NCBI RefSeq assembly: GCF_010686725.1
Contig: NZ_JAAGWZ010000001.1
Coordinates: forward strand, 682,001 to 746,000
Length of the DNA: 64,000 nt
Source of the DNA: Galbitalea soli
GTDB taxonomy: Bacteria > Actinomycetota > Actinomycetes > Actinomycetales > Microbacteriaceae
Direction of reading: 5' to 3'
The translations under genes were made by a program, and so were the position numbers. Below the pieces are notes generated by a model. The model was not told the origin of the DNA, ran no database searches, and saw only the letters and a program-made list of their open reading frames with translations. Each line of letters opens with the position of its first letter. Within the stretch, counting starts at the first letter, position 1. Below, one piece after another: positions 1 through 64,000 of the stretch.

Positions 1-4
1 GGTC

Positions 5-535
5 ATGGCCGCCCCTCGACCTAAGCTGGGCGGCATGGTCGGTTTCCGGGAGTCCGCCGTCGACGACGCTGCGGCGCACGCCCTGCTCAGCGAGTACTTC
101 GAGAGTCGTGCCGCCGGCTTCCCGCCGCAGCAGGGTCACTACCGGGCGACCTTCCCCAGCCCACGCGACTTCGTGCCCCCGAGCGGCGTGTTCCTGATCG
201 TTGAGGACGTCGATCTGGCCGGAGAGCCGGCGGACGTCGGCTGCGGCGGGGTTCGCCGCATCGCCGACGGCGAGTCCGGTCGCACGCGGTTCGAGATCAA
301 GCACCTGTATCTGCAGCCGCACCTCCGCGGCCGGGGATTCGGCCGACGCACGCTCGCCGAGCTCGAGGCGCGCGCCATCGCGCTGGGCGCTCAGGAGCTC
401 GTCCTCGACACGAACGCGGCGCTGGAGGCCGCGGGCGCGCTCTACCGATCGATGGGATACGAGCACATCGACCCGTACAACAGCAACCCGAACGCCACCG
501 ACTGGTACGGCAAGGTCGTCAGTACGGCTGGGTGA
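5..535 (+). CDS. GNAT family N-acetyltransferase
   Basis: Predicted GCN5-related N-acetyltransferase of 176 residues, which would move an acetyl group from acetyl-CoA to an unknown small molecule or protein amine. The acetyl-CoA pyrophosphate-binding motif A is visible as LRGRGFGRR at residues 107-115, and the family C-terminal pattern ALYRSMGYE follows at 145-153. The ATG at position 5 gives a complete domain, but the window begins only four bases earlier, so an upstream start cannot be excluded. The 3' end overlaps the convergent phosphatase gene by 17 bp. The substrate cannot be told from sequence. Confidence 0.85.
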   Translation: MAAPRPKLGGMVGFRESAVDDAAAHALLSEYFESRAAGFPPQQGHYRATFPSPRDFVPPSGVFLIVEDVDLAGEPADVGCGGVRRIADGESGRTRFEIKHLYLQPHLRGRGFGRRTLAELEARAIALGAQELVLDTNAALEAAGALYRSMGYEHIDPYNSNPNATDWYGKVVSTAG

Positions 536-1121
536 CCGGCAGCCCCGTCCGCAACTCGGCCGGGAGGTGTCCCAGATCGTTGTGGGTGATGAGCACCGGC
601 GGCTTCGCGGATCGCACGCGGATGATCGTGAGCCCGCAGTTCGCCTGGTTGACGCCCATCCAGCGCCACGGTGCCGCCCCGAACGTCTCGCGCACGAACC
701 ACCCGATCACGAAGTTGTGCGTGATGAGGAGGTCATGTCGATCCTCGTGGGTCGGGGTCATCCACTCGGCGACGGCGTCGGTCATCTGCGCCTCGCCCGC
801 CTCGATCTGCTCCGGCGTGACTCCACCGAAGAACTGCTCGAAGCTGTGCGGCATGTCGGGCGTCGGGCCGCTCGGAATACAGTCCATGAGCAGTGCGCTC
901 GGCTCCGACTCCAGCGCCGGCATCCGTTCGGTCATGATGCGCGCCGTGTCTTCGGCCCGCGTGAGCGGCGAGTGCCAGGCGCCCGTGAAAGGCACGCCGC
1001 CGAGGCGCTCCGCGATGGCTCGCGCTTGCCTCTTTCCGCGCTCCGACAGCGGACCGTCGGGAAGGCCGTACTCGGCGTCCTGCTGTTCGCCGTGGCGGAT
1101 CAGATAGAGGTAGTGGCTCAT
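519..1121 (-). CDS. Histidine phosphatase family protein (phosphoglycerate mutase-like)
   Basis: A 200-residue cytoplasmic protein of the histidine phosphatase superfamily. The phosphohistidine motif RHGE lies at residues 9-12, with His10 the predicted nucleophile. The C-terminal half carries a second conserved histidine in LLITHNFV, as expected for the 2H-phosphatase fold. It follows the M16 peptidase gene after 22 bp on the same strand, with an AGGAAG ribosome-binding site, so the two are probably co-transcribed. The substrate is unknown; members range from phosphoglycerate mutases to nucleotide and sugar phosphatases. Confidence 0.85.
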   Translation of the reverse strand: MSHYLYLIRHGEQQDAEYGLPDGPLSERGKRQARAIAERLGGVPFTGAWHSPLTRAEDTARIMTERMPALESEPSALLMDCIPSGPTPDMPHSFEQFFGGVTPEQIEAGEAQMTDAVAEWMTPTHEDRHDLLITHNFVIGWFVRETFGAAPWRWMGVNQANCGLTIIRVRSAKPPVLITHNDLGHLPAELRTGLPVTQPY

Positions 1122-1143
1122 GCTCTGGATCTTCCTGGTGGTG

Positions 1144-2499
1144 TCAGGGGGTGGGGCTCAGCGCGAGCCCACTGAAGAGTGCCGCATCGACGGCGCCGAC
1201 GGCGGCGACGGAGAGGGGCCGATGCACGAGTTCGTCGGCGAGCTCACGCACCGCGTCTGCCGTGACCAGTGCGATGCGCCGCAACGACTCGTCGAGGTCG
1301 ACGAATTCGCCGAGAGTGATCTCGCTGCGGCCGAGGCGCGACATCCGCGTGTCGGAGTCCTCGAGCGCGAGCGCCGACGCCCCGCTCAGTTGGCCGGCCG
1401 CGCGTCGCATCTCCTCCTCCGTCACACCCTGCTCGGCGATGCGCCGGAACTCGCTCAGCATGAGGTCGGCCACCTGGGTCGCCTTGCTGGGCGAGCATCC
1501 GGCATAGACGCCGAACAGCCCCGCGTCGCTGTAGCTCGGCGAGAAGGAGTACACCGAGTAGGCGAGCCCGCGCTTCTCGCGGATCTCCTGGAACAGCCGA
1601 CTCGACATGCCGCCGCCGAAGATGGAGTTGAAGACGGTGAGCGTCGCGCGGCGCGGGTCGGTGGCCGCGAGGCCGGCCACTCCCATGAGGATGTTCGCCT
1701 GTTCGATCGGGCGCTCGACGATCGCGAGCGGGGTGCCGCGCTCGATGAGTCCGGCCGACGCGTCACGGCGGATGACCGGCGCGGCGGGCGCCTCGAGGTT
1801 CCAGCCTGCCCGCACGAGCGCGGCGCTCACGCCGGCGACGAGCTCGTCGTGGTCGACCGCGCCCGCGACCGTCACCACGAGATCCTGCGGACGGTAGTTC
1901 GCCCGATAGTGCTTCCAGACGGCATCCCGGCTGACCGCGGAGATGGTCTCGGGGCTGCCGCCGATCGGCCGTCCCAGGGGGTGGTCGCCGAGAACGGCCT
2001 CGAAGAATCGCTCGCTCGTCACATCGGCAGGGTCGTCATCGGCCATCGCCAGTTCTTCCAGGATGACCCCGCGCTCGTTCTCGAACTCGCTCGGGTCGAG
2101 CAGCGACGAGGTGAACATGTCAGCGAGCACCTCGACGGCCATCGGCAGGTCGCGGTCCTGGATCTTGGCGTAGTAGCAGGTGTACTCCTTCGCCGTCAGA
2201 GCATTGTGCTCGCCGCCGACGGAGTCGAAGCTCACCGCGATGTCGAGAGCGCTCCGCGACGCGGTGCCCTTGAACAGCAGATGCTCGAGGAAGTGGGTCG
2301 ATCCGTAGGTGCCCGGGAGTTCATCCCGCGAGCCGACGGCGACCCAGTAGCCGATGGTGGCGCTGCGGGCGCCGGGAACCTGTTCGCTGAGCACGCGCAC
2401 GCCGCTGGGCAGAACGGTTCGACGGATGAGCGAATCGCCGGATGCCGTGAACCTGAGTTCTGCGAGATCGAGAGGAAGAGGCACGGCACCGTTGGTCAC
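1144..2499 (-). CDS. M16 family zinc metallopeptidase (pitrilysin/insulinase-like)
   Basis: A 451-residue processing-peptidase-like protein. The inverted zinc motif HxxEH is present as HFLEH at residues 69-73, and the downstream glutamate region (NALTAKEYTCYY) supplies the third ligand, so this is the catalytically competent type. The length fits the single-chain bacterial M16B form that dimerises. In Actinobacteria this gene usually follows pnp; here a TetR regulator and an aldo/keto reductase lie between them. Translation starts at GTG 2499. A TAGGCT hexamer six bases upstream suggests a leaderless mRNA, which supports this start. Confidence 0.9.
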   Translation of the reverse strand: MTNGAVPLPLDLAELRFTASGDSLIRRTVLPSGVRVLSEQVPGARSATIGYWVAVGSRDELPGTYGSTHFLEHLLFKGTASRSALDIAVSFDSVGGEHNALTAKEYTCYYAKIQDRDLPMAVEVLADMFTSSLLDPSEFENERGVILEELAMADDDPADVTSERFFEAVLGDHPLGRPIGGSPETISAVSRDAVWKHYRANYRPQDLVVTVAGAVDHDELVAGVSAALVRAGWNLEAPAAPVIRRDASAGLIERGTPLAIVERPIEQANILMGVAGLAATDPRRATLTVFNSIFGGGMSSRLFQEIREKRGLAYSVYSFSPSYSDAGLFGVYAGCSPSKATQVADLMLSEFRRIAEQGVTEEEMRRAAGQLSGASALALEDSDTRMSRLGRSEITLGEFVDLDESLRRIALVTADAVRELADELVHRPLSVAAVGAVDAALFSGLALSPTP

Positions 2500-2880
2500 C
2501 GCACGAGCCTACGTCATGGATGTCGGCATCAACCGGAGATATGCACAACCGAGGCAGTGGCGAAGGCGTTTCACTTATCCCTCGAATTGGGGGGACAAAA
2601 TAGCGGACAAACAGACGAGTCTGTCTGTCCTCATATGCTACAGTTGGGTCATCGGCCGGAGATTCGGCCGACCACAACTCAATAGCTTCGCCACCCGAAG
2701 GCGAACACCGCGCTCGAGGCTCCCCCGGCCACGAGCACACCGCTCGCGGCTCCCCCCCGGTCACGAGCATCCCGGCAGGAGCCCGAAACCCCTGCCGAAC
2801 CAGCCCGAGTCCCCCGGCTCGGGTTCAGCACACCAACGGCTTGAGGACACCTAGCCGCAATGCCCGTAAGGAGCCGCGCT
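2500..2880 (+). promoter_or_regulatory. Divergent intergenic region with palindromic operator and long 5' UTR of the TetR gene
   Basis: No gene is visible in these 381 bases. An imperfect 26-bp inverted repeat lies at 2605-2630, with left arm GGACAAACAGAC and right arm GTCTGTCTGTCC around a central GA; one position is unmatched. A TATGCT -10-like hexamer follows at 2634-2639, so a bound repressor would cover the -35 region. The implied 5' leader of about 235 nt contains two hairpins, 2773-2797 (CGGCAGG/CCTGCCG) and 2804-2823 (CCCGAG/CTCGGG). That the adjacent TetR protein binds this operator is an inference. Confidence 0.45.
2506..2511 (-). promoter_or_regulatory. -10 element TAGGCT of the M16 peptidase gene
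   Basis: TAGGCT on the minus strand sits 6 nt before the GTG start at 2499, the spacing of a leaderless actinobacterial transcript. No clear -35 element is visible. Confidence 0.5.
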
Positions 2881-3492
2881 GTGACGGTCGTAGTAAATGA
2901 CGTCGATCTTGAACCGACCGCACAGCGTGCCCCGGGCGCCAAACAGCGAATTCTCGAGACCGCCGATCGCCTGTTCTACGGCGACGGCATCCGCTCGGTC
3001 GGCATCGACCGACTCATCAGCGAATCGAGCGTCACGAAGGCCACCTTCTACAAGCACTACGGCTCGAAGGACCGCCTCATCCTTCTGTACATCGAGGGCC
3101 GGCACACGGCCGAGGTCGCTGACCTCGAGGCGATCCTGGCGGCGCACCCCGCGCCCGAGGCCGCCCTTCGCGCGATCGTTGCCGCGATCGTGGCCGATAT
3201 CGCGACGCCGGGGTTCCGCGGTTGCGCCTTCCTCAACGCGGCGACCGAATTCGCCGACGCCCGGCACCCGGTTCGCTCGGTCGTCTTGCGCCACCGCGAG
3301 TGGTACACCGGGTTCCTGGCCGACCTCCTTCAGGACCTCGGCCACCGGATGCCCGGCGACGCCGCCGACGAGTTCATGCTCGCGCGCGACGGCGCGATGA
3401 CGGGCGGATACGCCGGCGATCCCATTGCGGCCTCCGCCGCCCTGCAGCGCGTGACCGACGCCGTCATCGCAACGGCCCAGCTCGCGCACTAG
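2881..3492 (+). CDS. TetR/AcrR family transcriptional regulator
   Basis: A 203-residue predicted repressor. The N-terminal helix-turn-helix is recognisable: AKQRILETADRLFY, then GIRSVGIDRLI, then the recognition stretch SVTKATFYKHYGSKDRLI, all typical of TetR. The C-terminal ligand-binding domain is not diagnostic. I place the start at GTG 2881 because AAGGAG at 2868-2873 is an ideal ribosome-binding site for it; the ATG at 2860 would add seven residues without one. A palindrome in the upstream region suggests autoregulation. Likely targets are its own gene, the divergent M16 peptidase operon or the convergent aldo/keto reductase. Confidence 0.88.
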   Translation: MTVVVNDVDLEPTAQRAPGAKQRILETADRLFYGDGIRSVGIDRLISESSVTKATFYKHYGSKDRLILLYIEGRHTAEVADLEAILAAHPAPEAALRAIVAAIVADIATPGFRGCAFLNAATEFADARHPVRSVVLRHREWYTGFLADLLQDLGHRMPGDAADEFMLARDGAMTGGYAGDPIAASAALQRVTDAVIATAQLAH

Positions 3493-3494
3493 GA

Positions 3495-3542
3495 ACGTGC
3501 AGCGCTCCTAACGTGCTGCGCTCCTAACGAGCAGCGCTCTTA
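3495..3542. repeat. Three 16-bp tandem repeats between convergent genes
   Basis: Three head-to-tail 16-base units (3495-3510, 3511-3526, 3527-3542) follow the pattern ACG(T/A)GC(A/T)GCGCTC(C/T)TA. They fill the gap between the TetR and aldo/keto reductase stop codons, and the last unit overlaps the reductase stop. Confidence 0.8.
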
Positions 3543-4508
3543 GCGCGCAGAGACGCGATCGAGTTCGGTCGCCTGCTGTCGTGTCAGCTGGATGGATGCC
3601 GCCGCCGTGAGCGACTCCACCTGTTCGGGCCTGCTGGCTGACACGACAGGAGCGACGACGAGGGGCTTGGACAGGAGCCAGGCGAGCGCGATGGTGGCCA
3701 CACTCGTGTTGTGCGCGGCGGCGACCTGGTCGAGTGCGGCGAGCACCCGCAGCCCGTGCCGGTTGAGATAGGGATAGGCGTCGCGCGCCCGTGCTCCTCG
3801 CATGAGGTCGAGCCGCGACCGGTACTTGCCGGTCAGGAAGCCTCCCGCGAGCGCGAACCGGGGCATGACCGCGAGATTCTGCCGCAGGGCGACCGCCGCG
3901 AGGCCCTCCTCGTACTCGCTGCGGTGCACGAGGTTGTAGTGATTCTGCAGAGCGACCATCTGTGCGACGTCGAGCTGGGCCGAGGCGATCCGGGCCTCGA
4001 TCAGCCGATTACCCGTGTGGTTCGCGGCGCCGAAGTAGCGCACCTTGCCCGCCCTGATGAGCTCGTCGACCGCGAGAAGCGTCTCCTCGAAGGGAACGCT
4101 GTCGTCGTCGACGTGCAGGTACAGCAGATCGATGTGCCCCGTGTCCAGACGCTCGAGAGAGGCCTCAACCGCGCGAGTGATCGCGCGGGCGGTGAGACCG
4201 GGGTTGTTCGCGCTCTTGCCCACCTTGGTCGCGATCACCATGGCATCGCGGTTTCGATGGCTGCGCATCCAGCGACCGATCATGTGCTCGCTGCGACCGG
4301 CGGCGTAGGAATCCGCCGTGTCGATGAAGTTACCGCCGGCGCCGATGTACTCGTCGAGGATGCCGATCGTCGACTCGCTGTCGGCGGTCCAGCCGAAGAC
4401 ATTGCCGCTCATCGCGATCGGGAAGACCCGTAGGTCGGACGACCCGATGCGACGACGCCGGGGCGCGACGAACGCTGAGGTCGTCGCGGCGTCCAACAAC
4501 TGGGTCAT
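3540..4508 (-). CDS. Aldo/keto reductase
   Basis: A 322-residue NADPH-dependent oxidoreductase with the (beta/alpha)8 fold of the AKR superfamily. Visible family landmarks are the N-terminal GGNFIDTADSYAAGRSE segment, which holds the catalytic Asp and Tyr, the MVIATKVG strand with the catalytic Lys, and the conserved histidine in DLLYLHVDD. The C-terminal VAPVVSASRPEQVESL region matches the cofactor-binding loop. It is convergent with the TetR gene. The ATG at 4508 is preceded at 7 nt by TATCCT, consistent with leaderless expression. The physiological carbonyl substrate is unknown. Confidence 0.92.
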   Translation of the reverse strand: MTQLLDAATTSAFVAPRRRRIGSSDLRVFPIAMSGNVFGWTADSESTIGILDEYIGAGGNFIDTADSYAAGRSEHMIGRWMRSHRNRDAMVIATKVGKSANNPGLTARAITRAVEASLERLDTGHIDLLYLHVDDDSVPFEETLLAVDELIRAGKVRYFGAANHTGNRLIEARIASAQLDVAQMVALQNHYNLVHRSEYEEGLAAVALRQNLAVMPRFALAGGFLTGKYRSRLDLMRGARARDAYPYLNRHGLRVLAALDQVAAAHNTSVATIALAWLLSKPLVVAPVVSASRPEQVESLTAAASIQLTRQQATELDRVSAR

Positions 4509-4515
4509 GATGTTG

Positions 4516-4521
4516 AGGATA
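4516..4521 (-). promoter_or_regulatory. -10 element TATCCT of the aldo/keto reductase gene
   Basis: TATCCT on the minus strand ends 7 nt before the ATG at 4508, leaderless spacing. Confidence 0.5.
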
Positions 4522-4643
4522 AGCCCGCACCGTGGGGCGACACGCCCGGCGCGTCAAATCGTTACCGTGCTGCGATACCCCACTTTCGGGGGGACCCAAG
4601 GGAGAAATAAAGGCGGAAGCAAGGGCGGACTCGAGGGGTACGC

Positions 4644-4675
4644 AAAAGGGCCCGATCCGCGAGGATCGGGCCCTT
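4644..4675 (-). terminator. Rho-independent terminator of pnp
   Basis: A perfect 13-bp stem (AAGGGCCCGATCC paired with GGATCGGGCCCTT, tetraloop between) lies about 50 bp after the pnp stop. On the minus strand it runs into TTTT. Confidence 0.9.
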
Positions 4676-4724
4676 CCGTCTTACCCGGGCGCCTGGCGAG
4701 AGGCCCCGGGCAGATCTACTGCGC

Positions 4725-7004
4725 TCAGCCCTCGGCGGGTGCCTCAGGACCGTCGCTCGCCGCAGCCGAACCGTCGGTATCGGCCGACTCGGCATCGTCG
4801 AGCACGGGTGCGAGCGAGAGCTTGCCGCGGTCGTCGATCTTGGTGATCTCGACCTGGATCTTCTGGCCGACGCCGAGCACGTCCTCGACGTTCTCGACGC
4901 GCTTGCCACCGGCCAGCTTGCGGACCTCACTGATGTGCAGGAGCCCGTCCTTGCCGGGAGTCAGCGAGACGAAGGCACCGAAGGTCGCGATCTTGACGAC
5001 CGTGCCCAGGAAGCGTTCGCCCACCTCGGGGTTGAGCGGGTTCGCGATGGCGTTGACCGCCGCGCGAGCCGCCTCCGCCGACGGACCGTCGACGGCGCCG
5101 ATGTACACGGTGCCGTCATCCTCGATCGAGATGTCCGCTCCGGTGTCGTCCTGGATCTGGTTGATCGTCTTGCCCTTCGGGCCGATGAGCTCACCGATCT
5201 TGTCGACGGGAATCTGCACGCTGATGACGCGAGGCGCGGTCGGCGCCATCTCGTCGGGCGCGTCGATCGCGGCGTTGATCACGGCGAGGATCGTCGTGCG
5301 CGCTTCCTTGGCCTGCTTGAGCGCGCCATCCAGCACCGAGGAGGGGAGACCGGCGAGCTTGGTGTCCAGCTGGATCGCCGTCACGTACTCGGAGGTGCCC
5401 GCGACCTTGAAGTCCATGTCGCCGAGGGCGTCCTCGGCTCCCAGGATGTCGGTCAGGGCCGCGTAGCGCGTCACGCCATCGACCTCATCCGAGATGAGGC
5501 CCATGGCGATGCCGGCGACCGGAGCGCGCAGCGGCACACCGGCGTTGAGCAGCGACAGGGTCGAGGCGCAGACCGAGCCCATCGACGTCGAGCCGTTGGA
5601 GCCGAGAGCCTCGGACACCTGGCGGATCGCGTAGGGGAACTCCTCGCGGGGCGGCAGCACCGGCACGAGCGCGCGCTCGGCGAGGAAGCCGTGCCCGATC
5701 TCGCGACGCTTGGGGCTGCCCACGCGGCCGGTCTCACCGGTGGAGTAGGGCGGGAAGTTGTAGTGGTGCAGGTACCGCTTCTTGGTGATCGGCGACAGCG
5801 AATCGATCTGCTGTTCCATCTTGAGCATGTTCAGCGTCGTGACGCCCAGGATCTGGGTCTCGCCGCGCTGGAAGATGGCCGAGCCGTGCACGCGCGGAAT
5901 GACCTGGACCTCGGCGTCGAGCGCACGGATGTCGGTCAGGCCGCGGCCATCGATTCGGATGCCCTCGGTCAGCACGCGGGCGCGCATGACCTTCTTGCTC
6001 ACGGACTTGTACGCGGCCGACACCTCGCCCAGCGCCGATGCGGGGAGGCGCTCCGCCTCCACCTCGCCGGCGATGTGGCCCTTGACGCGGTCCTTCAGGG
6101 CGTCGTCAGCGTTCTGACGCTCGATCTTGTCGGCGATCTGGTACACGCCCTTGAGCTCGTCGTAGGCGAGTCCGGCCACCGCGTCGTAGGTGCCCTGGGT
6201 GTACGGCGGGAACAGCGGGTACTCGGCGATCGGCTTCGCCGACTGCGCGGCCAGCTCCTGCTGCGCCTTGATGAGCGCCTTGAGGAACGGCTTCGAGGCT
6301 TCGAGGCCCTGCGCGACGACGGTCTCGTCGGGCTTGGTCGCACCCGCCTTGATGAGGTCCCAGCTGCCCTCGGTGGCCTCAGCCTCAACCATCATGATCG
6401 CGACGTCCTCGTTGCCGGAGGCATCGGTCACGAGACGGCCCGCGACGGTGAGGTCGAAGACGGCCTCCTCGAGCTGGCTGAACTTCGGGAAGGCGACCCA
6501 CTGGCTGCCGATGAGCGCGAGGCGCACGCCGGCGACCGGGCCGTAGAACGGCAGACCCGAGATCTGGGTGGATGCGCTGGCCGCGTTGATCGCGAGCGCG
6601 TCGTAGAACTCGTCGGGCGCGATGCTCAGCACCGTGATGACGATCTGGACCTCGTTGCGTAGACCCTCGACGAAGGTCGGCCGCAGCGGCCGGTCGATGA
6701 GACGGCAGACCAGGATCGCCTCCGTGGACGGACGACCCTCCCGGCGGAAGAACGAGCCGGGGATCTTGCCGGCAGCGTAGGAGCGCTCCTCGACATCGAC
6801 GGTGAGCGGGAAGAAGTCGAAGCCGTCACGCGGCTGCTTGCCCGCGGACGTCGCCGACAGGATCATCGTGTCTTCGTCGAGATACGCGGCGACGGCACCC
6901 TGTGCCTGCTGCGCGAGGCGACCGGTCTCGAATCGGACCGTTCGCGTGCCGTAGGCGCCATTGTCGATGACAGCCTCGGCGAATTTGATTTCTGGACCCT
7001 CCAT
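4725..7004 (-). CDS. pnp: Polynucleotide phosphorylase
   Basis: A 759-residue phosphorolytic 3'-5' exoribonuclease, the trimeric core of mRNA decay, which releases nucleoside diphosphates. It contains two RNase PH-like domains (about residues 15-240 and 330-560), with the helical domain between. A KH domain with the signature [11 protein letters not shown] comes next, followed by a C-terminal S1 domain ([15 protein letters not shown]). Length and order match actinobacterial PNPase. Translation starts at ATG 7004 with AAGGAG about 11 nt upstream. A structured leader precedes it and a strong terminator follows. rpsO, its usual neighbour, lies 6.8 kb upstream rather than adjacent. Confidence 0.98.
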
Positions 7005-7304
7005 ATGGGGGTTTTCTCCTTTGTTTTACGTCGCTCCCCCGTGTGGGGCGCGACTCTTCTCAGGAGCAGGAGCGGGTTCGATGACACGGGCGCGATGCTG
7101 ATCGGCGGGTGTGTACGCGCGCGGCTGACTCGGAGGACGAGGTCCTCCGGAGTGGGGCGCATGTCTGGCCAACAGTAGAAAGTCTCCGAAGAATCTGGAC
7201 GATTTCGGAAATTCACCACCGGTGACCAGCGTCTTGCCAGCCTGCTCCGCCCTCCAGACTACAGGGCGGCGCCGAAAGCGCCTAGTGACGGCGCGCCGCG
7301 CCGC
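7005..7304 (-). promoter_or_regulatory. Structured 5' leader and promoter region of pnp
   Basis: This 300-bp gene-free stretch separates pnp from the upstream gene. A TACTGT -10-like hexamer at 7172-7177 would give a leader of about 160 nt. The leader holds a strong hairpin at 7128-7153 (ACTCGGAGGAC pairing with GTCCTCCGGAGT, one bulge) and a weaker one near 7032-7052 (CCCC/GGGG). PNPase genes are commonly autoregulated through leader hairpins, and an Actino-pnp RNA motif is known upstream of pnp in Actinomycetales. Position fits that motif, but I could not confirm the match. A further 7-bp stem (CCGCCCT/AGGGCGG) lies at 7247-7269. Confidence 0.5.
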
Positions 7305-7925
7305 TCAGAAGCCCGGGGCGCGGGACGGGCACGCGGAGTGAATGGACGCTCCGCGCGGGGTGTGAACGTCGAGCGCGAGCGTGACGTATGCGTCCACGAC
7401 CCGACCGGATTGCGCCGCGCGAAGAAACTCCGCCCGGGCGACGAGCGGCGGGACGGCGACGCCGTGCGCGCGCAGGCAGGGCACGAAATCGTGACTGAGA
7501 TAGGCGTACTGATAGAGCCACTGCTGACGGGTGTGCAACTCCTCGACGTCAGCGGCGAGGGGGAACTGCAGCGAGCAGGCCTCGATGATGTCGTGCTGCA
7601 CGAGTGCCGTGGAGGCGTCCGAGGTGCGCGCGATCCACGATCCGGCGTAGCCGGGGGTCACACCGGGTATACCCGTCTCGGCGATGCACGCGGTCATCAC
7701 CGAGCGCCACTGGCGACTCGAGATGATCCGGTGGAACTGCACGCCGAGCCGCGCGTACTCGTGCTCACTCGCAGACTGCGAGTACAGCCGCGAGACCAGG
7801 GGCAGCAGCTGCGACCGCGTCATGACGGGTGCGCGGGCGGGCGGGGGCGGAATGGAGCCGAGGATGATCGCGCTCACCGCCACCGCGCCCGCGACGACGG
7901 TCACGAGCGGGGAGAGTCGATGCAC
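7305..7925 (-). CDS. Hypothetical secreted or membrane-anchored protein
   Basis: I do not recognise this 206-residue protein. It begins with a single hydrophobic segment (residues 5-25, VTVVAGAVAVSAIILGSI) followed by a Pro/Ala-rich stretch, so it is probably an exported protein with an uncleaved anchor or signal peptide. The rest is predicted soluble and contains four cysteines (in TACIAET, EACSLQF, FVPCLRA and HSACPSR) that could form disulphides outside the cell. The start is GTG 7925, preceded by GGGGGA. It follows the HtrA-type protease on the same strand, separated by a hairpin. Confidence 0.7.
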   Translation of the reverse strand: MHRLSPLVTVVAGAVAVSAIILGSIPPPPARAPVMTRSQLLPLVSRLYSQSASEHEYARLGVQFHRIISSRQWRSVMTACIAETGIPGVTPGYAGSWIARTSDASTALVQHDIIEACSLQFPLAADVEELHTRQQWLYQYAYLSHDFVPCLRAHGVAVPPLVARAEFLRAAQSGRVVDAYVTLALDVHTPRGASIHSACPSRAPGF

Positions 7926-7960
7926 TCCCCCAGTCTCGCACCGCGGCCGTGCACGGAGAT

Positions 7961-7986
7961 GGCCCGCCGACTAGGTTCGGCGGGCC
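7961..7986 (-). terminator. Probable terminator hairpin after the HtrA-type protease gene
   Basis: A perfect 10-bp stem (GGCCCGCCGA/TCGGCGGGCC) with a 6-nt loop lies 19 bp past the protease stop. The following minus-strand bases (ATCTCC) are not a good U-tract, so termination may be weak. Confidence 0.5.
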
Positions 7987-8004
7987 GTCCTTTCCCGGGG
8001 GATC

Positions 8005-9321
8005 TCAGGCCGCGGGCCCGGCGACGAGCGTCACGGTCGCGGTGTGAGCCGCCCCCTTCGCGTCCGTCCAGGCGATGGTCACCCGATCGCCGACGTGGTG
8101 AGCCGCGATCGCGCTGCTGAGCGCGCTCTGCGTGGAGACCGCGGTCCCATCCACCGCGGTGATCGTGCTGCCGGCGGTGATTCCCGCGCGGGCGGCCGGC
8201 ATGCCGGCGAAGACGCTGCTGACGGGCACTCCCGCGACGGTCGATGTCGCTGTGGTCGCGATCTCGACTCCCAGGAAGGCCGGGTATCCGATGCGAACCG
8301 TGCTCGAGGCGGTGCCCGACTCGATCTGGTCGGCGATCCGGAGCGCCTTGTCGATGTTGATCGCGTATCCCGTGACGGCGGAGCTCCCCGAGGACGCGGC
8401 CGTGATGATGCCGATCACGTCGCCCGACGAGTCCCGCAGCGGACCACCGGAGTCACCGGAGACGACGTCGGAGCTCACCTCGATGAGTCCGGACAGGCTC
8501 TCGCCGGTCTCCGAGAAGTCACTCTGCACGGTGAGGCTCTGGTTGACGGCCTCGACCGTGCCCTTCGCGGTGACCAGATCCCCGGTCCCCTCGGCGTTGC
8601 CCACCGAATACACCGCTGCCCCCGCCTTCACCGACGACGACGCGTCGAAGGTCACCGGGGTCAGTCCTGACGCACCGGACAGCTTCAGCACCGCGACGTC
8701 ATCCGTCGCATCCGTGCCGACGACGGTCGCCCGGTAGCTCTTTCCCGTCGACTCGACGGTGACCGTGATTCTCGTGGCCTGCTGCACGACGTGGTTGTTG
8801 GTGAGGATGAGCCCGTTGGACGACATGATCATGCCGGTGCCGGCGGCCCGCTCCTGGCTGTCGTAGTTGAGTACGGTGTCGATCGTCACGACCCCGACCT
8901 TCTCCGCCGCGGTGGAGGCCGTCGCGGCGGAGACGGAGGCACCCGTCCCGGAGCTCGACGAACCGCCCGATATTCCGCCGCCGAACGCCGCTCCGCCGCG
9001 ACCGCTGAAGCCGTTGCCGTTGGGATCACTGAACGAGCCGTAGCCCGACCCGCGCTGCGTGCCGACCCCGCCGCTCGTGGACTGCGACGACGTCGTGCTC
9101 GCGGCGGGTTCCGTCAGCACCGCGATGGCGGCGGTACCGAGACCGCCGATGCAGACGACGGAGGCCGTCGCCACGACGATCGCGAGAACGGGCCCGCGTC
9201 GACTCTTGCGTGCGATCGGAATCCCGGCATCGCTCCCGTCCTCGGGTGTCGGCGCGGCGCTGAAGGCGGGCGCGGCGGTCGGCGCGTCGTCGGTCGGCTG
9301 CGGCTCGTTGTCCTGATTCAT
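8005..9321 (-). CDS. HtrA/DegP-like S1C serine protease with PDZ domain
   Basis: A 438-residue membrane-anchored protease. A cytoplasmic acidic Pro-rich N-terminus is followed by one membrane segment (about residues 44-69), then a Gly/Ser-rich linker (80-128). The extracytoplasmic trypsin-like domain has its catalytic triad intact: His177 (TNNHVV), Asp208 (DDVAVLK) and Ser291 (SGDSGGPL). A PDZ domain occupies the last 100 residues. This is the usual architecture of actinobacterial HtrA proteases, which act in extracytoplasmic protein quality control. The ribosome-binding site is GAGGAA. It lies downstream of the flavin oxidoreductase pair on the same strand. Confidence 0.93.
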   Translation of the reverse strand: MNQDNEPQPTDDAPTAAPAFSAAPTPEDGSDAGIPIARKSRRGPVLAIVVATASVVCIGGLGTAAIAVLTEPAASTTSSQSTSGGVGTQRGSGYGSFSDPNGNGFSGRGGAAFGGGISGGSSSSGTGASVSAATASTAAEKVGVVTIDTVLNYDSQERAAGTGMIMSSNGLILTNNHVVQQATRITVTVESTGKSYRATVVGTDATDDVAVLKLSGASGLTPVTFDASSSVKAGAAVYSVGNAEGTGDLVTAKGTVEAVNQSLTVQSDFSETGESLSGLIEVSSDVVSGDSGGPLRDSSGDVIGIITAASSGSSAVTGYAINIDKALRIADQIESGTASSTVRIGYPAFLGVEIATTATSTVAGVPVSSVFAGMPAARAGITAGSTITAVDGTAVSTQSALSSAIAAHHVGDRVTIAWTDAKGAAHTATVTLVAGPAA

Positions 9322-9437
9322 GGCGAGTTCCTCACGGTGGTGATTCTGGCGTTGGTGCCACTCTCGAACCCCAAGCTGGGGGAACTCTATGACCAGACGA
9401 AGACTCTGCTGCCGGTCATCCGTGAGCCCGCTCTGGA

Positions 9438-10052
9438 CTATCCGGCCGGGTTGAATCCGGCGGGGAGGGCGAAGGGGTCGAGCACTCGGGATGACCGCCC
9501 CGACTCCGCCACAGAGGCCGCCAGCTCCCCCGCCGCCCGCTCGACTCGCTCGGTGAGCCCCGACGCACCCGGCGCGGACCCCGCGCCCCAGTCGCTCGAC
9601 GCCGCGTAGACGGCGGTGGGCATCACCACGGCGTGCAGATAGGCGAACAGCGGTCGGATCGCGTAGTCGAGCGCGAGCGAGTGCCGTTCGGTGCCACCCG
9701 TCGCCGCGATCAGTACCGGCAGGTCCGTCAGCGCGGTCGGGTCGATCACATCGATGAACGACTTGAAGAGTCCGCTGTAGCTCGTGGTGAAGATGGGCGT
9801 CACCGCGATCAGCCCATCGGAGGCCGCGATGGAGTCGATCGCCCGCTCCAGAGCCGGACTCGGGAACCCCGTCAGGAGGTTGTTGGTCACGTCGTGGGCG
9901 AGCTCACGCACATCGATGACCTCCACCGAGGTCTCGACACCCGTCTCGGCGAGGCGCCCGACGACGGCAGCCGACAGGCGATCGGCCAGCAGCCGCGTCG
10001 ATGACGGCTGGCTGAGTCCCGCGGTCAGGACGGCGAGGGTGCGCTGCGTCAT
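9438..10052 (-). CDS. NAD(P)H-dependent FMN reductase (CE1759-type)
   Basis: A 204-residue flavodoxin-like protein. The N-terminal phosphate-binding loop LSQPSSTRLLADRL and the downstream VTPIFTTSYSGLFKSFIDVI segment (flavin-binding loop, typical of NADPH-dependent FMN reductases) are visible. It would supply reduced FMN to the luciferase-like monooxygenase, whose stop codon overlaps its start by 4 bp, so the pair is translationally coupled. The pairing matches the CE1758/CE1759 two-component families of Actinobacteria. No substrate-specific information can be read. Confidence 0.88.
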   Translation of the reverse strand: MTQRTLAVLTAGLSQPSSTRLLADRLSAAVVGRLAETGVETSVEVIDVRELAHDVTNNLLTGFPSPALERAIDSIAASDGLIAVTPIFTTSYSGLFKSFIDVIDPTALTDLPVLIAATGGTERHSLALDYAIRPLFAYLHAVVMPTAVYAASSDWGAGSAPGASGLTERVERAAGELAASVAESGRSSRVLDPFALPAGFNPAG

Positions 10053-11152
10053 GAGAGCACCTCCTCGCGGGCCTCGGCCGCGCGGGCCGCGGCCAGGAGG
10101 GACGCGTGCGTCGGGCCGTCGGGCACGTGCTCGGGGCGGTTCGTGGCGAACTCCTTCCGGAGCACGGGAACCACCTCCTCGCCGAGAATGTCGAGCTGCT
10201 CGAGCACGGTCTTGAGCGGGAGCCCGGCGTGGTCCATGAGGAACAGCTGGCGCTGATAGTCGCCGAAGTGCTCGCGCATCGAGGCGTAGCGGTCGATCAC
10301 CTGCTGCGGGCTGCCCACGGTCAGCGGGGTCTGCTCGGTGAAGTCCTCCAGTGAGGGGCCGTGGCCGTAGACCGGAGCGTTGTCGAAGTAGGGGCGGAAC
10401 TCGTCGATCGCATCCTGCGAGTTGCGGCGCATGAAGGCCTGCCCGCCGAGACCCACGATCGCCTGATCGGCCGTACCGTGCCCGTAGTGCTCGAAGCGCT
10501 GCCGGTAGTAGCCGATGAGCCTCATGTAATGCTCCTTCGGCCAGAAGATGTTGTTGGCGAAGAAGCCGTCTCCGTAATAGGCCGCCTGTTCGGCGATCTC
10601 GGGCGAGCGGATGCTGCCGTGCCAGACGAAGGGCGGCACGCCGTCGAGCGGACGCGGCGTGGATTGGAAACCCTGCAGCGGAGTGCGGTACTTACCCTGC
10701 CAGTCGACGTAGTCCTCGCGCCACAGGCGGTGCAGCAGAGCGTAGTTCTCGATGGCCAGCGGGATGCCGTCGCGGATGTCCTTCCCGAACCAGGGGTACA
10801 CCGGGCCGGTGTTGCCGCGCCCCATCATCACGTCGGTGCGCCCGTTCGAGAGGTGCTGGAGCATCGCGAAGTCCTCCGCGATCTTCACGGGGTCGTTGGT
10901 GGTGATCAGGGTGGTGCTGGTCGAGAGCAGGATGCGGTCGGTCTGCGCCGCGATGTAGGCGAGGGTCGTCGTCGGGCTCGAGGAGAAGAAGGGCGGGTTG
11001 TGATGCTCCCCCAGCGCGAAGACATCCAGACCGACCTCCTCCGCCTTCTTCGCGATCGCGACGGTCGCCATGATGCGCTCGTGCTCGGTCGGGGTCTGGT
11101 GGGTCGTCGGGTCGGTGGTGATATCGCTGACCGTGAAGATACCGAATTGCAT
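10049..11152 (-). CDS. LLM class flavin-dependent oxidoreductase (CE1758-type)
   Basis: A 367-residue bacterial-luciferase-like monooxygenase with a TIM-barrel fold that uses reduced flavin and O2. Family features include MQFGIFTVSD at the N-terminus, LGEHHNPPFFSSSP, and the MMGRGNTGPVYPWFG flavin-contact region. It is the first gene of a two-gene operon with the FMN reductase. The ATG at 11152 is preceded by AGGAGC. A short palindrome at 11184-11195 upstream may be an operator. The oxidised substrate is unknown. Confidence 0.92.
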   Translation of the reverse strand: MQFGIFTVSDITTDPTTHQTPTEHERIMATVAIAKKAEEVGLDVFALGEHHNPPFFSSSPTTTLAYIAAQTDRILLSTSTTLITTNDPVKIAEDFAMLQHLSNGRTDVMMGRGNTGPVYPWFGKDIRDGIPLAIENYALLHRLWREDYVDWQGKYRTPLQGFQSTPRPLDGVPPFVWHGSIRSPEIAEQAAYYGDGFFANNIFWPKEHYMRLIGYYRQRFEHYGHGTADQAIVGLGGQAFMRRNSQDAIDEFRPYFDNAPVYGHGPSLEDFTEQTPLTVGSPQQVIDRYASMREHFGDYQRQLFLMDHAGLPLKTVLEQLDILGEEVVPVLRKEFATNRPEHVPDGPTHASLLAAARAAEAREEVLS

Positions 11153-11313
11153 CTCGTGCTCCTGGTGAGTGCTCGGACTTTCAATGCGTTTGCATGAATA
11201 TGGACGTCAACGCGGCCACCTCGGGATCTATTCCCGAGGGATGGCGGCGGCATCGCTGCGGTGCTAGCGTCGTCAGCGAGGGAACCCGAACCCTCAGAAA
11301 AGGGACCACACCC
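11153..11313. promoter_or_regulatory. Divergent regulatory region with ATGC-N4-GCAT palindrome
   Basis: At 11184-11195 an inverted repeat ATGC(GTTT)GCAT lies about 35 bp upstream of the monooxygenase start and is a candidate repressor site. On the plus strand an extended -10 (TGC TAGCGT, hexamer at 11265-11270) points toward a small ORF. Apart from these and that ORF, the 333 bases between 11153 and 11486 hold nothing I can identify. Confidence 0.3.
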
Positions 11314-11472
11314 ATGGTTCGAACCACTGATCCGCGCGCCCGAGCGCGGAAGATGGCCGCGCTCGCCGCCCACGCCGCGAGCGCCGCCACCCAGACCATC
11401 GTCGCCGTCATGCCTGCGGCGCCCCCTCGAGATCAGCGCGCTCGAGATCCGCGCGTGACCGCGCGACACTGA
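11314..11472 (+). CDS. Possible small basic protein (52 aa)
   Basis: A 52-codon reading frame begins MVRTTDPRARARKMAAL, continues with an Ala-rich stretch and ends in an Arg-rich tail. Supporting signals are an AAAGGGA ribosome-binding site 8 nt before the ATG and an extended -10 at 11265-11270 giving a leader of about 37 nt. Against it are the lack of any recognisable family and the ease with which Ala/Arg-rich frames arise in high-GC DNA. No function is proposed. Confidence 0.3.
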   Translation: MVRTTDPRARARKMAALAAHAASAATQTIVAVMPAAPPRDQRARDPRVTARH

Positions 11473-11486
11473 CGTCGCCGCGGCCG

Positions 11487-11669
11487 CTAGTCTCGCGACC
11501 TCTTGGGCAGGGTGCGGTTCAGAAGCACCACGATCACGATCGCGACGAACACGAGGATCGCCGCTTTCACCGCGAAGGCGAGCGCCTGCAGTACGAAGGT
11601 CAACAGCAGGAGCACCGCGATCAGGACGACGATCGACCAGATGAAAGTGGTGCGGGTGCGGCGGTTCAT
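11487..11669 (-). CDS. Small single- or double-spanning membrane protein
   Basis: A 60-residue protein with a basic N-terminus (MNRRTRTTF), almost continuous hydrophobic sequence from residue 9 to 50, and a basic C-terminal tail (RTLPKRSRD). The hydrophobic stretch can hold one long or two tight membrane helices. The ATG at 11669 is used. It belongs to no family I recognise. It is convergent with the possible small ORF at 11314-11472. Confidence 0.65.
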   Translation of the reverse strand: MNRRTRTTFIWSIVVLIAVLLLLTFVLQALAFAVKAAILVFVAIVIVVLLNRTLPKRSRD

Positions 11670-11719
11670 CGCCCTAGTCTGCCATGGCGGACGGGGCGGT
11701 CCCGCTCGCCGGCCGGGTC

Positions 11720-12160
11720 TCAGCGCGTGAGACCCATCAACAGGGTCAGTCGCAGTCCGCGCTTCGTCGCCGTCACTTCAGCGGGGATGCGCGGCGGCTT
11801 GCCCTCGCCTTCGAGCCGTGCCATCGCCTCGATGACCGCCGGCTCGAGCCCGCGGGGAACCCAGCCGACGACGCCCGACATGCGGCTGTCGGCGAAGATG
11901 CGCACCGGCATCGCCGCGTCCGTGCGCTCTTCCTCGATCGTGCGGGGCGCGATGAACGACGTCACCTCGGTGCCGGGGGTGAACTTCGCGAGTTCGTCCT
12001 GGTGCGGGTCACTCCCGGCGAGCACGATCGTGATCCGGGCGTTGTTGGGGACGAGGCTGAATCGGTAGTCATCGAGACTGCCCTTACCCGAATCCGCTTT
12101 GGGATACTCCCCTGCGGTGTCACCGCGGCCGAACAGCTTCATCGCCCGATCATCCTTCAC
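11720..12160 (-). CDS. Conserved hypothetical protein
   Basis: A soluble 146-residue protein. The stretch from RITIVLAGSDPHQDELAKF through RIFADSRMSGVVGWVPRG is arranged as alternating strands, and the sequence ends KRGLRLTLLMGLTR. I have seen similar uncharacterised actinobacterial proteins; a HIRAN-like fold is possible but not demonstrated. The start is GTG 12160, preceded at 9 nt by GGGAGG, with TAGACT at 12176-12181 as a plausible -10. The ATG at 12142 (residue 7) is the alternative start but has no good ribosome-binding site. Confidence 0.7.
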   Translation of the reverse strand: MKDDRAMKLFGRGDTAGEYPKADSGKGSLDDYRFSLVPNNARITIVLAGSDPHQDELAKFTPGTEVTSFIAPRTIEEERTDAAMPVRIFADSRMSGVVGWVPRGLEPAVIEAMARLEGEGKPPRIPAEVTATKRGLRLTLLMGLTR

Positions 12161-12235
12161 TCCCCGTGGCCTCCCAGTCTACCGAGGCGGGGCGGTGCGG
12201 CACCCTGCGGGCGGCGCCGCGAGGGTGATCGCTCC

Positions 12236-12625
12236 TCAGTGCGGAGTGGCCACGTGCTGACGTGCCCGGGCCTGACGCCGCTCGGCGCGCTCGCGCCGCC
12301 GAGCCGCCCGGGCCTCGATGAGCACCCGTTCCTGCTCGCGCCGGAGCGGGTTGAGGAAGAGCGAGATCATGCGGATCCCGAATCCGAGCACGGCGACCGG
12401 GATCGACAGCACGAGGAACAACTCGATGGTCCCCGACATCGAGTCGGGCGCGAACACCATCATCTCCGTTCCCTCCATCGCCATCATTCCGTTCCGCCAG
12501 GCCAGGTAGCCGAGGCCGGCGATGACGGCGCTGAGGACGAGCGCGAACAGCAGGAGGCGCGGACCGCGGTGGCGGATTGCGTAGACGATGCCGTCGAGGA
12601 CGACCGACAGAGAGAGCGGCAGCAT
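12236..12625 (-). CDS. Hypothetical membrane protein; true start may be an upstream ATC
   Basis: From the ATG at 12625 this encodes 129 residues with two or three membrane segments (about 1-18, 27-43, 66-90) and a highly basic, coiled-coil-like C-terminus (RREQERVLIEARAARRRER). The frame stays open upstream and reads a plausible N-terminus of 19 more residues (IDAITAPGGFLGAFILLGI), which would complete the first membrane helix. No ATG, GTG or TTG occurs there in frame. A GGAGG lies 5 nt before an in-frame ATC at 12682, with an extended -10 (TGA TAGTTT) at 12722-12727. I recognise no family. Confidence 0.65.
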   Translation of the reverse strand: MLPLSLSVVLDGIVYAIRHRGPRLLLFALVLSAVIAGLGYLAWRNGMMAMEGTEMMVFAPDSMSGTIELFLVLSIPVAVLGFGIRMISLFLNPLRREQERVLIEARAARRRERAERRQARARQHVATPH

Positions 12626-12721
12626 GATTCCGAGCAGGATGAACGCGCCCAGAAAACCCCCTGGTGCAGTGATCGCGTCGATGATGTCCTCCGCTTCCCC
12701 CCGGTAAGAGCACTCGGGGGA

Positions 12722-12727
12722 AAACTA
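12722..12727 (-). promoter_or_regulatory. Extended -10 element upstream of the 12236-12625 gene
   Basis: TAGTTT preceded by TGA reads toward the membrane protein gene. The implied leader of about 33 nt carries GGAGG at its 3' part. Confidence 0.4.
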
Positions 12728-12794
12728 TCAACGAGCTGTAAAGAACACGCTCCCCAGTTGGGGGGTCACTGCGACGGTGGTCGCGGCGAAACCG

Positions 12795-13601
12795 CTACTC
12801 GCCCGGTGCGAACCAGGGCGGAAAGACCGCGAGCTTCGGCGAGTGGGCGGCGCCCGCGAGGATCTCACGGACGCGGGTCCGCGCCTTGTCGTGCGCGACG
12901 CCCACGAGCGTGATGAGCTCGAATGCCACCGAGCCGTGCACGAGCAGCTCGGCATCGAGCAGCCGCTCCTGCTCCGGGTCAGCGCGCAGGGTGCGCAGCA
13001 TCCGCTCCGACTCCTCGCGGGTGACCGCGAATCGGGTGGTGGTAGCGGCGGCGTCGCCGTCGGCCACGGCGACCGAGGGAGTCGCCGACCAGACGGCGTC
13101 GACCGTGGTGACCAGCAGCACGAACTCGGAAGGGTGGTAGGCGGTCGCGGCGGCGCTCAGGCGCGCACTGGGGCGACGGGCGCGCAGGTCATCCCAGACA
13201 TTCGCCGTCGGCGACAGAAAGAACGGCACGAATTCGGCGACCGGCACGTCGGCGGTGACGACCGCGTCACGGCGGCCCTCACGCGTGGATGGCGACGAGA
13301 TGTCGACGGCGGGCGCGAAATCCCACCCGGCCGACTGCGGGGCGAAGATGCTGCCCGAGCGGAGAATGCCCGCGAGGTTGTCGATGTGCGTCAGGTGGAA
13401 GGCGCGCTGCGACGACACATCGTCGCGGAACGGTGCGGCCAGCGAGGTGGCGGGACCGGCACCGGTGGTGCTACGGCGAGCCGACGGGGTGCGCGGCGCG
13501 GCGCGGACTCGAGCCGGAGCCACCGTGGCAGCCGGCGCCGCAGCCGGATAGCAGGAGGCGCACAACCGACCGGTGAGACCGTGGATACATTCGTCGTCCA
13601 A
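12795..13601 (-). CDS. DarT-like (DUF4433) ADP-ribosyltransferase with N-terminal zinc-ribbon-like motif
   Basis: A 268-residue protein from TTG 13601, which has GGAGG 9 nt upstream. From about residue 70 it matches the DarT/DUF4433 pattern: FHLTHIDNLAGILRSG (NAD-binding start), then DISSPSTREGRRDAVV, then VAEFVPFFLSPTANVWDDL. Glu218 in DAELLVHG falls where the catalytic glutamate of DarT enzymes lies. DarT toxins ADP-ribosylate thymidine in single-stranded DNA. The N-terminus has Cys5, His7, Cys14 and Cys17, a likely zinc site, joined by a Pro/Ala/Arg linker. No DarG macrodomain antitoxin is adjacent, so activity as a toxin is uncertain. Confidence 0.8.
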   Translation of the reverse strand: MDDECIHGLTGRLCASCYPAAAPAATVAPARVRAAPRTPSARRSTTGAGPATSLAAPFRDDVSSQRAFHLTHIDNLAGILRSGSIFAPQSAGWDFAPAVDISSPSTREGRRDAVVTADVPVAEFVPFFLSPTANVWDDLRARRPSARLSAAATAYHPSEFVLLVTTVDAVWSATPSVAVADGDAAATTTRFAVTREESERMLRTLRADPEQERLLDAELLVHGSVAFELITLVGVAHDKARTRVREILAGAAHSPKLAVFPPWFAPGE

Positions 13602-13770
13602 GAAACCAGGCCTCCGTGCGTTGCGGGTGTGCGCACCGCCACCGTGGTGACGGCACGACTCAACGTTACGGGGTTCTCGCACGGCCCGCCCCCACTCGCA
13701 CGGAAGAGCTCCTCAGCATTGGGCCCATCGAGCCCCGGCGATGCACGCTCCGGGGCGCACCACCGCACGG

Positions 13771-13802
13771 AAAAGGGCCGCCACCCGTGGGTGACGGCCC
13801 TT
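13771..13802 (-). terminator. Rho-independent terminator of rpsO
   Basis: A 13-bp stem (AAGGGCCGCCACC with GGTGACGGCCCTT, one G-U on the minus strand) with a 4-nt loop is followed by TTTT. It lies 43 bp past the rpsO stop and separates rpsO from the DarT-like gene. Confidence 0.88.
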
Positions 13803-13844
13803 CGTCAAGTTCGACGCGATCTCGATTCGCCGCTGGGTGGAAAC

Positions 13845-14114
13845 CTAGCGGCGGAGGCCGAGACGCTCGATCAGCGAGCGGTAACGCTCGATGTCGATGT
13901 CCTGCAGGTAGCCCAGCAGGCGTCGACGCTGACCGACGAGCAGAAGCAGGCCACGACGTGAGTGGTGGTCGTGCTTGTGCTCCTTGAGGTGCTCGGTCAG
14001 GTCTTTGATGCGACGCGTCAGCATCGCGACCTGGACCTCGGGGGATCCCGTGTCACCTGGGTGGGTAGCGTACTCGTCGATGATCGCCTTCTTGACATCG
14101 GCTTCAAGAGCCAT
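13845..14114 (-). CDS. rpsO: 30S ribosomal protein S15
   Basis: An 89-residue S15, the standard bacterial length. Diagnostic sequence includes [38 protein letters not shown] and the C-terminal [13 protein letters not shown]15 binds 16S rRNA early in 30S assembly. It starts at ATG 14114 with GAGGAGAAAGG upstream and has its own promoter and terminator, so it is monocistronic here. In most relatives it sits between ribF and pnp; here both neighbours have moved away on the same strand. Confidence 0.98.
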
Positions 14115-14205
14115 AGAAGTGATCCCCTTTCTCCTCGTTGCGCGGTGCCCGTGGGCGGGATGCCCGGGCTCTCTTTATCCGCGGCCGTTAGACGGCAACC
14201 TTGAG

Positions 14206-14211
14206 ATTCTA
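14206..14211 (-). promoter_or_regulatory. Extended -10 promoter of rpsO, with structured leader
   Basis: TGC TAGAAT reads toward rpsO, giving a leader of about 85 nt. The leader holds the hairpin GCCGT-CTA-ACGGC and a second stem, GCCCG/CGGGC, a plausible place for S15 autoregulation (inferred). Confidence 0.55.
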
Positions 14212-14241
14212 GCAGAGTGTGACCTCCCGGCCGCGAGACCG

Positions 14242-14247
14242 TAGAGT
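14242..14247 (+). promoter_or_regulatory. -10 element TAGAGT of the MarP-like protease gene
   Basis: TAGAGT lies 31 nt before the start at 14279, with the ribosome-binding site TGGAGG between. It is back to back with the rpsO promoter, the two -10 hexamers being 30 bp apart. Confidence 0.45.
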
Positions 14248-14278
14248 CGAGAGGTACATCCAGTCTGGAGGAATGCGG

Positions 14279-15466
14279 ATGCCCGGCTCGCTCATCGCGG
14301 ACATCGTCGTCCTCGTCCTGCTCATCGGATACCTGGTGAACGGCATCCGCAACGGACTGGTCCGCAGTCTCGCCGGTATCCTCGGCGTCGCTGCCGGCGG
14401 TCTTGCCGCCGTGCTCCTCATCCCGTTCGTCGCCGCCTGGGTACCCGACCCGAACCTCCGCACGATCGCGACGCTGGCGGCGGTGGTCGCGCTCGTCGTC
14501 ATCGGTCACTCTCTGGGTGCGTTCCTGGGCGGCCTGCTCTACCGCCGGGTGCGACGGACCGCTCTCCGCGTGCCCGACCGGGCCCTGGGGGGAATCCTCA
14601 CCACGATCGTGGCAGCACTGGTGGTCTCCATGATCGCCTCGAGCATCGTGTCGTTGGGCATCCCGTTCGTCTCCCAGGCGGTCGCCTCGTCGACGATCGT
14701 GCGAACGATCAACGCACTGACTCCCGACCCGGTGCAGGCGTTTCTCGCGAAGATCCGCTCCTCCACCGTGGACACGAGCCTGCCGCGGATCGCCGAGGCG
14801 TTCGGGGCGCACCCCCGCCAGGAGGACATCCCGAGTGTCAACACCGGGACGGCCGCTCTCGTCGCCGCATCGCGATCGGTGGTGAAGATCACCGGCAACG
14901 CCTACGCCTGCGGCCAGAGCCAGTCCGGCTCCGGATTCGTCGTCAGTCACGACCGCGTCGTGACGAATGCCCACGTGGTGGCCGGCGTGGCTCAACCGCT
15001 CGTCGAGGTGCGCGGCCAGGGGGCGGTGCAGGGCACGATCGTGTACTTCGACCCGGTCGGCGACATCGCGGTGATCGCGGTGAAGGACCTGCCCGCCCCC
15101 GCCCTCCGCCTGGGTGCCAGCCTGGCCGAGGGCGACAAGGCGGTGGCCGACGGCTACCCCTTCGGCGGCCCCTTCGTCACGCTGCCCGCCGGGGTCGCGA
15201 CGGTGGGAACGATCAGCGTGCCGGACATCTACGGAACCTCCTCCCATCCGCGCGAGGTCTACTCCCTCGCCGCCGACATCGAGGAGGGAGACTCGGGCGG
15301 CCCCCTGCTGCACACCGATGGGAGCGTGGGCGGGCTCGTCTTCGCCAAGAGCGCGACCACGAAGAACGTGGGGTACGCGATCACGATGAAGTCGCTGGAG
15401 CCGGTCGCGAAGTCCGCGCCCACGCTCACCGCCGCCGTCTCCTCCGGCCGCTGCACCAAGGGCTGA
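14279..15466 (+). CDS. MarP-like membrane serine protease (CvpA domain plus trypsin-like domain)
   Basis: A 395-residue protein. Residues 1-145 form four predicted membrane helices of the CvpA/colicin V type. A periplasm-facing trypsin-like domain follows with the triad His232 (TNAHVV), Asp262 (VGDIAVIAV) and Ser339 (EGDSGGPL). Cys211 and Cys392 are positioned for the disulphide known in Mycobacterium MarP, a protease needed for acid and oxidative stress resistance. I chose the ATG at 14279 because TGGAGG lies about 7 nt upstream; the ATG at 14273 is too close to it. Expressed divergently from rpsO. Confidence 0.9.
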   Translation: MPGSLIADIVVLVLLIGYLVNGIRNGLVRSLAGILGVAAGGLAAVLLIPFVAAWVPDPNLRTIATLAAVVALVVIGHSLGAFLGGLLYRRVRRTALRVPDRALGGILTTIVAALVVSMIASSIVSLGIPFVSQAVASSTIVRTINALTPDPVQAFLAKIRSSTVDTSLPRIAEAFGAHPRQEDIPSVNTGTAALVAASRSVVKITGNAYACGQSQSGSGFVVSHDRVVTNAHVVAGVAQPLVEVRGQGAVQGTIVYFDPVGDIAVIAVKDLPAPALRLGASLAEGDKAVADGYPFGGPFVTLPAGVATVGTISVPDIYGTSSHPREVYSLAADIEEGDSGGPLLHTDGSVGGLVFAKSATTKNVGYAITMKSLEPVAKSAPTLTAAVSSGRCTKG

Positions 15467-15497
15467 GGCGGAATCGATCCGCGCGCAGACTCCCCTC

Positions 15498-15527
15498 ACT
15501 CAGACTTCCCTGACTCAGACTTCCCTG
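15498..15527. repeat. 15-bp tandem duplication at the 3' end of the hydrolase gene
   Basis: ACTCAGACTTCCCTG occurs twice head to tail and overlaps the last codons and stop of the convergent dienelactone hydrolase gene. Confidence 0.85.
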
Positions 15528-16261
15528 AGGGACTCCTCGAGGAAGCTCAGGGTTCGCGTCCAGGCATCCGCCGCCACGGCGGGACGGTACATCACGCGGT
15601 TCGTGTCGTTGAAGAAAGCGTGGCCCGCATCGGGATAGACCTGCGCGGTGAACCGCACGCCAGCGTCGTGGAGCCGCTTCGTGACCTCGGGCAGGGACTG
15701 CATGAGCCGCTCATCCTCTTCGCCGTAGAAGGCGAGGACCGGAACCCGGATCGACTCGACGGCGGCGCCCTCGGGGGGCGAACCGTAGTACGGCACCGCG
15801 ACTTTCACCCGTGCGTCGGCGGCGGCGAGCGCGAAGCTGTAGCTGCCGCCGAAGCAGTAGCCGAGCACCCCGATGCGGCCGTCCACGCCGGGAGCCACGG
15901 CGAGCACATCGACGGCGGCGCGGAGGGCACCGATTGCCCACGCTGCGTAGTCGGGTGAGGCGGTCGGGGCGAGTGCGGCGCGCAGGCGCGGCTGCGCGAG
16001 GGCACGGTCCTCCTCGCTCGCCGAGAACATCAGGTGGTTCAGTTCGAGCCCCACGTCGGGGTCGACCCCGGCCCAGCTGAGGATGTCCGGTGCGATCGCG
16101 AGGTATCCCTGCGCGGCGTACCGATCCGCGATTCCCCGGATGTGCTCGACGAGCCCCCAGATCTCGTGGATCACCACGATTCCGCCACGCACCTCCCCCA
16201 CCGGCTCGGCGACGTACGCCGAAAAAGTGTCGCCCGCGTAACTCAGTTCGATCATGCCCAT
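15515..16261 (-). CDS. Dienelactone hydrolase family protein
   Basis: A 248-residue alpha/beta hydrolase. The nucleophile elbow reads GYCFGG, so the nucleophile is a cysteine as in true dienelactone hydrolases. The conserved VVIHEIWGL oxyanion segment and the histidine in PDAGHAFFND complete the expected triad with an acid residue between. Such enzymes open lactone rings in aromatic catabolism, but many paralogues are general carboxylesterases. No aromatic degradation genes are nearby, so the substrate is open. GGAGG precedes the ATG at 16261 by 5 nt. Confidence 0.9.
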   Translation of the reverse strand: MGMIELSYAGDTFSAYVAEPVGEVRGGIVVIHEIWGLVEHIRGIADRYAAQGYLAIAPDILSWAGVDPDVGLELNHLMFSASEEDRALAQPRLRAALAPTASPDYAAWAIGALRAAVDVLAVAPGVDGRIGVLGYCFGGSYSFALAAADARVKVAVPYYGSPPEGAAVESIRVPVLAFYGEEDERLMQSLPEVTKRLHDAGVRFTAQVYPDAGHAFFNDTNRVMYRPAVAADAWTRTLSFLEESLREV

Positions 16262-16286
16262 GTGGTGGCCTCCGGATCCGATCCTG

Positions 16287-16730
16287 TCACACGGCGCCGG
16301 CGGCCCGGGCGCGACGAAGGCGGCGCGCCTTGCCCGCCGTCAACACGAGAGCCACGAGCACACCGATGGTCGATCCCGAGGAGTTCGCGATGATGTCGCG
16401 GATGTCGGAGACGCGCCCCGGAATCCACAACTGCGCGGTCTCGATCGCAATCGTGAGGAGAACCCCCATGAGCACCGCGAGCCACCACTTGCCACGCCCG
16501 AACAGCAGCACGAAAAAGACGCCGATCGGCAGGAACATGAGGATGTTCGAGGTGAACTCGATGCCCGAGTAGGTGACCCAGGCGGTCTGCGCGTGGCCGC
16601 GCAGGAGGTGCAGCACCGCCAGCACGAGGGAGTCGTGGGGATGCACCCGCTGCGGCCCCAGCGTCATCCACGCGACGAGCCCGAGGTAGGCGAGCGTCAC
16701 GAGGGCGAGCACGGGGTGGCGGCGGAACAT
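16287..16730 (-). CDS. VanZ family membrane protein
   Basis: A 147-residue protein with four predicted membrane helices. The VanZ pattern is seen as WMTLGP near the first helix, then NILMFLPIGVFFVLLFGR, then AIETAQLWIPGRVSDIRDIIANSSGSTIG. VanZ proteins are small integral membrane proteins; the founder confers low-level teicoplanin resistance by an unclear route. Nothing here indicates glycopeptide resistance, as no other van genes are present. It starts at ATG 16730 after AGGGGG, 25 bp from the hydrolase gene on the same strand. Confidence 0.85.
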   Translation of the reverse strand: MFRRHPVLALVTLAYLGLVAWMTLGPQRVHPHDSLVLAVLHLLRGHAQTAWVTYSGIEFTSNILMFLPIGVFFVLLFGRGKWWLAVLMGVLLTIAIETAQLWIPGRVSDIRDIIANSSGSTIGVLVALVLTAGKARRLRRARAAGAV

Positions 16731-16771
16731 CCCCCTATCTTGGCCCGGCCCAGCCGGACGTTGGCTGCACG

Positions 16772-17587
16772 TCAGCCGAGGAGAAGTCTGACGACGATCA
16801 CAGCAACCGAGGCCCAGACGGCCAGGCAGACCCCGACGAAGGCGAGCGACGCCCAGAGCAGGCGACGCCGCGTGGCGATGGTGACCTCGGAGCGGAACTC
16901 CGCGAAGTCGCGGTGGAGTTGCTCGGTGTCCTGCGTCGCCACCGAGGGCGTGCGCCACGAACTGGGACGATCGGCCACGTCGGAGACCGAGGCGACCTGC
17001 TCCCCGGAGAGCACCCGGTCGGCCTTGAGAAGCCAGCGCACCAGTTGACGCGAGGTGAGCACGGTGACGCCGTCCGGCTGCTCGCGCACCTGGAACTTCG
17101 TGGGATTCACCATCACGAGCACGGGGTGAACCTCCACGGGATGACCGGCCGCGGCGCTGAGCAGCGCGGCCGCGCTCCTCGCCTCGGCACGAGCCGTGTC
17201 GATGTGCTCCTCCCGCACGCCGGCCACCGTCATGGTGTTGCCGCCGACCCACACCTCCTCACCCGGGTGATTCTTGGTGAGGATGGTGAACACGCCCGCT
17301 GGACCGATGACGAGGTGATCGATCTCGTAGCCCTCATCCGGGCGGGCCCCGTAGGCGGGAACGGCGTGCAGCACGTCCCACTCGGGTCCGAGGTGATCGA
17401 GGGCGTCGCCGACGAGCAACTCGCCGAGGGCGCCGCGGTACCGCACCCGATTCTCACCACTGATGGGAGATCGTCCGAATAGGCGCTGCACTCGTGTGCG
17501 CGGTGTCGCCTGTCGCTGAGTCGAGACGAAGTCGCTCATGACCGATTGACCGGGAACGCGGGCGCGCAGTGCGTGTCCGTCCGACAT
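16772..17587 (-). CDS. NERD domain protein with C-terminal membrane anchor
   Basis: A 271-residue protein. Residues 45-165 hold a nuclease-related NERD domain: RYRGALGELLVGDALDHL, then EIDHLVIGPAGVFTILTKNH, with the conserved Glu, Asp and a Lys typical of this restriction-endonuclease-like fold. A hydrophobic segment (about 245-270) at the extreme C-terminus anchors it to the membrane. NERD proteins are often linked to DNA processing, but their activity is mostly untested. The ATG at 17587 follows GAGGGAAGAG. A terminator 31 bp upstream isolates it from helR. Confidence 0.85.
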   Translation of the reverse strand: MSDGHALRARVPGQSVMSDFVSTQRQATPRTRVQRLFGRSPISGENRVRYRGALGELLVGDALDHLGPEWDVLHAVPAYGARPDEGYEIDHLVIGPAGVFTILTKNHPGEEVWVGGNTMTVAGVREEHIDTARAEARSAAALLSAAAGHPVEVHPVLVMVNPTKFQVREQPDGVTVLTSRQLVRWLLKADRVLSGEQVASVSDVADRPSSWRTPSVATQDTEQLHRDFAEFRSEVTIATRRRLLWASLAFVGVCLAVWASVAVIVVRLLLG

Positions 17588-17617
17588 CTCTTCCCTCGCG
17601 TGCGTCTCGGGCTGGGC

Positions 17618-17653
17618 AAAAAGATGAGGGCCGGCGCCCCCGCACCGGCCCTC
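17618..17653 (-). terminator. Strong minus-strand terminator upstream of the NERD gene
   Basis: A 9-bp perfect stem (GAGGGCCGG/CCGGCCCTC) with a 10-nt loop is followed on the minus strand by ATCTTTTTG. It would end a transcript coming from the helR side. Confidence 0.85.
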
Positions 17654-17894
17654 GTTAGCGATCTATCGCTATCTGCTAGGTCCTCCCCCAAGGACTTCGT
17701 AGTAACAGTGTGCGGGAGCCCGCAGAACCGTGCTACCCCCAGAGATGGGCAAACCCTTTCGGGGGCATCCCCGCCGCTGACACTGCGCGTGGGGGCTTGC
17801 GTCACGGGCCGACCGGGTGGATGCTGTTTCCAGACCAACTCGTCGCCCGGGAGACTTGCAGGCACTGCCGCAGCACCGGGCGATGAGTTTTTCC
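17654..17894. ncRNA. Candidate structured RNA (strand unresolved)
   Basis: The 314 bases between the NERD and helR genes contain no convincing reading frame but are dense in stems: TAGCGAT/ATCGCTA (17656-17671), GTCCT/AGGAC with a C-rich loop (17680-17695), TGCGGG/CCCGCA inside a longer imperfect stem (17702-17735), CCCCC/GGGGG (17736-17765) and a 14-bp stem (17837-17889). Both ends carry a terminator-like T5 tract, one on each strand, so direction is uncertain. I tested by eye against SRP, RNase P, tmRNA, 6C and common riboswitch cores and found no match. It could equally be a 3' UTR structure of helR. Confidence 0.4.
17837..17894 (+). terminator. Long hairpin with T5 tract downstream of helR
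   Basis: AACTCGTCGCCCGG pairs with CCGGGCGATGAGTT (14 bp, one G-U on the plus strand) and is followed by TTTTTCC on the plus strand. On the minus strand the same stem has an A-C mismatch and no T-tract, so plus-strand termination fits better. Confidence 0.5.
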
Positions 17895-17901
17895 TCCCCC
17901 G

Positions 17902-20145
17902 TCAACCGGCCAGCGGTTCCCTGCTGCTTTCCGCGTCGAGCGCCAGCGCTCGAGTGCCGACGATCCGCAGTCGCTGGGTCGGGCGGGTCATCGCGACGTA
18001 CAGGGCTCCGACGCCGCGGGTGGACGATTCCAGGATGTCGTGAGGATTGACGACGACGACCGCGTCGAACTCGAGTCCCTTGGCCTCCTGCGGGGTGAGG
18101 ACGGCGATGGGCAGGCTCAGTCCGCGGGCGCCCCGCCCCACGGTCGCCCCGAATCGTTCCCGCAGGGCCAGGTACTGCGCCTGGACGAGCGACGGGGGCG
18201 CGATCACCGCGAGGGTGCCGCGTGAGTCGAGCTCCCTGTCCTCGTCGACGACGTCGATGACGGCATCGCCGAGCTCATCCGGGGCGACGACGAACTGCTC
18301 CACCGGCCACTCGCTCGCGCGCACGGCCCTCGAGCGCGAGACGTGCAGGCCGTGCCCGATCGCCACCTCCTCGGCCGCCTGGGTGATCTGGGACGGCGTG
18401 CGGTAGTTGACGGTCAGCTCCTCCAGCCGGAACGCGTCGGTGAGCGAACGGAGCGCTTCCGTCCAGTTGGGCGCCGCGGCGGCCGCGCTCGCTTGGGCGA
18501 CGTCGCCGACGATCGTGAAGGAGCGCAGGGGGCAGCGCCTGCGGAGAAGTCGCCACTGCATCGGCGACAGCTCCTGCGCCTCGTCCACGACCACGTGGCC
18601 GTAGCTCCAGTTGCGGTCGGCCGCGGCGCGTTCCGCCGTCGTGCCCCGCGCCGCCGTCTCGCCGAATCCCGCGGCGAGTTCCTCCGCGTCGACGAGACCC
18701 TCGACACCCATGTTGCGGATGGCCGCCTCGGCGTTCTCGACATCGCGCTTGAACTGCCGCTTGCGCTCGCGACGCTCCGTGTCGTTCGCCTGATCGAACT
18801 CCCCCAGCAGCTCGGCCGCCTCGTCGAGGAGGGGGATATCCGACACGGTGAACGGCTGATCCCGATCGCGTCGCAGCAGCGCCCGCTCGGCCGGCGACCA
18901 GCGGGGCGTCAACGAGGCGAACCACTGCGGGCGGGCGAAGAGGTCCTGGATGAACTTCTCGGGCGTCAGCGGCATCCAGGCAGTATTCAGCGCGACCCGC
19001 ACGTCGTACGACGCACGCAGATCCTCCAGCAACCAGCCCATATCCGAATCGTCGATCGTGTTGCCGTGCGATCGCAGCTGGTCGGCCAGGGTGGCGGCGA
19101 GCGCGCGCAGGACCGCCTTCTGGAACTGCTGCCGCGCGATGTTGTGCGGCTTGCGCGTGCGCTGGGCCGCCGCCATCGCCGTGGCCACGACGTGCGGTTC
19201 CAGGGTGAGCTTCTCCCCGTTCACGTCCATCACCTGCGGCTCGGCGGGCACCCGCTGGCGTGACTTCACCCCGCGCGCGATGAGCTCCGCCATGCGCGCG
19301 TGGCCCTTGAGCGCGGCGACCTCGGGTGCATCTTCGAGGGTGGTGTCGACCCCCGGGTACAGCTGGCCGACGCTCGAGAGCACAACTCCCGTCTCGCCGA
19401 GCGAGGGGAGCACGGCCTCGATGTACTGCAGGAACGACGGGGAGGGGCCGACGATCAGGACCCCTGAGGAGCGAAGCCGCTCGCGGTGCGAGTACAGCAG
19501 GTAGGCGGCGCGATGAAGCGCCACCGCTGTCTTGCCCGTTCCCGGCCCGCCCTGCACCACGAGCACCCCCGCGAGGTCGGAGCGGATGATCCGGTCCTGT
19601 TCGCCCTGGATGGTAGCGACGATGTCGGTCATGCGCCCGGTGCGCTCGGCGGTCAGGGCGGCGAGGAGCGCCCCCTCCCCCTGCAGCTCGGTCGTGTCGC
19701 CGTCGAGGAGGGCGCGGTCGAAGACCTCGTCCTCGATCCGGATGACCTCACGCCCCTGGCTCGTCAGGTGCCGACGCGCGCGCGTCCCCAGCGGCGTCAC
19801 CGCGGTGGCGCGATAGAACGCGCTGGCCTGCGGAACGCGCCAGTCCAGCAGGATCGACTGCTGATCGGCGTCGCGGAGTCCGATTCGACCGATGTAGCGC
19901 TTCGCGCCGTCGTCGAGTTCGATGCGGCCGAAGGCGAGCCGTTCATCCACCTCGCCCAGTTGGGCGATCCGATCCTCGTACAGGCGGGCGAAGGCGTCGC
20001 GCTCGGTTCGCGCCTGATGGGTGCCGCCCGCGCTGCCCCGCTGCACGGCCTCGAGCTGGGCGCGGGTCTCGTCGCGCAGAGCGTCCAGGCGCGCGTACAG
20101 TGTCGAAACGTAGTCGCGCTCACGCGCGAGTTCAGGCGAAACCAC
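17902..20145 (-). CDS. helR: HelR/HelD-like superfamily 1 helicase, RNA polymerase-associated ATPase
   Basis: A 747-residue UvrD-like motor protein. The Walker A motif GGPGTGKT is at residues 199-206, motif II is VVVDEAQELSPMQW, and the C-terminal motif VAMTRPTQRL is motif VI-like. The N-terminal helical arm (ERDYVSTLYARLDALRDE) and the DWRVPQASAFYRATAVTP segment are characteristic of actinobacterial HelR/HelD. These insert into RNA polymerase, recycle stalled enzyme and can give rifampicin tolerance. No obvious rifamycin-associated element lies upstream. It starts at GTG 20145 and is divergent from an MFS exporter gene. The symbol rests on family resemblance only. Confidence 0.87.
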   Translation of the reverse strand: MVSPELARERDYVSTLYARLDALRDETRAQLEAVQRGSAGGTHQARTERDAFARLYEDRIAQLGEVDERLAFGRIELDDGAKRYIGRIGLRDADQQSILLDWRVPQASAFYRATAVTPLGTRARRHLTSQGREVIRIEDEVFDRALLDGDTTELQGEGALLAALTAERTGRMTDIVATIQGEQDRIIRSDLAGVLVVQGGPGTGKTAVALHRAAYLLYSHRERLRSSGVLIVGPSPSFLQYIEAVLPSLGETGVVLSSVGQLYPGVDTTLEDAPEVAALKGHARMAELIARGVKSRQRVPAEPQVMDVNGEKLTLEPHVVATAMAAAQRTRKPHNIARQQFQKAVLRALAATLADQLRSHGNTIDDSDMGWLLEDLRASYDVRVALNTAWMPLTPEKFIQDLFARPQWFASLTPRWSPAERALLRRDRDQPFTVSDIPLLDEAAELLGEFDQANDTERRERKRQFKRDVENAEAAIRNMGVEGLVDAEELAAGFGETAARGTTAERAAADRNWSYGHVVVDEAQELSPMQWRLLRRRCPLRSFTIVGDVAQASAAAAAPNWTEALRSLTDAFRLEELTVNYRTPSQITQAAEEVAIGHGLHVSRSRAVRASEWPVEQFVVAPDELGDAVIDVVDEDRELDSRGTLAVIAPPSLVQAQYLALRERFGATVGRGARGLSLPIAVLTPQEAKGLEFDAVVVVNPHDILESSTRGVGALYVAMTRPTQRLRIVGTRALALDAESSREPLAG

Positions 20146-20231
20146 TCGTCAAACAACCCCTCGAATCCGGCCATCCAGTCTAGTGGAGTGCGTCGCTGCG
20201 AGAATGAGGGTGACCACCGACGCAGGGACCC

Positions 20232-21554
20232 ATGACCACGACACCTCCGAGTCCGGCCGCACGGCGCCGGCTCTTCGCCGATCTGTCCCCGCTGACCGAG
20301 TCGAAGCCGGCCGGGCGGTTGATGATCGGCTGGGCCATCTCGAACATCGGCAGCCAGATGACGGTCGTGGCGATCGGTCTGCAGATCTACGAGCTCACAC
20401 ACTCCACCTTCGCCGTCTCGCTCGTGGGCGGCTTCACGCTGCTGCCGTTGATCGTGTTCGGGATCTATGGCGGGATGCTCGCGGACGCCTTCGATCGACG
20501 CGTCGTGCTCATCGGCTCCGCACTCATCGCCTGGGCGTCCACCATCACGATCGCCGCCCTCGCCTGGCTGCACGTCGACGTCGTCTGGCCGCTCTACGTG
20601 CTTAGCGTGCTGACCGGCACCGCCGCGACCGTGAGCGGCACCGTCCGCGGGGCGATCCTGCCGCGGCTGCTGCCGGCGCGACTGCTGCCGGCGGCCGCCG
20701 CGATCAACGGCATCGGCATGGGCACGGCGCTGACTGTCGGACCCGCGCTCGCCGGTATTCTCGTGGCCGCGGTCGGCTTTCCGCTGACTTACACCGTCGA
20801 CGTCGTGCTGTTCCTCGCCGCCCTGTTCGGGATCGTGACGCTGCCGAGCGTGCGACCCGAGGGGCACTCGCCGCACGGCTGGGCCTCCATCGCCTCCGGA
20901 ATCGACTTCCTGCGGACCGCACCGAACGTGCGCATGTCATTCATCGTCGACATCATCGCGATGACCTTCGGCCGACCGTATGCCATCTTCCCCGCGGCCG
21001 GCGCGATCCTCATCGGTGGCGGAGCCGTCACGGTCGGCGTGCTCACCGCGGCGGGTGCGGTGGGCGCGCTGCTCAGCGGGATCGTCAGCGGCCGCCTCGT
21101 GCACGTGCGTCGCCAGGGCCTCGCGGTCGGCTGGGCGATCGCGGTCTACGGTGCGAGCATCCTGGCCCTCGGAGTCATCTTCGCGGTGATGGCGACCGGG
21201 GCCCTCGGGCATCCGACGGCCGACTGGGCCGGGACCAACCTCGTCGCCCTGTCGCTCGCGAGCGCCTGCATGGCGATCTCCGGCGCGTCCGACAATGTCT
21301 CGTCGATCTTCCGCCAGACCATCCTCCAGGTCGCCGCCCCCGACGGCATGCGCGGCAGACTGCAGGGAATCTTCTCGGTCGTCGTGACCGGGGGGCCACG
21401 CCTCGGCGACCTCTACGTGGGGTTCGGGGTCGCGCTCACGGCCGTGTGGTTCCCTCCGGTGCTCGGTGGGGCCCTCATCATCGCGCTCATGGCGGTGCTC
21501 CTGAGGGTCGCGCCCTCGTTCCGCCGCTACGACGCGCTGGCACCGACCCCCTAG
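20232..21554 (+). CDS. MFS transporter (EntS/MFS_3 type exporter)
   Basis: A 440-residue integral membrane protein with about 11-12 helices. The MFS signature between helices 2 and 3 reads GGMLADAFDRRVVL, and the N-terminal SNIGSQMTVVAIGLQIYELT matches the MFS_3 group that includes the enterobactin exporter EntS and macrolide exporters. The exported compound cannot be told. No siderophore or antibiotic genes are near. The ATG at 20232 follows CAGGGA. It is divergent from helR and convergent with the membrane protein gene at 21565-22386. Confidence 0.9.
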   Translation: MTTTPPSPAARRRLFADLSPLTESKPAGRLMIGWAISNIGSQMTVVAIGLQIYELTHSTFAVSLVGGFTLLPLIVFGIYGGMLADAFDRRVVLIGSALIAWASTITIAALAWLHVDVVWPLYVLSVLTGTAATVSGTVRGAILPRLLPARLLPAAAAINGIGMGTALTVGPALAGILVAAVGFPLTYTVDVVLFLAALFGIVTLPSVRPEGHSPHGWASIASGIDFLRTAPNVRMSFIVDIIAMTFGRPYAIFPAAGAILIGGGAVTVGVLTAAGAVGALLSGIVSGRLVHVRRQGLAVGWAIAVYGASILALGVIFAVMATGALGHPTADWAGTNLVALSLASACMAISGASDNVSSIFRQTILQVAAPDGMRGRLQGIFSVVVTGGPRLGDLYVGFGVALTAVWFPPVLGGALIIALMAVLLRVAPSFRRYDALAPTP

Positions 21555-21564
21555 CGGTCGGGAG

Positions 21565-22386
21565 TCACTGCGGCTGCTGCTCGCGGAGAATCTGGAGAGC
21601 ACGGGCGACCCGGTCGCCGAGTCCCGCGACGCCCTTTCGCGAACTGCGATCAAGCGCACCGAGGATCGTCAGGATATCGACGCGCTGGCGCGCGTAGACG
21701 CGAGCCCAGGCCTTGTTCGAGCTGAGCGCGAGTCGCACGCCCAGCGCACCGAACATGGCGCTCACGACCGGCGCGAAGACCGACAGCGCGACGTAGCCGG
21801 CGTAGCGGCTGCTGGGGTCGGCCGCAGCCGCCACAGACGCGATGGCGATGAGCGCCAGACCGATCACGACGGGGACGACCCGGACCACGCCCGCCCTCGT
21901 GAGCAGCACGCGCCGCGGGCGAACCCGGTCGCGATAGCGCGCGTCCACCTCGCTCAGCCGCGCACGGAACGCCGCGACCTGCAGATCGGTGAGGCGGTCG
22001 CCCTCCAGCTCGCGGAGCTCGCGGCGCAGGGCCGAGTAGGAGTGCCGGTCGGTCACGGCGACCGCGGCGAGGGCGAGACCGCCGGCGGCGACCACCATGA
22101 CGGCGATCCCGAGCACGAGCAGGCTGCCGAGCCCGGTCGTCCCGAAGCCGAAGATGAGCAGGGACGCGCGGTCCACTCCCACCCCGATGGCGAGCGCGAG
22201 CACCACGACGAGGGGAACGACCCAGAAGATCTGATTGACCCGCTCGCGGCCGATGCGACCGGGCACGTCACGGTCGCGGGCGGTGCGGGAGTCGATGAAG
22301 AGCGTGGCGACGTCGCCGAGCTGGGCGAGCAGCGCGAGCATCCACACCGCGGTGACGACGGCAGCGGCGATCCAGACGGCAGACAT
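21565..22386 (-). CDS. Hypothetical multi-spanning membrane protein
   Basis: I do not recognise this 273-residue protein. It has about six hydrophobic segments (near 4-22, 52-70, 76-112, 165-190, 197-218) with a central soluble charged stretch (SALRRELRELEGDRLTDLQ) that looks helical. The ATG at 22386 is preceded at 6 nt by TAGGGT, and the TAG of that hexamer is the stop codon of the upstream gene, so the leaderless promoter is built into the neighbour's 3' end. Confidence 0.75.
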   Translation of the reverse strand: MSAVWIAAAVVTAVWMLALLAQLGDVATLFIDSRTARDRDVPGRIGRERVNQIFWVVPLVVVLALAIGVGVDRASLLIFGFGTTGLGSLLVLGIAVMVVAAGGLALAAVAVTDRHSYSALRRELRELEGDRLTDLQVAAFRARLSEVDARYRDRVRPRRVLLTRAGVVRVVPVVIGLALIAIASVAAAADPSSRYAGYVALSVFAPVVSAMFGALGVRLALSSNKAWARVYARQRVDILTILGALDRSSRKGVAGLGDRVARALQILREQQPQ

Positions 22387-22392
22387 CCAGCG

Positions 22393-22398
22393 ACCCTA
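22393..22398 (-). promoter_or_regulatory. -10 element TAGGGT containing the upstream gene's stop codon
   Basis: TAGGGT ends 6 nt before the ATG at 22386; its first three bases are the TAG stop of the gene at 22396-22782. Confidence 0.55.
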
Positions 22399-22782
22399 CC
22401 CGACGAGGTCGGCGACCCCGGTGGCGACCGTGAGGGCCGCCAGCTGCACGAGGAGCCCGCGCAGCTCGGGACGGAAAGCCGCGGTGACCCGGCTCGCCAT
22501 GGCGGGATCGACGGCCGCGGGCGCGGTGGCGATCGCACGCCCCCAGTCGATCAGCAGACGCTCGGTCTCGGTGACCTCGATGCGCGAGAGGTCGATCGTC
22601 TCGGAGCCCAGACGGGTGCGGATGCGCGCGGCCGCCGAGCGGGCATCCATGGTCTCACTGATGGCGTAGACGAAGAGGGCGAGGGCGCGATCGCCGACGT
22701 AGGGCGCGACCCGGCCCGCGACCGACTCCCACTCCGGGAAGGGACTGAACGGTTCGATCGACTCACCGGGCATGCCTGTCAT
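22396..22782 (-). CDS. Hypothetical protein, possibly carboxymuconolactone decarboxylase-like fold
   Basis: A 128-residue all-helical protein. The second half (VTETERLLIDWGRAIATAP, later ELRGLLVQLAALTVATGVADLV) resembles the ends of AhpD/carboxymuconolactone decarboxylase-like proteins, but the redox CxxC pair and active histidine are missing; there are no cysteines at all. Treat the fold suggestion as weak. The ATG at 22782 is preceded at 6 nt by TAAACT, whose TAA is the stop of the upstream oxidoreductase gene. Confidence 0.65.
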   Translation of the reverse strand: MTGMPGESIEPFSPFPEWESVAGRVAPYVGDRALALFVYAISETMDARSAAARIRTRLGSETIDLSRIEVTETERLLIDWGRAIATAPAAVDPAMASRVTAAFRPELRGLLVQLAALTVATGVADLVG

Positions 22783-22788
22783 GCGGCC

Positions 22789-22794
22789 AGTTTA
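22789..22794 (-). promoter_or_regulatory. -10 element TAAACT containing the upstream gene's stop codon
   Basis: TAAACT ends 6 nt before the ATG at 22782. Its TAA is the stop codon of the oxidoreductase gene at 22792-23496. Confidence 0.55.
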
Positions 22795-23496
22795 TGCCGC
22801 GAGCGACACGTCCCCGGGGATCAGCACGACGGGACCCGCGAGTCGACGCTCCGACAGCTCGGACTGCACGCGCGCGGCCTCCGCGAGCGGCAGCACGGGA
22901 GCCTCGATGTCGTCGAAGGCGCCCGCCCGCATCGCCTGGAAGACGTCGGCCGCCGCGAGCTGGACGAGTCCGTGGCCGAAGCGCCAGCGTCGCGCCGTGG
23001 CGTAGTCGGCCGTGGAGACGACGATGTCACGGGCGCGGCGCTCGTCTGAGACGACCTCCGCACCGAGGTGGCGCACCCAGGCCTCGACGAAGGCCGAGAT
23101 GCCGGCCTCGTCGCGCTCGACGTGCACGCGGTTGCCCCGGCCGATCGAGTGCAGTTGCTTGACGATCGTGCGCGCCACGAGTCCCGCCGGCAGCAGTGCC
23201 GCTGCATCGTCGAAGGAGATGTCCTTGGGGATCCCGATCAGGTCGCGCTCACTCGCGATCCGCGGGAAGCCCGCCCGGCTGCCCGGGATGCGCACCGCGA
23301 CCCGGTCGCCCTGGGCGAACCCGACCGCGCCCTTGCCGACCGCGTCGACCGTGCCGACGGATTGGACGCCGAGAGCGCTCACGCCGATTGCGCCCATGCG
23401 CAGGCGCACCTCGCTCTCACCCGGGCGAGGAAGGGCACGGCGGAGCGTGCGCAGCGACGGGGTGCGGACCGGCTTGTCGTTCGTCTGGATGCTCAT
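22792..23496 (-). CDS. Degenerate zinc-less alcohol dehydrogenase/quinone oxidoreductase-like protein
   Basis: A 234-residue member of the medium-chain dehydrogenase/reductase superfamily, about 90 residues shorter than the usual 320. Recognisable parts are the N-terminal GESEVRLRMGAIGVSALGVQ, the GxVxAVGKGAVGFAQGDRVA segment and AAALLPAGLVARTIV. The nucleotide-binding loop, normally AAAGGVG, is replaced by ERDEAGISAFVEAWV, so NADPH binding is doubtful. The start is ATG 23496. It may be a decayed or repurposed quinone reductase. Confidence 0.75.
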   Translation of the reverse strand: MSIQTNDKPVRTPSLRTLRRALPRPGESEVRLRMGAIGVSALGVQSVGTVDAVGKGAVGFAQGDRVAVRIPGSRAGFPRIASERDLIGIPKDISFDDAAALLPAGLVARTIVKQLHSIGRGNRVHVERDEAGISAFVEAWVRHLGAEVVSDERRARDIVVSTADYATARRWRFGHGLVQLAAADVFQAMRAGAFDDIEAPVLPLAEAARVQSELSERRLAGPVVLIPGDVSLAA

Positions 23497-23555
23497 GTTC
23501 TGTACCACTGAGACAGAAAACCGAGCGAGCCGCCGGAGTATTCCCACAAGCGGCG

Positions 23556-24920
<1,365 letters not shown>

Positions 24921-24926
24921 GATCCG

Positions 24927-24932
24927 ATCCTA
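24927..24932 (-). promoter_or_regulatory. -10 element TAGGAT of the FAD-linked oxidase gene
   Basis: TAGGAT lies 6 nt before GTG 24920, leaderless spacing. Confidence 0.5.
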
Positions 24933-24993
24933 GCGACCGAGCCGTGTCCGATTTCCGCTAGTCATCCGGACGCCGTCGTGCGACGGTTGAGAG

Positions 24994-26445
24994 GTGACCG
25001 CCGAAACCGACACCCAGTTCGCCGAGCGGTTCCGCGCCCTTGCGTCACGGGACACCCGCTTCGACGGGCAGTTCATCGCGGGCGTGCACTCGACGGGCAT
25101 CTACTGTCGGCCCAGTTGCCCCGCCATGACCCCGAATCCCGCCAATGTGCGCTTCTATCGCACCGCCGCGGCCGCCCACGAGGCCGGACTCCGCGCGTGC
25201 AAGCGCTGCCAGCCCGACGCGGTGCCGGGGAGCCCGGACTGGAACCTGCGCGACGACCTCGCCGCCCGCGCGATGCGACTCATCGAGGACGGCGTCGTCG
25301 AACGGGACGGTGTGACCGGCCTCGCGAAGCGGCTCGGCTACACGCCGCGCCACCTCACGCGCGTGCTCGTCGCGGAGCTCGGCGCCGGCCCGCTCGCCCT
25401 CGCCCGCGCCCGGCGCGCCCAGACCGCCCGCACCCTGCTCGTCGCCACCTCGCTCTCCATCGCCGAGGTGGCCTTCGCGGCCGGTTTCTCGAGCATCCGA
25501 CAGTTCAACGACACCGTGCTCGCGGTGTACGAAACGACCCCGACGGCATTGCGCGCGCGATTCGGCCGCCGGCAGCCCGACCGCACGGTGCCCGGCGAGG
25601 CCATCAGCCTCAGTCTCCGGCTTCCGGCGCGAGCCCCCTTCGACGGCGCGGGTCTGCTCGCCTTCTTCGCCGATCACGCGGTCGAAGGGCTGGAGACTGC
25701 ATCGAGCGGCGTCTTCGAGCGTCGGATGCGCCTGCCGGGTGGCCCCGCGACGGTCTCGCTCGCGCTCGACGGTGCCACGGCGGTGCTCTGCACGGCGCGC
25801 CTGAGCACGGTCGCCGACGTCGGCACCCTGGTCGCCCGAGTTCGCCGGCTGTTCGACCTCGACGCGGACTCCGTTGCGATCGACGCCGTGCTGGCGGCCG
25901 ACCCCGCCCTGGCCCCGCTGGTCGCCTCGCGGCCCGGGATCCGGATCCCGGGGTCGCTCGACGCGGAAGAGACGCTGTTCCGAACCCTCCTCGGTCAACA
26001 GGTGTCGGTCGCCGCCGCCCGCAGCACGATCGCACGCCTGTGCAGGGAGCTCGGCGACGATGGCGCCTTCCCCTCCGCGGCGGCGCTCGCGGAGCATGGC
26101 GCGACGGTCCTCCGAGGCCCTGCCGCCCGAGTCGCCTCGATCGTCACCGTCGCGGAGGCGATCGCAGACGACCGACTGCGTCTCGATCTCGGAACGCCGG
26201 TCCCCGAGTTCCTGGACGCTCTGACCCGGTATCCCGGAATCGGCCCGTGGACCGCCGGGTATCTGGCGATGAGAGTGCTGGGGTCGCCGGACATCCTGGT
26301 TCCCGGCGACCTCGTCGTGCAGCGGAACGCCGCCGCGCTCGGCCTTGCCTCCCGACCGCGCGAACTGGAACGACTGTCGGTGCGGTGGGCGCCGTGGCGC
26401 AGCTACGCGACCCTGCACCTGTGGCGGCGCGCGACGCCGTCCTGA
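24994..26445 (+). CDS. Ada/AlkA fusion: methylphosphotriester sensor and DNA-3-methyladenine glycosylase
   Basis: A 483-residue bifunctional repair protein. Residues 1-80 are the Ada zinc domain with Cys38, Cys42, Cys69 and Cys72 (GIYCRPSCP, ACKRCQ); Cys38 is the expected methyl acceptor. An AraC-type helix-turn-helix pair follows (about 85-190). The rest is AlkA: an N-terminal domain, then HhH-GPD with PGIGPWTAGYLAMRVL and the catalytic aspartate in VPGDLVV. It would both sense alkylation damage and excise alkylated bases. The start is GTG 24994. No separate O6-methylguanine methyltransferase gene is nearby. Confidence 0.95.
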   Translation: MTAETDTQFAERFRALASRDTRFDGQFIAGVHSTGIYCRPSCPAMTPNPANVRFYRTAAAAHEAGLRACKRCQPDAVPGSPDWNLRDDLAARAMRLIEDGVVERDGVTGLAKRLGYTPRHLTRVLVAELGAGPLALARARRAQTARTLLVATSLSIAEVAFAAGFSSIRQFNDTVLAVYETTPTALRARFGRRQPDRTVPGEAISLSLRLPARAPFDGAGLLAFFADHAVEGLETASSGVFERRMRLPGGPATVSLALDGATAVLCTARLSTVADVGTLVARVRRLFDLDADSVAIDAVLAADPALAPLVASRPGIRIPGSLDAEETLFRTLLGQQVSVAAARSTIARLCRELGDDGAFPSAAALAEHGATVLRGPAARVASIVTVAEAIADDRLRLDLGTPVPEFLDALTRYPGIGPWTAGYLAMRVLGSPDILVPGDLVVQRNAAALGLASRPRELERLSVRWAPWRSYATLHLWRRATPS

Positions 26446-26545
26446 GACGCGCGCCCCTTCGGACGGGCGCCCGCGCGGCGCGGGAGGTGCCTGTGAGCTG
26501 CCGCAGAGCATTACGCAAGCCCTCCCCGGTGTCGGCGAGCCCGAA

Positions 26546-26551
26546 TAGGCT
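26546..26551 (+). promoter_or_regulatory. -10 element TAGGCT of the YtxH-like repeat protein gene
   Basis: TAGGCT ends 6 nt before the ATG at 26558. Confidence 0.5.
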
Positions 26552-26557
26552 GACGGC

Positions 26558-27163
26558 ATGAAACCCAAGCAGCTTCTCGTCATCGGCCTTCTCGTCGGCT
26601 ACGTCCTCGGCGCCCGCGCGGGGCGGGAGCGATACGAGCAGCTCGCGCGCGGTGCTCGCCGCCTGTGGGAGAACCCGCGGGTGACGCGCGTGCGCGAGGA
26701 GGCGATCGTGTACGCGCGCGAACAGGGGCCCGTGCTGCTCTCCAAAGCGGAGTCGGCTGCCAAGGCCACGCCGGCACTCATCGCGGATGCGGCGGGCAAG
26801 ACCGCGGGAATCGCCAAGGACGCCGCGGGCAAGACCGCCGACCTAGCGAGGGATGCGGCGGGCAAGACCGCCGGAATCGCGCGTGACGCCGCCGAGAAGA
26901 CCGCCGGCATCGCGAAGGATGCGGCAGGCAAGACCGCGGAGCTCGCGAAGGACGCCGCGGGCCGCACCACCGGACTCGCAAGGGGCGCCGTCGAGAAGAC
27001 CACGGGACTCGCGAAAGACGCCGTGGAGAAGACCACGGGCGCCGCCCGCGACATCGCCGACCGCACCGTCAGCTCCGCCACCGACGCGGCCGGGAGGGTC
27101 GCCGAGACGCGCGACCGCGCCCTCGCCGAGCTGGGCAACATCGACGAGGACGACACGGTCTAG
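26558..27163 (+). CDS. YtxH-like protein with ten LEA-type 11-residue repeats
   Basis: A 201-residue protein. Residues 1-20 are hydrophobic (LLVIGLLVGYVLGARAGRERYEQL), a YtxH-like membrane-proximal N-terminus. Residues 75-184 are ten head-to-tail 11-mers of consensus A(K/R)DAAGKTAG(I/L), the amphipathic helix pattern of group 3 LEA proteins and apolipoproteins. The tail is acidic (NIDEDDTV). Such proteins bind membranes or protect against desiccation and stress. The ATG at 26558 has TAGGCT at leaderless spacing. Function is inferred only from repeat type. Confidence 0.82.
   Translation: MKPKQLLVIGLLVGYVLGARAGRERYEQLARGARRLWENPRVTRVREEAIVYAREQGPVLLSKAESAAKATPALIADAAGKTAGIAKDAAGKTADLARDAAGKTAGIARDAAEKTAGIAKDAAGKTAELAKDAAGRTTGLARGAVEKTTGLAKDAVEKTTGAARDIADRTVSSATDAAGRVAETRDRALAELGNIDEDDTV
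26780..27109 (+). repeat. 33-bp coding repeat array (10 units)
   Basis: DNA encoding the ten 11-residue repeats; units diverge toward the 3' end, with the first six most alike. Confidence 0.8.
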
Positions 27164-27183
27164 CGCGAGGCGCGCCGGGCCGC

Positions 27184-28770
27184 TCACTCCCGGTCGGACT
27201 CCTCGGGCCGGTCGGTCACGATCGCGATCGAGTCGGTCACCGCCGCGATGCCGCTCAAGCGCTCGGGCGACAGGACGCGCTCCACATCCTCCTGACTCAT
27301 CAGGCCGGCCTCCACCACGAGTTCGGCGATCGAGGCGTTGGTCGTGAGCGCGGTGTGCGCGAGCGTGGCAGACGCCGCATAGCCGATGTACGGCGTCAGT
27401 GCCGTGACCACCCCCACGCTCGAACCGACCTGCTGGGAGAGGCGCAGGGTGTTGGCGGTGATGCCGTCAACGCAGTTGACCCGGAGGGTGCGGCAGGCGT
27501 TGGTCATCCAGGCCAGTGACTGCAGGATGCTGTGCGCGATGACCGGCTCGAAGGCGTTCAGCTGCAACTGGCCCGCCTCCGCCGCGGCGGTCACGGTCGC
27601 ATCCGCGCCGATCACCGAGAAGGCGACCTGATTCACCACCTCGGGGATGACCGGGTTCACCTTGCCGGGCATGATGCTCGACCCCGCCTGCCGCGGCGGC
27701 AGGTTGATCTCCCCGAAGCCCGCCTGCGGCCCGCTCGAGATGAGGCGCAGGTCGTTGCAGATCTTCGACAGCTTGACGGCCGCGCGCTTGAGCGTTCCCG
27801 ACAGCGTCATGAAGATGCCCGCGTCGGCGGTCGCTTCGATGAGGTCGGGCGCGGTCTCCATGTCGATGCCGGTCAGTTCGACGAGGTGCAGCCGCACCGC
27901 CTCCGCGTAGCGCGGATCCGCCGTGATCCCCGTACCGATCGCGGTCGCACCGAGGTTGATCTCGTTGAGCCAGGGCACCACCTCGCTCAACCGGTCGAAG
28001 TCCTCGCGCAGCGTCGTCGCGAAACCGTTGAACTCCTGCCCCAGCGTCATGGGCACCGCGTCCTGCAGCTGGGTGCGCCCGACCTTGAGGATGCCGCGGA
28101 ACTCCCTGCCCTTGGCGGCGAAGGAGTCGGCGAGGAGCCGGTGCTCGGCCAGGAGGCGAAGCAGCGAGAACACCATCGCGAGCTTGATGGCCGTCGGATA
28201 CACGTCATTGGTGCTCTGGCTGCGGTTGACGTCGTCGATCGGGTGCAGCTCGGAGTAGTCGCCCCGCGGATGCCCCATCAGCTCGAGACCGCGATTGGCG
28301 ATGACCTCGTTCGTGTTCATGTTCGTCGACGTGCCGGCACCGCCCTGAATGACCCCGACCACGAACTGGTCGTGGAGGCGTCCCGCGACGATCTCCTCGC
28401 AGACGCGGTCGATGATCTCCGCCTTCTCCGCACTGAGCACACCGATGTCGCGATTCGCGCGGGCGGCGGCCTGCTTCACGCGGGCGAGCGCGGCGATCAG
28501 GTCCGGGTAGTTGAAGATGGCCCGGCGGGTGATCGGGAAGTTGTCGAGGGCGCGCGCGGTGTGGATTCCCCAGTACACCTCAGCCGGTACCTCGAGACTG
28601 CCGAGCGAGTCGGTCTCGGTGCGGGTTCGCGGCGCGGAGGCCACCTCCTCCGATCCGATCGAGGGGCCGTTGGTGGTCACGGGGTTCTCATCACCCTCTA
28701 TCCGCTGCTCGTCGATGAGGGATCCGTCGGCGAATCCGGTGGACGTCATTGCTTGTGGCGACGTGGTCAT
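27184..28770 (-). CDS. aspA: Aspartate ammonia-lyase
   Basis: A 528-residue member of the fumarase/aspartase superfamily. It interconverts L-aspartate with fumarate and ammonia. The superfamily signature GSSIMPGKVNPV is intact, and the N-terminal core EVPAEVYWGIHTARALDNFPIT favours aspartase over class II fumarase. There is an unusual N-terminal extension of about 50 residues before the core; it is Ser/Thr/Glu-rich and probably disordered. GAAGGAG lies 8 nt before the ATG at 28770. It is convergent with the repeat protein gene. Confidence 0.92.
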   Translation of the reverse strand: MTTSPQAMTSTGFADGSLIDEQRIEGDENPVTTNGPSIGSEEVASAPRTRTETDSLGSLEVPAEVYWGIHTARALDNFPITRRAIFNYPDLIAALARVKQAAARANRDIGVLSAEKAEIIDRVCEEIVAGRLHDQFVVGVIQGGAGTSTNMNTNEVIANRGLELMGHPRGDYSELHPIDDVNRSQSTNDVYPTAIKLAMVFSLLRLLAEHRLLADSFAAKGREFRGILKVGRTQLQDAVPMTLGQEFNGFATTLREDFDRLSEVVPWLNEINLGATAIGTGITADPRYAEAVRLHLVELTGIDMETAPDLIEATADAGIFMTLSGTLKRAAVKLSKICNDLRLISSGPQAGFGEINLPPRQAGSSIMPGKVNPVIPEVVNQVAFSVIGADATVTAAAEAGQLQLNAFEPVIAHSILQSLAWMTNACRTLRVNCVDGITANTLRLSQQVGSSVGVVTALTPYIGYAASATLAHTALTTNASIAELVVEAGLMSQEDVERVLSPERLSGIAAVTDSIAIVTDRPEESDRE

Positions 28771-28799
28771 TGATCAATCTCCTTCGACTGTCGACAGCG

Positions 28800-28805
28800 A
28801 TCCTA
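28800..28805 (-). promoter_or_regulatory. -10 element TAGGAT of aspA
   Basis: TAGGAT reads toward aspA and gives a leader of about 22 nt carrying the ribosome-binding site. Confidence 0.45.
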
Positions 28806-28824
28806 ACGCCCGCTCCCGCCGTTC

Positions 28825-29031
28825 TCAGCGGTGGAAGAAGGGAATGACGAGGTAGACGCCGTACAGGATGAGCGCCGCGCACAACGCGAAACAGACCACG
28901 CCGAGGGGTCGCAGGCGCCGGGTGTCCGGCCCCGCGAAGCGGAGCCCGAGAGCGAACAGGATGACCGTGCCGCACCCCGCGAGAATGGAGGCGACGAGCA
29001 CGATGAGGAAGTTTCCCCACTCGATCGTCAT
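28825..29031 (-). CDS. Small membrane protein in the PiT operon
   Basis: A 68-residue protein with two membrane helices (about 7-28 and 42-64) joined by a basic loop (RFAGPDTRRLRPL). Its ATG overlaps the stop of the phosphate transporter gene by 4 bp, so the two are translationally coupled. Small two-helix proteins in this position occur beside PiT permeases in Actinobacteria. A subunit or stability role is possible but not shown. Confidence 0.72.
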   Translation of the reverse strand: MTIEWGNFLIVLVASILAGCGTVILFALGLRFAGPDTRRLRPLGVVCFALCAALILYGVYLVIPFFHR

Positions 29032-30185
29032 GCCGCTCCCCTCTCCTTCTTGCTGGTCTTACGGCGCTTCGGCCGGACGAACTGGGTCGGCTCGATCGTG
29101 AGCGATCGGGCGGAGACGTTCGAGCGACGGGAGATCAGGAAGATGGCGACGATGACGACGGTGGCGACCACGGCATCCGTGATGACGCCGGCCGCGCCGA
29201 GAAGGGCGGCCCACGCCGCGATCGCCCCGACCACCGCGGCCGCGGGAATCGTGATGACCCACCCGATCGCGATGCGGCCGGCGGTGCGCCAGCGAACCGA
29301 CGCGCCCTTCCTGCCGATGCCGGTTCCGATGACGGAGCCCGACGCGACCTGTGTCGTCGACAGGGCGAAACCGAGATGGCTCGACGCGAGGATCGTCGCG
29401 CTCGTCGCCGCCTCGGCCGCGAATCCCTGGCCGGGTTCGATCTCGGTGAGTCCGCGGCCGAGGGTGCGGATGATGCGCCAGCCTCCCGAGTAGGTGCCGA
29501 GCGCGATCGCGAGCGCGCAGACGAGGATGACCCAGAACTGCGGTCCCGTTCCCGCACCCTGGAAGCCGCCGGCGATGAGCGCGAGCGTGATCACGCCCAT
29601 GGTCTTCTGCGCGTCGTTGGTGCCGTGGGCCAGCGACACGAGCGAGGACGTGAACACCTGCCCGTAGCGGAACCCCTCGCGCTGTCGCTTCTTCACGAGC
29701 CGATACGCGATGCGGGTGGCGAGGAAGGAGACGAGACCAGCGGTGATCGGGGCGAGGACGGCGGGGATCACGAACTTGGAGAGCAGATTGCCGATGTTGA
29801 TGGCACCGAACCCCGCGCCGACGATCGCCGCGCCCACGAGGCCGCCGACGAGGGCGTGGCTGGAGCTGGACGGCAGGCCGAGCACCCAGGTCACGAGATT
29901 CCACAGGACCGCGCCGATGAGGCCCGCGAAGATGAGCGTCGGGGTGATCTGTACGCCGTTGGACCCCTCGTTGATGAGTCCCCCGGAGATCGTCGTGGCG
30001 ACCGCGGTGGAGAGAAAGGCCCCGACGAGGTTGAGGATCGCGGCGATCGCGACAGCGGTGCGCGGCCTCAGGGCCCCCGTCGCGATCGGCGTGGCCATCG
30101 CGTTGGCGGTGTCGTGGAATCCGTTGGTGAAGTCGAAAAAGAGAGCCAGTGCAATGACCAGCGCGACCATGAGCGAGATGTCCAC
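29028..30185 (-). CDS. PiT family inorganic phosphate transporter
   Basis: A 385-residue permease with about ten membrane helices. Both inverted family signatures are visible: FFDFTNGFHDTANAMATPIATGAL near the N-terminus, of which FTNGFHDTANA is the key part, and SLAHGTNDAQKTMGVI in the second half. It moves phosphate, usually as a neutral metal-phosphate, with protons or cations, and is the low-affinity route. The start is GTG 30185. No Pho-box-like repeat is evident upstream. Confidence 0.93.
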   Translation of the reverse strand: MDISLMVALVIALALFFDFTNGFHDTANAMATPIATGALRPRTAVAIAAILNLVGAFLSTAVATTISGGLINEGSNGVQITPTLIFAGLIGAVLWNLVTWVLGLPSSSSHALVGGLVGAAIVGAGFGAINIGNLLSKFVIPAVLAPITAGLVSFLATRIAYRLVKKRQREGFRYGQVFTSSLVSLAHGTNDAQKTMGVITLALIAGGFQGAGTGPQFWVILVCALAIALGTYSGGWRIIRTLGRGLTEIEPGQGFAAEAATSATILASSHLGFALSTTQVASGSVIGTGIGRKGASVRWRTAGRIAIGWVITIPAAAVVGAIAAWAALLGAAGVITDAVVATVVIVAIFLISRRSNVSARSLTIEPTQFVRPKRRKTSKKERGAA

Positions 30186-30393
30186 CGCGGACGAGTCTTA
30201 CAGCCGAGTGAACCGGGTGCAACTCGGGCATAAACGAAAGCGAACAACGGCGCCCGCGCGCCTTCCCTGAGGCTCCCTCGCACTTCTAGAATGTGGCGCG
30301 ACCGCTGGGATCCACCGGCCCGCGTTTTGGGGGCGGCTCGAGACTATTACTCACCACGATCCATCCATAGAGTTCATATAACCCGCACAGATG

Positions 30394-30399
30394 TAGATT
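30394..30399 (+). promoter_or_regulatory. -10 element TAGATT of the first DUF2510 gene
   Basis: TAGATT at 30394-30399 precedes a purine-rich ribosome-binding site (GGGGGGAA) and the GTG at 30416. Confidence 0.45.
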
Positions 30400-30415
30400 C
30401 CGGGGGGAATACGAC

Positions 30416-31510
30416 GTGAATGACGACAACGGCTTCGGGGTACCGGCGGGATGGTACCCGGACCCGCTCGGCCTGCCGCAGATGCGCTGGTGGGACAACC
30501 ATGGGTGGACCGAGCACACCACGGAGGCCCGCGCGCCCATCGTGATCCAGGAGGCCAAGCTCGCCTGGGCCGACGACGAACTGCAAGGCGACGAGCTTCC
30601 GACGCGGCGCGAGCGCCGCGAGCGCGAGCGCGACTTCGCGTCCGATCTTCGCGGCGCGGGCCACGGCACGCCGACCGCTGAAGCGCTGCTTCAACTCGAG
30701 CCGCCGTCCTGGGACGCCCTGCCCGCCGACGAGCCCGCGCCCGACGTCATTCCGATGCCCGAGTTCACCGCACCCGCGACGAGCGCGGAGCCCCAGAGCG
30801 TGGAACCCGAGCAGGTCATCCCCGCCGCCGCGCGCGTTGCGGAGCCGGCAGCGACGGCAGCGCCCGTGGCGACCGCCGCCCCGGTGCGTGGAGCCAGCTC
30901 GAACACCGGTGGCGCCTGGATCATGGCGCTCATCCCGATTCTGCAGCTCGTCGCGACGCTGCTCATCGTCACCGCGGCCGGTGCCGGTGGAACGAGCGTC
31001 GGCGTCATCGCGAGCATCTGGATCGCGCCCTACTTCATCGCGATTCCGCTCGCCATCTCCGACCGTCGCACGCTCAAGGCCAAGGGCTTCGAGAAGCCGG
31101 CCTCCTGGGCCTGGGTTCTGCTCTCGATTCCGGTCTACCTGGTCGCCCGCGCGATCCGCATCGTGGTCAAGGCGGGCAACGGATTCGCGCCGGTGCTCGT
31201 GTGGGGCGCTCTCGTGCTGCTCCAGCTCGGCTCACTCGTCGCCGTTCCCGGTCTCGTCATCTCGGCTCTGCCCCAGGTCTTCTCCGCCGAGGCCGCCCAG
31301 TCGATCGAGCACGACGCCTCGGTGTTCGGCCCCATCGTCAGCGTGAAGTGCCCGACCCCGCCGGCGACGGTGATGGGTCAGGAGTTCACCTGCACGCTCG
31401 TGAAGATCGGTTCGGGCCAGTCCTACAAGGTGACGGCCAGCCTCCAGCGCCAGAACGGATGGATCGCCTGGGTGGTCAGCGACTGGGGCGTCTACAACGT
31501 CAGCCAGTAG
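30416..31510 (+). CDS. DUF2510 membrane protein
   Basis: A 364-residue protein. Residues 7-37 are the DUF2510 motif (PAGWYPDPLG, MRWWDNHGWTEHT), a small cytoplasmic tryptophan-rich domain. A Pro/Ala/Glu-rich disordered linker follows (about 60-160), then four hydrophobic segments (about 165-290) and a C-terminal extracytoplasmic domain with a cysteine pair in VKCPTPPA and EFTCTLVKI, resembling DUF4333. A homologous gene of the same design follows 128 bp downstream. The start is GTG 30416. Function unknown. Confidence 0.85.
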   Translation: MNDDNGFGVPAGWYPDPLGLPQMRWWDNHGWTEHTTEARAPIVIQEAKLAWADDELQGDELPTRRERRERERDFASDLRGAGHGTPTAEALLQLEPPSWDALPADEPAPDVIPMPEFTAPATSAEPQSVEPEQVIPAAARVAEPAATAAPVATAAPVRGASSNTGGAWIMALIPILQLVATLLIVTAAGAGGTSVGVIASIWIAPYFIAIPLAISDRRTLKAKGFEKPASWAWVLLSIPVYLVARAIRIVVKAGNGFAPVLVWGALVLLQLGSLVAVPGLVISALPQVFSAEAAQSIEHDASVFGPIVSVKCPTPPATVMGQEFTCTLVKIGSGQSYKVTASLQRQNGWIAWVVSDWGVYNVSQ

Positions 31511-31638
31511 CACGGTTAGCCTCCCGCTGGTTTGCGTGTTTGGGTAGTAAGTTCCTTTCCGAGGGACCCTGACTCCTCACCACGCCGCGTGCCGCACGGC
31601 CCGCGGACCGCAGACAACCTCAAAGGCGGTGCGTCCTT

Positions 31639-33111
31639 TTGCCAGACACTCCTGCTTCTGCAGTCCCCGCCGGTTGGTACGCGGATCCGCAGAACCCCGC
31701 TCAGCTGCGTTGGTGGAGCGGCGAAGGGTGGACGGACCACGTCGCCCCGGTGACTCCCCCGGACGCCGTCGCGACCGGAGCAGCGGACGAAACCGCGACC
31801 GAGTCGCCGTCGCTCGCCGCGGACGCTCCGGATTCCGTGCCCGAGACCGCTGGAGAACCGGTGGCCGAGTCCGTGCCCGAGGCTGTCACTGCGACGTCGA
31901 TCGAGTCCGCACCCGAGGCTGCCGCAGGGTCTGCCGGTCAGGATGAGTCTGTCACCGCGGCCGACGCTGCGCCGGAGATCGCCCCGGAGTCCGCCGCTGA
32001 TGCCAGCGCGGAGCAGCTTCCCGAGCCCGCTCCGGTCTCGTTCTTCGGACTCCTGCCGGACTCCGCGCAGACCCGTGCGGACGCCGAGCCGCTGACGCCG
32101 TCGGACCCCGCGGAACCCATTGCGGCCGCACCCCTTGATCCCGGGGCGCTGCCGTCGCGCCGATCGCTGCGCGCTGCCGCGGCCGCCGCTGCCGCGGGCA
32201 CTGGCCCCGCCCCCGCGGCCGTCACGGTTCCGGCGCCGGAACAGACCGCGCCCGTCGTGGAGCCCGCCGTCGCCCTGGAGCCCGCCGTCGTCGAGCCCCC
32301 CGTCGCCGTCGAGCCTGCCGCTGCGCCGAGTGAGCCCGTCGTGCCCGCCGAGGAGCTGACCGCGCCCGCCGCGGAATCGACGCCGCCCGCCGAACCCGTG
32401 GTTCCGATCGCCGACCCCTCCGCCTTCGCCACGCCGGGCGCGCCGGCGCCTCAGGCTCCCCTCGCAGAACCGATCAACGACGGCGGATTCGCCGCGGTGC
32501 AGAGCCTCATGGCAGCCGAGGCCGCCTCCCCGCACCCGACGTTCACCGATGTGCCGCCGCCGTCGTTCGGTGTCTCGGTGCCTCCCGCCGAGCCGAGCCC
32601 GTACCCCGCGGGCGACCCGCTGGCGAGTGTGCCCTCGGTTCCCGCGCCGCCCGCTGCGCAGGACTGGGGCATCGCGCCGAGCGAGACTCGGTCACGCAGT
32701 CAGGAGGCATCGCGCCCGAGCGCCGCGACCGCGAGCGCCTGGATCATCGCGATCAGCCCGCTGTTGGCGGCCGGAGCCGTCGGCTATCTGCTCGCGACCA
32801 CCGGCATCGACTTCCTGTCCGGGCTCCCGCAGGCGGCGGCCGCGATCCCGTACATCCTCGTGCTGATTCTCGCGCTCGTCGATCGTCGACAGCTTGAAGC
32901 GCGTGGTTTCGAGAATCCCGCGGCCTGGACCTGGTCGGTGCTGACGGCCCCGATCTACCTGCTCATGCGCAACTCCTCGCTGCGCAGCAACGGTGTCAGC
33001 TCGGTCGGCCCACTCGTCGGGTGGTTCGTCGCCGTGATCGTCTCGTTCGTCGGAATAGTCGGCTACGGCCTGCTGACCGGCAAGGCGCTCATCCCCGGCT
33101 TCCCGGGCTGA
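31639..33111 (+). CDS. DUF2510 membrane protein with long Ala/Pro/Glu-rich linker
   Basis: A 490-residue paralogue of the preceding gene. The DUF2510 motif is at residues 9-38 (PAGWYADPQN, LRWWSGEGWTDHV). Residues 45-355 are a low-complexity Ala/Pro/Glu/Val-rich stretch, probably disordered. The last 120 residues have four membrane segments matching the equivalent region of the neighbour (YILVLILALVDRRQLEARGFENPAAW here against DRRTLKAKGFEKPASW there). It lacks the neighbour's C-terminal domain. The start is TTG 31639, with GGCGGTG upstream. Function unknown. Confidence 0.82.
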   Translation: MPDTPASAVPAGWYADPQNPAQLRWWSGEGWTDHVAPVTPPDAVATGAADETATESPSLAADAPDSVPETAGEPVAESVPEAVTATSIESAPEAAAGSAGQDESVTAADAAPEIAPESAADASAEQLPEPAPVSFFGLLPDSAQTRADAEPLTPSDPAEPIAAAPLDPGALPSRRSLRAAAAAAAAGTGPAPAAVTVPAPEQTAPVVEPAVALEPAVVEPPVAVEPAAAPSEPVVPAEELTAPAAESTPPAEPVVPIADPSAFATPGAPAPQAPLAEPINDGGFAAVQSLMAAEAASPHPTFTDVPPPSFGVSVPPAEPSPYPAGDPLASVPSVPAPPAAQDWGIAPSETRSRSQEASRPSAATASAWIIAISPLLAAGAVGYLLATTGIDFLSGLPQAAAAIPYILVLILALVDRRQLEARGFENPAAWTWSVLTAPIYLLMRNSSLRSNGVSSVGPLVGWFVAVIVSFVGIVGYGLLTGKALIPGFPG

Positions 33112-33290
33112 CGCGGACCACGGGCCGGGGCGGCGACCCAAACTCGCGAAAATTACCCCAGATCCGAAAGACCTACCCCCGTGGGTCGATCGGTGAGCAA
33201 TCGCTGAGCCGCCGCACCCGAGTATCCCCCTGTGGTGCTGAAACGAATCTAGCGGGCGAGTCAAACACCCCGCTGTCCCCAAAGCGGGTC

Positions 33291-33311
33291 GCCCCCGATC
33301 GGGGGGCTTTT
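33291..33311 (+). terminator. Probable terminator after the DUF2510 genes
   Basis: CCCCC-GATC-GGGGG followed by GCTTTT. It lies 180 bp past the stop at 33111 and just ahead of the maltokinase promoter. Confidence 0.5.
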
Positions 33312-33335
33312 CCCCCCGCGAACGCCGCCGCGGCG

Positions 33336-33341
33336 TACGCT
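33336..33341 (+). promoter_or_regulatory. -10 element TACGCT of the maltokinase gene
   Basis: TACGCT ends 6 nt before GTG 33348, leaderless spacing, supporting that start. Confidence 0.45.
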
Positions 33342-33347
33342 CGAAAC

Positions 33348-34718
33348 GTGACTCCCGACTCGCCCCCGACCGACTCCACGTCGCCCCCCGTGCGACTGCC
33401 CCATGAGCTGGGCGAGTGGGTCGCGCAGCAGCGCTGGTACGGCGGCAAGGGCTCCGAGCCGGTCCTCGAGCGCATCGGCGGGTGGCAGGCGGGCGATGAC
33501 GAGGTGGTGATCTCGACCCACTACCTTCTAGATCACTCGGACGGCGGATCCACGCTGTACCAGGTTCCGCTCACCGAGCGCGCGCACCCTCTGGGCACCC
33601 TCGCCCCGATCGCCGTGGTCGAGGGCCGGTACCTCTACGACGCGCCCCACGACCCGGCCTACGCGGCCACGATCCTCGACCTGATCCTGCACGAGCGACC
33701 AGCGGGGCACGCGCGCGGTCATCGCCAACCGGGCGCCGGCCATGTCACGGTCGCCAGCAGCGCGGTGCTGACCGGGGAGCAGTCCAACACCTCGATCATC
33801 TGCCGCGTCGACGACGGCGCACCCGTCATCATGAAGGTGTTTCGCGCGCTGCACCACGGTGGCAATCCCGACGTGGTGCTGCAGTCCGCGATCGCGGCGA
33901 CCGGGTCGACGCTGGTACCGAGGTCGATCGGGTACGTCTCCGGTGAATGGCCCGCGCCATCACTTCCGGGCGGACTCGCCCGCGGCCACCTCCTCTTCGC
34001 CCAGGAGTTCCTGCCGGGTGCGGAGGATGCGTGGCGCATCGCACTTCGCGCGGCGCACCGGCTGATCGATTTCTCGGCCGAGGCTCACGCCCTCGGCCGA
34101 GCCACCGCGGAGGTGCACGCCACGCTCGCCACCGCCCTGCCGACGCGCGAGGCCCAGCGCGCGGACATCGATTCCATTCTGGAGAGCATGCGCGCCCGCC
34201 TGAATGGTGCGTGCCACGAGGTGCCCGCACTGCGCGAGCTGCACGACGAGATCGATACCGTCTTCGAGGCGGCCCGTGAGGCGGAATGGCCACGGTTGCA
34301 GCGCATCCACGGCGACTACCACCTGGGACAGGTGCTCTCGATCCCCGGCGATTCCTTCGTACTCGTGGACTTCGAGGGGGAACCGCTGCGGCCCATGGCC
34401 GAGCGATCCGAACCCGATGTGACGCTGAGAGACGTCGCCGGGATGCTGCGTTCCTTCGACTACGCGGCCGGCTCGGTGCTGCTCGAGACCGCGGGTGCGG
34501 TCACCGCGCACGACTGGGCGTCCGCCGCCCGGCACGCCTTCGTCGACGGGTACATCGAGGCATCCGGTCGCGATATCCGGCAGAATCGGGCGCTGCTCGA
34601 TGCCTTCGAAATCGACAAGGCGCTCTATGAGGTGGTGTACGAGGCCCGCAACCGTCCCTCGTGGATCGATATCCCCACCGCAGCCATTCGACGACTGGCC
34701 GAGCGGAGTGGGCGGTAG
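33348..34718 (+). CDS. mak: Maltokinase-like phosphotransferase
   Basis: A 456-residue kinase related to maltokinase, which makes maltose 1-phosphate for glycogen or alpha-glucan synthesis (GlgE pathway). The N-terminal cap WVAQQRWYGGKG is characteristic of Mak and TreS-Mak proteins. The kinase core has the catalytic loop RIHGDYHLGQVL and the metal-binding LVDFEGEP. The start GTG 33348 gives the usual length. No treS, glgE or glgB gene is in the window, so pathway assignment is by family only. The symbol is tentative. Confidence 0.85.
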   Translation: MTPDSPPTDSTSPPVRLPHELGEWVAQQRWYGGKGSEPVLERIGGWQAGDDEVVISTHYLLDHSDGGSTLYQVPLTERAHPLGTLAPIAVVEGRYLYDAPHDPAYAATILDLILHERPAGHARGHRQPGAGHVTVASSAVLTGEQSNTSIICRVDDGAPVIMKVFRALHHGGNPDVVLQSAIAATGSTLVPRSIGYVSGEWPAPSLPGGLARGHLLFAQEFLPGAEDAWRIALRAAHRLIDFSAEAHALGRATAEVHATLATALPTREAQRADIDSILESMRARLNGACHEVPALRELHDEIDTVFEAAREAEWPRLQRIHGDYHLGQVLSIPGDSFVLVDFEGEPLRPMAERSEPDVTLRDVAGMLRSFDYAAGSVLLETAGAVTAHDWASAARHAFVDGYIEASGRDIRQNRALLDAFEIDKALYEVVYEARNRPSWIDIPTAAIRRLAERSGR

Positions 34719-34779
34719 CGTACTAGTTGTCCTACCGCAAGGGTTTGACCAGCCCTCGCGCGGCCGATCTACTTGCTGC

Positions 34780-35178
34780 ATGACCGGGATCGCTGAACGC
34801 GCCACGACGACCACCTCCCTCACCGCCCGCCAGCTCACCGCCCTGCGCGTTCACCTGGTGTCGGACCGCGAGCGGACCGACGGGGTGATCACCCAGCTGA
34901 TCGGCGAGATGGACGCCTTCGTCTCGGCCCGCCGCGATACCTCGACCGATGACGAGCACGACCCGGAGGGTCCGACCCTGGCGTTCGAGCGCTCTCAGTC
35001 CGAGGCGATGCTTTCGCAGGCCCGCCAGCACCTCCGTGACATCGACGGCGCCCTGCTGCGGATGGATGAGGGACGCTACGGCCGCTGCACCTCGTGCACC
35101 GGGGAGATCGCTCTCGGTCGCCTGCAGGCACGACCGCAGTCGCCGCTGTGCATCTCCTGCGCCGGTCGGCTTCGCTGA
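34780..35178 (+). CDS. TraR/DksA family zinc-finger protein
   Basis: A 132-residue protein. The N-terminal two-thirds is a helical coiled-coil-like region, and the C-terminus carries a four-cysteine zinc finger (CTSCTGE and CISCAGRL), the DksA/TraR pattern. DksA-like proteins enter the RNA polymerase secondary channel. The acidic tip residues needed for ppGpp synergy cannot be judged here. The ATG at 34780 is chosen because it gives the compact family length. TTGACC at 34745-34750 and TACTTG at 34770-34775 may form its promoter, though the spacing of 19 is long. Confidence 0.85.
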   Translation: MTGIAERATTTTSLTARQLTALRVHLVSDRERTDGVITQLIGEMDAFVSARRDTSTDDEHDPEGPTLAFERSQSEAMLSQARQHLRDIDGALLRMDEGRYGRCTSCTGEIALGRLQARPQSPLCISCAGRLR

Positions 35179-35373
35179 ACGACCCCCGCCCGCCGCGCGC
35201 GGCGTGGCGCAGACCCGCCGGCGCAGCCCGACGGGGGGTGCGGATCCGGCCCGATCCGGTGAGGAGTTAGGCGCTGCGCCGCGTGGCGGACAGCTAACGT
35301 TTACCTCGCGGTGGTCGACTGTGGTGTGTAAGGTAACTAGGCCGAATCCCTACCGCACACGAATCGAAGAACC

Positions 35374-36312
35374 GTGACCCTCCGCATCGCCGAGTACCCT
35401 CGGCCGGACCACTTCCTGCTTCATCTCAGCGACACTCACCTGCTGGGTGGTGACCGCGAGCTCTACGATTCCGTCGACAGCGCCCAGCACCTGCGCGAGC
35501 TCTTCGACGAGCTGGAGCGCTCGGAGGGCCGACCGGAGGCGATCGTCGTGACCGGCGATCTCGCCGACAAGGGCGAAGCCGAGGCGTATCGCACACTGCG
35601 CAGCATCGTGGAGCCCGCCGCCGCGCGCCTCGGTGCTCGGGTGATCTGGGTCATGGGCAATCACGACGATCGTCGCGCCTTCCGCGCCACCCTGTTCGGT
35701 GAGATCCCCACGGCGAATCCGGTGGATCGCGTCTACGATCTGGGCGGACTTCGCCTCATCACCCTCGACACGACGGTTCCTGGCCACCACTACGGCGAGA
35801 TCACCGGCGCGCAGCTCGACTGGCTCGCCGAAGAGCTGTCGGTTCGCGCTCCGCACGGCACCATCCTGGCGATGCATCACCCGCCGCTTCCCAGCGTGCT
35901 CGATCTCGCCACCCTCGTCGAATTGCGCGACCAGGGCGCCCTCGCCGAGGTCGTCGAGGGCAGCGATGTGCGCACGATACTGGCGGGCCACCTGCATTAC
36001 TCCTCGACCGGACTGTTCGCCGGCATCCCGGTGTCGGTCGCATCGGCCACGTGCTACACCCAGGACCTCACCGTTCCCGTGGGCGGCACGAGGCCGCAGG
36101 ATGGCGCACGCGCGTTCAACCTCGTGCACGTCTATGCGGACACGGTGCTGCACTCGGTCGTTCCGGTCGGCGACTACGCCACCCTGGACTACGTGGACGC
36201 GGCCGAGACACGGCGTCGACTCGCCGAGGCAGGGGTGGTCATCCCCGCACGGGTCAGCGCGCCGGTGGCACCCGAACCGCCTATGACGATGCCGATTCCC
36301 GTTCTGCACTGA
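35374..36312 (+). CDS. Calcineurin-like metallophosphodiesterase (CpdA-like)
   Basis: A 312-residue dimetal phosphoesterase. All metal-ligand motifs are present in order: LSDTHLL (D-x-H), TGDLADKG (GD), MGNHDDR (GNHD), MHHPP, and AGHLHYSS (GHxH). The resemblance is to CpdA/Rv0805-type 3',5'-cyclic nucleotide phosphodiesterases, though activity on other phosphodiesters is possible. The start is GTG 35374. The 3' end overlaps the convergent Stealth gene by 32 bp. Confidence 0.9.
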
Positions 36313-37888
36313 CCGCGTCGCTGCCCGACTCGTCAATCGACTCCTGGGTTTCCCACGGCGCCGGAATCGGGAAGTAGCGGTTGAGGAACTCGAGCACCGC
36401 CCTCTGTCGCGTCTCGACCGAGATCTCGGGCTTGCTGCCGTCGTTGAGGCAGAAGAAGTCCTCGGAGCGCCGCCGCAGCAGCCGCGCCATCTGGTCGATG
36501 GATGCCGCCAGCGTGGTCTCGACGTACTTGACCCGGGCATTGGTCTGAACGACGGCGCGACCGGTCATGAGCGCGTAGTAGTGGTAGAGCGAGTTGGTCA
36601 CCGAGATGTCGGTCGCCGAGCGGAAAGGGCTCGCCGCGGTGCGATCGAACTCAGCGGCGAACTCCTTCTCCATCTCGAGGAGCACGCTCTTCCGCAGGGG
36701 CGTGGGCGCGTGCTCGAGGTGCCGCGTGGTGACCCGCCCGAAGCGCGAACGCAGCAGGGCGCGATTGACCCGTGCGGCGTTCTCGAACCCGCTCCGCGCC
36801 GGGTTGTTCTCCCCCAGGCCGATCCGGGTCTGCGCCTCGATGAACTTGGTCACCCCGCCCGGTGAGAAGAACATGTCAGGGTTCACGGGCCTCGCGAAGA
36901 ACATGTCGTCGTTGGAATACAGGAAGTGCTCGCTCAGCCCGTCGATGTGCTGCAGCTGAGCCTCGATCGCGTGCGAATTGTGCGTCGGGAGGTTGGCGGG
37001 ATCGCGGAAGAAGGCGCTGCTCGGCACGATCGTGACGTCGGGGTGCTCGTCGAGCCAGTCGGGGGTGGGCGAGTCGGTCACGATGTAGATGTGGCGGATC
37101 CACGGGGCGTAGAGATAGACGCTCCGCAGGGCGTACTTCAACTCGTCGAGTTGACGGTAGCGGGCCTCGGAGTCGTCGCCGTCCCCGACGACGTAGCTCT
37201 TCATACGCTGGGCGCGAGCACGCTGGAACTCGGCCGACGAACCGTCCACCCAGGAGAACACGATGTCGATGTCGAAGGTGATGTCGCCGGCGAGCGGCTC
37301 GAACATGCCCGCGAGCGTCGGCCACTCGCGACCATACAACTCGGTCGTCGCCTCGATCGCCTCCTCGCGGGGCATCCACTGGCGCATCATCGCGTTCGGC
37401 GCGGGCGCGACGATCTCGTCGGCACCGAACTCCCACAGCTCCAGTCGGACCCCGAGGGACGAGCCGTAGCGCAGACGCCCGGACGCATCGACGCGCGGGC
37501 GATACAGCGTCACGATGCGCGGCGCTCCCGCCGCGGCCAGCGCCCCCTCGGCCACCAGCACCGTCCCGCCCTTCGCCGACTTGGCGTAGAAGGGCTCCGC
37601 CGCGAAAGCGCTCACGAGAGCCGCGGTCACCGCGTCACGCTCGGCCGCGTCGACGGCGAGGATGTGACGGCCCGCGTCGTCATGGACCAGGAGGAATTCG
37701 ATCCCGGCGGAGCGCAACGCGTCTGCGACGGCGAGGAAGTCCTCCTGCGCGGCCCGCTGCGGAGTGACTCCGTGGTGCACGAGCGTGAAGCGACCCTTGC
37801 GCAGGACCACGTCATCGCGTTCCGCGACCCGTCGGCCGGGCGGGGTGTCGAGGAGACGGAGCCGTCGCGCCACCGAGTCAGCCGTCAT
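36281..37888 (-). CDS. Stealth family protein, predicted sugar-phosphate transferase
   Basis: A 535-residue protein with all four Stealth conserved regions. CR1 is [14 protein letters not shown]2 spans [23 protein letters not shown] through [16 protein letters not shown]3 is AHLEH-type ([15 protein letters not shown]), and CR4 is [10 protein letters not shown]. Stealth enzymes transfer hexose 1-phosphate to build phosphodiester-linked capsular or wall polymers. The first 150 residues are an extra N-terminal domain. Its ATG overlaps the SNF2 gene stop by 4 bp. No other polymer genes are nearby. Confidence 0.88.
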
Positions 37889-40044
37889 GCAACCGCCTCG
37901 GCGAGAAGGCTCACGAGAGCCTCGAGCTGCACGCTCGACTCGGCCACCACCTCGTCGTCGGAGCCGTCGAGGGCACGGGCGGCGAGCCCGGCCTTCGAGT
38001 CGATGAGTTCGGCGATCTTGGAGTCGATCGTCTGCGCCGCGATGATCCGCCAGGCCGTGACCGGCAGTTCCTGGCCGATGCGGTGCACGCGATCGATGGC
38101 CTGCGTCTGCTCCGCGCTCGTCCAGCTCAGTTCGGCGAGCACGACGTTCGATGCGGCCTGCAGGTTGAGGCCGACTCCGGCCGCGGTGAGCGAGGCGACG
38201 ACGACCTGCACCTCGGGGTCGGTCGCGAAGGCATCGATGGCGGACTGCCGCGCCCTCGCGGTCTGATCGCCTCGGATCGAGACATAGCCGACACCCGCCT
38301 TGGCGAAGTGGGCCTCGGCCTGATCCATCACGTCGATGTGCTTGGCGAAGAACACGACCTTGCCCACGTTCCGCGCCAGTTGAGCCGTGTAGTCCGCGGC
38401 GAGCGTGGCTTTCGCCTGACCGATCTTGCGCACCATCGTGAAGACGTTCTCGCCGGTCTTCGCCGACTTCGACTCTTCGAGTTCCTCGTGCGCGACCGCG
38501 CGGATGAGCCGATCCCGGTCGTACTCGGTGAACTCCTCCTCCGACTTCCGGAGCGCGAGGCGCCGGCGGTAGCGCTCCACGAGACGGGCCGTGAGGGCGG
38601 CCTCGGCTTCGCGAATCGAACGCCCCAGGTCGTCATCGAGCTCGACCGGGATGTCGGCAACGCGTCGCGCCGGGATATCCGCCGCGACATCCACCTTCTT
38701 GCGCCGGACGATCCCCATGTCGATGACCGCCTTGCGGGCCTCGGCGAAGAATCCGAAGTCGGCGGGCGTGAGGCCCGTGTCCTCCAGCTTGTCCATGAGC
38801 GGAGCGAGCGGCTTCTTGTCGTCGATCCAGCCGAGGAACTGCCAGATCGCACGGAAGTCGTCGATCTGGTTGATCAGCGGGGTTCCGGTCAGCGCGATGA
38901 ACAGGGCCTTCGGGCTCGTCGCGCGGATGCTGCGACTCAGCGCGAGCACGTGCTTCGAGCGCTGCGAACTCAGGTTCTTGATGAAGTGCGCCTCGTCGAC
39001 GACCATGCCCTTGAAGCCGAATCGGCTCAGCCAGCCCACGTGGCGGTCGAGCACCTCGTAGTTGACGATCACCACGTCGCTGAACGCGTCCACGTCGTTG
39101 CCGTCGCCGTGCACCACCGTCGCGGTGCGCTGCGGCGTCCACAGCGCCACCTCGCGCGCCCAGTTCGTCTTGACCACGTTGGGTACGACGACGAGAAGCG
39201 GGTAGGAGTGCGACACCGAGGCGGCGAGGAGCGCCTGCGCCGTCTTGCCGAGTCCCGGCTCGTCGGCGAGCAGGAAGGTGCGGTGGCCGTGCCGCACTTC
39301 TTCGACGAAGCGCGCCTGGTGCCGCATGAGCTCCAGTTTGCCCGGCGTGCCGAGTCCGACCGCCTCGGGCAGCTCCATGCTGGCCGCTCCCCCGCCGGCG
39401 CCGTACTCGAACGCCCGGAACAGCGGTTCGATGAGCTCCCAGTTGGCCAAGCGATTGACGCGTGCGGGTTTCGCCTGCACGGCGCTGAAATCCGGAGCGA
39501 GGAAGGGGTTCGACATCTGCATCTGCCGCACCGACTGCGGCACGACCTGCTTCTGCGCGACGGTGTCGACCGGCTTCGGGTCGGTGGTGATGATGAGCTC
39601 ATCGGGCGAGAGCTCGACTCCCGCGGCGAGGAGCAGATCACGCCGCAGCGCCTTCGCCGCGGCGGTCACGGGCGCTTCGTCACCGAGCAGCGAGATGAGG
39701 CTGGTGTCGCGTGCCGCGGTCTTCGCGAGGATACCTGCGAGACCATCGAGCCTCTTCTGCTCGTTGGCGCGCTCCGATTCGCTCAGGGTCGCATCCGTCT
39801 TGACGCGCGCGCGCTCCTCGCGCAGCAGCAGCGCCGCGACCTGGAACCGGGCGCGATTGCTCGGCTTCAGCGGTCCCTTCTGCACGGCCGCCTCGACCTC
39901 CCGCGCCGCGCGGGCGAGAACGGGGATGACCCCCTGATCGTCGGCGCCGCGCGCGCGCCGTCGCTGCTGCGCTCCGCCACGCGCGTTCCCGTTGGTACGG
40001 GAGCGCGCCTGTCGTTGGCCGGACTGTGCCTGACCAGAAGCCAA
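37885..40044 (-). CDS. SNF2-type DEAD/DEAH box helicase
   Basis: A 719-residue ATPase of the SWI2/SNF2 group. Motif I is DEPGLGKT, motif II is VVDEAHFI, and the C-terminal RecA domain ends with IDRVHRIGQELPV (motif VI). The N-terminal 60 residues are Gln/Arg/Gly-rich and look disordered. I place the start at TTG 40044 because AAGGAGG lies just upstream; GTG 40062 would add six residues. SNF2 helicases remodel protein-DNA complexes; bacterial members include the RapA RNA polymerase recycler, but the domain layout here is not specific to RapA. It is coupled to the Stealth gene downstream. Confidence 0.9.
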   Translation of the reverse strand: MASGQAQSGQRQARSRTNGNARGGAQQRRRARGADDQGVIPVLARAAREVEAAVQKGPLKPSNRARFQVAALLLREERARVKTDATLSESERANEQKRLDGLAGILAKTAARDTSLISLLGDEAPVTAAAKALRRDLLLAAGVELSPDELIITTDPKPVDTVAQKQVVPQSVRQMQMSNPFLAPDFSAVQAKPARVNRLANWELIEPLFRAFEYGAGGGAASMELPEAVGLGTPGKLELMRHQARFVEEVRHGHRTFLLADEPGLGKTAQALLAASVSHSYPLLVVVPNVVKTNWAREVALWTPQRTATVVHGDGNDVDAFSDVVIVNYEVLDRHVGWLSRFGFKGMVVDEAHFIKNLSSQRSKHVLALSRSIRATSPKALFIALTGTPLINQIDDFRAIWQFLGWIDDKKPLAPLMDKLEDTGLTPADFGFFAEARKAVIDMGIVRRKKVDVAADIPARRVADIPVELDDDLGRSIREAEAALTARLVERYRRRLALRKSEEEFTEYDRDRLIRAVAHEELEESKSAKTGENVFTMVRKIGQAKATLAADYTAQLARNVGKVVFFAKHIDVMDQAEAHFAKAGVGYVSIRGDQTARARQSAIDAFATDPEVQVVVASLTAAGVGLNLQAASNVVLAELSWTSAEQTQAIDRVHRIGQELPVTAWRIIAAQTIDSKIAELIDSKAGLAARALDGSDDEVVAESSVQLEALVSLLAEAVA

Positions 40045-40220
40045 TGCTCCTCCTTGTGCCACCGCGATCCAGCGGGGCGTTGCTGAAGTGGAGAGAACCC
40101 CGCTGGGCCAGATGCCCGGGAGAACGGCGCCTTCTCAGAAATCCAGACCCACTCACGATGCGAGTGGTGGTCCCGGTCTGCGCTAGCCCCATTCTACCCG
40201 CACGGCACGGGAAATCGCGA

Positions 40221-40601
40221 TCAGCGGCGCTTCTGAGCCCCCGGCGCGCCCGAACGGCGGTTGCGGTCCTCCGGGTTCGGCACCTTGATCAGGATGCCCG
40301 CGACGATGAACACGATCGCCCCGAGGTACTGCAGGATGAGCCAGAGCTTGTCCGCGTGCAGGGTGATCGGCAGCACCGGATTCCAGAGCACGGCGATGGC
40401 GCCGAGCGGCAGCAGCCACCACCACTGCCGGGCCTGCCAGGCGTACACGCACACGATGAGAGCGAGAATGGCCGCCGGGAACTCGATCCACACGAAGGCG
40501 CTCGTGTTCAGCAGAGCGAGCCCGGCGAGAAGCACGATCGCGCCGAGGATTCCCGGCGCGAGGGCGGTGCGGCGGAACTGCCGGGTGGGGTAGGAACTCA
40601 T
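40221..40601 (-). CDS. Hypothetical membrane protein (DUF6804-like)
   Basis: A 126-residue protein with four hydrophobic segments (about 15-34, 37-55, 60-76, 85-104) and a basic, Gly/Pro-rich tail. The sequence VYAWQARQWWWLLPLGAIAVLWNPVLPI, best seen around WWWLLPLGAIAVLWNP, resembles the small DUF6804 membrane family. The ATG at 40601 is favoured over a longer GTG start because TAGCCT sits 7 nt before it. Function unknown. Confidence 0.72.
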   Translation of the reverse strand: MSSYPTRQFRRTALAPGILGAIVLLAGLALLNTSAFVWIEFPAAILALIVCVYAWQARQWWWLLPLGAIAVLWNPVLPITLHADKLWLILQYLGAIVFIVAGILIKVPNPEDRNRRSGAPGAQKRR

Positions 40602-40608
40602 CGAGCCA

Positions 40609-40614
40609 AGGCTA
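40609..40614 (-). promoter_or_regulatory. -10 element TAGCCT of the 40221-40601 gene
   Basis: TAGCCT ends 7 nt before the ATG at 40601. Confidence 0.45.
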
Positions 40615-40649
40615 TCGCGCCCCCGCACACGTGCCGGGCGCGCCGGCCG

Positions 40650-41240
40650 TCACTCCGCGTCGCGGATGATGGAGATCGGTCGCGACATGGGTGGAGCGTC
40701 GTGCAGGCGCTCGAACGCGGGGCGCAGCTCCGCGAGCCACGCCTGGTACCCGGCTTCGGTCAGGTGCAGGCGGTCGTTCGTGTACTCGGGGCTGAGCTCG
40801 CCGTCGTCCATGGCGAGCGCCGGCCACAGATCGAGGTAGCCCGCGTGCACGTTCTGCGCGTACTGCCGGAGGTGGCGGTTGGCGTCGCGGATGTCGTTCG
40901 CGTACTCGCGCCCGCGCGGCATGATCGACTGGACGAGCGTGCGGCACCCCGGCACCTGCTGTCGGACCATCGCCAGGAAGTACTCGATCGAACGGACGAC
41001 GTACTCCACGGAGCGGTTCTGGCCGAAGTCGTTCGCACCGATGAGGATCGCCAAGGTGTTCGGCTGGAGCTCGACGATCGCGCCGAGACGGTCGTTCAGC
41101 CGGTCGGTCGTGTCGCCCGGCGCGGCCTGGACGTGCACCTCGAACTCGGGGAACCACTCCTGCCACCGACCACCGTGGGTGATGCTGTCCCCCACGAACA
41201 CGATCGTCTCGCGGTCATCGTCGTCCCGGTCATCAGTCAT
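40650..41240 (-). CDS. SGNH/GDSL hydrolase
   Basis: A 196-residue esterase/lipase-like enzyme of the SGNH superfamily. Block I is FVGDSITHGG with the nucleophile serine, block III is LIGANDFG, and block V is NDRLHLTEAG with the catalytic Asp/His pair. No signal peptide is seen, so it is cytoplasmic. I prefer the ATG at 41240, which follows GAGGT at 6-7 nt; an upstream ATG at 41267 would overlap the SDR gene stop by 4 bp and is also possible. Substrate unknown. Confidence 0.87.
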   Translation of the reverse strand: MTDDRDDDDRETIVFVGDSITHGGRWQEWFPEFEVHVQAAPGDTTDRLNDRLGAIVELQPNTLAILIGANDFGQNRSVEYVVRSIEYFLAMVRQQVPGCRTLVQSIMPRGREYANDIRDANRHLRQYAQNVHAGYLDLWPALAMDDGELSPEYTNDRLHLTEAGYQAWLAELRPAFERLHDAPPMSRPISIIRDAE

Positions 41241-41263
41241 CGGTCCACCTCGCCTCTCGTCCA

Positions 41264-42751
41264 TCATGCGCCCGTCGGTGCCGCGACTTCCACCGCTTCA
41301 TCCGTGGCCTTGCTCGTGATACGGCTGGCCATGCCCGCGAAGATGATCCCATGGAACGGGAGGATCGCGAACCAGTAGAGGCGGCCACCGAGACCCTTGG
41401 GGAAGAAGACGGCACGCTGGCGATAGAGGGAGCCACCGGCCGGATCCGGTGAGGCGGTCAGCTCCAGCCAGGCGAGGCCGGGCAGCTTCATCTCCGCGCG
41501 GAGGCGCAGGAAGCGACCGCGGTCGATCCTCTCGACCCGCCAGAAGTCGAGCGCATCCCCCACCGCCAGTCGCTTGGCATCGCGTCGGCCGCGGCGGAGT
41601 CCCACCCCGCCGACAAGCTTGTCCATCCAGCCTCGCGCCGCCCAGGCGATGGGCAGCGAGTACCAGCCGTTCTCGCCGCCGATGCCCTCGATGATGCTCC
41701 AGAGCTGGGCGACGTCGGCATCGGAATGCTGCTCGCGCTCATCCAGATAGACGGTGTGACCCGACCAGTCGGGGTCGCTCGGAAGCGGGTCGCTGGGGGC
41801 GCCCTCCACCGAGGCGTTCTGCCAGCTCGTCTCGACCTCGCCCGCGCGCATCTTGCCGAGGGCGAGCCGGACCGCCGTGCGATAGCCGGTGAGACCGCCC
41901 TCCGGTGCCGGGATGTACTGCTCGATGTCGTTCTCGCTGATCACGCAGTCGTATTGGAGGGAGGCGATGATGGGCACGGCGAGCGAGCGCGGAATCGGCG
42001 TGACCAGGTTGACCCACTGCGAGGCCAGCCAGGGTGTGAGCACGGGCAACGACGCGATCGGGCGCTGCGGGAGCCCCGCCTCCACCGCGTAGCCGTTCAT
42101 CATCTGCCCGTAGCGGAGCACGTCGGGACCGCCGATGTCGAAGGTGCGGTTCACCTGCGCCGGCAGCTCGGCCGCTTTCACCAGGTAGTAGAGCACGTCG
42201 CGCACCGCGATGGGCTGGATGAAGTTGCGCACCCACTTGGGTGCCGGCATGTAGGGCAGCACCTCGGTGAGGTGGCGGATCATCTCGAACGACGCCGAGC
42301 CGGAGCCGATGACGGTGCCCGCCTGGAGGGCGGCGGTCGGAACGCCCGACTGCATGAGGATGCGACCGACCGCCTCCCTGCTGCGAAGATGCGGACTCAG
42401 TCGATTGCTGCGGGGGTGCAGGCCGCCCAGGTAGACGATTCGGGACACGCCGGCGCGCACCGCCGCCTCGGCGACGACATGAGCGGCGGTCGACTCCGTC
42501 TTCTCGAAATCCCCGCCGCTCGCCATCGCGTGCACGAGGTAGTAGACCACGTCGATGTCGCTGACGGCCGCGCGCACCGACACGGGATCGGTGAGGTCAC
42601 CGAGCACGACGTCGACGCGATCCGACCAGGGAACGCCCGACAGCCGGCGTGGATCTCGAGCGAGCACGCGAACCTCGTGGCCCGCCTCGAGCAATCGCGG
42701 CACGAGCCGCCCGCCGATGTATCCCGTTGCACCCGTGACGAGTATCCGCAT
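41264..42751 (-). CDS. NAD(P)-binding SDR protein with C-terminal DUF2867
   Basis: A 495-residue two-domain protein. Residues 1-300 form an atypical short-chain dehydrogenase/NmrA-like Rossmann domain (VTGATGYIGGRLVPRLLEAG, GxxGxxG motif). The C-terminal 150 residues (VGDALDFWRVERIDRGRFLRLRAEMKLPG, see DALDFWRVE) are DUF2867. The fusion is common in Actinobacteria and may act on a hydrophobic substrate; the reaction is not established. The ATG at 42751 has TAGGGT 6 nt upstream. It is coupled to the SGNH hydrolase gene. Confidence 0.9.
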   Translation of the reverse strand: MRILVTGATGYIGGRLVPRLLEAGHEVRVLARDPRRLSGVPWSDRVDVVLGDLTDPVSVRAAVSDIDVVYYLVHAMASGGDFEKTESTAAHVVAEAAVRAGVSRIVYLGGLHPRSNRLSPHLRSREAVGRILMQSGVPTAALQAGTVIGSGSASFEMIRHLTEVLPYMPAPKWVRNFIQPIAVRDVLYYLVKAAELPAQVNRTFDIGGPDVLRYGQMMNGYAVEAGLPQRPIASLPVLTPWLASQWVNLVTPIPRSLAVPIIASLQYDCVISENDIEQYIPAPEGGLTGYRTAVRLALGKMRAGEVETSWQNASVEGAPSDPLPSDPDWSGHTVYLDEREQHSDADVAQLWSIIEGIGGENGWYSLPIAWAARGWMDKLVGGVGLRRGRRDAKRLAVGDALDFWRVERIDRGRFLRLRAEMKLPGLAWLELTASPDPAGGSLYRQRAVFFPKGLGGRLYWFAILPFHGIIFAGMASRITSKATDEAVEVAAPTGA

Positions 42752-42757
42752 GCGCCC

Positions 42758-42763
42758 ACCCTA
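42758..42763 (-). promoter_or_regulatory. -10 element TAGGGT of the SDR gene
   Basis: TAGGGT ends 6 nt before the ATG at 42751. Confidence 0.5.
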
Positions 42764-42807
42764 GGCACACCGTCTGTGAATCCGTTCAGGTGGCGATGCC
42801 GACGGTG

Positions 42808-43665
42808 CTACAGGAGCGACTTGGTGTGCCAGACCGTCTTGGTCTCGGTGAAGGCGAGGATGCGCTCGAGCGACGGCCCCGGGATCCCGGTCACCGGCGG
42901 CAGCACCCGCATGAGCGTCTCGGCCGCGGCGATCTGCAGATCGACCCACTCCAGCCGCTCCGCTCCTGCCAGATCGAGGGCGTTCACGTCGGCGTGGCTC
43001 GCGAGCCAGGGCGCGAGTTCGGCCGGCGAACCGGTGAGAACATTGACCACTCCGCCCGGTACATCGCTCGTCGCGAGCACCTCGGCGAGCGTGATCGCCG
43101 ACAGGGGCGCCCGCTCGTTGGCGACGACCACGACGGTATTGCCGGCGACCAGAGCCGGAGCGACGACGCTCACGAGACCGAGGAGGCCACCGGCATCCTG
43201 GGGCGCCACGATCGCGACGACGCCGGTCGGCTCGGGCACCGAGATGTTGAAATACGGGCCGCTGACCGCATTGGCGTTGCCCGCCACCTGCACGTACTTG
43301 TCGGCCCAGCCCGCGTACCACACCCAGACGTCGACCGCGGCGTCGACCTGCGCTCCGGCGGCGGCGGTCGAGATCCCCTCGGAGCGGGAGAGCTCGTCCA
43401 CGAACTGGGCGCGACGACCGTCGAGGAGCTCGGCGATGCGATACAGCACCTGGCCGCGGTTGTACCCCGTGGCGGCCGACCAGCGGCCGACGGCCGCGCG
43501 TGCCGCGACGACTGCGTCACGGGCATCCTTTCGACTGGCGAGAGCGGCATTCGCCAGGAAGGCGCCCGACGGACTCACGACCTCGTAGCTGCGACCGCTC
43601 TCGCTGCGCGGGAACGCGCCGCCGATGTAGAGCTTGTAGGTCTTGGGAACGGTGAGGCGGGTCAT
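42808..43665 (-). CDS. Truncated, catalytically dead aldehyde dehydrogenase paralogue
   Basis: A 285-residue protein homologous to the N-terminal, cofactor-binding half of aldehyde dehydrogenases (KLYIGGAFPRSESGRSYEV, GWADKYVQVAGNAN, VVAPALVAGNTVVVVA). It ends before the catalytic domain, so the nucleophilic Cys and general-base Glu are absent, and the usual PWNFP motif reads APQDA. Its ATG overlaps the stop of the full-length ALDH gene (ATGA), which implies coupled translation and suggests a subunit or regulatory role rather than random decay. Confidence 0.85.
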   Translation of the reverse strand: MTRLTVPKTYKLYIGGAFPRSESGRSYEVVSPSGAFLANAALASRKDARDAVVAARAAVGRWSAATGYNRGQVLYRIAELLDGRRAQFVDELSRSEGISTAAAGAQVDAAVDVWVWYAGWADKYVQVAGNANAVSGPYFNISVPEPTGVVAIVAPQDAGGLLGLVSVVAPALVAGNTVVVVANERAPLSAITLAEVLATSDVPGGVVNVLTGSPAELAPWLASHADVNALDLAGAERLEWVDLQIAAAETLMRVLPPVTGIPGPSLERILAFTETKTVWHTKSLL

Positions 43666-45164
43666 TTCTTGAGCTGCTTTCTCGCGGTGGGAGCCGCGAC
43701 GCGCGCGGGCTCGAGCGGGGCGGACGCGAGGTAGGCGGCGAGACCGTGTCGCCCGCCCTCGCGGCCGTAGCCGGACTCCTTGTACCCGCCGAACGGGGAG
43801 GCCGGATCGAAACGATTGAAGGTGTTGGCCCAGATCACGCCGGCACGGAGCGAGTCGGCGACCGCGAGGATGCGCGACCCCTTGTCGCTCCAGATGCCGG
43901 CCGAGAGCCCGTAGGGCGTGTTGTTGGCCTTGGCGATCGCCTCCGCCGGGGTGCGGAAGGTGAGCACCGAGAGCACCGGACCGAAGATCTCTTCGCGCGC
44001 GATCGTCGAACTCGTCGTGACGCCCGTGAAGATCGTGGGCGCGAACCAGAACCCGGCCTCGGGAATCGCGCACGGTGCCGTCCACCGCTCGGCCCCCTCC
44101 GCCTCGCCCACGTCGCTGAGCCGGCGGATTCGCTCGAGCTGCTCGCGCGAGTTGATCGCACCGATGTCGGTGTTCTTGTCGAGCGGGTCGCCGAGTCGCA
44201 GCGTAGAGAGGCGGGCCTTCAGCCGGTCGACGACCTCGTCGTGGATGTTCTCCTGCACCAGCAGGCGCGAGCCCGCGCAGCAGACATGCCCCTGGTTGAA
44301 GAAGATGCCGTTCACGATCCCCTCGATCGCCTGGTCGAGCGGCGCGTCATCGAAGACGATGTTCGCCGCCTTCCCGCCGAGCTCGAGGGTGAGCTTCTTG
44401 CCCGTTCCCGCCGTCGAGCGGGCGATCGCGCGACCGACGGCCGTCGATCCCGTGAACGCCACCTTGTCGACGTCGGTGTGATTCACGAGCGCCGCGCCCG
44501 TATCGCCCGCGCCCGTGACGATGTTCACCACTCCCGCGGGAAGCTCCGCCTGCTGCAGGATCTCCGCGAAAATCAGCGCGGACAGCGGCGTCGTCTCCGC
44601 GGGCTTGATCACGACCGTGTTCCCCGCGGCGAGCGCGGGGGCGATCTTCCAGGCGAGCATGAGGAGCGGGAAGTTCCACGGGATGACCTGCGCAGCCACC
44701 CCGAGCGCCCGCGGGTTCGCGCCGAGCCCGGCGTAGTCCAGCTTGTCGGCCCAGCCGGCGTAGTAGAAGAACCAGGCGGCGACGAGGGGCACGTCCACAT
44801 CGCGGGACTCCTTGATCGGCTTCCCGTTGTCGAGGCTTTCCGCGACGGCGAGTTCCCGCGCGCGCTCCTGCACGAGCCGCGCGATGCGGAACAGGTACTT
44901 GCCGCGGTCTGCGCCGGACATCCGCGACCAGCTGCGCTCGTAGGCGCGACGCGCCGCGGCGACGGCGAGGTCGACGTCATGCGCGTTCGCGTTCGCGACC
45001 TGAGCGATGTGCTTCTCGGTCGCGGGTGAGATCGTCGCGAACGGGGTGCCGTGCCCCTCGGTGAACTCCCCGTCGATGAAGAGGCCGTAGGAGTCGCGGA
45101 GGTGGAGGATCGAGGTCGACTCGGGCGCGGGAGCGTAGTCGAGGAAGCGGTCGGGTGCGGTCAT
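43662..45164 (-). CDS. Aldehyde dehydrogenase
   Basis: A 500-residue NAD(P)-dependent aldehyde dehydrogenase. All hallmarks are present: VIPWNFPLLML, GNTVVIKPAE, FTGSTAVGRAIA, LELGGKAANIVF with the general-base Glu, and FNQGHVCCAGSRL with the nucleophile Cys. It is the second gene of an operon behind deoC (2-bp gap). In that context it most simply oxidises the acetaldehyde made by DeoC from deoxyribose 5-phosphate; this role is inferred from position. Confidence 0.94.
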   Translation of the reverse strand: MTAPDRFLDYAPAPESTSILHLRDSYGLFIDGEFTEGHGTPFATISPATEKHIAQVANANAHDVDLAVAAARRAYERSWSRMSGADRGKYLFRIARLVQERARELAVAESLDNGKPIKESRDVDVPLVAAWFFYYAGWADKLDYAGLGANPRALGVAAQVIPWNFPLLMLAWKIAPALAAGNTVVIKPAETTPLSALIFAEILQQAELPAGVVNIVTGAGDTGAALVNHTDVDKVAFTGSTAVGRAIARSTAGTGKKLTLELGGKAANIVFDDAPLDQAIEGIVNGIFFNQGHVCCAGSRLLVQENIHDEVVDRLKARLSTLRLGDPLDKNTDIGAINSREQLERIRRLSDVGEAEGAERWTAPCAIPEAGFWFAPTIFTGVTTSSTIAREEIFGPVLSVLTFRTPAEAIAKANNTPYGLSAGIWSDKGSRILAVADSLRAGVIWANTFNRFDPASPFGGYKESGYGREGGRHGLAAYLASAPLEPARVAAPTARKQLKK

Positions 45165-45166
45165 GG

Positions 45167-46213
45167 TCAGTCCACCGTTACGTAGTCGGGGCCGCTGTAG
45201 TGGCCGGTCGTCAGCTTCTGCCGCTGGAGCAGCACGTCATTGAGCAGGCTCGACGCGCCGAAGCGGAAGAGCGACGGCGTGAGCCACTCCTCCCCCGCGG
45301 TCTCGGCGACGGTGACGAGGTACTTGATCGCGTCTTTCGAGGTGCGGATCCCGCCCGCCGGCTTCACGCCGATGCGCTCCCCGGTGAGGCGATACCAGTC
45401 GCGCACCACCTCCAGCATCAGGAGGGTGACCGGCAGCGTGGCGGCGGGGGCGACCTTGCCGGTCGAGGTCTTGATGAAGTCGCCGCCCGCGAGGATCGCG
45501 AGCCAGGATGCCCGGCGCACGTTGTCGTAGGTGTTCAGCTCCCCGGTCTCGAGGATCACCTTCAGGTGCGCGTAGCTGCCGTCCGCGCGGCGGCACGCCT
45601 CCTTGACCGCGACGATCTGGTCGAACACGAGCCCGACCCGACCCGAGAGGAACGCGCCGCGGTCGATCACCATGTCGATCTCGTCGGCCCCCGCGGCGAC
45701 CGCCTCACGCGTGTCGGCGAGCTTGACGGCGAGCGACGCTCGGCCACTGGGGAACGCGGTCGCGACCGCGGCGACGTTCACCCCGTCGTCGCGGCCGGCC
45801 GAGTGCGCGGCGCCCAGAGCGCGGACGGCGTCAGGGACCATGTCGCCGTACACGCACACGGCCGCGACCCGGGGTGTCGTCGGGTCCGTGGCGTCGGGCG
45901 TGAGGGCCTTCGCGACGAGCGAGCGCACCTTGCCGGGGGTGTCGGCGCCCTCGAGGGTCGTGAGGTCGATCATCCGGATGATCGTGTCGAGTGCCCACGC
46001 CTTGGAGCTGGTCTTGATCGAGCGTGTGCCGAGCCCGGCGGCGCGAGCCTCGAGGCCCACGGCGTCGACGCCGGGCAGTCCCTCGAGGTGCAGGCGCAGG
46101 CTCTTCTCGGTGAGGTCTCCGCCGATGGTCTGGATGGCGCGTTCGGCCGGAGCGAGCACGGTCGGCGCGTCGGCGGTCGTTACTGATGCGGTGGGCGCGG
46201 TGGCGCTGGTCAC
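45167..46213 (-). CDS. deoC: Deoxyribose-phosphate aldolase
   Basis: A 348-residue class I aldolase that splits 2-deoxy-D-ribose 5-phosphate to acetaldehyde and glyceraldehyde 3-phosphate. The Schiff-base lysine is in FIKTSTGK, and a second active lysine lies in VKPAGGIRTS; the DEIDMVIDRGAF strand is also diagnostic. It is about 90 residues longer than E. coli DeoC, a long form common in Actinobacteria. GTG 46213 is preferred because AGGGAG lies 5 nt upstream; GTG 46234 would add seven residues. It heads the deoC-ALDH-ALDH-like operon. Confidence 0.93.
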   Translation of the reverse strand: MTSATAPTASVTTADAPTVLAPAERAIQTIGGDLTEKSLRLHLEGLPGVDAVGLEARAAGLGTRSIKTSSKAWALDTIIRMIDLTTLEGADTPGKVRSLVAKALTPDATDPTTPRVAAVCVYGDMVPDAVRALGAAHSAGRDDGVNVAAVATAFPSGRASLAVKLADTREAVAAGADEIDMVIDRGAFLSGRVGLVFDQIVAVKEACRRADGSYAHLKVILETGELNTYDNVRRASWLAILAGGDFIKTSTGKVAPAATLPVTLLMLEVVRDWYRLTGERIGVKPAGGIRTSKDAIKYLVTVAETAGEEWLTPSLFRFGASSLLNDVLLQRQKLTTGHYSGPDYVTVD

Positions 46214-46288
46214 GAGTACTCCCTGGTTGTGCACGGCGTCGGGGCGGGGTGTGCTCGCCCGCGACCAAACGAGCCTATGCCCATTGGC

Positions 46289-46783
46289 TCAGCGGCGTGG
46301 CTGTGCACGCGCCTCGTCTCGGAACGCGCGCCAGATCCCGCCCCACTCCGCCTCCCAGTTCGCCCAGCTCACGGGCCGGCCACGCAGCAGCTCCGCGAGC
46401 GCCTCCAGGTTGGTGCGCCACCAGGCGACGGTCGTCGCGCTCAGTCGGGGTTCGAGCTCGACCTCGAGCGTCAGGTCGAGCCGGGTGCGTCGGGGTTCCG
46501 CCGGGGCGAGGGCGGGCAGCGCGGTGAGGCCGAAGCGGAGCACCCCGATGCCATCGGTCCGGATGACCAGCACCCCCGGCGCGTCCAGCCGCTCGATCTC
46601 CCCCACCGTGTGGCGCACCGCCGAGTCGCCGTACCAGTCCAGCACGTAGTCACCGCCGACACGCGCGTCGATCCGTGCTCGGGCGAGCCAGCCCTCGACG
46701 AGGGTCTCGTCGGTGAGCGCATCCCAGACGATGGACCGTGGGAACGGGTATTCGCGACTGAATCGCAGCTCCTCCAGGGGCAC
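46289..46783 (-). CDS. SRPBCC (AHSA1-like) domain protein
   Basis: A 164-residue START/Bet v1-like protein. The AHSA1 pattern appears as FSREYPFPRSIVWDALTDETLVEGWL near the N-terminus (key part IVWDALTDETLVEGWL), followed by alternating strands and the long C-terminal helix containing WWRTNLEALAELLRG. Such domains bind hydrophobic ligands. The start is GTG 46783, supported by TACACT 6 nt upstream. It is divergent from the ROK kinase gene. Confidence 0.83.
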   Translation of the reverse strand: MPLEELRFSREYPFPRSIVWDALTDETLVEGWLARARIDARVGGDYVLDWYGDSAVRHTVGEIERLDAPGVLVIRTDGIGVLRFGLTALPALAPAEPRRTRLDLTLEVELEPRLSATTVAWWRTNLEALAELLRGRPVSWANWEAEWGGIWRAFRDEARAQPRR

Positions 46784-46789
46784 AGGGCC

Positions 46790-46795
46790 AGTGTA
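46790..46795 (-). promoter_or_regulatory. -10 element TACACT of the SRPBCC gene
   Basis: TACACT ends 6 nt before GTG 46783, leaderless spacing. Confidence 0.45.
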
Positions 46796-46840
46796 GGCCG
46801 ACGCCCCCGCGCGGGGGCGAGAGGGGGCGCGCGGCTCCAC

Positions 46841-46846
46841 TACTCT
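46841..46846 (+). promoter_or_regulatory. -10 element TACTCT of the ROK kinase gene
   Basis: TACTCT ends 7 nt before the ATG at 46854. Confidence 0.5.
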
Positions 46847-46853
46847 GGGTGGC

Positions 46854-47780
46854 ATGAGTCTCGCCCTGGCCGTCGATTTCGGTGGCACGAAAGTTGAAGC
46901 AGCCCTCGTCGACGACGCCGGCGTCGTCCTTCCCGGGTCGCGATTCCGTTCGCCCACCGGCCCGACCGCGAGCTCAGAGGCACTCGCCGCGGCGGTCGAC
47001 GAGGTCGTGACCGCGGCACTCGCCGCCCGCCCGGACGGTGTGGAACTTCTCGGCGCCGGCATCGGCAGCGCGGGGCCGATCAACGTGGCCGCTGGTCGCA
47101 TCAGCCCGCTCAACGTCGCCGCGTGGCGCGAGTATCCCCTGCTCGACCAGGTGCGGTCGCACCTGCCCGGACTCCCCGCCGTCTTGCGCATGGATGGTCT
47201 GTGCATCACGCTCGCCGAGCACTGGGTCGGCGCCGCGCAGGGCGAGTCGAACGTCATGGGCATGATCGTCTCCACCGGCGTGGGCGGCGGCCTCATTCTG
47301 AACGGGCTCACGGTGCCCGGTCCCACCGGTAACGCGGGGCACATCGGGCACGTCGAGGTCGGCGGCTTCGACGTGCGCTGCAAGTGCGGCGGCATCGGCT
47401 GCGTGGAGGCCGTCGCCTCCGGACCGCGGACGGTGGAGTGGGCGCAGCAGCAGGGTTTCGCCGGGACCACCGGCGAAGACATCGCCACCGCCTACGCGGC
47501 GGGTGACCCGATCGCGATCGCCGCGGTGCGGCGCGCGGGGCGGGCGATCGGCCAGGCGATCGGCTCGACGACCGCGGTCGACGACCTCGACGTCGTCGCG
47601 ATCGGAGGCGGGTTCTCGCACGTCACGCCGGACCTGTTCACGATCATCCGCGAGACCATCCAGGAGCGCGCGGCGTTCCCGTTCGTCGCCAAGGTGCGCG
47701 TGGTGCCGTCGGGCCTCTCGGGCGACGGTCCGCTCATCGGCGCGGCAGCGCTCATCCACCAGCCGGAACTGCTGGGCTGA
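46854..47780 (+). CDS. ROK family sugar kinase (glucokinase-like)
   Basis: A 308-residue ATP-dependent hexokinase-type protein. The phosphate-1 loop is AVDFGGTKVEAAL, the catalytic loop region holds GNAGHIGHVEV, and the ROK zinc motif is CKCGGIGCVEAVASG with its three cysteines and histidine. There is no DNA-binding domain, so this is a kinase rather than a ROK repressor. Glucose or N-acetylhexosamines are the likely substrates. The 3' end overlaps the convergent MFS gene by 29 bp. Confidence 0.92.
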   Translation: MSLALAVDFGGTKVEAALVDDAGVVLPGSRFRSPTGPTASSEALAAAVDEVVTAALAARPDGVELLGAGIGSAGPINVAAGRISPLNVAAWREYPLLDQVRSHLPGLPAVLRMDGLCITLAEHWVGAAQGESNVMGMIVSTGVGGGLILNGLTVPGPTGNAGHIGHVEVGGFDVRCKCGGIGCVEAVASGPRTVEWAQQQGFAGTTGEDIATAYAAGDPIAIAAVRRAGRAIGQAIGSTTAVDDLDVVAIGGGFSHVTPDLFTIIRETIQERAAFPFVAKVRVVPSGLSGDGPLIGAAALIHQPELLG

Positions 47781-49020
47781 CGCCCGCGAGCTCGTCCTCC
47801 ACGAAGCGGGGGCGCGCCACCAGGATCGCGGGCACCACGCCGAGAGCGCTCAGCACCAGGAGCACGACGAGCGGCGTGATCCACTCCCCCGTCGCCTGGT
47901 GCAGCGCTCCGACGAGGAACGGACCGAGCGCCGCGATCAGGTAACCGATCGACTGCACGAAGCCGCTGAGGGCGACGGAACCGGCGTGGGTGCGCGTGCG
48001 GGCGTTGATGAGCACGAGGGCGAGCGGGAAGAGCAGCGGACCGAGGCCGCCCAGCACCACCCACAGCACGATGCCCCGCGTGGGCAGCAGGATGAGTCCC
48101 AAGTGACCCACGACGAGCAGTGCGACCCCGGTGAAGACGAGTGGCGCGACCGAGCGCATCCGCTCGGCCAGGATCGGCACCACGAGCGCGGCGGGGAACC
48201 CCATGATCGCGAACAGGGCGAGCAGACTGCCCGCGACGGCCGGCGAGACCTGCGAGCGCTCCACGAGGATGCTCGGCAGCCAGGCGAACAGCGCGTAGGC
48301 GTTGAGCCCCGCGAGCGCGAACACCCCCGCGATCCCCCAGGCGACACTGGACCGCCACACGCGCAGGCCGGCGTGCTCGACGGAGCTCGCGGCGGCATCG
48401 CCCTGCGCCCCGCGAGAGCGGCGCACGACCAGAGCGGCCCACGGCAGTGCCGCGGGAATGACCAGCACGAGCCACACGAGGAGCGAGACGCGCCAGCCCG
48501 CGGCGTCGCTCACGGGCGCGGCCGCGAGTGCCGGGAGCGCGGTGCTGACCGACATCAGGGTCGTGTAGAGAGTGGTCACGAGCCCGATCCGGTCGGGGAA
48601 GTAGCGCTTGACGAGGGGCGGCAGCAGGATGTTCGTCACCCCGACGCCCGCGAAGATCACGCCGGTGCCGGCCACCAGCACCGCCGCGTCGGTCGCGAGC
48701 ACGCGCGCCGCATCGCCCGCGATCATCGCGAGCACCGACACGAGGAGTCCGCGCTCCAGCCCGAGACGCCGCGCGACCCAGGGCCCGACCACCCCGCTCA
48801 GCGAGAAGATCACGGGCGGCGCCGAGCCGATGACCCCGACGAGGAGCGCCCCGAGCGGCACGTCGGCCGAGATCTGCGTGACGATCGGCGAGATCGCGGC
48901 GACCGCGGTCCGCAGGTTCAGCGCGACGAGCAGGATCCCCAGGAGAGCCGCGGTGCGGCCTGCCCACAGGGGCGCGGGGCTGGGAGATTCCGCGGCCGGG
49001 GCGGATCGGTCGGCGGGCAC
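47752..49020 (-). CDS. MFS transporter, CynX/NimT type
   Basis: A 422-residue permease with 12 predicted helices. LVALNLRTAVAAISPIVTQI in the first helix is typical of the CynX/NimT (cyanate and 2-nitroimidazole) group of MFS proteins, and the GVVGPWVARRLGLERGL loop is the MFS signature between helices 2 and 3. Substrate unknown. The start is GTG 49020 with TAGGAT 6 nt upstream. It is divergent from the hypothetical gene at 49059. Confidence 0.9.
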   Translation of the reverse strand: MPADRSAPAAESPSPAPLWAGRTAALLGILLVALNLRTAVAAISPIVTQISADVPLGALLVGVIGSAPPVIFSLSGVVGPWVARRLGLERGLLVSVLAMIAGDAARVLATDAAVLVAGTGVIFAGVGVTNILLPPLVKRYFPDRIGLVTTLYTTLMSVSTALPALAAAPVSDAAGWRVSLLVWLVLVIPAALPWAALVVRRSRGAQGDAAASSVEHAGLRVWRSSVAWGIAGVFALAGLNAYALFAWLPSILVERSQVSPAVAGSLLALFAIMGFPAALVVPILAERMRSVAPLVFTGVALLVVGHLGLILLPTRGIVLWVVLGGLGPLLFPLALVLINARTRTHAGSVALSGFVQSIGYLIAALGPFLVGALHQATGEWITPLVVLLVLSALGVVPAILVARPRFVEDELAGVSPAVPAGG

Positions 49021-49026
49021 GGTCCC

Positions 49027-49032
49027 ATCCTA
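49027..49032 (-). promoter_or_regulatory. -10 element TAGGAT of the CynX-type MFS gene
   Basis: TAGGAT ends 6 nt before GTG 49020. Confidence 0.5.
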
Positions 49033-49040
49033 GGCAGGGC

Positions 49041-49046
49041 TACAGT
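49041..49046 (+). promoter_or_regulatory. -10 element TACAGT of the 49059 gene
   Basis: TACAGT lies 12 nt before the ATG at 49059, with GAAGGGA between, and 9 bp from the oppositely directed TAGGAT promoter. Confidence 0.4.
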
Positions 49047-49058
49047 GAAGGGATCGCC

Positions 49059-49667
49059 ATGGACCTCTCCGACTACCTTCCGCTCAGCCGCCGTCCGGCC
49101 GGCGACGAGGCGACGGTGTCGAGCAACTGGGCGCGACCGCTCGGCGAGCTGCTGCTGCAGATCGCCGACAGCGTCGACGCGGCGGGCGACACGGTTCGCG
49201 AGATCCGCACCGACGCCCCCGGCTCGCCGACCGTCGAGGCGGTCGCCCGCGCGCTCCTCGTCGAGATCGACCGCGGCCCGTGGTGGCGCCGACGCACTGC
49301 CCCGGGGAGCGCGCCCGCAGATGTTGCGGACGAGTCGGGTGCGCGGCTGGCGGAGGCGCTGCGGGACCGTGCGACGACGCGGCTGAGTGGTCATCCGCGC
49401 ACCGCCGTGGGCCTGCTCGGACGCACGCTCGTCGACGGCTGGGAGATCGCGGCGGCCCTCCACACGCCGATCGAGGTAGGTCCCGCGGTCACGGGTGCGG
49501 TGGCGCTCGCCCGCTCGCTCGCCGGACCGTTCGAGGTGCGCGCGGTGGCACGGGCGCGCACCCTCGTCGCGAGCGATCACGGCTGGCGGATCGGGCACGG
49601 TCAGGAGCTCGTGGGCACCGCGGAGGCGATCATCCTGTTCCTGTACGGGCGTCGCGCGGCCGACTGA
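49059..49667 (+). CDS. Hypothetical protein
   Basis: A 202-residue soluble protein. The mid part (SGARLAEALRDRATTRLSGHPRTAVGLLGRTLVDGWEIAAAL) and end (HGWRIGHGQELVGTAEAIILFLYGRRA) recall the C-terminal half of actinobacterial maleylpyruvate isomerase-like (DinB-fold) proteins, for example the piece ELVGTAEAIILFLYGRRA, but the metal-binding histidines of that fold are not evident. I do not assign a function. The start ATG 49059 has a GAAGGGA ribosome-binding site. Confidence 0.7.
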   Translation: MDLSDYLPLSRRPAGDEATVSSNWARPLGELLLQIADSVDAAGDTVREIRTDAPGSPTVEAVARALLVEIDRGPWWRRRTAPGSAPADVADESGARLAEALRDRATTRLSGHPRTAVGLLGRTLVDGWEIAAALHTPIEVGPAVTGAVALARSLAGPFEVRAVARARTLVASDHGWRIGHGQELVGTAEAIILFLYGRRAAD

Positions 49668-49670
49668 CGA

Positions 49671-49686
49671 CGCCCTCGCGAGGGCG
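49671..49686. terminator. Shared hairpin between convergent genes
   Basis: CGCCCT-CGCG-AGGGCG sits between the stop codons of the hypothetical gene and ribF. CTTCTC follows on the plus strand; no good T-tract on either side. Confidence 0.45.
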
Positions 49687-49690
49687 CTTC

Positions 49691-50635
49691 TCAGCGCGCG
49701 GGCGTCAGCCCCAGCAGCGCGCGCACGCGGGCGACGTCATCGCGCATCTGCGCGATCAGGGCGTCGAGCGAGTCGAACTTCGTCATCGAGCGCACGAAGT
49801 CGACGAAGGAGACCTCGATGTCTCGGTCGTACAGGTCGAGCGTCACGTCGAGGAGGTGCGCCTCCACCTGCTTCTGCGGCACCCCGTCGAAGGTGGGGTT
49901 GTTGCCGATCGACACCGCGGCCGCGTACCGGACGCCATCGATCGTGGCCCAGGCGGCGTACACGCCGTCGGCGGGGATGAAGCCCTCGATCGCGGGCGAG
50001 AGATTGGCGGTGGGATAGCCGAGCTCGCGGCCCCGCTTCTGCCCGTGCACGACGACCGAGCGAACCGTCGGCAGACGCCCGAGCAGGGTGGATGCGGCCG
50101 CGACGTCACCCGCGGCGAGCAGCTCGCGGATCCACGTCGACGACGCCCGCCGCTCGCCGCCGACCGTCACGTCATCGATCGTCTCGACCCGGAAACCGCT
50201 GGCATCGCCCCACTCTCGGAGACGATCCACGGTGCCCGCCCCCTTCGCGCCGAAGCGGAAGTCCGAGCCGACGAACACGATCCGCGCGCCGAGCGCCGAG
50301 ACGAGCACGTCCTGCACGAACCGCTCGGGCGGCTGCTCGCTGAAGTGCCGGTCGAAGGCGAGCATGAGTGTTGCATCCACCCCCAGCTCGCCGATGAGCT
50401 CGACCTTCTGGCGGTTGCTGATGAGCGCTTCGGGGCACTTCTCCGGCGCGAGCACCTCGAGCGGGTTACGGTCGAAGGTGACGATGACGGATGCGAGGCC
50501 CTCCCGGCGGGCGGTGCGGGCGAGATCGGCGATCACCGCGCGGTGCCCCGCGTGCACGCCGTCGAACTTGCCGATCGTCACCGCGCTCGGCCCGAAACCG
50601 GCCGGCACGGCGGCGAGGCCGTCAAAGAACCGCAT
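49691..50635 (-). CDS. ribF: Bifunctional riboflavin kinase/FAD synthetase
   Basis: A 314-residue enzyme making FMN from riboflavin and FAD from FMN. The N-terminal adenylyltransferase domain has SAVTIGKFDGVHAGHRAVI (nucleotide-binding GxFDGVHxGH) and the ISNRQKVELIGEL motif. The C-terminal riboflavin kinase domain has HGQKRGRELGYPTANL and ERR-type residues in VEAHLLDVTLDLYDRDIEVSF, notably VEAHLLD. It follows truB and two membrane protein genes with 3-12 bp gaps or overlaps, so all four form one operon. Confidence 0.96.
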   Translation of the reverse strand: MRFFDGLAAVPAGFGPSAVTIGKFDGVHAGHRAVIADLARTARREGLASVIVTFDRNPLEVLAPEKCPEALISNRQKVELIGELGVDATLMLAFDRHFSEQPPERFVQDVLVSALGARIVFVGSDFRFGAKGAGTVDRLREWGDASGFRVETIDDVTVGGERRASSTWIRELLAAGDVAAASTLLGRLPTVRSVVVHGQKRGRELGYPTANLSPAIEGFIPADGVYAAWATIDGVRYAAAVSIGNNPTFDGVPQKQVEAHLLDVTLDLYDRDIEVSFVDFVRSMTKFDSLDALIAQMRDDVARVRALLGLTPAR

Positions 50636-50638
50636 CGC

Positions 50639-51064
50639 CTACGCGTCACTCCGTCCGGGCGCCCGACGGCGCAGCCACAGCATGCCCAGCACCGGGAGAA
50701 CGAGCGGAATGAGGAGGTAACCGATCCCGTAGTACGACCACACCGAGTTGTGCGCGAAGAGATCGGGTCGCACGAGCGAGAGGGTGCCCACGATGAGAAC
50801 CCCCGCGAGCTCGAAACTGATCGTCACCCAGGCCACGCGGTACCAGAAGGTGCCCGGCAGGATGAGCGCCACCGTCGCCAGGATGTACACGACGCTGGAG
50901 ACGGCGGAGAGCGTGATCGCGAGCGGCGCCGAGCTGTACTCGGTGATGATCTGGAACACCGAGCGCGAGGTGGCCCCGATCGCCAGGATCGCGTAGACGG
51001 TGATGAGGACGCGCCCGACGCCGACCGCGCGGGACGACTTCGGGGAGGACGGGGTCGTGGACAT
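50639..51064 (-). CDS. Hypothetical membrane protein between truB and ribF
   Basis: A 141-residue protein with four predicted membrane helices (about 15-35, 44-68, 74-96, 107-127) and a basic C-terminal tail. The start is ATG 51064. Its stop lies 3 bp before the ribF ATG, so it is tightly co-transcribed. I recognise no family; related proteins may exist at this locus in other Microbacteriaceae. Confidence 0.72.
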   Translation of the reverse strand: MSTTPSSPKSSRAVGVGRVLITVYAILAIGATSRSVFQIITEYSSAPLAITLSAVSSVVYILATVALILPGTFWYRVAWVTISFELAGVLIVGTLSLVRPDLFAHNSVWSYYGIGYLLIPLVLPVLGMLWLRRRAPGRSDA

Positions 51065-51075
51065 CGCTCCTAACC

Positions 51076-51444
51076 CTAGGCGATCTGCACGGTCCAGATG
51101 ATGTGCATGCGATAGGCCATCACGGCGATCGCGAGCGACGCCACCCCGAGGATCACCGTGCTCCACCGGTCCCGCTGCAGCAGCGCCCAGACCACGGCGA
51201 TCGGCGGGATCAGCAGGGCCGCCACGAGGTAGATGTAGAACTCCAGCAGGCTGCCCGTCGGGTGGTTGCCCACGAAGGGCGCGACGATGGTGATGACGAG
51301 CTGCGCGATGAGCAGGAGTTCGACGGCGAGGGTCGCTCCCACGGACAGGTCGCCGGGCATCCGCCCCGCCAGCCCCAGCGCGACGCAGAGCAGACCGGCG
51401 AGCAGCGCCGCACCCACCTCCACCCAGGTGAACCACTCGATCAC
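51076..51444 (-). CDS. Hypothetical membrane protein overlapping truB
   Basis: A 122-residue protein with four membrane helices (about 7-26, 32-52, 65-86, 95-113). The start GTG overlaps the truB stop in a GTGA arrangement. Sequence is nearly all hydrophobic with few charged residues. Likely a partner of the next small membrane protein, since both sit between truB and ribF. Function unknown. Confidence 0.72.
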   Translation of the reverse strand: MIEWFTWVEVGAALLAGLLCVALGLAGRMPGDLSVGATLAVELLLIAQLVITIVAPFVGNHPTGSLLEFYIYLVAALLIPPIAVVWALLQRDRWSTVILGVASLAIAVMAYRMHIIWTVQIA

Positions 51445-52340
51445 GACACCACCTCGTCGCTCGGAAAGTTGACGAGCACGCGGGCGGTCCCCTGGCTCGT
51501 CGTCACGAGTCCCACGAGCCGCCCGTCGGGCGCGAGCGTCGCGATGGGTGCGTCGGAGTCGGCGAGCGCCGTGTCGAGGGCGGCCGGCCGGATGCGCTTA
51601 CCCTGCGTGAGGGCGACCACCTCCGCGGCATCCACCCGCACGCTCGGGAAGAGGCGCGTCGCGACCTCGGCCGGAGTCAGCAGCCCGGCCAGCAGGCACT
51701 CATCGAGCCCTCCCGCGTCGGAGACCGTGAACGGCCCGACCCGCGTGCGGCGCAGCGCCGTCAGGTGCCCGCCCACGCCGAGCGCGGCGCCCAGATCGCG
51801 GGCGAGGGCGCGGATGTACGTGCCCGAGCTGCACTCGACGACGACGTCGAGCTCCAGCCCGTCCGCGCGCCGGGTCGCCATCACGTCGAAGCGCGACACC
51901 GTCACTCGGCGCGCCGGGAGCGCGACCTCCTCGCCCTCCCGCACCAGATCGTAAGCGCGACGACCGGCCACCTTGATCGCGCTCACCGAGCTGGGAACCT
52001 GCTCGATCCCGCCCGTGAGAGCCTCGATCGCGGTGCGGATCGACTCCTCGCTCACCGCCACGGTGTCGGCCGGCGAGCCGAGGGGTTCGCCCTCGACGTC
52101 ATCGGTCGTGGTCGCCTGCCCCAGCCGGATCGTCGCCTCGTAGCGCTTGTCGAGGCCGACCAGATAGGTGAGCAGTCGGGTCGCGCTGTCGATACCGAGC
52201 ACGAGCAGACCGGTGGCCAGGGGGTCGAGGGTGCCGGCGTGGCCGACCTTGCGCGTGCCGGCCAGACGGCGGACCCGCGAGACGACGTCGTGGCTGGTCA
52301 TCCCGGTCGGTTTGTCGACGAGCAGGATCCCGCTCGTCAT
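51441..52340 (-). CDS. truB: tRNA pseudouridine(55) synthase
   Basis: A 299-residue pseudouridine synthase that modifies U55 in the T-loop of tRNAs. GILLVDKPTGMTSHDVV and the catalytic aspartate motif HAGTLDPLATGLLVLG are unmistakable; SSGTYIRALARDLG is the second family motif. The C-terminal PUA-like region follows. The start is ATG 52340. First gene of a truB-membrane-membrane-ribF operon; its usual upstream neighbour rbfA lies 2.7 kb away, beyond three inserted genes. Confidence 0.96.
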   Translation of the reverse strand: MTSGILLVDKPTGMTSHDVVSRVRRLAGTRKVGHAGTLDPLATGLLVLGIDSATRLLTYLVGLDKRYEATIRLGQATTTDDVEGEPLGSPADTVAVSEESIRTAIEALTGGIEQVPSSVSAIKVAGRRAYDLVREGEEVALPARRVTVSRFDVMATRRADGLELDVVVECSSGTYIRALARDLGAALGVGGHLTALRRTRVGPFTVSDAGGLDECLLAGLLTPAEVATRLFPSVRVDAAEVVALTQGKRIRPAALDTALADSDAPIATLAPDGRLVGLVTTSQGTARVLVNFPSDEVVS

Positions 52341-52424
52341 GCGCGCCTCGGGAGGTGGGGGAACTGCATGACTCACAGGGTATCCGGCTCGAGTGTGCGC
52401 TGCCGTCGCGCACGCGCGCTCCCG

Positions 52425-52430
52425 TAGGAT
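52425..52430 (+). promoter_or_regulatory. -10 element TAGGAT of the panE-like gene
   Basis: TAGGAT ends 6 nt before the ATG at 52437. Confidence 0.5.
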
Positions 52431-52436
52431 CGCCCC

Positions 52437-53429
52437 ATGCGTATAGGCGTCATCGGTGCGGGCGCGGTCGGCGGCGCCCTCGCCGCCCTGCTCGACCGAG
52501 CCGGTCATGACGTGGAGGTCGCCGCACGCGGCGACACGCTCACCGCGATCCGCACACGGGGCCTGCGACTGTCGGGCGCCTGGGGCGACCATGTCGCGCG
52601 GTTGGACAGCGGCGGTGTGCTCTCCCGGGGTGCCGAATTCGCCATCGTCGCCACCAAGGCTCAGGATTCGGCGGACGCCATCCGGGCCAACGCGGCGCTC
52701 CTGCGCGGAATCCCCGTGCTCGTCGTGCAGAACGGCCTCACCAGCCTGAGCGAGAGCGCGCCGCTCCTGCCCCGCTCGGACGTGGTCGGCGGCCTCGCAC
52801 TCTTCGCGGCGTCGCTCACGGCACCGGGCGAGGTGACGATCACGACCGGTGGCTCGCTGTACGTGGGCGGCGGTGAGCACGACACGCCGGCGCGGTTCGT
52901 GGTCGGGGTGCTGGCGCCGGTCATCCCCACCACCCTCGTCGCCGACTTCGAGGGCGCGCAGTGGACGAAACTCGTGATCAACCAGATCAACGCGCTCCCC
53001 GCGATCACAGGGCTCTCGGCGCAGACGGTGATCGCGACTCCCGCCCTGCGCCGAATCCTTGTGCACAGCATGCGGGAGGCGGTGCGCACCGGTCGTGCCG
53101 CCGGCGCTCGCTTCGCGGAGGTGCAGGGCCTCACCCGTCGCCGGCTGCGCGCCTTCACGGCGCTGCCCGACTGGGCGGCGCAGTTCCTCCCGCTCGCGAT
53201 GGCCCGCTCGATGGGCGTGACGCCGAACCCGGGATCCACCCTGCAGAGCATTCGGCGCGGTGTCGCCACCGAGATCGATCACCTCAACGGGGCGGTCGTG
53301 GCCACCGCGGAGCGCCTCGGACGGCAGGCGCCGGTCAACCGCTCGCTCGTCGAGCTCGTGCACGAGGTGGAGCGATCGCACCGCTTCCTCACGCCCGACG
53401 AGGTCGTTGCTCGGATTCCGCTCGACTGA
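52437..53429 (+). CDS. 2-dehydropantoate 2-reductase family protein (PanE/ApbA-like)
   Basis: A 330-residue NADPH-dependent reductase. The Rossmann motif GVIGAGAVGGALAALLDRAG opens the protein, followed by VATKAQDSADAI and VVQNGLTSL, as in ketopantoate reductase. The C-terminal catalytic part has WTKLVINQINALPAITG with the conserved Lys and Asn. It could provide pantoate for coenzyme A, but the family contains many paralogues of unknown substrate. Leaderless start at 52437. Divergent from truB. Confidence 0.88.
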   Translation: MRIGVIGAGAVGGALAALLDRAGHDVEVAARGDTLTAIRTRGLRLSGAWGDHVARLDSGGVLSRGAEFAIVATKAQDSADAIRANAALLRGIPVLVVQNGLTSLSESAPLLPRSDVVGGLALFAASLTAPGEVTITTGGSLYVGGGEHDTPARFVVGVLAPVIPTTLVADFEGAQWTKLVINQINALPAITGLSAQTVIATPALRRILVHSMREAVRTGRAAGARFAEVQGLTRRRLRAFTALPDWAAQFLPLAMARSMGVTPNPGSTLQSIRRGVATEIDHLNGAVVATAERLGRQAPVNRSLVELVHEVERSHRFLTPDEVVARIPLD

Positions 53430-53448
53430 GGGGGCACCGGCCGTGCGG

Positions 53449-54108
53449 TCAGCAGGAGTCGGCGAAGACGCGGCGCGGATGCTCGGGGTCGCCGTTGTCG
53501 ACGATCGCGGTCGCGCGCGTGCGCGGGCTCGACTCCCGGAGGTAGAGCTCCATTCCGCCCAGGTGGCGCTCGATGAGCCCCGCTTCGGCGCCGCGCTGGG
53601 CGCTCCGCTCCAGGGCCACCTCGGGATCGACGTCCAGCCAGATCGAGTAGTTCCAGATGCCGCGCAGCTCGGGACGCAGCAGGAAGGGGCCGTCGACGAG
53701 GAGGAGCGCGTCATCCGGCCCGCTCAACCACTTCGGTTCGACCGCCGCATCGCGCGTGACGTCGAAGGCCGCAGGCACGAAGGAGCCGATCCGCCCGATA
53801 CGGAACGGTTCGATGAGCACCCTGCGGAACGTCGCGTAATCGTACGAATCGAGGTAGAAGCCCTCGGCCGAGTCGCGTCCCCGCCGGTAGCGTTCGGCGC
53901 GGGGGCGGTGGAAGCCGTCGATGGAGGCGCGGAACGCCTCGTGGCCGCGGCGGCGCAGCTCCTCGGCGAGTTCGTCCGCGAACGGCGCCCCTCCCGCCCC
54001 CTCACGGCCGTCGACGGCGACGACCACGCGCCCACGACCGTAGTTGTGCAGGATCTCGTCGGCGAGCGCGCCGATCACGTCGCGCTTGAGGGGCGTCCAC
54101 CGGGCCAT
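53449..54108 (-). CDS. Uridine kinase-like P-loop protein with altered Walker A
   Basis: A 219-residue protein of the uridine kinase/phosphoribulokinase group, judged by IDGFHRPRAERYRRGRDSAEGFY, the YDYATFRRVLIEPF helix and LLLVDGPFLLRPELR. The Walker A loop, normally GxxGxGK(S/T), here reads GREGAGGAPF, so the phosphate-binding lysine and following Ser/Thr are missing. ATP-dependent kinase activity is therefore doubtful. It is divergent from mutY, sharing an overlapping promoter, and convergent with the panE-like gene. Confidence 0.82.
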   Translation of the reverse strand: MARWTPLKRDVIGALADEILHNYGRGRVVVAVDGREGAGGAPFADELAEELRRRGHEAFRASIDGFHRPRAERYRRGRDSAEGFYLDSYDYATFRRVLIEPFRIGRIGSFVPAAFDVTRDAAVEPKWLSGPDDALLLVDGPFLLRPELRGIWNYSIWLDVDPEVALERSAQRGAEAGLIERHLGGMELYLRESSPRTRATAIVDNGDPEHPRRVFADSC

Positions 54109-54115
54109 GCGGCCC

Positions 54116-54125
54116 AGTTTAGGTT
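54116..54125. promoter_or_regulatory. Overlapping divergent -10 elements of mutY and the uridine kinase-like gene
   Basis: On the plus strand TAGGTT (54120-54125) lies 6 nt before the mutY ATG. On the minus strand TAAACT (54121-54116) lies 7 nt before the other ATG at 54108. The hexamers share two bases, and only 23 bp separate the start codons. Confidence 0.6.
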
Positions 54126-54131
54126 GGGTAG

Positions 54132-54998
54132 ATGGATCTGAGTGCCCGGGTGAACGCGTGGTTCCTGGCGAACCAGCGCGTGCTGCCGTGGCGGGCCGAC
54201 GACTTCCCGGCCTGGGGCATCCTGGTGAGCGAGATCATGCTGCAGCAGACCCCGGTCGCCCGGGTGATCCCGCGGCTCGCCGAGTGGCTGGAGCGCTGGC
54301 CCACTCCCGCGGCACTCGCCGCATCTCCCGCGGGCGACGCGGTGCGCGCGTGGGAGCGCCTCGGCTATCCCCGCCGCGCCCTGAACCTCCACGCTGCGGC
54401 GGTCGCGATCACCGAGCGCCACAGCGGGGTGGTCCCCGCCGAGGTGGATGACCTCCTCGCCCTCCCCGGAATCGGCGACTACACCGCCCGAGCGGTCGCC
54501 GCTTTCGCCTACGGTCGTCGCCATCCCGTCGTCGACACGAACGTGCGGCGGGTCATCGCGCGTGCTGTGGCGGGCCAGGCGGAGCCCGGCCCGCCACGCA
54601 CCCGGGCCGACCTCGCGGCGATGGAGGAGTTGCTTCCCGCGGACGAGCAGGAGGCCCGCACCTTCAACGCCGGCATGATGGAACTCGGCGCCGTCGTGTG
54701 CACGGCCCGGGTCGCACACTGCGAGCAGTGCCCGATCGCGGGGTCGTGCGCGTGGCGGTCGGCCGGGTATCCGCCCTATTCGGGAGAGCGGCGGGCGGTG
54801 CAGAAGCGCTACGAGGGCTCGGATCGCCAGGTGCGGGGACTCATCCTCGGCCTGCTGCGCGAGCGGCACGGGAGCTCCCCCGCGGCCGATGTCGCGGCGG
54901 TGTGGCCCGACCCCGTGCAGCGCGGACGCGCCCTGGGTGGGCTCATCATGGACGGGCTCGTCGTCGGAGACCCGAGCTCGGGCTACCGGCTGCCGTGA
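54132..54998 (+). CDS. mutY: A/G-specific adenine glycosylase
   Basis: A 288-residue base-excision repair enzyme that removes adenine mispaired with 8-oxoguanine. The catalytic Glu is in SEIMLQQT, the helix-hairpin-helix is LPGIGDYTARAV, and the catalytic Asp is in VVDTNVRRV. The iron-sulphur loop C-x6-C-x2-C-x5-C is complete (CTARVAHCEQCPIAGSC). It is shorter than E. coli MutY and lacks most of the C-terminal MutT-like domain, as in other actinobacteria. Leaderless ATG at 54132. Confidence 0.95.
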   Translation: MDLSARVNAWFLANQRVLPWRADDFPAWGILVSEIMLQQTPVARVIPRLAEWLERWPTPAALAASPAGDAVRAWERLGYPRRALNLHAAAVAITERHSGVVPAEVDDLLALPGIGDYTARAVAAFAYGRRHPVVDTNVRRVIARAVAGQAEPGPPRTRADLAAMEELLPADEQEARTFNAGMMELGAVVCTARVAHCEQCPIAGSCAWRSAGYPPYSGERRAVQKRYEGSDRQVRGLILGLLRERHGSSPAADVAAVWPDPVQRGRALGGLIMDGLVVGDPSSGYRLP

Positions 54999-55010
54999 GG
55001 CTCCGCCGGT

Positions 55011-55514
55011 CTAGCGACCGGCGGGTACCGATTCGTCATCGAGGTCGTCGTCGTCGTCGTCGTCCAGATCGAGATCGTCGTCCTCGTCGTCGATCACGCG
55101 AGGCTTGACGTAGGGGTCCTCGTCGCCGGCGTAGGTCGCCGTGCTGGCGAGAGCGGAGACCTCGGTGTCGCGGCTGCGCGCCTCGGCGAGCAGCGAGTCG
55201 ATGAGGGCGGCGTTCTCGGGGATGCCGTCGGCGATGAACTCGAGCGACGGTGTCAGCCGCGCCGTGATGTTCTTGCCCACTTCGCTGCGCAGCATTCCCG
55301 TCGCCGACTTGAGCGCTGCCGCGGTATCGCGACGCTCCTCGTCGGTGCCGTAGACCGTGTAGAAGATGGAGGCGTGCTGGAGGTCGCCCGTCACGCGAAC
55401 GTCGGTGATCGTCACGAATCCGAGGCGCGGGTCCTTGATCCCGCGCTCCAGACGCTTCGCGACGATGACCTTGATGCGGTCGGCCATCTTCGCCGCCCGT
55501 GCTGCGTCGGCCAT
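55011..55514 (-). CDS. rbfA: Ribosome-binding factor A
   Basis: A 167-residue 30S maturation factor with the RbfA KH-like core: DRIKVIVAKRLERGIKDPRLGFVTITDV (key part KDPRLGFVTITDV), then HASIFYTVYG, then RLTPSLEFIADGIPENA. The last 35 residues are an extremely acidic Asp-rich tail, longer than in most RbfA. ATG 55514 is favoured, with GAGGGAGA about 9 nt upstream; GTG 55523 is too near that site. It follows infB by 128 bp on the same strand. Confidence 0.95.
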   Translation of the reverse strand: MADAARAAKMADRIKVIVAKRLERGIKDPRLGFVTITDVRVTGDLQHASIFYTVYGTDEERRDTAAALKSATGMLRSEVGKNITARLTPSLEFIADGIPENAALIDSLLAEARSRDTEVSALASTATYAGDEDPYVKPRVIDDEDDDLDLDDDDDDDLDDESVPAGR

Positions 55515-55642
55515 AACACTCACTCTCCCTCGCCCGCCGTCGTGGTCGATCTCGACGGGCGTCCCGATGATTCAGTCAGCACTGTGTGGGCGGGGTCCCG
55601 GCCCGCGCGCGCTGCGGCGCACCGGGACCCCGTCGGCCGGGG

Positions 55643-58393
55643 TCAGACCCGCGGCTTCTCCTTCATCTCGATCGTCTCGATCTCGTCGCCGATCTGGATG
55701 TCGTTGAACTTGCCGAGACCGATACCGGCCTCGAAGTCCGTGCGCACCTCGGTGACGTCATCCTTGAACCGACGGAGCGACTCGATGGCGAGGTTGTCGC
55801 CGACGACGACGCCATCGCGGATGACCCGCGCCTTGGCGTTCCTCGTGATCGTTCCGGAGCGCACGATGACACCCGCGATGTTGCCGAACTTGGAGGAGCG
55901 GAAGATCTCGCGGATCTCGGCGACGCCCGACTGGACCTCTTCGAACTCGGGCTTGAGCATGCCCTTGAGCGAGTTCTCGATGTCTTCGAGGGCCGAGTAG
56001 ATGACCGAGTAGAACCGCACGTCGACACCCTCACGAGCCGCGCGCTCGCGCGCCTTCGTGTCGGGGCGGACGTTGAACCCGATGATGATCGCGTTGTCGA
56101 CCGTCGCCAGGTTGACGTCGCTCTCGGTGACGGCACCCACACCGCGGTGGATGATCCGCAGCGCGACCGACTCGTCGACCTCGATCTTGAGGAGCGACTC
56201 CTCCAGCGCCTCCACGGCACCGGAGACGTCTCCCTTGATGATGAGGTTGAGCGCGTCGACCTTGCCCTCTTCGAGAGCGCGGGTGAAGTCCTCGAGGCTG
56301 ATGCGCTTGCGGGCACGGGCCAGCTGCGCGTTGCGCTCCACGGCTTCGCGCTTCTCGGCGATCTGGCGGGCGGTGCGGTCATCCTCGATGACGAGGAAGG
56401 TGTCACCGGCTCGCGGAACCGTCGAGAGACCCTGCACCTGCACGGGGCGTGCCGGCTGCGCCTCGGTGACGGGGTCGCCGTTCTCGTCCGACATGGCGCG
56501 AACCTTGCCGTACGCGGTGCCCGCGACGATGGAGTCTCCGACCCGGAGCGTTCCCGACTGGATGAGCACGGTCGCGACCGCGCCGCGCCCCTTGTCGAGG
56601 CGGGCCTCGATGGCGACACCGCGTGCATCCTTGTTGGGGTTGGCGCGGAGGTCGAGGCCCGCGTCGGCGGTGAGCAGCACCGCGTCGAGGAGCTTGTCGA
56701 TGCCCACGTTGCCGAGCGCCGACACGTCGACGAACATGGTGTCTCCACCGTATTCTTCGGCGACGAGACCGAATTCGGTGAGCTGCTGACGCACCTTCGC
56801 CGGGTTCGCCCCGTCCTTGTCGATCTTGTTGACGGCGACCACGATCGGCACACCGGCGGCCTGGGCGTGGTTGAGCGCCTCGACCGTCTGCGGCATGATG
56901 CCGTCGTCGGCGGCCACCACGAGGATGGCGATGTCGGTGACCTGCGCACCTCGAGCACGCATGGCGGTGAACGCCTCGTGACCCGGGGTGTCGATGAAGG
57001 TGATGGCGCGCTCGTGGCCCTCGTGCTCGGTCCAGACCTGGTAGGCACCGATGTGCTGGGTGATTCCACCCGCCTCACCGGCGACGACGTTGGCCTTGCG
57101 GATCGCGTCGAGGAGCTTCGTCTTACCGTGGTCGACGTGGCCCATGACGGTCACGACGGGCGGACGGATCTCGAGGTCGGACTCGTCCTCATCGGCCAGC
57201 TCCTGGTCGAGGTCGATGTCGAAGCCGCTGAGCAGCTCGCGATCCTCGTCCTCGGGCGAGACCATCTGAATCTGGAAGCCGAGCTCGGCACCGAGCACCT
57301 CGAAGGTCGCCTCGTCGAGCGACTCGGTCGCCGTGGCCATCTCACCGAGGTGGAACAGCACGGTCACGAGGTTACCGGGGCTCGCGTCGATCTTGTCGGC
57401 GAAGTCGGTGATCGAGGCGCCGCGGCGCAGTCGGACGACGGTCTTGCCGTCGCCGCGCGGAACGCTGACGCCACCCAGCGAGGGGGCCTCGCGCAGCTCG
57501 AACTCGGCGCGCTTCGTGCGCTTCGACTTGCGAGCCTTGCTCTTGCCGCCACCGCGACCGAAGGCGCCGGCCGTGCCGCCACCGGGGCCACGACCGCGAC
57601 CGCCGGCACCGCCGCCCGCGGGGCGCGGAGCACCGAAACCGGGAGTGGCTCCGGGGGCGCCACCGGGACGCTGGAAGCCTCCACCCGCCGGACGGCCGGG
57701 GCCGCCGGGGCGCTGCTGGAAGGGTGCGCCGCCCGCACCCGCGGGGCGCTGGCCGAAGCCGCCGGGACGGTTGCCCTGACCGGCGCCGCCCGGACGTGGA
57801 GCGCCGGGACGAGGGGCGGAGGGACGGGGAATCGACCCCGGTGTCGGGGCGCCCGGGCGCTGCATGCCCTGGTTGCTCGCGAAGGGGTTGTTACCCGGTC
57901 GCGGGGCGCCGGGGCGCTGCATGCCCTGGTTGCTCGCGAAGGGGTTGTTACCCGGTCGCGGCGTGCCGGGGCGCGGGATGCTGGACGGCCGCGGAGCGGC
58001 GACGTCCGCCGATGCGGCGGGCTTCTCGACGGGGGCAGCGGCAGCCGCCTCGGCCTGAGCCTGACGCTCGGCGACGGTGAGGGGCGCGGGCGCGACCTCG
58101 ACGTGCTCCGCCGCGGCGGAGGCGGCGGGTGCCGGAGCCGGGGCGGGCGCGGCCGGAGCCGGCGCCTTCGCCGCGGGACGCGGAGCCGGGGACGGCGCCT
58201 TCGCCGCCGGAGCCGGGGAGGACTTCACCCCGGCCGCCTCGAGCGCCGCCTTCAGGCGTCGCGCGACAGGCGGTTCGATGCTTGAGGAAGGTCCCTTGAC
58301 GTATTCGCCCATTTCCTTGAGCTTGTCGAGGGCAACCTTGCTGTCGATGCCGAGCTCGGCAGCGACTTCGTGTACGCGTGGTTTGGCAGCCAC
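55643..58393 (-). CDS. infB: Translation initiation factor IF-2
   Basis: A 916-residue GTPase that places initiator tRNA on the 30S subunit. An N-terminal IF2_N domain ([18 protein letters not shown]) is followed by a long Pro/Ala/Gly-rich segment with [10 protein letters not shown] repeats, then a second IF2_N, then the GTPase domain (G1 [13 protein letters not shown]3 DTPGHEAF, G4 NKIDK) and C-terminal domains. GTG 58393 is chosen because AGGAGA lies 6 nt upstream and the product begins [11 protein letters not shown] as in relatives. Confidence 0.98.
57855..57961. repeat. 50-bp direct repeat within infB
   Basis: Positions 57855-57904 and 57912-57961 are identical and encode two copies of the [14 protein letters not shown] unit in the disordered part of IF-2. 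Confidence 0.85.
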
Positions 58394-58535
58394 TTCTCTC
58401 CTGTTCGGGTCTGCACCCGGACAGGGGCAGACCATTAGTTACGGACGGGTCTCATTTCGAGCCGCTCATTAGTTGTCCATAGGTCAATCAGCCTGTTCGT
58501 CACGGGACACGAGGTGTGCCCCTGCTGGTGTGCGA

Positions 58536-58793
58536 TCACGCACGGTGTATTCGATCCGGCCAGCGCTCCAGCTGGGTGGTGTCGAGCGCGACCGCGACCC
58601 GAAGCGCCCGGCCCAGGGCCTTGCGCGAGATCGACTTGTCGACGCACTCGCTCGTGGGATGGACCCACGCACCACGGCCGGGAAGTGTCGCGGAAGGATC
58701 CGGGAGCACCACACCATCACGAGCCACGACCCTCAGCAGGGAGGAGCGTTCGGCGCGCGAACGGCAGCCGAGGCAGGTTCGTACGGGATTCAT
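58536..58793 (-). CDS. YlxR family RNA-binding protein (DUF448)
   Basis: An 85-residue protein with the YlxR pattern: MNPVRTCLGCRSRAERSSLLRV (key part RTCLGCR), then GRGAWVHPTSECVD, then RALR near the end. YlxR lies between nusA and infB in most Gram-positives and binds RNA; it has been linked to RNase P control. The ATG at 58793 is chosen because it begins the family domain, with GGTGGGGG upstream. The frame continues 33 codons further up, through duplicated nusA sequence, but that extension is not conserved in kind. Confidence 0.9.
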   Translation of the reverse strand: MNPVRTCLGCRSRAERSSLLRVVARDGVVLPDPSATLPGRGAWVHPTSECVDKSISRKALGRALRVAVALDTTQLERWPDRIHRA

Positions 58794-58846
58794 TGTACCC
58801 CCACCCGGAGCCCGGCGGCTGAGCGCCGCGAAATCCGCGAGCCGCG

Positions 58847-59024
58847 CGGCCCGGCGCTCACGCGCCCGCCCGTACTGCGCGCGGCCCGACATCCATCAGG
58901 ACTCGAGGATCGAGTCCGGCTGAATGACCCCACATCCGTCCAGCCGGCCCGGCGCTCACGCGCCCGCCCGTACTGCGCGCGGCCCGACATCCATCAGGAC
59001 TCGAGGATCGAGTCCGGCTGGATG
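58847..59024. repeat. 98-bp-offset tandem duplication of the nusA 3' end
   Basis: 58847-58926 matches 58945-59024 at 79 of 80 positions. The second copy contains the last NusA codons (PDSILES and stop) plus downstream sequence; the first is an extra copy in the nusA-ylxR gap. Confidence 0.92.
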
Positions 59025-59995
59025 TCGATCCGCGCGCCCGTCAGCTTGGCGGCGAGGCGGGCGTTCTGCCCCTCCTTGCCGATCGCGAGGGAGAGCTGGT
59101 AGTCGGGAACGAGCGCGCGCACGGCCTTGAGCGACTCGTCGATGACGAACGCGCTCGTCACCTTCGCGGGCGACAGGGCATTGGCCACGAAGGTCGCGAG
59201 GTCGGTGGAGTAGTCGACGATGTCGATCTTCTCGTTGTTGAGCTCTGCGGTCACGGCCCGCACCCGCTGGCCGAGTTCGCCGATGCAGGCGCCCTTCGCG
59301 TTGATGCCGGGCTGGGTCGCGCGCACGGCGATCTTGGTGCGGTGGCCGGCCTCGCGGGCCAGAGACGTGATCTCGACGACACCGCTCGCGATCTCGGGCA
59401 CCTCGAGCGCGAACAGCTTGCGCACGAGGGAGGGGTGGGTGCGACTCACTGTGATCTGCGGCCCCTTGAGGCCCTTGCTCACGCTCGTCACGTACACACG
59501 GATGCGGCGACCGTGCGCGTAGTCCTCGCCGGGGACCTGCTCCTCGGGCGGGAGGATGGCCTCGACCGTGCCGAGGTCGACGTGGATCATCCTCGGGTTG
59601 GGGCCCTGCTGGATGACGCCGGCGACGATGTCGCCCTCACGACCGCGGAACTCGCCCAGCACGTGGTCGTCGGCGATGTCGCGGAGACGCTGGTTGATGA
59701 CCTGCTTCGCGGCGAACGCGGCGATGCGCCCGAAATCGCTGGGGCTGTCGACGGCTTCGCCGATCAGGTTGCCGTCTTCGTCACGCTCCTCGACGAACAC
59801 CGTGACATGCCCGCTCTTGCGGTCGAGCTCCACACGAGACTTCGGCGCGGGTGGCTCCCCCGGCTTGTGCTCGGACTGATCGGTGTGCTTGAGGTAGGCG
59901 GTGTGAATCGCCTGCTCGATGATCTGGACGAGTTCGTCGAACGGGATCTCACGCTCGCGCTCCATGAGGCGCAGCACGCTCAGGTCGATGTCCAC
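58994..59995 (-). CDS. nusA: Transcription termination/antitermination factor NusA
   Basis: A 333-residue NusA. The N-terminal RNA polymerase-binding domain is followed by an S1 domain (GDIVAGVIQQGPNPRMIHVDLG, key part IVAGVIQQGP) and two KH domains (EVPEIASGVVEI, AVRATQPGINAKGACIGELGQRVRAV, IGKEGQNARLAAKLTG). It has no C-terminal acidic repeats, as normal for actinobacteria. GTG 59995 follows GGAGG at 6 nt. rimP, the usual gene just upstream, is absent; an MFS gene is there instead. Confidence 0.97.
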   Translation of the reverse strand: MDIDLSVLRLMEREREIPFDELVQIIEQAIHTAYLKHTDQSEHKPGEPPAPKSRVELDRKSGHVTVFVEERDEDGNLIGEAVDSPSDFGRIAAFAAKQVINQRLRDIADDHVLGEFRGREGDIVAGVIQQGPNPRMIHVDLGTVEAILPPEEQVPGEDYAHGRRIRVYVTSVSKGLKGPQITVSRTHPSLVRKLFALEVPEIASGVVEITSLAREAGHRTKIAVRATQPGINAKGACIGELGQRVRAVTAELNNEKIDIVDYSTDLATFVANALSPAKVTSAFVIDESLKAVRALVPDYQLSLAIGKEGQNARLAAKLTGARIDIQPDSILES

Positions 59996-60058
59996 TGAGG
60001 GCCTCCACTATTCAAGTCTGGTCGACGGCGGCATCCCCGGTACGGTTCGCCGTCCCGT

Positions 60059-61435
60059 CTACGGTACCAGTCGACCGGCGGTCTCGCGTGGCCGCACTCT
60101 CGCGGAAACCACGATCCCGAGCGCCGCGACGAGCACCGACGCCGCGAACACGAGGGCGAAGGCGAGGAGCGTGTCGGCGGGTCGTACGGCGTCGAACACG
60201 ATGCCGACGGTGGCCAGCACAACGCCCGGGCCGATCGCATCGGCGATCGCGAGCGCCGAACTCGTGAAACCCTGTTCCTCCGGCGCCGAGTAGCCCAGGG
60301 CGAGCACGGCGAGTCGGGGCCAGCAGGCGCCCATCCCGGCACCGCCGATCGTCCAGCCCGCGATCGCGACCCAGGGCGGGAGCCCGAGCGCCACGGTGAG
60401 CAGTCCCGTCGCGAGCGACACCAGAACCGCGAGAGCACCCCACCGGATGCCCGCCCGCGGGTCGCTCGATGCCCCGCGGCGCCCCTGCCACAGCGAGGTC
60501 AGCCCCCAGGCGACCCCCGCGCCGGTGAGGGAGAGTCCCGCGAGGGCGGGCGACAGGCCATCCCGCACCGTGAAGAGGTAGGGCAAGTAGATCTCGCCGC
60601 CGAAATAGGCGCCCGAGACCGCGGCCCGGGTGAGGACCACGCTGGGGAGCCCCCGCCGGGACCGCAGGGTGCCCGGTGGGATGAGCGGTCGCACCGCGAT
60701 CGCCACGAGCACGATCGCGACGAGGGCGACCGCGGGCGTGGCGAGTCCGCCCACCTGGCTGGAGAGGCTGAGGGCCAGCACCGCGATCGCGAGCACGACC
60801 GACCACGCGATGCGCGCCGGCTGCCAGCCCGCGTCGGAGTCACTGCGACGGATTCCACGGGTAGCGGGCACGATCATCCCAGTTGCGGCGACGACGAGCG
60901 CGAGCACCCCGAAGAACACCCAGCGCCAGCCCACGGCCGAGGCGACCGCACCCGCGATCGCCGGGCCCACGAGCGCGGGGAGGATCCACATCGCGGCGAA
61001 GCCCCCGAACATCCGGGGACGCAGCTCCTCGGGGTAGGCGCGGGCGACCACGACGTAGAGCGTGACCGTCACCGCCCCGCCCGCCATGCCGTAGAGCAGG
61101 CGGCCGACCACGAGCCAGGCCATCGTCGGCGCGGCGCCGGCGACCGCGATGCCGAGGAGGAACAGCACCGCCGCGGAGATGAGCGGCGTGCGCGGCCCCG
61201 TGCGGTCCGACCACGCGCCCGCGACCACCATGCCGACCACGCCGAGCGCGAGCGGGCCGGCGAAGGCGACCGCGTACAGCTCCGCCCCGTTCAGTTCCCG
61301 GCTGATCGTGGGCATCACGGTGGTCACCGCGAGGTTCTCGAAGGCGGCGAGGAAGCACAGCGCGAACGCGCCCAGCGTCACCAGCCGGTGCTCGCGATCG
61401 AGGATGCGCGCCGCGGCGGTCGCCCCCGCCGCCAC
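60059..61435 (-). CDS. MFS transporter inserted between proS and nusA
   Basis: A 458-residue permease with about 14 helices, of the drug:H+ antiporter type. Early sequence FLAAFENLAVTTVMPTISREL matches the DHA2/EmrB-like pattern of proline and asparagine in the first helix, and SDRTGPRTPLI is the loop 2-3 signature. The start is GTG 61435, which overlaps the proS TAG stop by one base, so translation is coupled to proS. It occupies the space where rimP is normally found. Substrate unknown. Confidence 0.88.
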   Translation of the reverse strand: MAAGATAAARILDREHRLVTLGAFALCFLAAFENLAVTTVMPTISRELNGAELYAVAFAGPLALGVVGMVVAGAWSDRTGPRTPLISAAVLFLLGIAVAGAAPTMAWLVVGRLLYGMAGGAVTVTLYVVVARAYPEELRPRMFGGFAAMWILPALVGPAIAGAVASAVGWRWVFFGVLALVVAATGMIVPATRGIRRSDSDAGWQPARIAWSVVLAIAVLALSLSSQVGGLATPAVALVAIVLVAIAVRPLIPPGTLRSRRGLPSVVLTRAAVSGAYFGGEIYLPYLFTVRDGLSPALAGLSLTGAGVAWGLTSLWQGRRGASSDPRAGIRWGALAVLVSLATGLLTVALGLPPWVAIAGWTIGGAGMGACWPRLAVLALGYSAPEEQGFTSSALAIADAIGPGVVLATVGIVFDAVRPADTLLAFALVFAASVLVAALGIVVSARVRPRETAGRLVP

Positions 61436-63204
61436 TACAGCGCGGCCAGGCGCGCCGGCAGCTCCTGGATCGCGACCGCGGTCTTCTCCCCGCTGCGACG
61501 GTCCCACAACTCGACCCGGCCCTCCGCGGCGTCGCGGCCGACCACGACCACGAGCGGAACACCGAGGAGCTCGGCGTCGCCGAACTTGACGCCCGGTGAC
61601 ACCTTCGGCCGGTCGTCGAAGAGAACGTCGTTTCCCGCCGCTTCGAGCTGGGCGACCACGTCCTCCGCGATCGCGTAGACCGAGTCGTCGCGACCCGCGG
61701 CCACAACGTGCACGTCGAAGGGGCTCACATTGCGCGGCCAGATGAGTCCGCGCTCGTCGTTGTTGGACTCCGCGATCACGGCCATGATGCGCGTGACGCC
61801 GATGCCGTAGGAGCCCATCGTGACGGTGACGAGCTTGCCGTTCTCATCGAGCACCTTGAGTCCGAGGGCCTCGGCGTACTTGCGCCCGAGCTGGAAGACG
61901 TGGCCGATCTCCATGCCGCGTGCGAGCTCGACGGGCCCCGAACCATCCGGAGCGGGGTCGCCCTCCAGCACCTCGGCCACCTCGACCGTTCCGTCGGCCA
62001 CGAAGTCGCGGCCCGCGACGAGCCCGAAGACGTGCCGCCCCTCCTCGTTCGCGCCGGTGATCCACTCGGTGCCGCTCCCGATCCGCGGGTCGACGACATA
62101 GCGGATACCCGTGCTCGAGCTCTCGCCCAGCACCGCTCCCGCTGCCGACCACGGCCCGATGTACCCCTTCACGAGCCCGGGATGGCGGGCGAAGTCGGCC
62201 TCGGTCGCGGCCTCGACCGAGGCCGGCGCGAAGGCGACCTCGGCGCGCTTCATGTCGACGCCGCGGTCCCCCGGGATGCCGACGATGACGAGCTCGCGGC
62301 GACCGTCGAGGTGAGTGAGCGCGAGGACGATGTTCTTGAGCGTGTCGCCGGCGACCCAGGGACGGGCATCCGGCCGCGGGTGCGCGTCGTTCGCCACCTG
62401 CACGAGCGAGGCGATCGTGGGCGTGTCGGGAGTGTCGTGCACGGTGGCGGGCGCGAGACCGTCGACGGGCAGCGGTTCGGGCGCGAGCGTCGTGAACGCC
62501 TCGACGTTGGCGGCGTAGCCACCGGCCGACCGCACGAAGGTGTCTTCGCCGACCGCAGTCGGGTGCAGGAACTCCTCGCTGCGCGACCCGCCCATGGCCC
62601 CGGCGTCGGCCTTGACGATCGCGTAGTCGAGCCCGAGGCGACGGAAGATGCGCTCGTAGGCGTCACGCTGGCTCATGTAGCTCACGTCGAGCCCCGCGTC
62701 GGTGTAGTCGAAGGAGTACGCGTCCTTCATCGAGAACTCCCGACCGCGCAGCAGACCCGCGCGGGGCCGCGCTTCGTCGCGGTACTTGTCTTGAATCTGA
62801 TAGATCGTGAGGGGAAGATCCTTGTACGAGGAGTAGAGATCCTTCACGAGAAGCGTGAAGACCTCCTCGTGCGTGGGGGCGAGAAGGTAGTCGGCCTCCT
62901 TGCGGTCCTTGAGCCGGAAGATCCCGTCGCCGTACTCCTCCCAGCGACCCGTCGTCTCGTAGGGTTCCCGCGGCAGCAGCGCGGGGAAGTGCACCTCTTG
63001 CGCGCCCGCGGCCGCCATCTCCTCGCGGATGATCGCCTCGATGCGTCGACGCACCCGCAGGCCGAGCGGCAACCACGCGAAGATGCCCGGAGCCTGCCGA
63101 CGGATGTAGCCGGCGCGCACCAGAAGGCGGTGGCTGGCGACCTCGGCGTCGACCGGGTCCTCCCGAAGAGTGCGGACGAAGAGATGGGTGAGGCGAGTAG
63201 GCAC
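61435..63204 (-). CDS. proS: Prolyl-tRNA synthetase (bacterial type)
   Basis: A 589-residue class II synthetase. Motif 1 is [24 protein letters not shown] (key part EVHFPAL), motif 2 is [25 protein letters not shown] (key part [13 protein letters not shown]), and motif 3 is [10 protein letters not shown]. An editing (INS) domain sits between motifs 2 and 3, so this is the bacterial form. The C-terminal anticodon-binding domain is present. GTG 63204 has TAGGAT 7 nt upstream. A terminator separates it from ispG. Confidence 0.97.
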
Positions 63205-63211
63205 GCGCTCA

Positions 63212-63217
63212 ATCCTA
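63212..63217 (-). promoter_or_regulatory. -10 element TAGGAT of proS
   Basis: TAGGAT ends 7 nt before GTG 63204, leaderless spacing. Confidence 0.5.
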
Positions 63218-63232
63218 GCGAGGGCAGCGGAA

Positions 63233-63262
63233 AGCCCCGGGGAGAGACCTCCCCCCGGGGCT
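63233..63262 (-). terminator. Terminator hairpin after ispG
   Basis: A perfect 10-bp stem AGCCCCGGGG/CCCCGGGGCT with a 10-nt loop, followed on the minus strand by TTCC. The T-run is short, but the stem is very stable. Confidence 0.65.
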
Positions 63263-63386
63263 CCTGGGATTTGCAGACTGTTCGGGCCGCTAAATCACTC
63301 TTCACGCTACGCGGCGCGGCCGGGATGCGGTGCCCCCACAGCAGGGGGTAGCGCGGGTGCGCGATGTGTGCGAGCGAGCGGCGGGG

Positions 63387-64000
<614 letters not shown>

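What the first reader, a model, noticed from the sequence alone, without database searches (positions are those of the whole stretch)
12795..13601. Orphan DarT-like DNA ADP-ribosyltransferase with a zinc-ribbon N-terminus beside rpsO
Seen: a DUF4433-type core (THIDNLAGIL, VPFFLSP, AELLVHG with the putative catalytic Glu218) and an added Cys/His cluster (Cys5, His7, Cys14, Cys17). Known: DarT enzymes modify thymidines in single-stranded DNA and are normally neutralised by an adjacent DarG macrodomain protein. No macrodomain gene is in this 64-kb window. So either the protein has lost activity, is controlled by an unlinked antitoxin, or the zinc module restricts it to a housekeeping target. It sits inside the split rpsO-pnp locus, among other accessory genes.
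Basis: partly seen in the sequence, partly recalled or inferred. Interest (0 to 1): 0.65.

Follow-up and report, generated by a model that had tools for sequence, protein, structure and literature searches.

The report
Solo zinc-knuckle DarT-like enzyme family
This bacterial gene belongs to a lineage-wide family of DNA-toxin-like enzymes that have kept their NAD-using catalytic residues but carry a conserved zinc-knuckle tag, have changed the residues that grip the target, and have no antitoxin gene beside them, so their target is probably new and can be tested.

Summary
Window 12795-13601 (-) encodes a 268-aa DarT-fold protein (Pfam PF14487 E 1.5e-21; model Z 25 to Thermus DarT) with an N-terminal Cys5-His7-Cys14-Cys17 motif. 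It belongs to a Microbacteriaceae family; all 80 retrieved relatives carry the motif although only the core was queried. In 19 close pairs the knuckle is the most constrained part (pN/pS 0.06; core 0.16). The family is monophyletic. The DarT catalytic residues are invariant (R51 to R110, E160 to E218; 40 of 40), so it is probably not dead. Residues that hold the acceptor base are replaced: His/Asn119 is Asp in 36 of 40, Met78 is Val/Leu/Ile in 34 of 40, and an invariant Trp follows. The substrate loop is shorter. No DarG-like signature lies in the window or the 80 loci; 13 of 18 other actinobacterial DarT loci have one. Eleven of 36 family genomes lack macrodomain, ARH and NADAR hits. Best reading: an active, antitoxin-independent ADP-ribosyltransferase with a changed acceptor, docked by its knuckle. 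The rpsO position is incidental. The target is unknown.

The parts
12795..13601 (-). solo DarT-like ADP-ribosyltransferase gene, TTG start, 268 aa
   Evidence: AlphaFold model pLDDT 87; Z 25.0, rmsd 2.6 over 197 residues to 7omv
13545..13592 (-). CHCC knuckle, residues 4-19 (E-C-I-H-G-x5-C-x2-C-x-P)
   Evidence: invariant in 29 of 29 (rows chosen by the motif) and present in 80 of 80 relatives found with the core only; pN/pS 0.059
13416..13544 (-). low-complexity Ala/Pro/Arg/Thr linker, residues 20-62
   Evidence: pLDDT 48-70 in residues 21-60; pN/pS 0.197
12798..13415 (-). DarT catalytic core, residues 63-268
13377..13397 (-). NAD adenosine-side residues H69, T71, N75 (Taq H13, T15, N19)
   Evidence: 40 of 40 in the family; roles of the Taq residues from PMC9967889 passages
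13272..13274 (-). Arg110, equivalent of catalytic Arg51
   Evidence: 40 of 40
13194..13196 (-). Trp136, invariant in the family; mostly Leu/Met in canonical DarT (Taq L79)
   Evidence: 40 of 40
13053..13055 (-). Asp183, at the base-coordinating position (Taq His119, DarT1 Asn104)
   Evidence: Asp in 36 of 40 family rows, Asn/His in 15 of 15 canonical rows; role
12948..12950 (-). Glu218, catalytic glutamate (Taq E160)
   Evidence: 40 of 40
13663..13670 (-). putative -10 promoter box CGTAACGT of the gene's own promoter
   Evidence: CGTANNNT in the 130 bases upstream of 41 of 41 representatives against 31 of 213 other genes in the same loci; CGTA[AC]CGT 23 of 41 against 4 of 213
13771..13800 (-). 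terminator-like hairpin between rpsO and this gene (stem 13775-13800, then four T)
   Evidence: read by eye; not listed by the terminator scan, so uncertain
13845..14114 (-). rpsO, upstream neighbour (context only)
4725..7004 (-). pnp, the other half of the split rpsO-pnp locus (context only)

Best explanation
The gene encodes a chromosomal, single-copy, monocistronic ADP-ribosyltransferase derived from DarT2. It still binds and cleaves NAD+ with the DarT Arg/Glu pair, but it transfers ADP-ribose to an acceptor other than thymidine (DarT2) or guanine (DarT1) in single-stranded DNA. The acceptor is most likely another base or another nucleic acid, and the N-terminal CHCC knuckle on its flexible linker docks the enzyme on it. 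Because the acceptor differs and expression is probably low (TTG or GTG start, one promoter of its own), it is tolerated without a dedicated antitoxin. Shown here: fold, family, conserved catalytic and NAD residues, replaced acceptor residues, shortened substrate loop, conserved knuckle, purifying selection, no linked or universal antitoxin of a known kind. Inferred: zinc binding, docking role, changed acceptor, low expression, non-toxicity.
For: Fold: Z 25.0 and 24.7 to Thermus DarT, 14.9 to DarT1; Foldseek E 2e-16 to 7yk3. Catalysis kept: R51, E160, H13, T15 and N19 equivalents invariant in 40 of 40. Acceptor site changed: position 119 Asp in 36 of 40 against Asn 12 and His 3 of 15 canonical; M78 position Val/Leu/Ile in 34 of 40 against Met 11 of 15; W136 40 of 40; distance from 119 to 160 is 32-35 against 38-48. 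Alanine at DarT1 N104 (the H119 equivalent), M71 or R52 abolishes DarT1 activity (PMC11543638 passages), so these positions matter. Knuckle: 80 of 80, pN/pS 0.059 with 6 non-synonymous differences over 714 sites in 19 pairs. No partner: no recurrent neighbour across 81 loci; no macrodomain signature in the 80 loci or the window against 13 of 18 canonical loci; 11 of 36 genomes lack macrodomain, ARH and NADAR. No plasmid, phage or viral copy found.
Against: No activity, metal or substrate was measured. The Asp183-His119 equivalence rests on an alignment at about 24% identity to Thermus DarT. Four of 40 rows have Asn, Ala, Val or Tyr there, and one of these (Asn) looks canonical. A DarG-like hydrolase of an undetected fold could exist. 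Macrodomain presence is associated with the gene within the family (19 of 36 with, 6 of 36 without; Fisher p 0.0026, not corrected for relatedness), which would fit a partnership. G023 has a strong knuckle match in a 171-aa frame but no DarT match, so some copies may be decaying.
Confidence: 0.45

Rival explanations
1. Conditional defence effector: an antitoxin-free DarT that is normally silent (low expression, self-inhibited) and is switched on by phage infection, with the knuckle as the sensor of phage nucleic acid or protein. It then ADP-ribosylates nucleic acid and stops growth.
For: DarTG systems defend against phage (PMC9503650 and PMC11281641 passages). CxHG-x5-CxxC knuckles also occur in small proteins on viral contigs. 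Patchy presence: 36 of about 72 Microbacteriaceae genomes (plus G037). 74 of 80 use non-ATG starts.
Against: Recurrent neighbours are ordinary genes (MOSC, GNAT, M18 peptidase, SNF2, EEP), not defence islands; no copy on phage, plasmid or viral contigs; strong purifying selection is more like a routine function, though not decisive.
Confidence: 0.25
2. Canonical thymidine-ssDNA ADP-ribosyltransferase kept in check by an unlinked hydrolase such as the MacroD-type macrodomain protein at C1:1200542.
For: One macrodomain gene in this genome; association in the family, 19 of 36 against 6 of 36; an unlinked macrodomain, SCO6735, removes thymidine-linked ADP-ribose in Streptomyces (PMC9411070, title and passages).
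Against: His/Asn119 and Met78 are replaced; 17 of 36 family genomes have no macrodomain; the macrodomain here has the MacroD signature rather than a DarG-like one (signature recalled), and a search with one ALC1-like macrodomain as query found nothing in G000.
Confidence: 0.13
3. Catalytically dead NAD- or nucleic-acid-binding protein that uses the DarT fold as a reader, with the knuckle as the working part.
For: Acceptor-site residues essential in DarT1 and important in DarT2 are gone; the NCBIfam score is below the DarT cut-off in the 4 family members scored.
Against: Catalytic R and E are invariant in 40 of 40, which a pure binder would not need.
Confidence: 0.1
4. Protein- or small-molecule-directed ART or NADase: the knuckle binds a protein partner and the acceptor is not a nucleic acid.
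For: The acceptor pocket is rebuilt around an invariant Trp and an Asp, and the substrate loop is short; CHCC knuckles can bind proteins as well as nucleic acids (recalled).
Against: The characterised DarT enzymes in the passages read act on DNA; nothing here points to a protein target.
Confidence: 0.07

Closest known systems
DarT2 (Thermus sp. 2.9 DarT, PDB 7omv-7on0; M. tuberculosis DarT, PDB 7yk3)
   Same: Same fold (Z 25.0 and 23.7), same catalytic Arg and Glu, same NAD adenosine-side His/Thr/Asn
   Different: N-terminal knuckle and linker added; base-coordinating His/Asn is Asp; Met78 lost; substrate loop shorter; no DarG partner
DarT1 (E. coli C7, PDB 8baq)
   Same: ARTD fold with the same catalytic pair
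   Different: More distant (Z 14.9); DarT1 coordinates guanine with Asn104 and is paired with NADAR (PMC11543638 passages); NADAR is absent from all 36 family genomes
DarTG toxin-antitoxin system
   Same: The toxin half has a relative here
   Different: No DarG (macro) or NADAR gene linked; single-gene, chromosomal family with no mobile copy found
SCO6735-type unlinked macrodomain hydrolases of actinobacteria
   Same: Precedent for an unlinked thymidine-ADP-ribose hydrolase in the phylum (PMC9411070 passages)
   Different: A search with one ALC1-like macrodomain as query had no match in this genome
CxHG-x5-CxxC knuckle proteins of viral contigs and actinobacteria (no named family found)
   Same: Same knuckle pattern near the N-terminus (L146, L152, L186, L189)
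   Different: Joined to unrelated short C-terminal regions, no DarT core

Membership tests
DarT fold family (Pfam PF14487) | match above the curated cut-off | tested here: met
   77.5 bits against 22.5
DarT fold family (Pfam PF14487) | DarT three-dimensional fold | tested here: met
   Z 25.0, rmsd 2.6 over 197 residues to 7omv
DarT enzymes | catalytic Glu160 and Arg51 | tested here: met
   E218 and R110, 40 of 40 family rows
DarT2 thymidine ADP-ribosyltransferase | base-coordinating residue His119 (Asn in most canonical rows) and Met78 | tested here: not met
   Asp183 and Val135 here; Asp in 36 of 40, Val/Leu/Ile in 34 of 40
DarT equivalog (NCBIfam NF048013) | score of at least 150 bits | tested here: not met
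   67.1 bits; three other family members 50-94 bits; canonical L166 and L168 score 235 and 216
DarTG toxin-antitoxin system | adjacent DarG macrodomain or NADAR antitoxin | tested here: not met
   no macrodomain signature in window or 80 loci; positive control 13 of 18 canonical loci; NADAR in 1 of 119 genomes, none with this gene
DarTG toxin-antitoxin system | E160-dependent toxicity rescued by the antitoxin | not testable with these tools
   needs an expression assay
DarT2 thymidine ADP-ribosyltransferase | modification of thymidine in ssDNA | not testable with these tools
   needs a biochemical assay
Zinc-binding knuckle | conserved CHCC ligands | tested here: met
   80 of 80, pN/pS 0.059
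Zinc-binding knuckle | binds a zinc ion | not testable with these tools
   needs metal analysis of the protein

The most novel reading that the evidence does not exclude
A third branch of DarT chemistry: an antitoxin-free, knuckle-guided ADP-ribosyltransferase that carries out a routine, non-lethal modification of a new nucleic-acid acceptor across a bacterial family, showing that a DNA-damaging toxin fold was turned into a resident enzyme.
Probability: 0.25. Interest if true: 0.8.

Novelty: new variant of a known kind. Interest (0 to 1): 0.55.

Why it matters
Known DarT enzymes are toxins that need an antitoxin and modify T or G in single-stranded DNA. A lineage-wide family with the catalytic pair intact but with the base-gripping residues swapped, a conserved zinc-type tag and no antitoxin asks directly what the acceptor is and how a cell tolerates such an enzyme. 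It can be tested with one purified protein. Annotation that calls it DarT implies a toxin and a target that the sequence does not support.

Tried and rejected
Regulon idea: the promoter box CGTAACGTTG occurs 3 times in the genome, against about 2.4 expected from base composition (own arithmetic, not a tool result), so it marks this gene's promoter and not a regulon. Structured 5' leader: mean z of the leader folds was -0.62 over 34 sequences, 12 of 34 below -1 (2 further leaders skipped for length and 5 with the box at -14 left out); too weak to claim. Rfam found nothing in the window. Sigma-70 scan: 0 hits.

Conserved partner gene: no neighbour recurs across most genera (ORFs chosen by homology, not by a gene finder, so small genes may be missed). 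Mobile element: no match in phages, plasmids or viral contigs (the scan used one C-terminal peptide pattern only). Known knuckle family: the only other Pfam match, DUF7630, is at E 0.075, below its cut-off; other knuckle proteins gave no Pfam family above a cut-off. Phage-database searches with two such proteins gave nothing. The PDB second look lists many remote ART folds at Z 5-8; these are background and were not followed.

A first alignment extracted only 2 canonical DarTs because my pattern was poor; it was replaced (15 canonical rows; 3 truncated rows, L170, L176 and L177, dropped from the alignment). Motif-selected rows: A1-A3 hold 29 of the 30 loci L003-L032; L031 failed my filter although it has the motif. 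Representatives: 41 of 81 sequences at 75% identity for the promoter counts; 40 for the residue counts (L051 omitted). In one search the family is taken as the 72 handles G000-G071; G071's family was not printed, and G038 (weak 58-aa match) was left out. In one search I counted 79 of 150 genomes with one strong knuckle match (E up to 1.5e-8) by eye and did not check that each encodes a DarT core.

Literature: seven searches listed no paper on a solo or knuckle-bearing DarT; subscription journals and preprints are mostly not held. Papers read as passages only: PMC9411070, PMC11543638, PMC11281641, PMC9967889, PMC12170906, PMC5179494, PMC9503650.

Full report
What was checked. Pfam DarT matches at 1.5e-21, PADLOC DarT at 3.2e-22 and solved DarT chains 7yk3 and 7omv by sequence. 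It falls below NCBIfam's DarT equivalog cut-off (67 of 150 bits), as do three other family members (50-94 bits), whereas two canonical actinobacterial DarTs score 235 and 216.

Fold. An AlphaFold model from 49 aligned family members has mean pLDDT 87, above 90 through most of the core, with residues 21-60 poorly ordered and the knuckle at about 67-75. The core matches Thermus DarT (Z 25.0, rmsd 2.6, 197 residues), M. tuberculosis DarT (Z 23.7) and DarT1 (Z 14.9) (Foldseek).

A family, not an oddity. Protein search found relatives in 37 of 119 related genomes, and Pfam DarT in 36 of 119, one of them outside the bacterial family. A scan of the species-genome collection with the core only, through one C-terminal peptide pattern, gave 228 relatives, of which the best 80 were kept; by title they are Microbacteriaceae or one of its genera, except three labelled only as actinobacteria (L035, L074, L110). 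All 80 carry C-x-H-G-x5-C-x2-C. With the 23-residue knuckle as query, 97 of 150 Microbacteriaceae genomes match at E up to 0.1 and 79 strongly (my count), never twice strongly in one genome; in 296 genomes of the phylum 4 match, one of them outside the family. In 19 close pairs pooled pN/pS is 0.059 for the knuckle, 0.197 for the linker and 0.156 for the core. A tree with 15 canonical actinobacterial DarTs and Thermus DarT puts the 40 knuckle proteins on one branch (100/100) with a long stem (2.2), nearest the DarT2 side; the root is a midpoint and the bootstrap had not settled.

Active site. In an alignment of Thermus DarT, 15 canonical DarTs and 40 family representatives, R51 and E160, needed for catalysis (PMC9967889 passages), correspond to R110 and E218 and are invariant in the family, as are the equivalents of H13, T15 and N19. 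The acceptor side differs. Position 119, which locks thymidine in DarT2 and corresponds to guanine-coordinating Asn104 in DarT1, is Asn or His in 15 of 15 canonical rows and Asp in 36 of 40 family rows (the other four are Asn, Ala, Val and Tyr). M78 is Met in 11 of 15 canonical rows; in the family it is Val, Leu or Ile in 34 of 40 and Met in 3. The next residue is Trp in 40 of 40. R75 is Arg in 10 of 15 and in none of 40. Y71 is Phe in 31 of 40. The stretch from 119 to 160 is 32-35 residues in the family, 41 in Thermus DarT and 38-48 in the canonical rows.

Antitoxin. Across 81 loci no gene recurs as a constant neighbour; among the commonest clusters are MOSC, EEP, SNF2, GNAT and M18 proteins. 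A macrodomain signature search gave no hit in the 80 loci or in the window; the DarG-type pattern of that search hit in 13 of 18 non-Microbacteriaceae DarT loci (of the other five, L170 is cut by its contig end and L178 has an ARH gene instead). This genome has one Pfam macrodomain, of MacroD type, about 0.5 Mb away, no ARH and no NADAR, and no match to one ALC1-like query. Of 36 family genomes with the gene, 19 have a macrodomain and 17 do not; of about 36 without the gene, 6 have one (Fisher p 0.0026, relatedness not corrected); 11 of 36 have neither macrodomain nor ARH, among them nearly complete genomes G006, G030 and G052.

Place and expression. rpsO and pnp are separated by about 6.8 kb that holds this gene and others. 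So the rpsO position is incidental. The gene has its own promoter-like box: CGTANNNT in 41 of 41 upstream regions against 31 of 213 control genes, and CGTA[AC]CGT in 23 of 41 against 4 of 213. The commonest start codon is TTG (45 of 80).

Mechanism. I commit to an active NAD+-dependent transferase with a changed acceptor, brought to its target by the knuckle and tolerated without an antitoxin (0.45). The strongest rival is a silent defence effector (0.25). Catalysis, metal binding, target and toxicity are all untested.

Relation to the known. It is a member of the DarT fold family and works like an ART with the DarT catalytic pair. It fails the tested defining features of DarT2 (base residue) and of DarTG (linked antitoxin). 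Seven literature searches listed no description of such a family.

Noticed in passing
L178 (G456) 2-3515: Apparent operon of a UvrD-like helicase ORF (named by eye), a DarT-like protein (PF14487 1.2e-17) and an ADP-ribosylglycohydrolase (PF03747 2.6e-29); a DarT-ARH pairing with a helicase in place of DarG. L179 (G440) has a similar helicase-DarT pair.
   Followed up: partly
L146 1240-1569; L152; L159; L186; L189: The CxHG-x5-CxxC knuckle also heads small unrelated proteins in actinobacteria (L146 lies beside an integrase-like ORF, named by eye) and on viral contigs; no Pfam family for those tested.
   Followed up: partly
upstream of 41 family genes; window 13663-13670: Strongly conserved promoter-like CGTAACGT box; in five members the match sits at -14, as if leaderless.
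   Followed up: partly
window 13602-13656: A 5' hairpin is predicted between the putative promoter and the start in many members, but the energy z-scores are weak.
   Followed up: partly
G023:C39:59885: Strong knuckle match in a 171-aa frame in a genome without a DarT match: possibly a decayed copy.
   Followed up: no
window 7005-13844: rpsO and pnp are separated by about 6.8 kb including a luciferase-like and a flavin-reductase-like ORF and a trypsin-like protease (named by eye from the translations).
   Followed up: no

Follow-up and report, generated by a model that had tools for sequence, protein, structure and literature searches.

The gap between a NERD-domain gene and a HelR-like helicase gene of Galbitalea soli raises the question of whether its dense secondary structure belongs to a single RNA, and whether that RNA serves either neighbour or stands alone. 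In the window, i.e., the whole 64,000-nt stretch of DNA analysed, this gap extends from the NERD start (17587, minus strand) to the helR stop (17902, minus strand). A sequence-only reading had treated it as one unassigned structured region, and had offered a stand-alone small RNA, a leader of the NERD gene and a helR 3′ UTR as explanations.

Layout and folding of the gap

The hairpins described in that reading were present. Folding of the plus strand (17612-17900) gave -142 kcal/mol (z = -4.65), a stability equalled by 0/200 shuffles, and the minus strand of the same interval was less marked (z = -2.74), bearing out the dense structure of a gene-free gap. Long open reading frames spanning the gap were not believed, since homologous gaps vary in both length and sequence. 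The earlier placing of a terminator at each end held as well: on the minus strand a 12-bp stem (17653-17626) is followed by TTTTT, with the U-tract being weak in some members of the genus (G004 and G005), and the plus-strand structure ends with TTTTT at 17888-17892. The latter was missed by our terminator scan because the scan accepts loops of 3-8 nt only, whereas the 13-bp plus-strand stem encloses about 25 nt.

A DNA search in 79 relatives split the region, with about 17814-17894 being kept in many genera and about 17620-17780 being found in the same genus alone. Judged from these sequence comparisons, the 280-nt region is two independent elements, one family-wide (17797-17892) and one restricted to the genus (17626-17775); a single 280-nt RNA was ruled out by the family-wide occurrence of the 3′ hairpin and the genus-only occurrence of the remainder. 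The features are as follows:

16772-17587, minus strand: NERD-domain gene (Pfam PF08378, E 3e-12), downstream of the genus-specific block
17626-17653, minus strand: hairpin A, terminator-like, genus-specific; with TTTTT after the stem in G. soli and a C5 run in its plus-strand loop
17679-17697, either strand: hairpin B, genus-specific, GTCCT-CCCCCA-AGGAC with outer pairs; in 6/6 genomes of the genus, with one covarying C-G/U-A pair
17733-17766, either strand: hairpin C, genus-specific, CTACCCCCAGAG...TGGG....CCC...GGGGG; pattern matches in the genus
17797-17802 and 17820-17825, plus strand: predicted small RNA promoter, -35 TTGCGT and -10 GATGCT with a 17-nt spacer, from the sequence and the motif in homologous loci
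17832-17892, plus strand: predicted small RNA of about 61 nt, its start placed 7 nt past the -10 and its end at the U-run
17838-17888, plus strand: hairpin with an outer 13-bp stem (17838-17850/17876-17888)
17888-17892, plus strand: U-run, predicted intrinsic terminator of the hairpin, from the sequence and the T-rich tail in homologues
17902-20145, minus strand: HelR-like helicase gene of the UvrD type, in convergent orientation to the small RNA and a neighbour only

The earlier failure to match the region to common RNA classes agreed with the Rfam scans. No family reached the gathering threshold anywhere in the window, with the best sub-threshold matches to the region (E ≤ 10) being noise, and no match at the gathering score was obtained for six homologous loci of the small RNA.

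A predicted small RNA gene conserved in Microbacteriaceae

The segment 17797-17892 is predicted to be a compact RNA gene with a transcript of about 61-65 nt, the figure of about 61 nt for the window following from a start (about 17832) deduced from the promoter. The hairpin comprises 20 bp and lies 12 nt from the -10; its internal loop is GAGA/CA (NNGA/CA in relatives), and its upper helix carries a bulged pyrimidine, a bulged A and the triloop ACT. Its fold had a z of -5.2, and our covariance model (R1) matched 17830-17894 with 84.3 bits (E 6e-26). From the gene-like conservation, structure and promoter described here, we infer transcription and size, as well as the mechanism proposed below.

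R1 was built from a 19-sequence alignment with a 20-bp structure, in which a 13-bp stem is followed by the NNGA/CA internal loop, an interrupted upper helix and a triloop. It matched 204 of 400 Microbacteriaceae genomes, representing 49/85 genera, with E-values down to about 1e-27, and outside the family (order and class) it gave weak, chance-like matches only. The non-family matches L091 and L092 and the partial matches L060 and L220 were attributed to chance, as the promoter or the outer stem was missing. A mobile or phage origin was rejected because the phage and plasmid collections gave no match, and a single match in a viral contig lacked the hairpin arms and looked like a chance match. 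Since half of the genera do not have it, the small RNA is not essential to Microbacteriaceae. It is single-copy in most genomes, the "second copies" seen in many of them being mostly the palindrome itself matched on its other strand. It was also noticed that one locus (L217:1500-1710, genome G114) contains three tandem copies of the 3′ half of the hairpin, of which the first is the best model match, and that in genome G027 two small RNA copies (L018 and L027) are carried by separate contigs, the apical hairpin being shortened (GCACCAAGUGC) and a NERD-like gene lying near one of them.

Conservation of the stems in relatives was very strong for the small RNA and weaker for the genus-only block. 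Among 71 distinct homologues, 96.8% of the pair cells could pair and 13 of the 20 pairs showed double changes, with 0/500 shuffles reaching any of the observed values; when the partner was slid along, pairing fell to 30-51%. This alignment (A4) was fitted to the model and leans towards the structure, and a MAFFT alignment not fitted to the model agreed with it (pairing 94.9%, double changes in 9 pairs, 0/500 shuffles). Columns 30-52 were swapped between G-C and C-G (35 vs 31 sequences), and in several genera GC-A-GGC-ANT-GCC-GC was replaced by GG-A-GTC-ANT-GAC-CC. Read on the plus strand, G-U cells outnumbered A-C cells (29 vs 14), and therefore the plus strand is favoured for the RNA.

The motif TTGNNN-N17/18-NANNNT was found just upstream in 61/61 non-redundant loci (shuffles, mean 3.7; reverse strand, 3), with CACCCT as the commonest -10 and a -10 to stem spacing of 12 nt in 38 of these loci. 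A T-rich tail follows the hairpin on the same strand in homologues. As expected of a stand-alone small RNA, the element thus has its own promoter at 61/61 loci and, as predicted from the hairpin and T-rich tail, its own terminator.

Independence from the neighbouring genes

The following counts are approximate, as gene calls and orientations came from our own ORF script; the named loci also contain a disproportionate share of Microbacterium. Downstream, the next gene is convergent with the small RNA (minus strand) at about 54 loci and co-directional (plus strand) at about 44, a similar frequency. Near neighbours among about 118 loci were a PrsW protease (78), an FKBP isomerase (48) and helR (12, on either side). 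In other genera they were mainly PrsW, FKBP and YceI, representatives of which were confirmed by Pfam, the other neighbour names being assigned by eye or by similarity to genes of the window. In Microbacterium-type loci the gene order is constant, and relative to PrsW the cassette runs antiparallel in 21 and parallel in 19; in both orientations within the PrsW-FKBP gap, the promoter stays on the RNA's own 5′ side. Between species of Microbacterium (L106, L107 and the other loci), cassette and promoter are flipped together at the same site, and the PrsW/FKBP order is kept. Reading of the sequences revealed PrsW followed directly by FKBP in seven genomes, from several genera, that the model did not match (L223, L225, L229, L231, L233, L234 and L236). 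In G199, an apparent negative, a diverged copy occupies the site where the element would be expected; it carries TTGACA-N17-GATCCT and a same-shaped hairpin (23.4 bits, E 7e-5).

A riboswitch or leader would occupy a fixed site upstream of one kind of gene on the same strand, but the hairpin RNA precedes varied genes on both strands. Because the next gene lies on either strand, the cassette occurs in both orientations and the PrsW-FKBP gap is closed where the RNA is absent, the comparison strongly supports a self-contained RNA gene that is neither a leader nor a helR 3′ UTR, the two orientations of the cassette in one and the same gene gap being natural evidence for an independent unit. We consider an independent small-RNA gene at 17797-17892 very probable. 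The suggestion of a stand-alone small RNA was therefore strongly supported, given the family-wide model, promoter and covariation, but only for the final ~60 nt, read on the plus strand.

For this small RNA part, a helR 3′ UTR did not survive comparison, as helR borders the RNA, on one side or the other, at just 12 of the roughly 118 loci, and 13 of the 31 RNA-positive genomes examined had no HelR match at 1e-60. HelR of at least 60% identity was present in 11/31 RNA-positive and 8/17 RNA-negative genomes, and helR, PrsW and FKBP share a neighbourhood with or without the small RNA (e.g., L224, where the HelR start comes after PrsW). Synteny and co-occurrence thus ruled out both a helR 3′ UTR and a HelR partner. 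The idea of a functional link to a helicase acting on RNA polymerase had come from location, and such a link has no support.

The genus-only block

Hairpins A, B and C were found in 6/6 genomes of the genus with C5 on the plus strand (C4 in one copy of C), and the B-to-C span was 60-61 nt in five exact pattern matches. Covariation in the block (17626-17775) was thin, with 3 pairs having double changes, a number matched by 30/500 shuffles (3/500 on score). No convincing shared promoter was found for the block on either strand in the genus genomes. The block is always upstream of NERD in the six genomes, and helR is not immediately adjacent in three (G001, G002 and G004). The proposal of a NERD leader accordingly divided: it failed for the small RNA hairpin, which in other genera is mostly without NERD, and for the block, which accompanies NERD in 6/6, a structured leader or upstream RNA of NERD is the most likely reading.

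By analogy, the block may alternatively be a plus-strand RNA with C-rich loops in the manner of 6C RNA (RF01066), whose hairpin loops are C-rich; the small hairpin RNA, in contrast, has no C-rich loop. 6C itself was ruled out in the window, as the only match in the genome was elsewhere, at C4:133620 (40.6 bits). That match (L028:1501-1574, G000:C4:133620-133693) is a clear-looking 6C RNA with two CCCCCC loops scoring below the Rfam cut-off of 47. Since a control match in Corynebacterium glutamicum was also below the cut-off, the latter may be strict for this family.

Comparison with known RNAs

An analogy with Ms1 had been drawn. According to PMC9130861 and PMC4191392, Ms1 is about 230-300 nt long, has a HAD-hydrolase neighbour and binds core RNA polymerase. 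Both would be stand-alone structured actinobacterial RNAs with their own promoter, as for RNAs of the Ms1/6S type, and in the genus the small RNA lies near a helicase that acts on RNA polymerase. However, the small RNA is predicted at 61-65 nt, and its neighbours are NERD and the UvrD-type helicase in the window and PrsW/FKBP/YceI elsewhere. It was not matched by the Rfam Ms1 model at the gathering score, which is weak alone because, according to PMC9130861, the model recovers no relatives beyond those close to mycobacteria. 6S RNA has a large central bubble between two long helices, whereas the small RNA has a 4x2-nt internal loop only. An Ms1/6S identity was ruled out on length, neighbours and model match taken together. 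The RNA-polymerase-associated scr0792 of Streptomyces coelicolor, about 85 nt and described in one species in the accessible part of PMC11077062, is likewise small, intergenic and actinobacterial, a likeness by description that is not taken as a family link. We do not claim NNGA/CA as a k-turn, since the opposite strand has CA instead of GA.

Proposed function and alternatives

We put the probability at roughly 60% that 17797-17892 is a self-contained plus-strand small RNA gene whose product most likely binds a protein, with the block being a separate element, most likely a NERD leader or upstream RNA. A primary-sigma-type promoter would start transcription about 5 nt before the 20-bp hairpin, and the hairpin base with the U-run would end it, giving a single hairpin of ~61-65 nt with almost no free single strand. 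The features recognised by a protein partner would be the triloop, the NNGA/CA internal loop and the two bulged residues (a pyrimidine and an A), and the RNA would act as a decoy or cofactor rather than by base-pairing to mRNAs. Almost everything at the 5′ end and apex of the small RNA is paired, and the conserved unpaired letters are those of GA/CA, the triloop and the bulges (Y and A); because these letters lie in the loop, bulges and triloop and no seed is free, protein recognition would suit better than antisense. Bacterial small RNAs that stand alone, with a promoter and a terminator of their own, mostly act as antisense RNAs, and the same gene could in that usual mode encode a trans-acting regulator of mRNAs, for which the partly conserved 5′ tail (CAGANCAA) would be available. 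However, with a 13-bp stem, a 3-nt apical loop and a predicted unpaired 5′ tail of only ~5 nt, no obvious seed would be exposed, and we regard an antisense regulator as rather unlikely; given an independent small RNA, the sequence features favour protein binding over antisense by about three to one.

The near-palindromic sequence, which the model also matches weakly on the reverse strand, and the occurrence of both orientations within one gap would be consistent with a DNA element, such as an inverted-repeat protein-binding or recombination site. A promoter on one side only at 61/61 loci, the asymmetric conserved bulges and internal loop, and the excess of G-U over A-C pairing with a T-rich tail on the same strand speak for RNA instead and make a DNA element improbable. 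An ordinary terminator or insulator, i.e., a promoter-driven hairpin merely ending the transcription of its neighbours, is similarly improbable, if not slightly more so: the GC-rich stem followed by U's resembles intrinsic terminators, and the 3′ end of the next gene is often no more than about 60 nt away, but its own promoter 12 nt upstream, the 25-nt conserved interior with bulges, the covarying upper helix, its conservation in 49 genera independently of neighbouring genes and its facing either way beside the same gene would all be unexpected. That the whole region is one minus-strand unit, either a riboswitch-like NERD leader or a helR 3′ UTR, would fit the minus-strand terminator preceding NERD and the constant company of the A/B/C block and NERD in the genus; we consider it barely credible, as in other genera the 3′ hairpin occurs on the plus strand with its own promoter, without the block and mostly without NERD, helR is not the immediate neighbour in the three genomes noted above, and no convincing conserved minus-strand promoter was found.

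Significance

The Ms1 survey (PMC9130861) and the polymerase RIP-seq study (PMC11077062), as well as the structured-RNA scans (PMC6429828, PMC8632094 and PMC11109978), do not mention Microbacteriaceae in the portions available. The literature searched, which did not extend to supplements, preprints and most subscription papers, held nothing relevant on small RNAs of this family, and an earlier report is possible. It is conceivable, as a long shot, that the hairpin is an abundant regulator binding either RNA polymerase or a general RNA-binding protein as a core machine, and filling an Ms1/6S role in Microbacteriaceae; if so, few known RNAs of this sort would be as small. Its small size, mostly single copy, clean absence (closed gap) and predicted promoter and structure make deletion, pull-down and northern experiments simple. 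The element predicted here would thus be a conserved RNA gene, without an Rfam match, in about half of the genera of Microbacteriaceae, a large family associated with soil and plants that includes Microbacterium.
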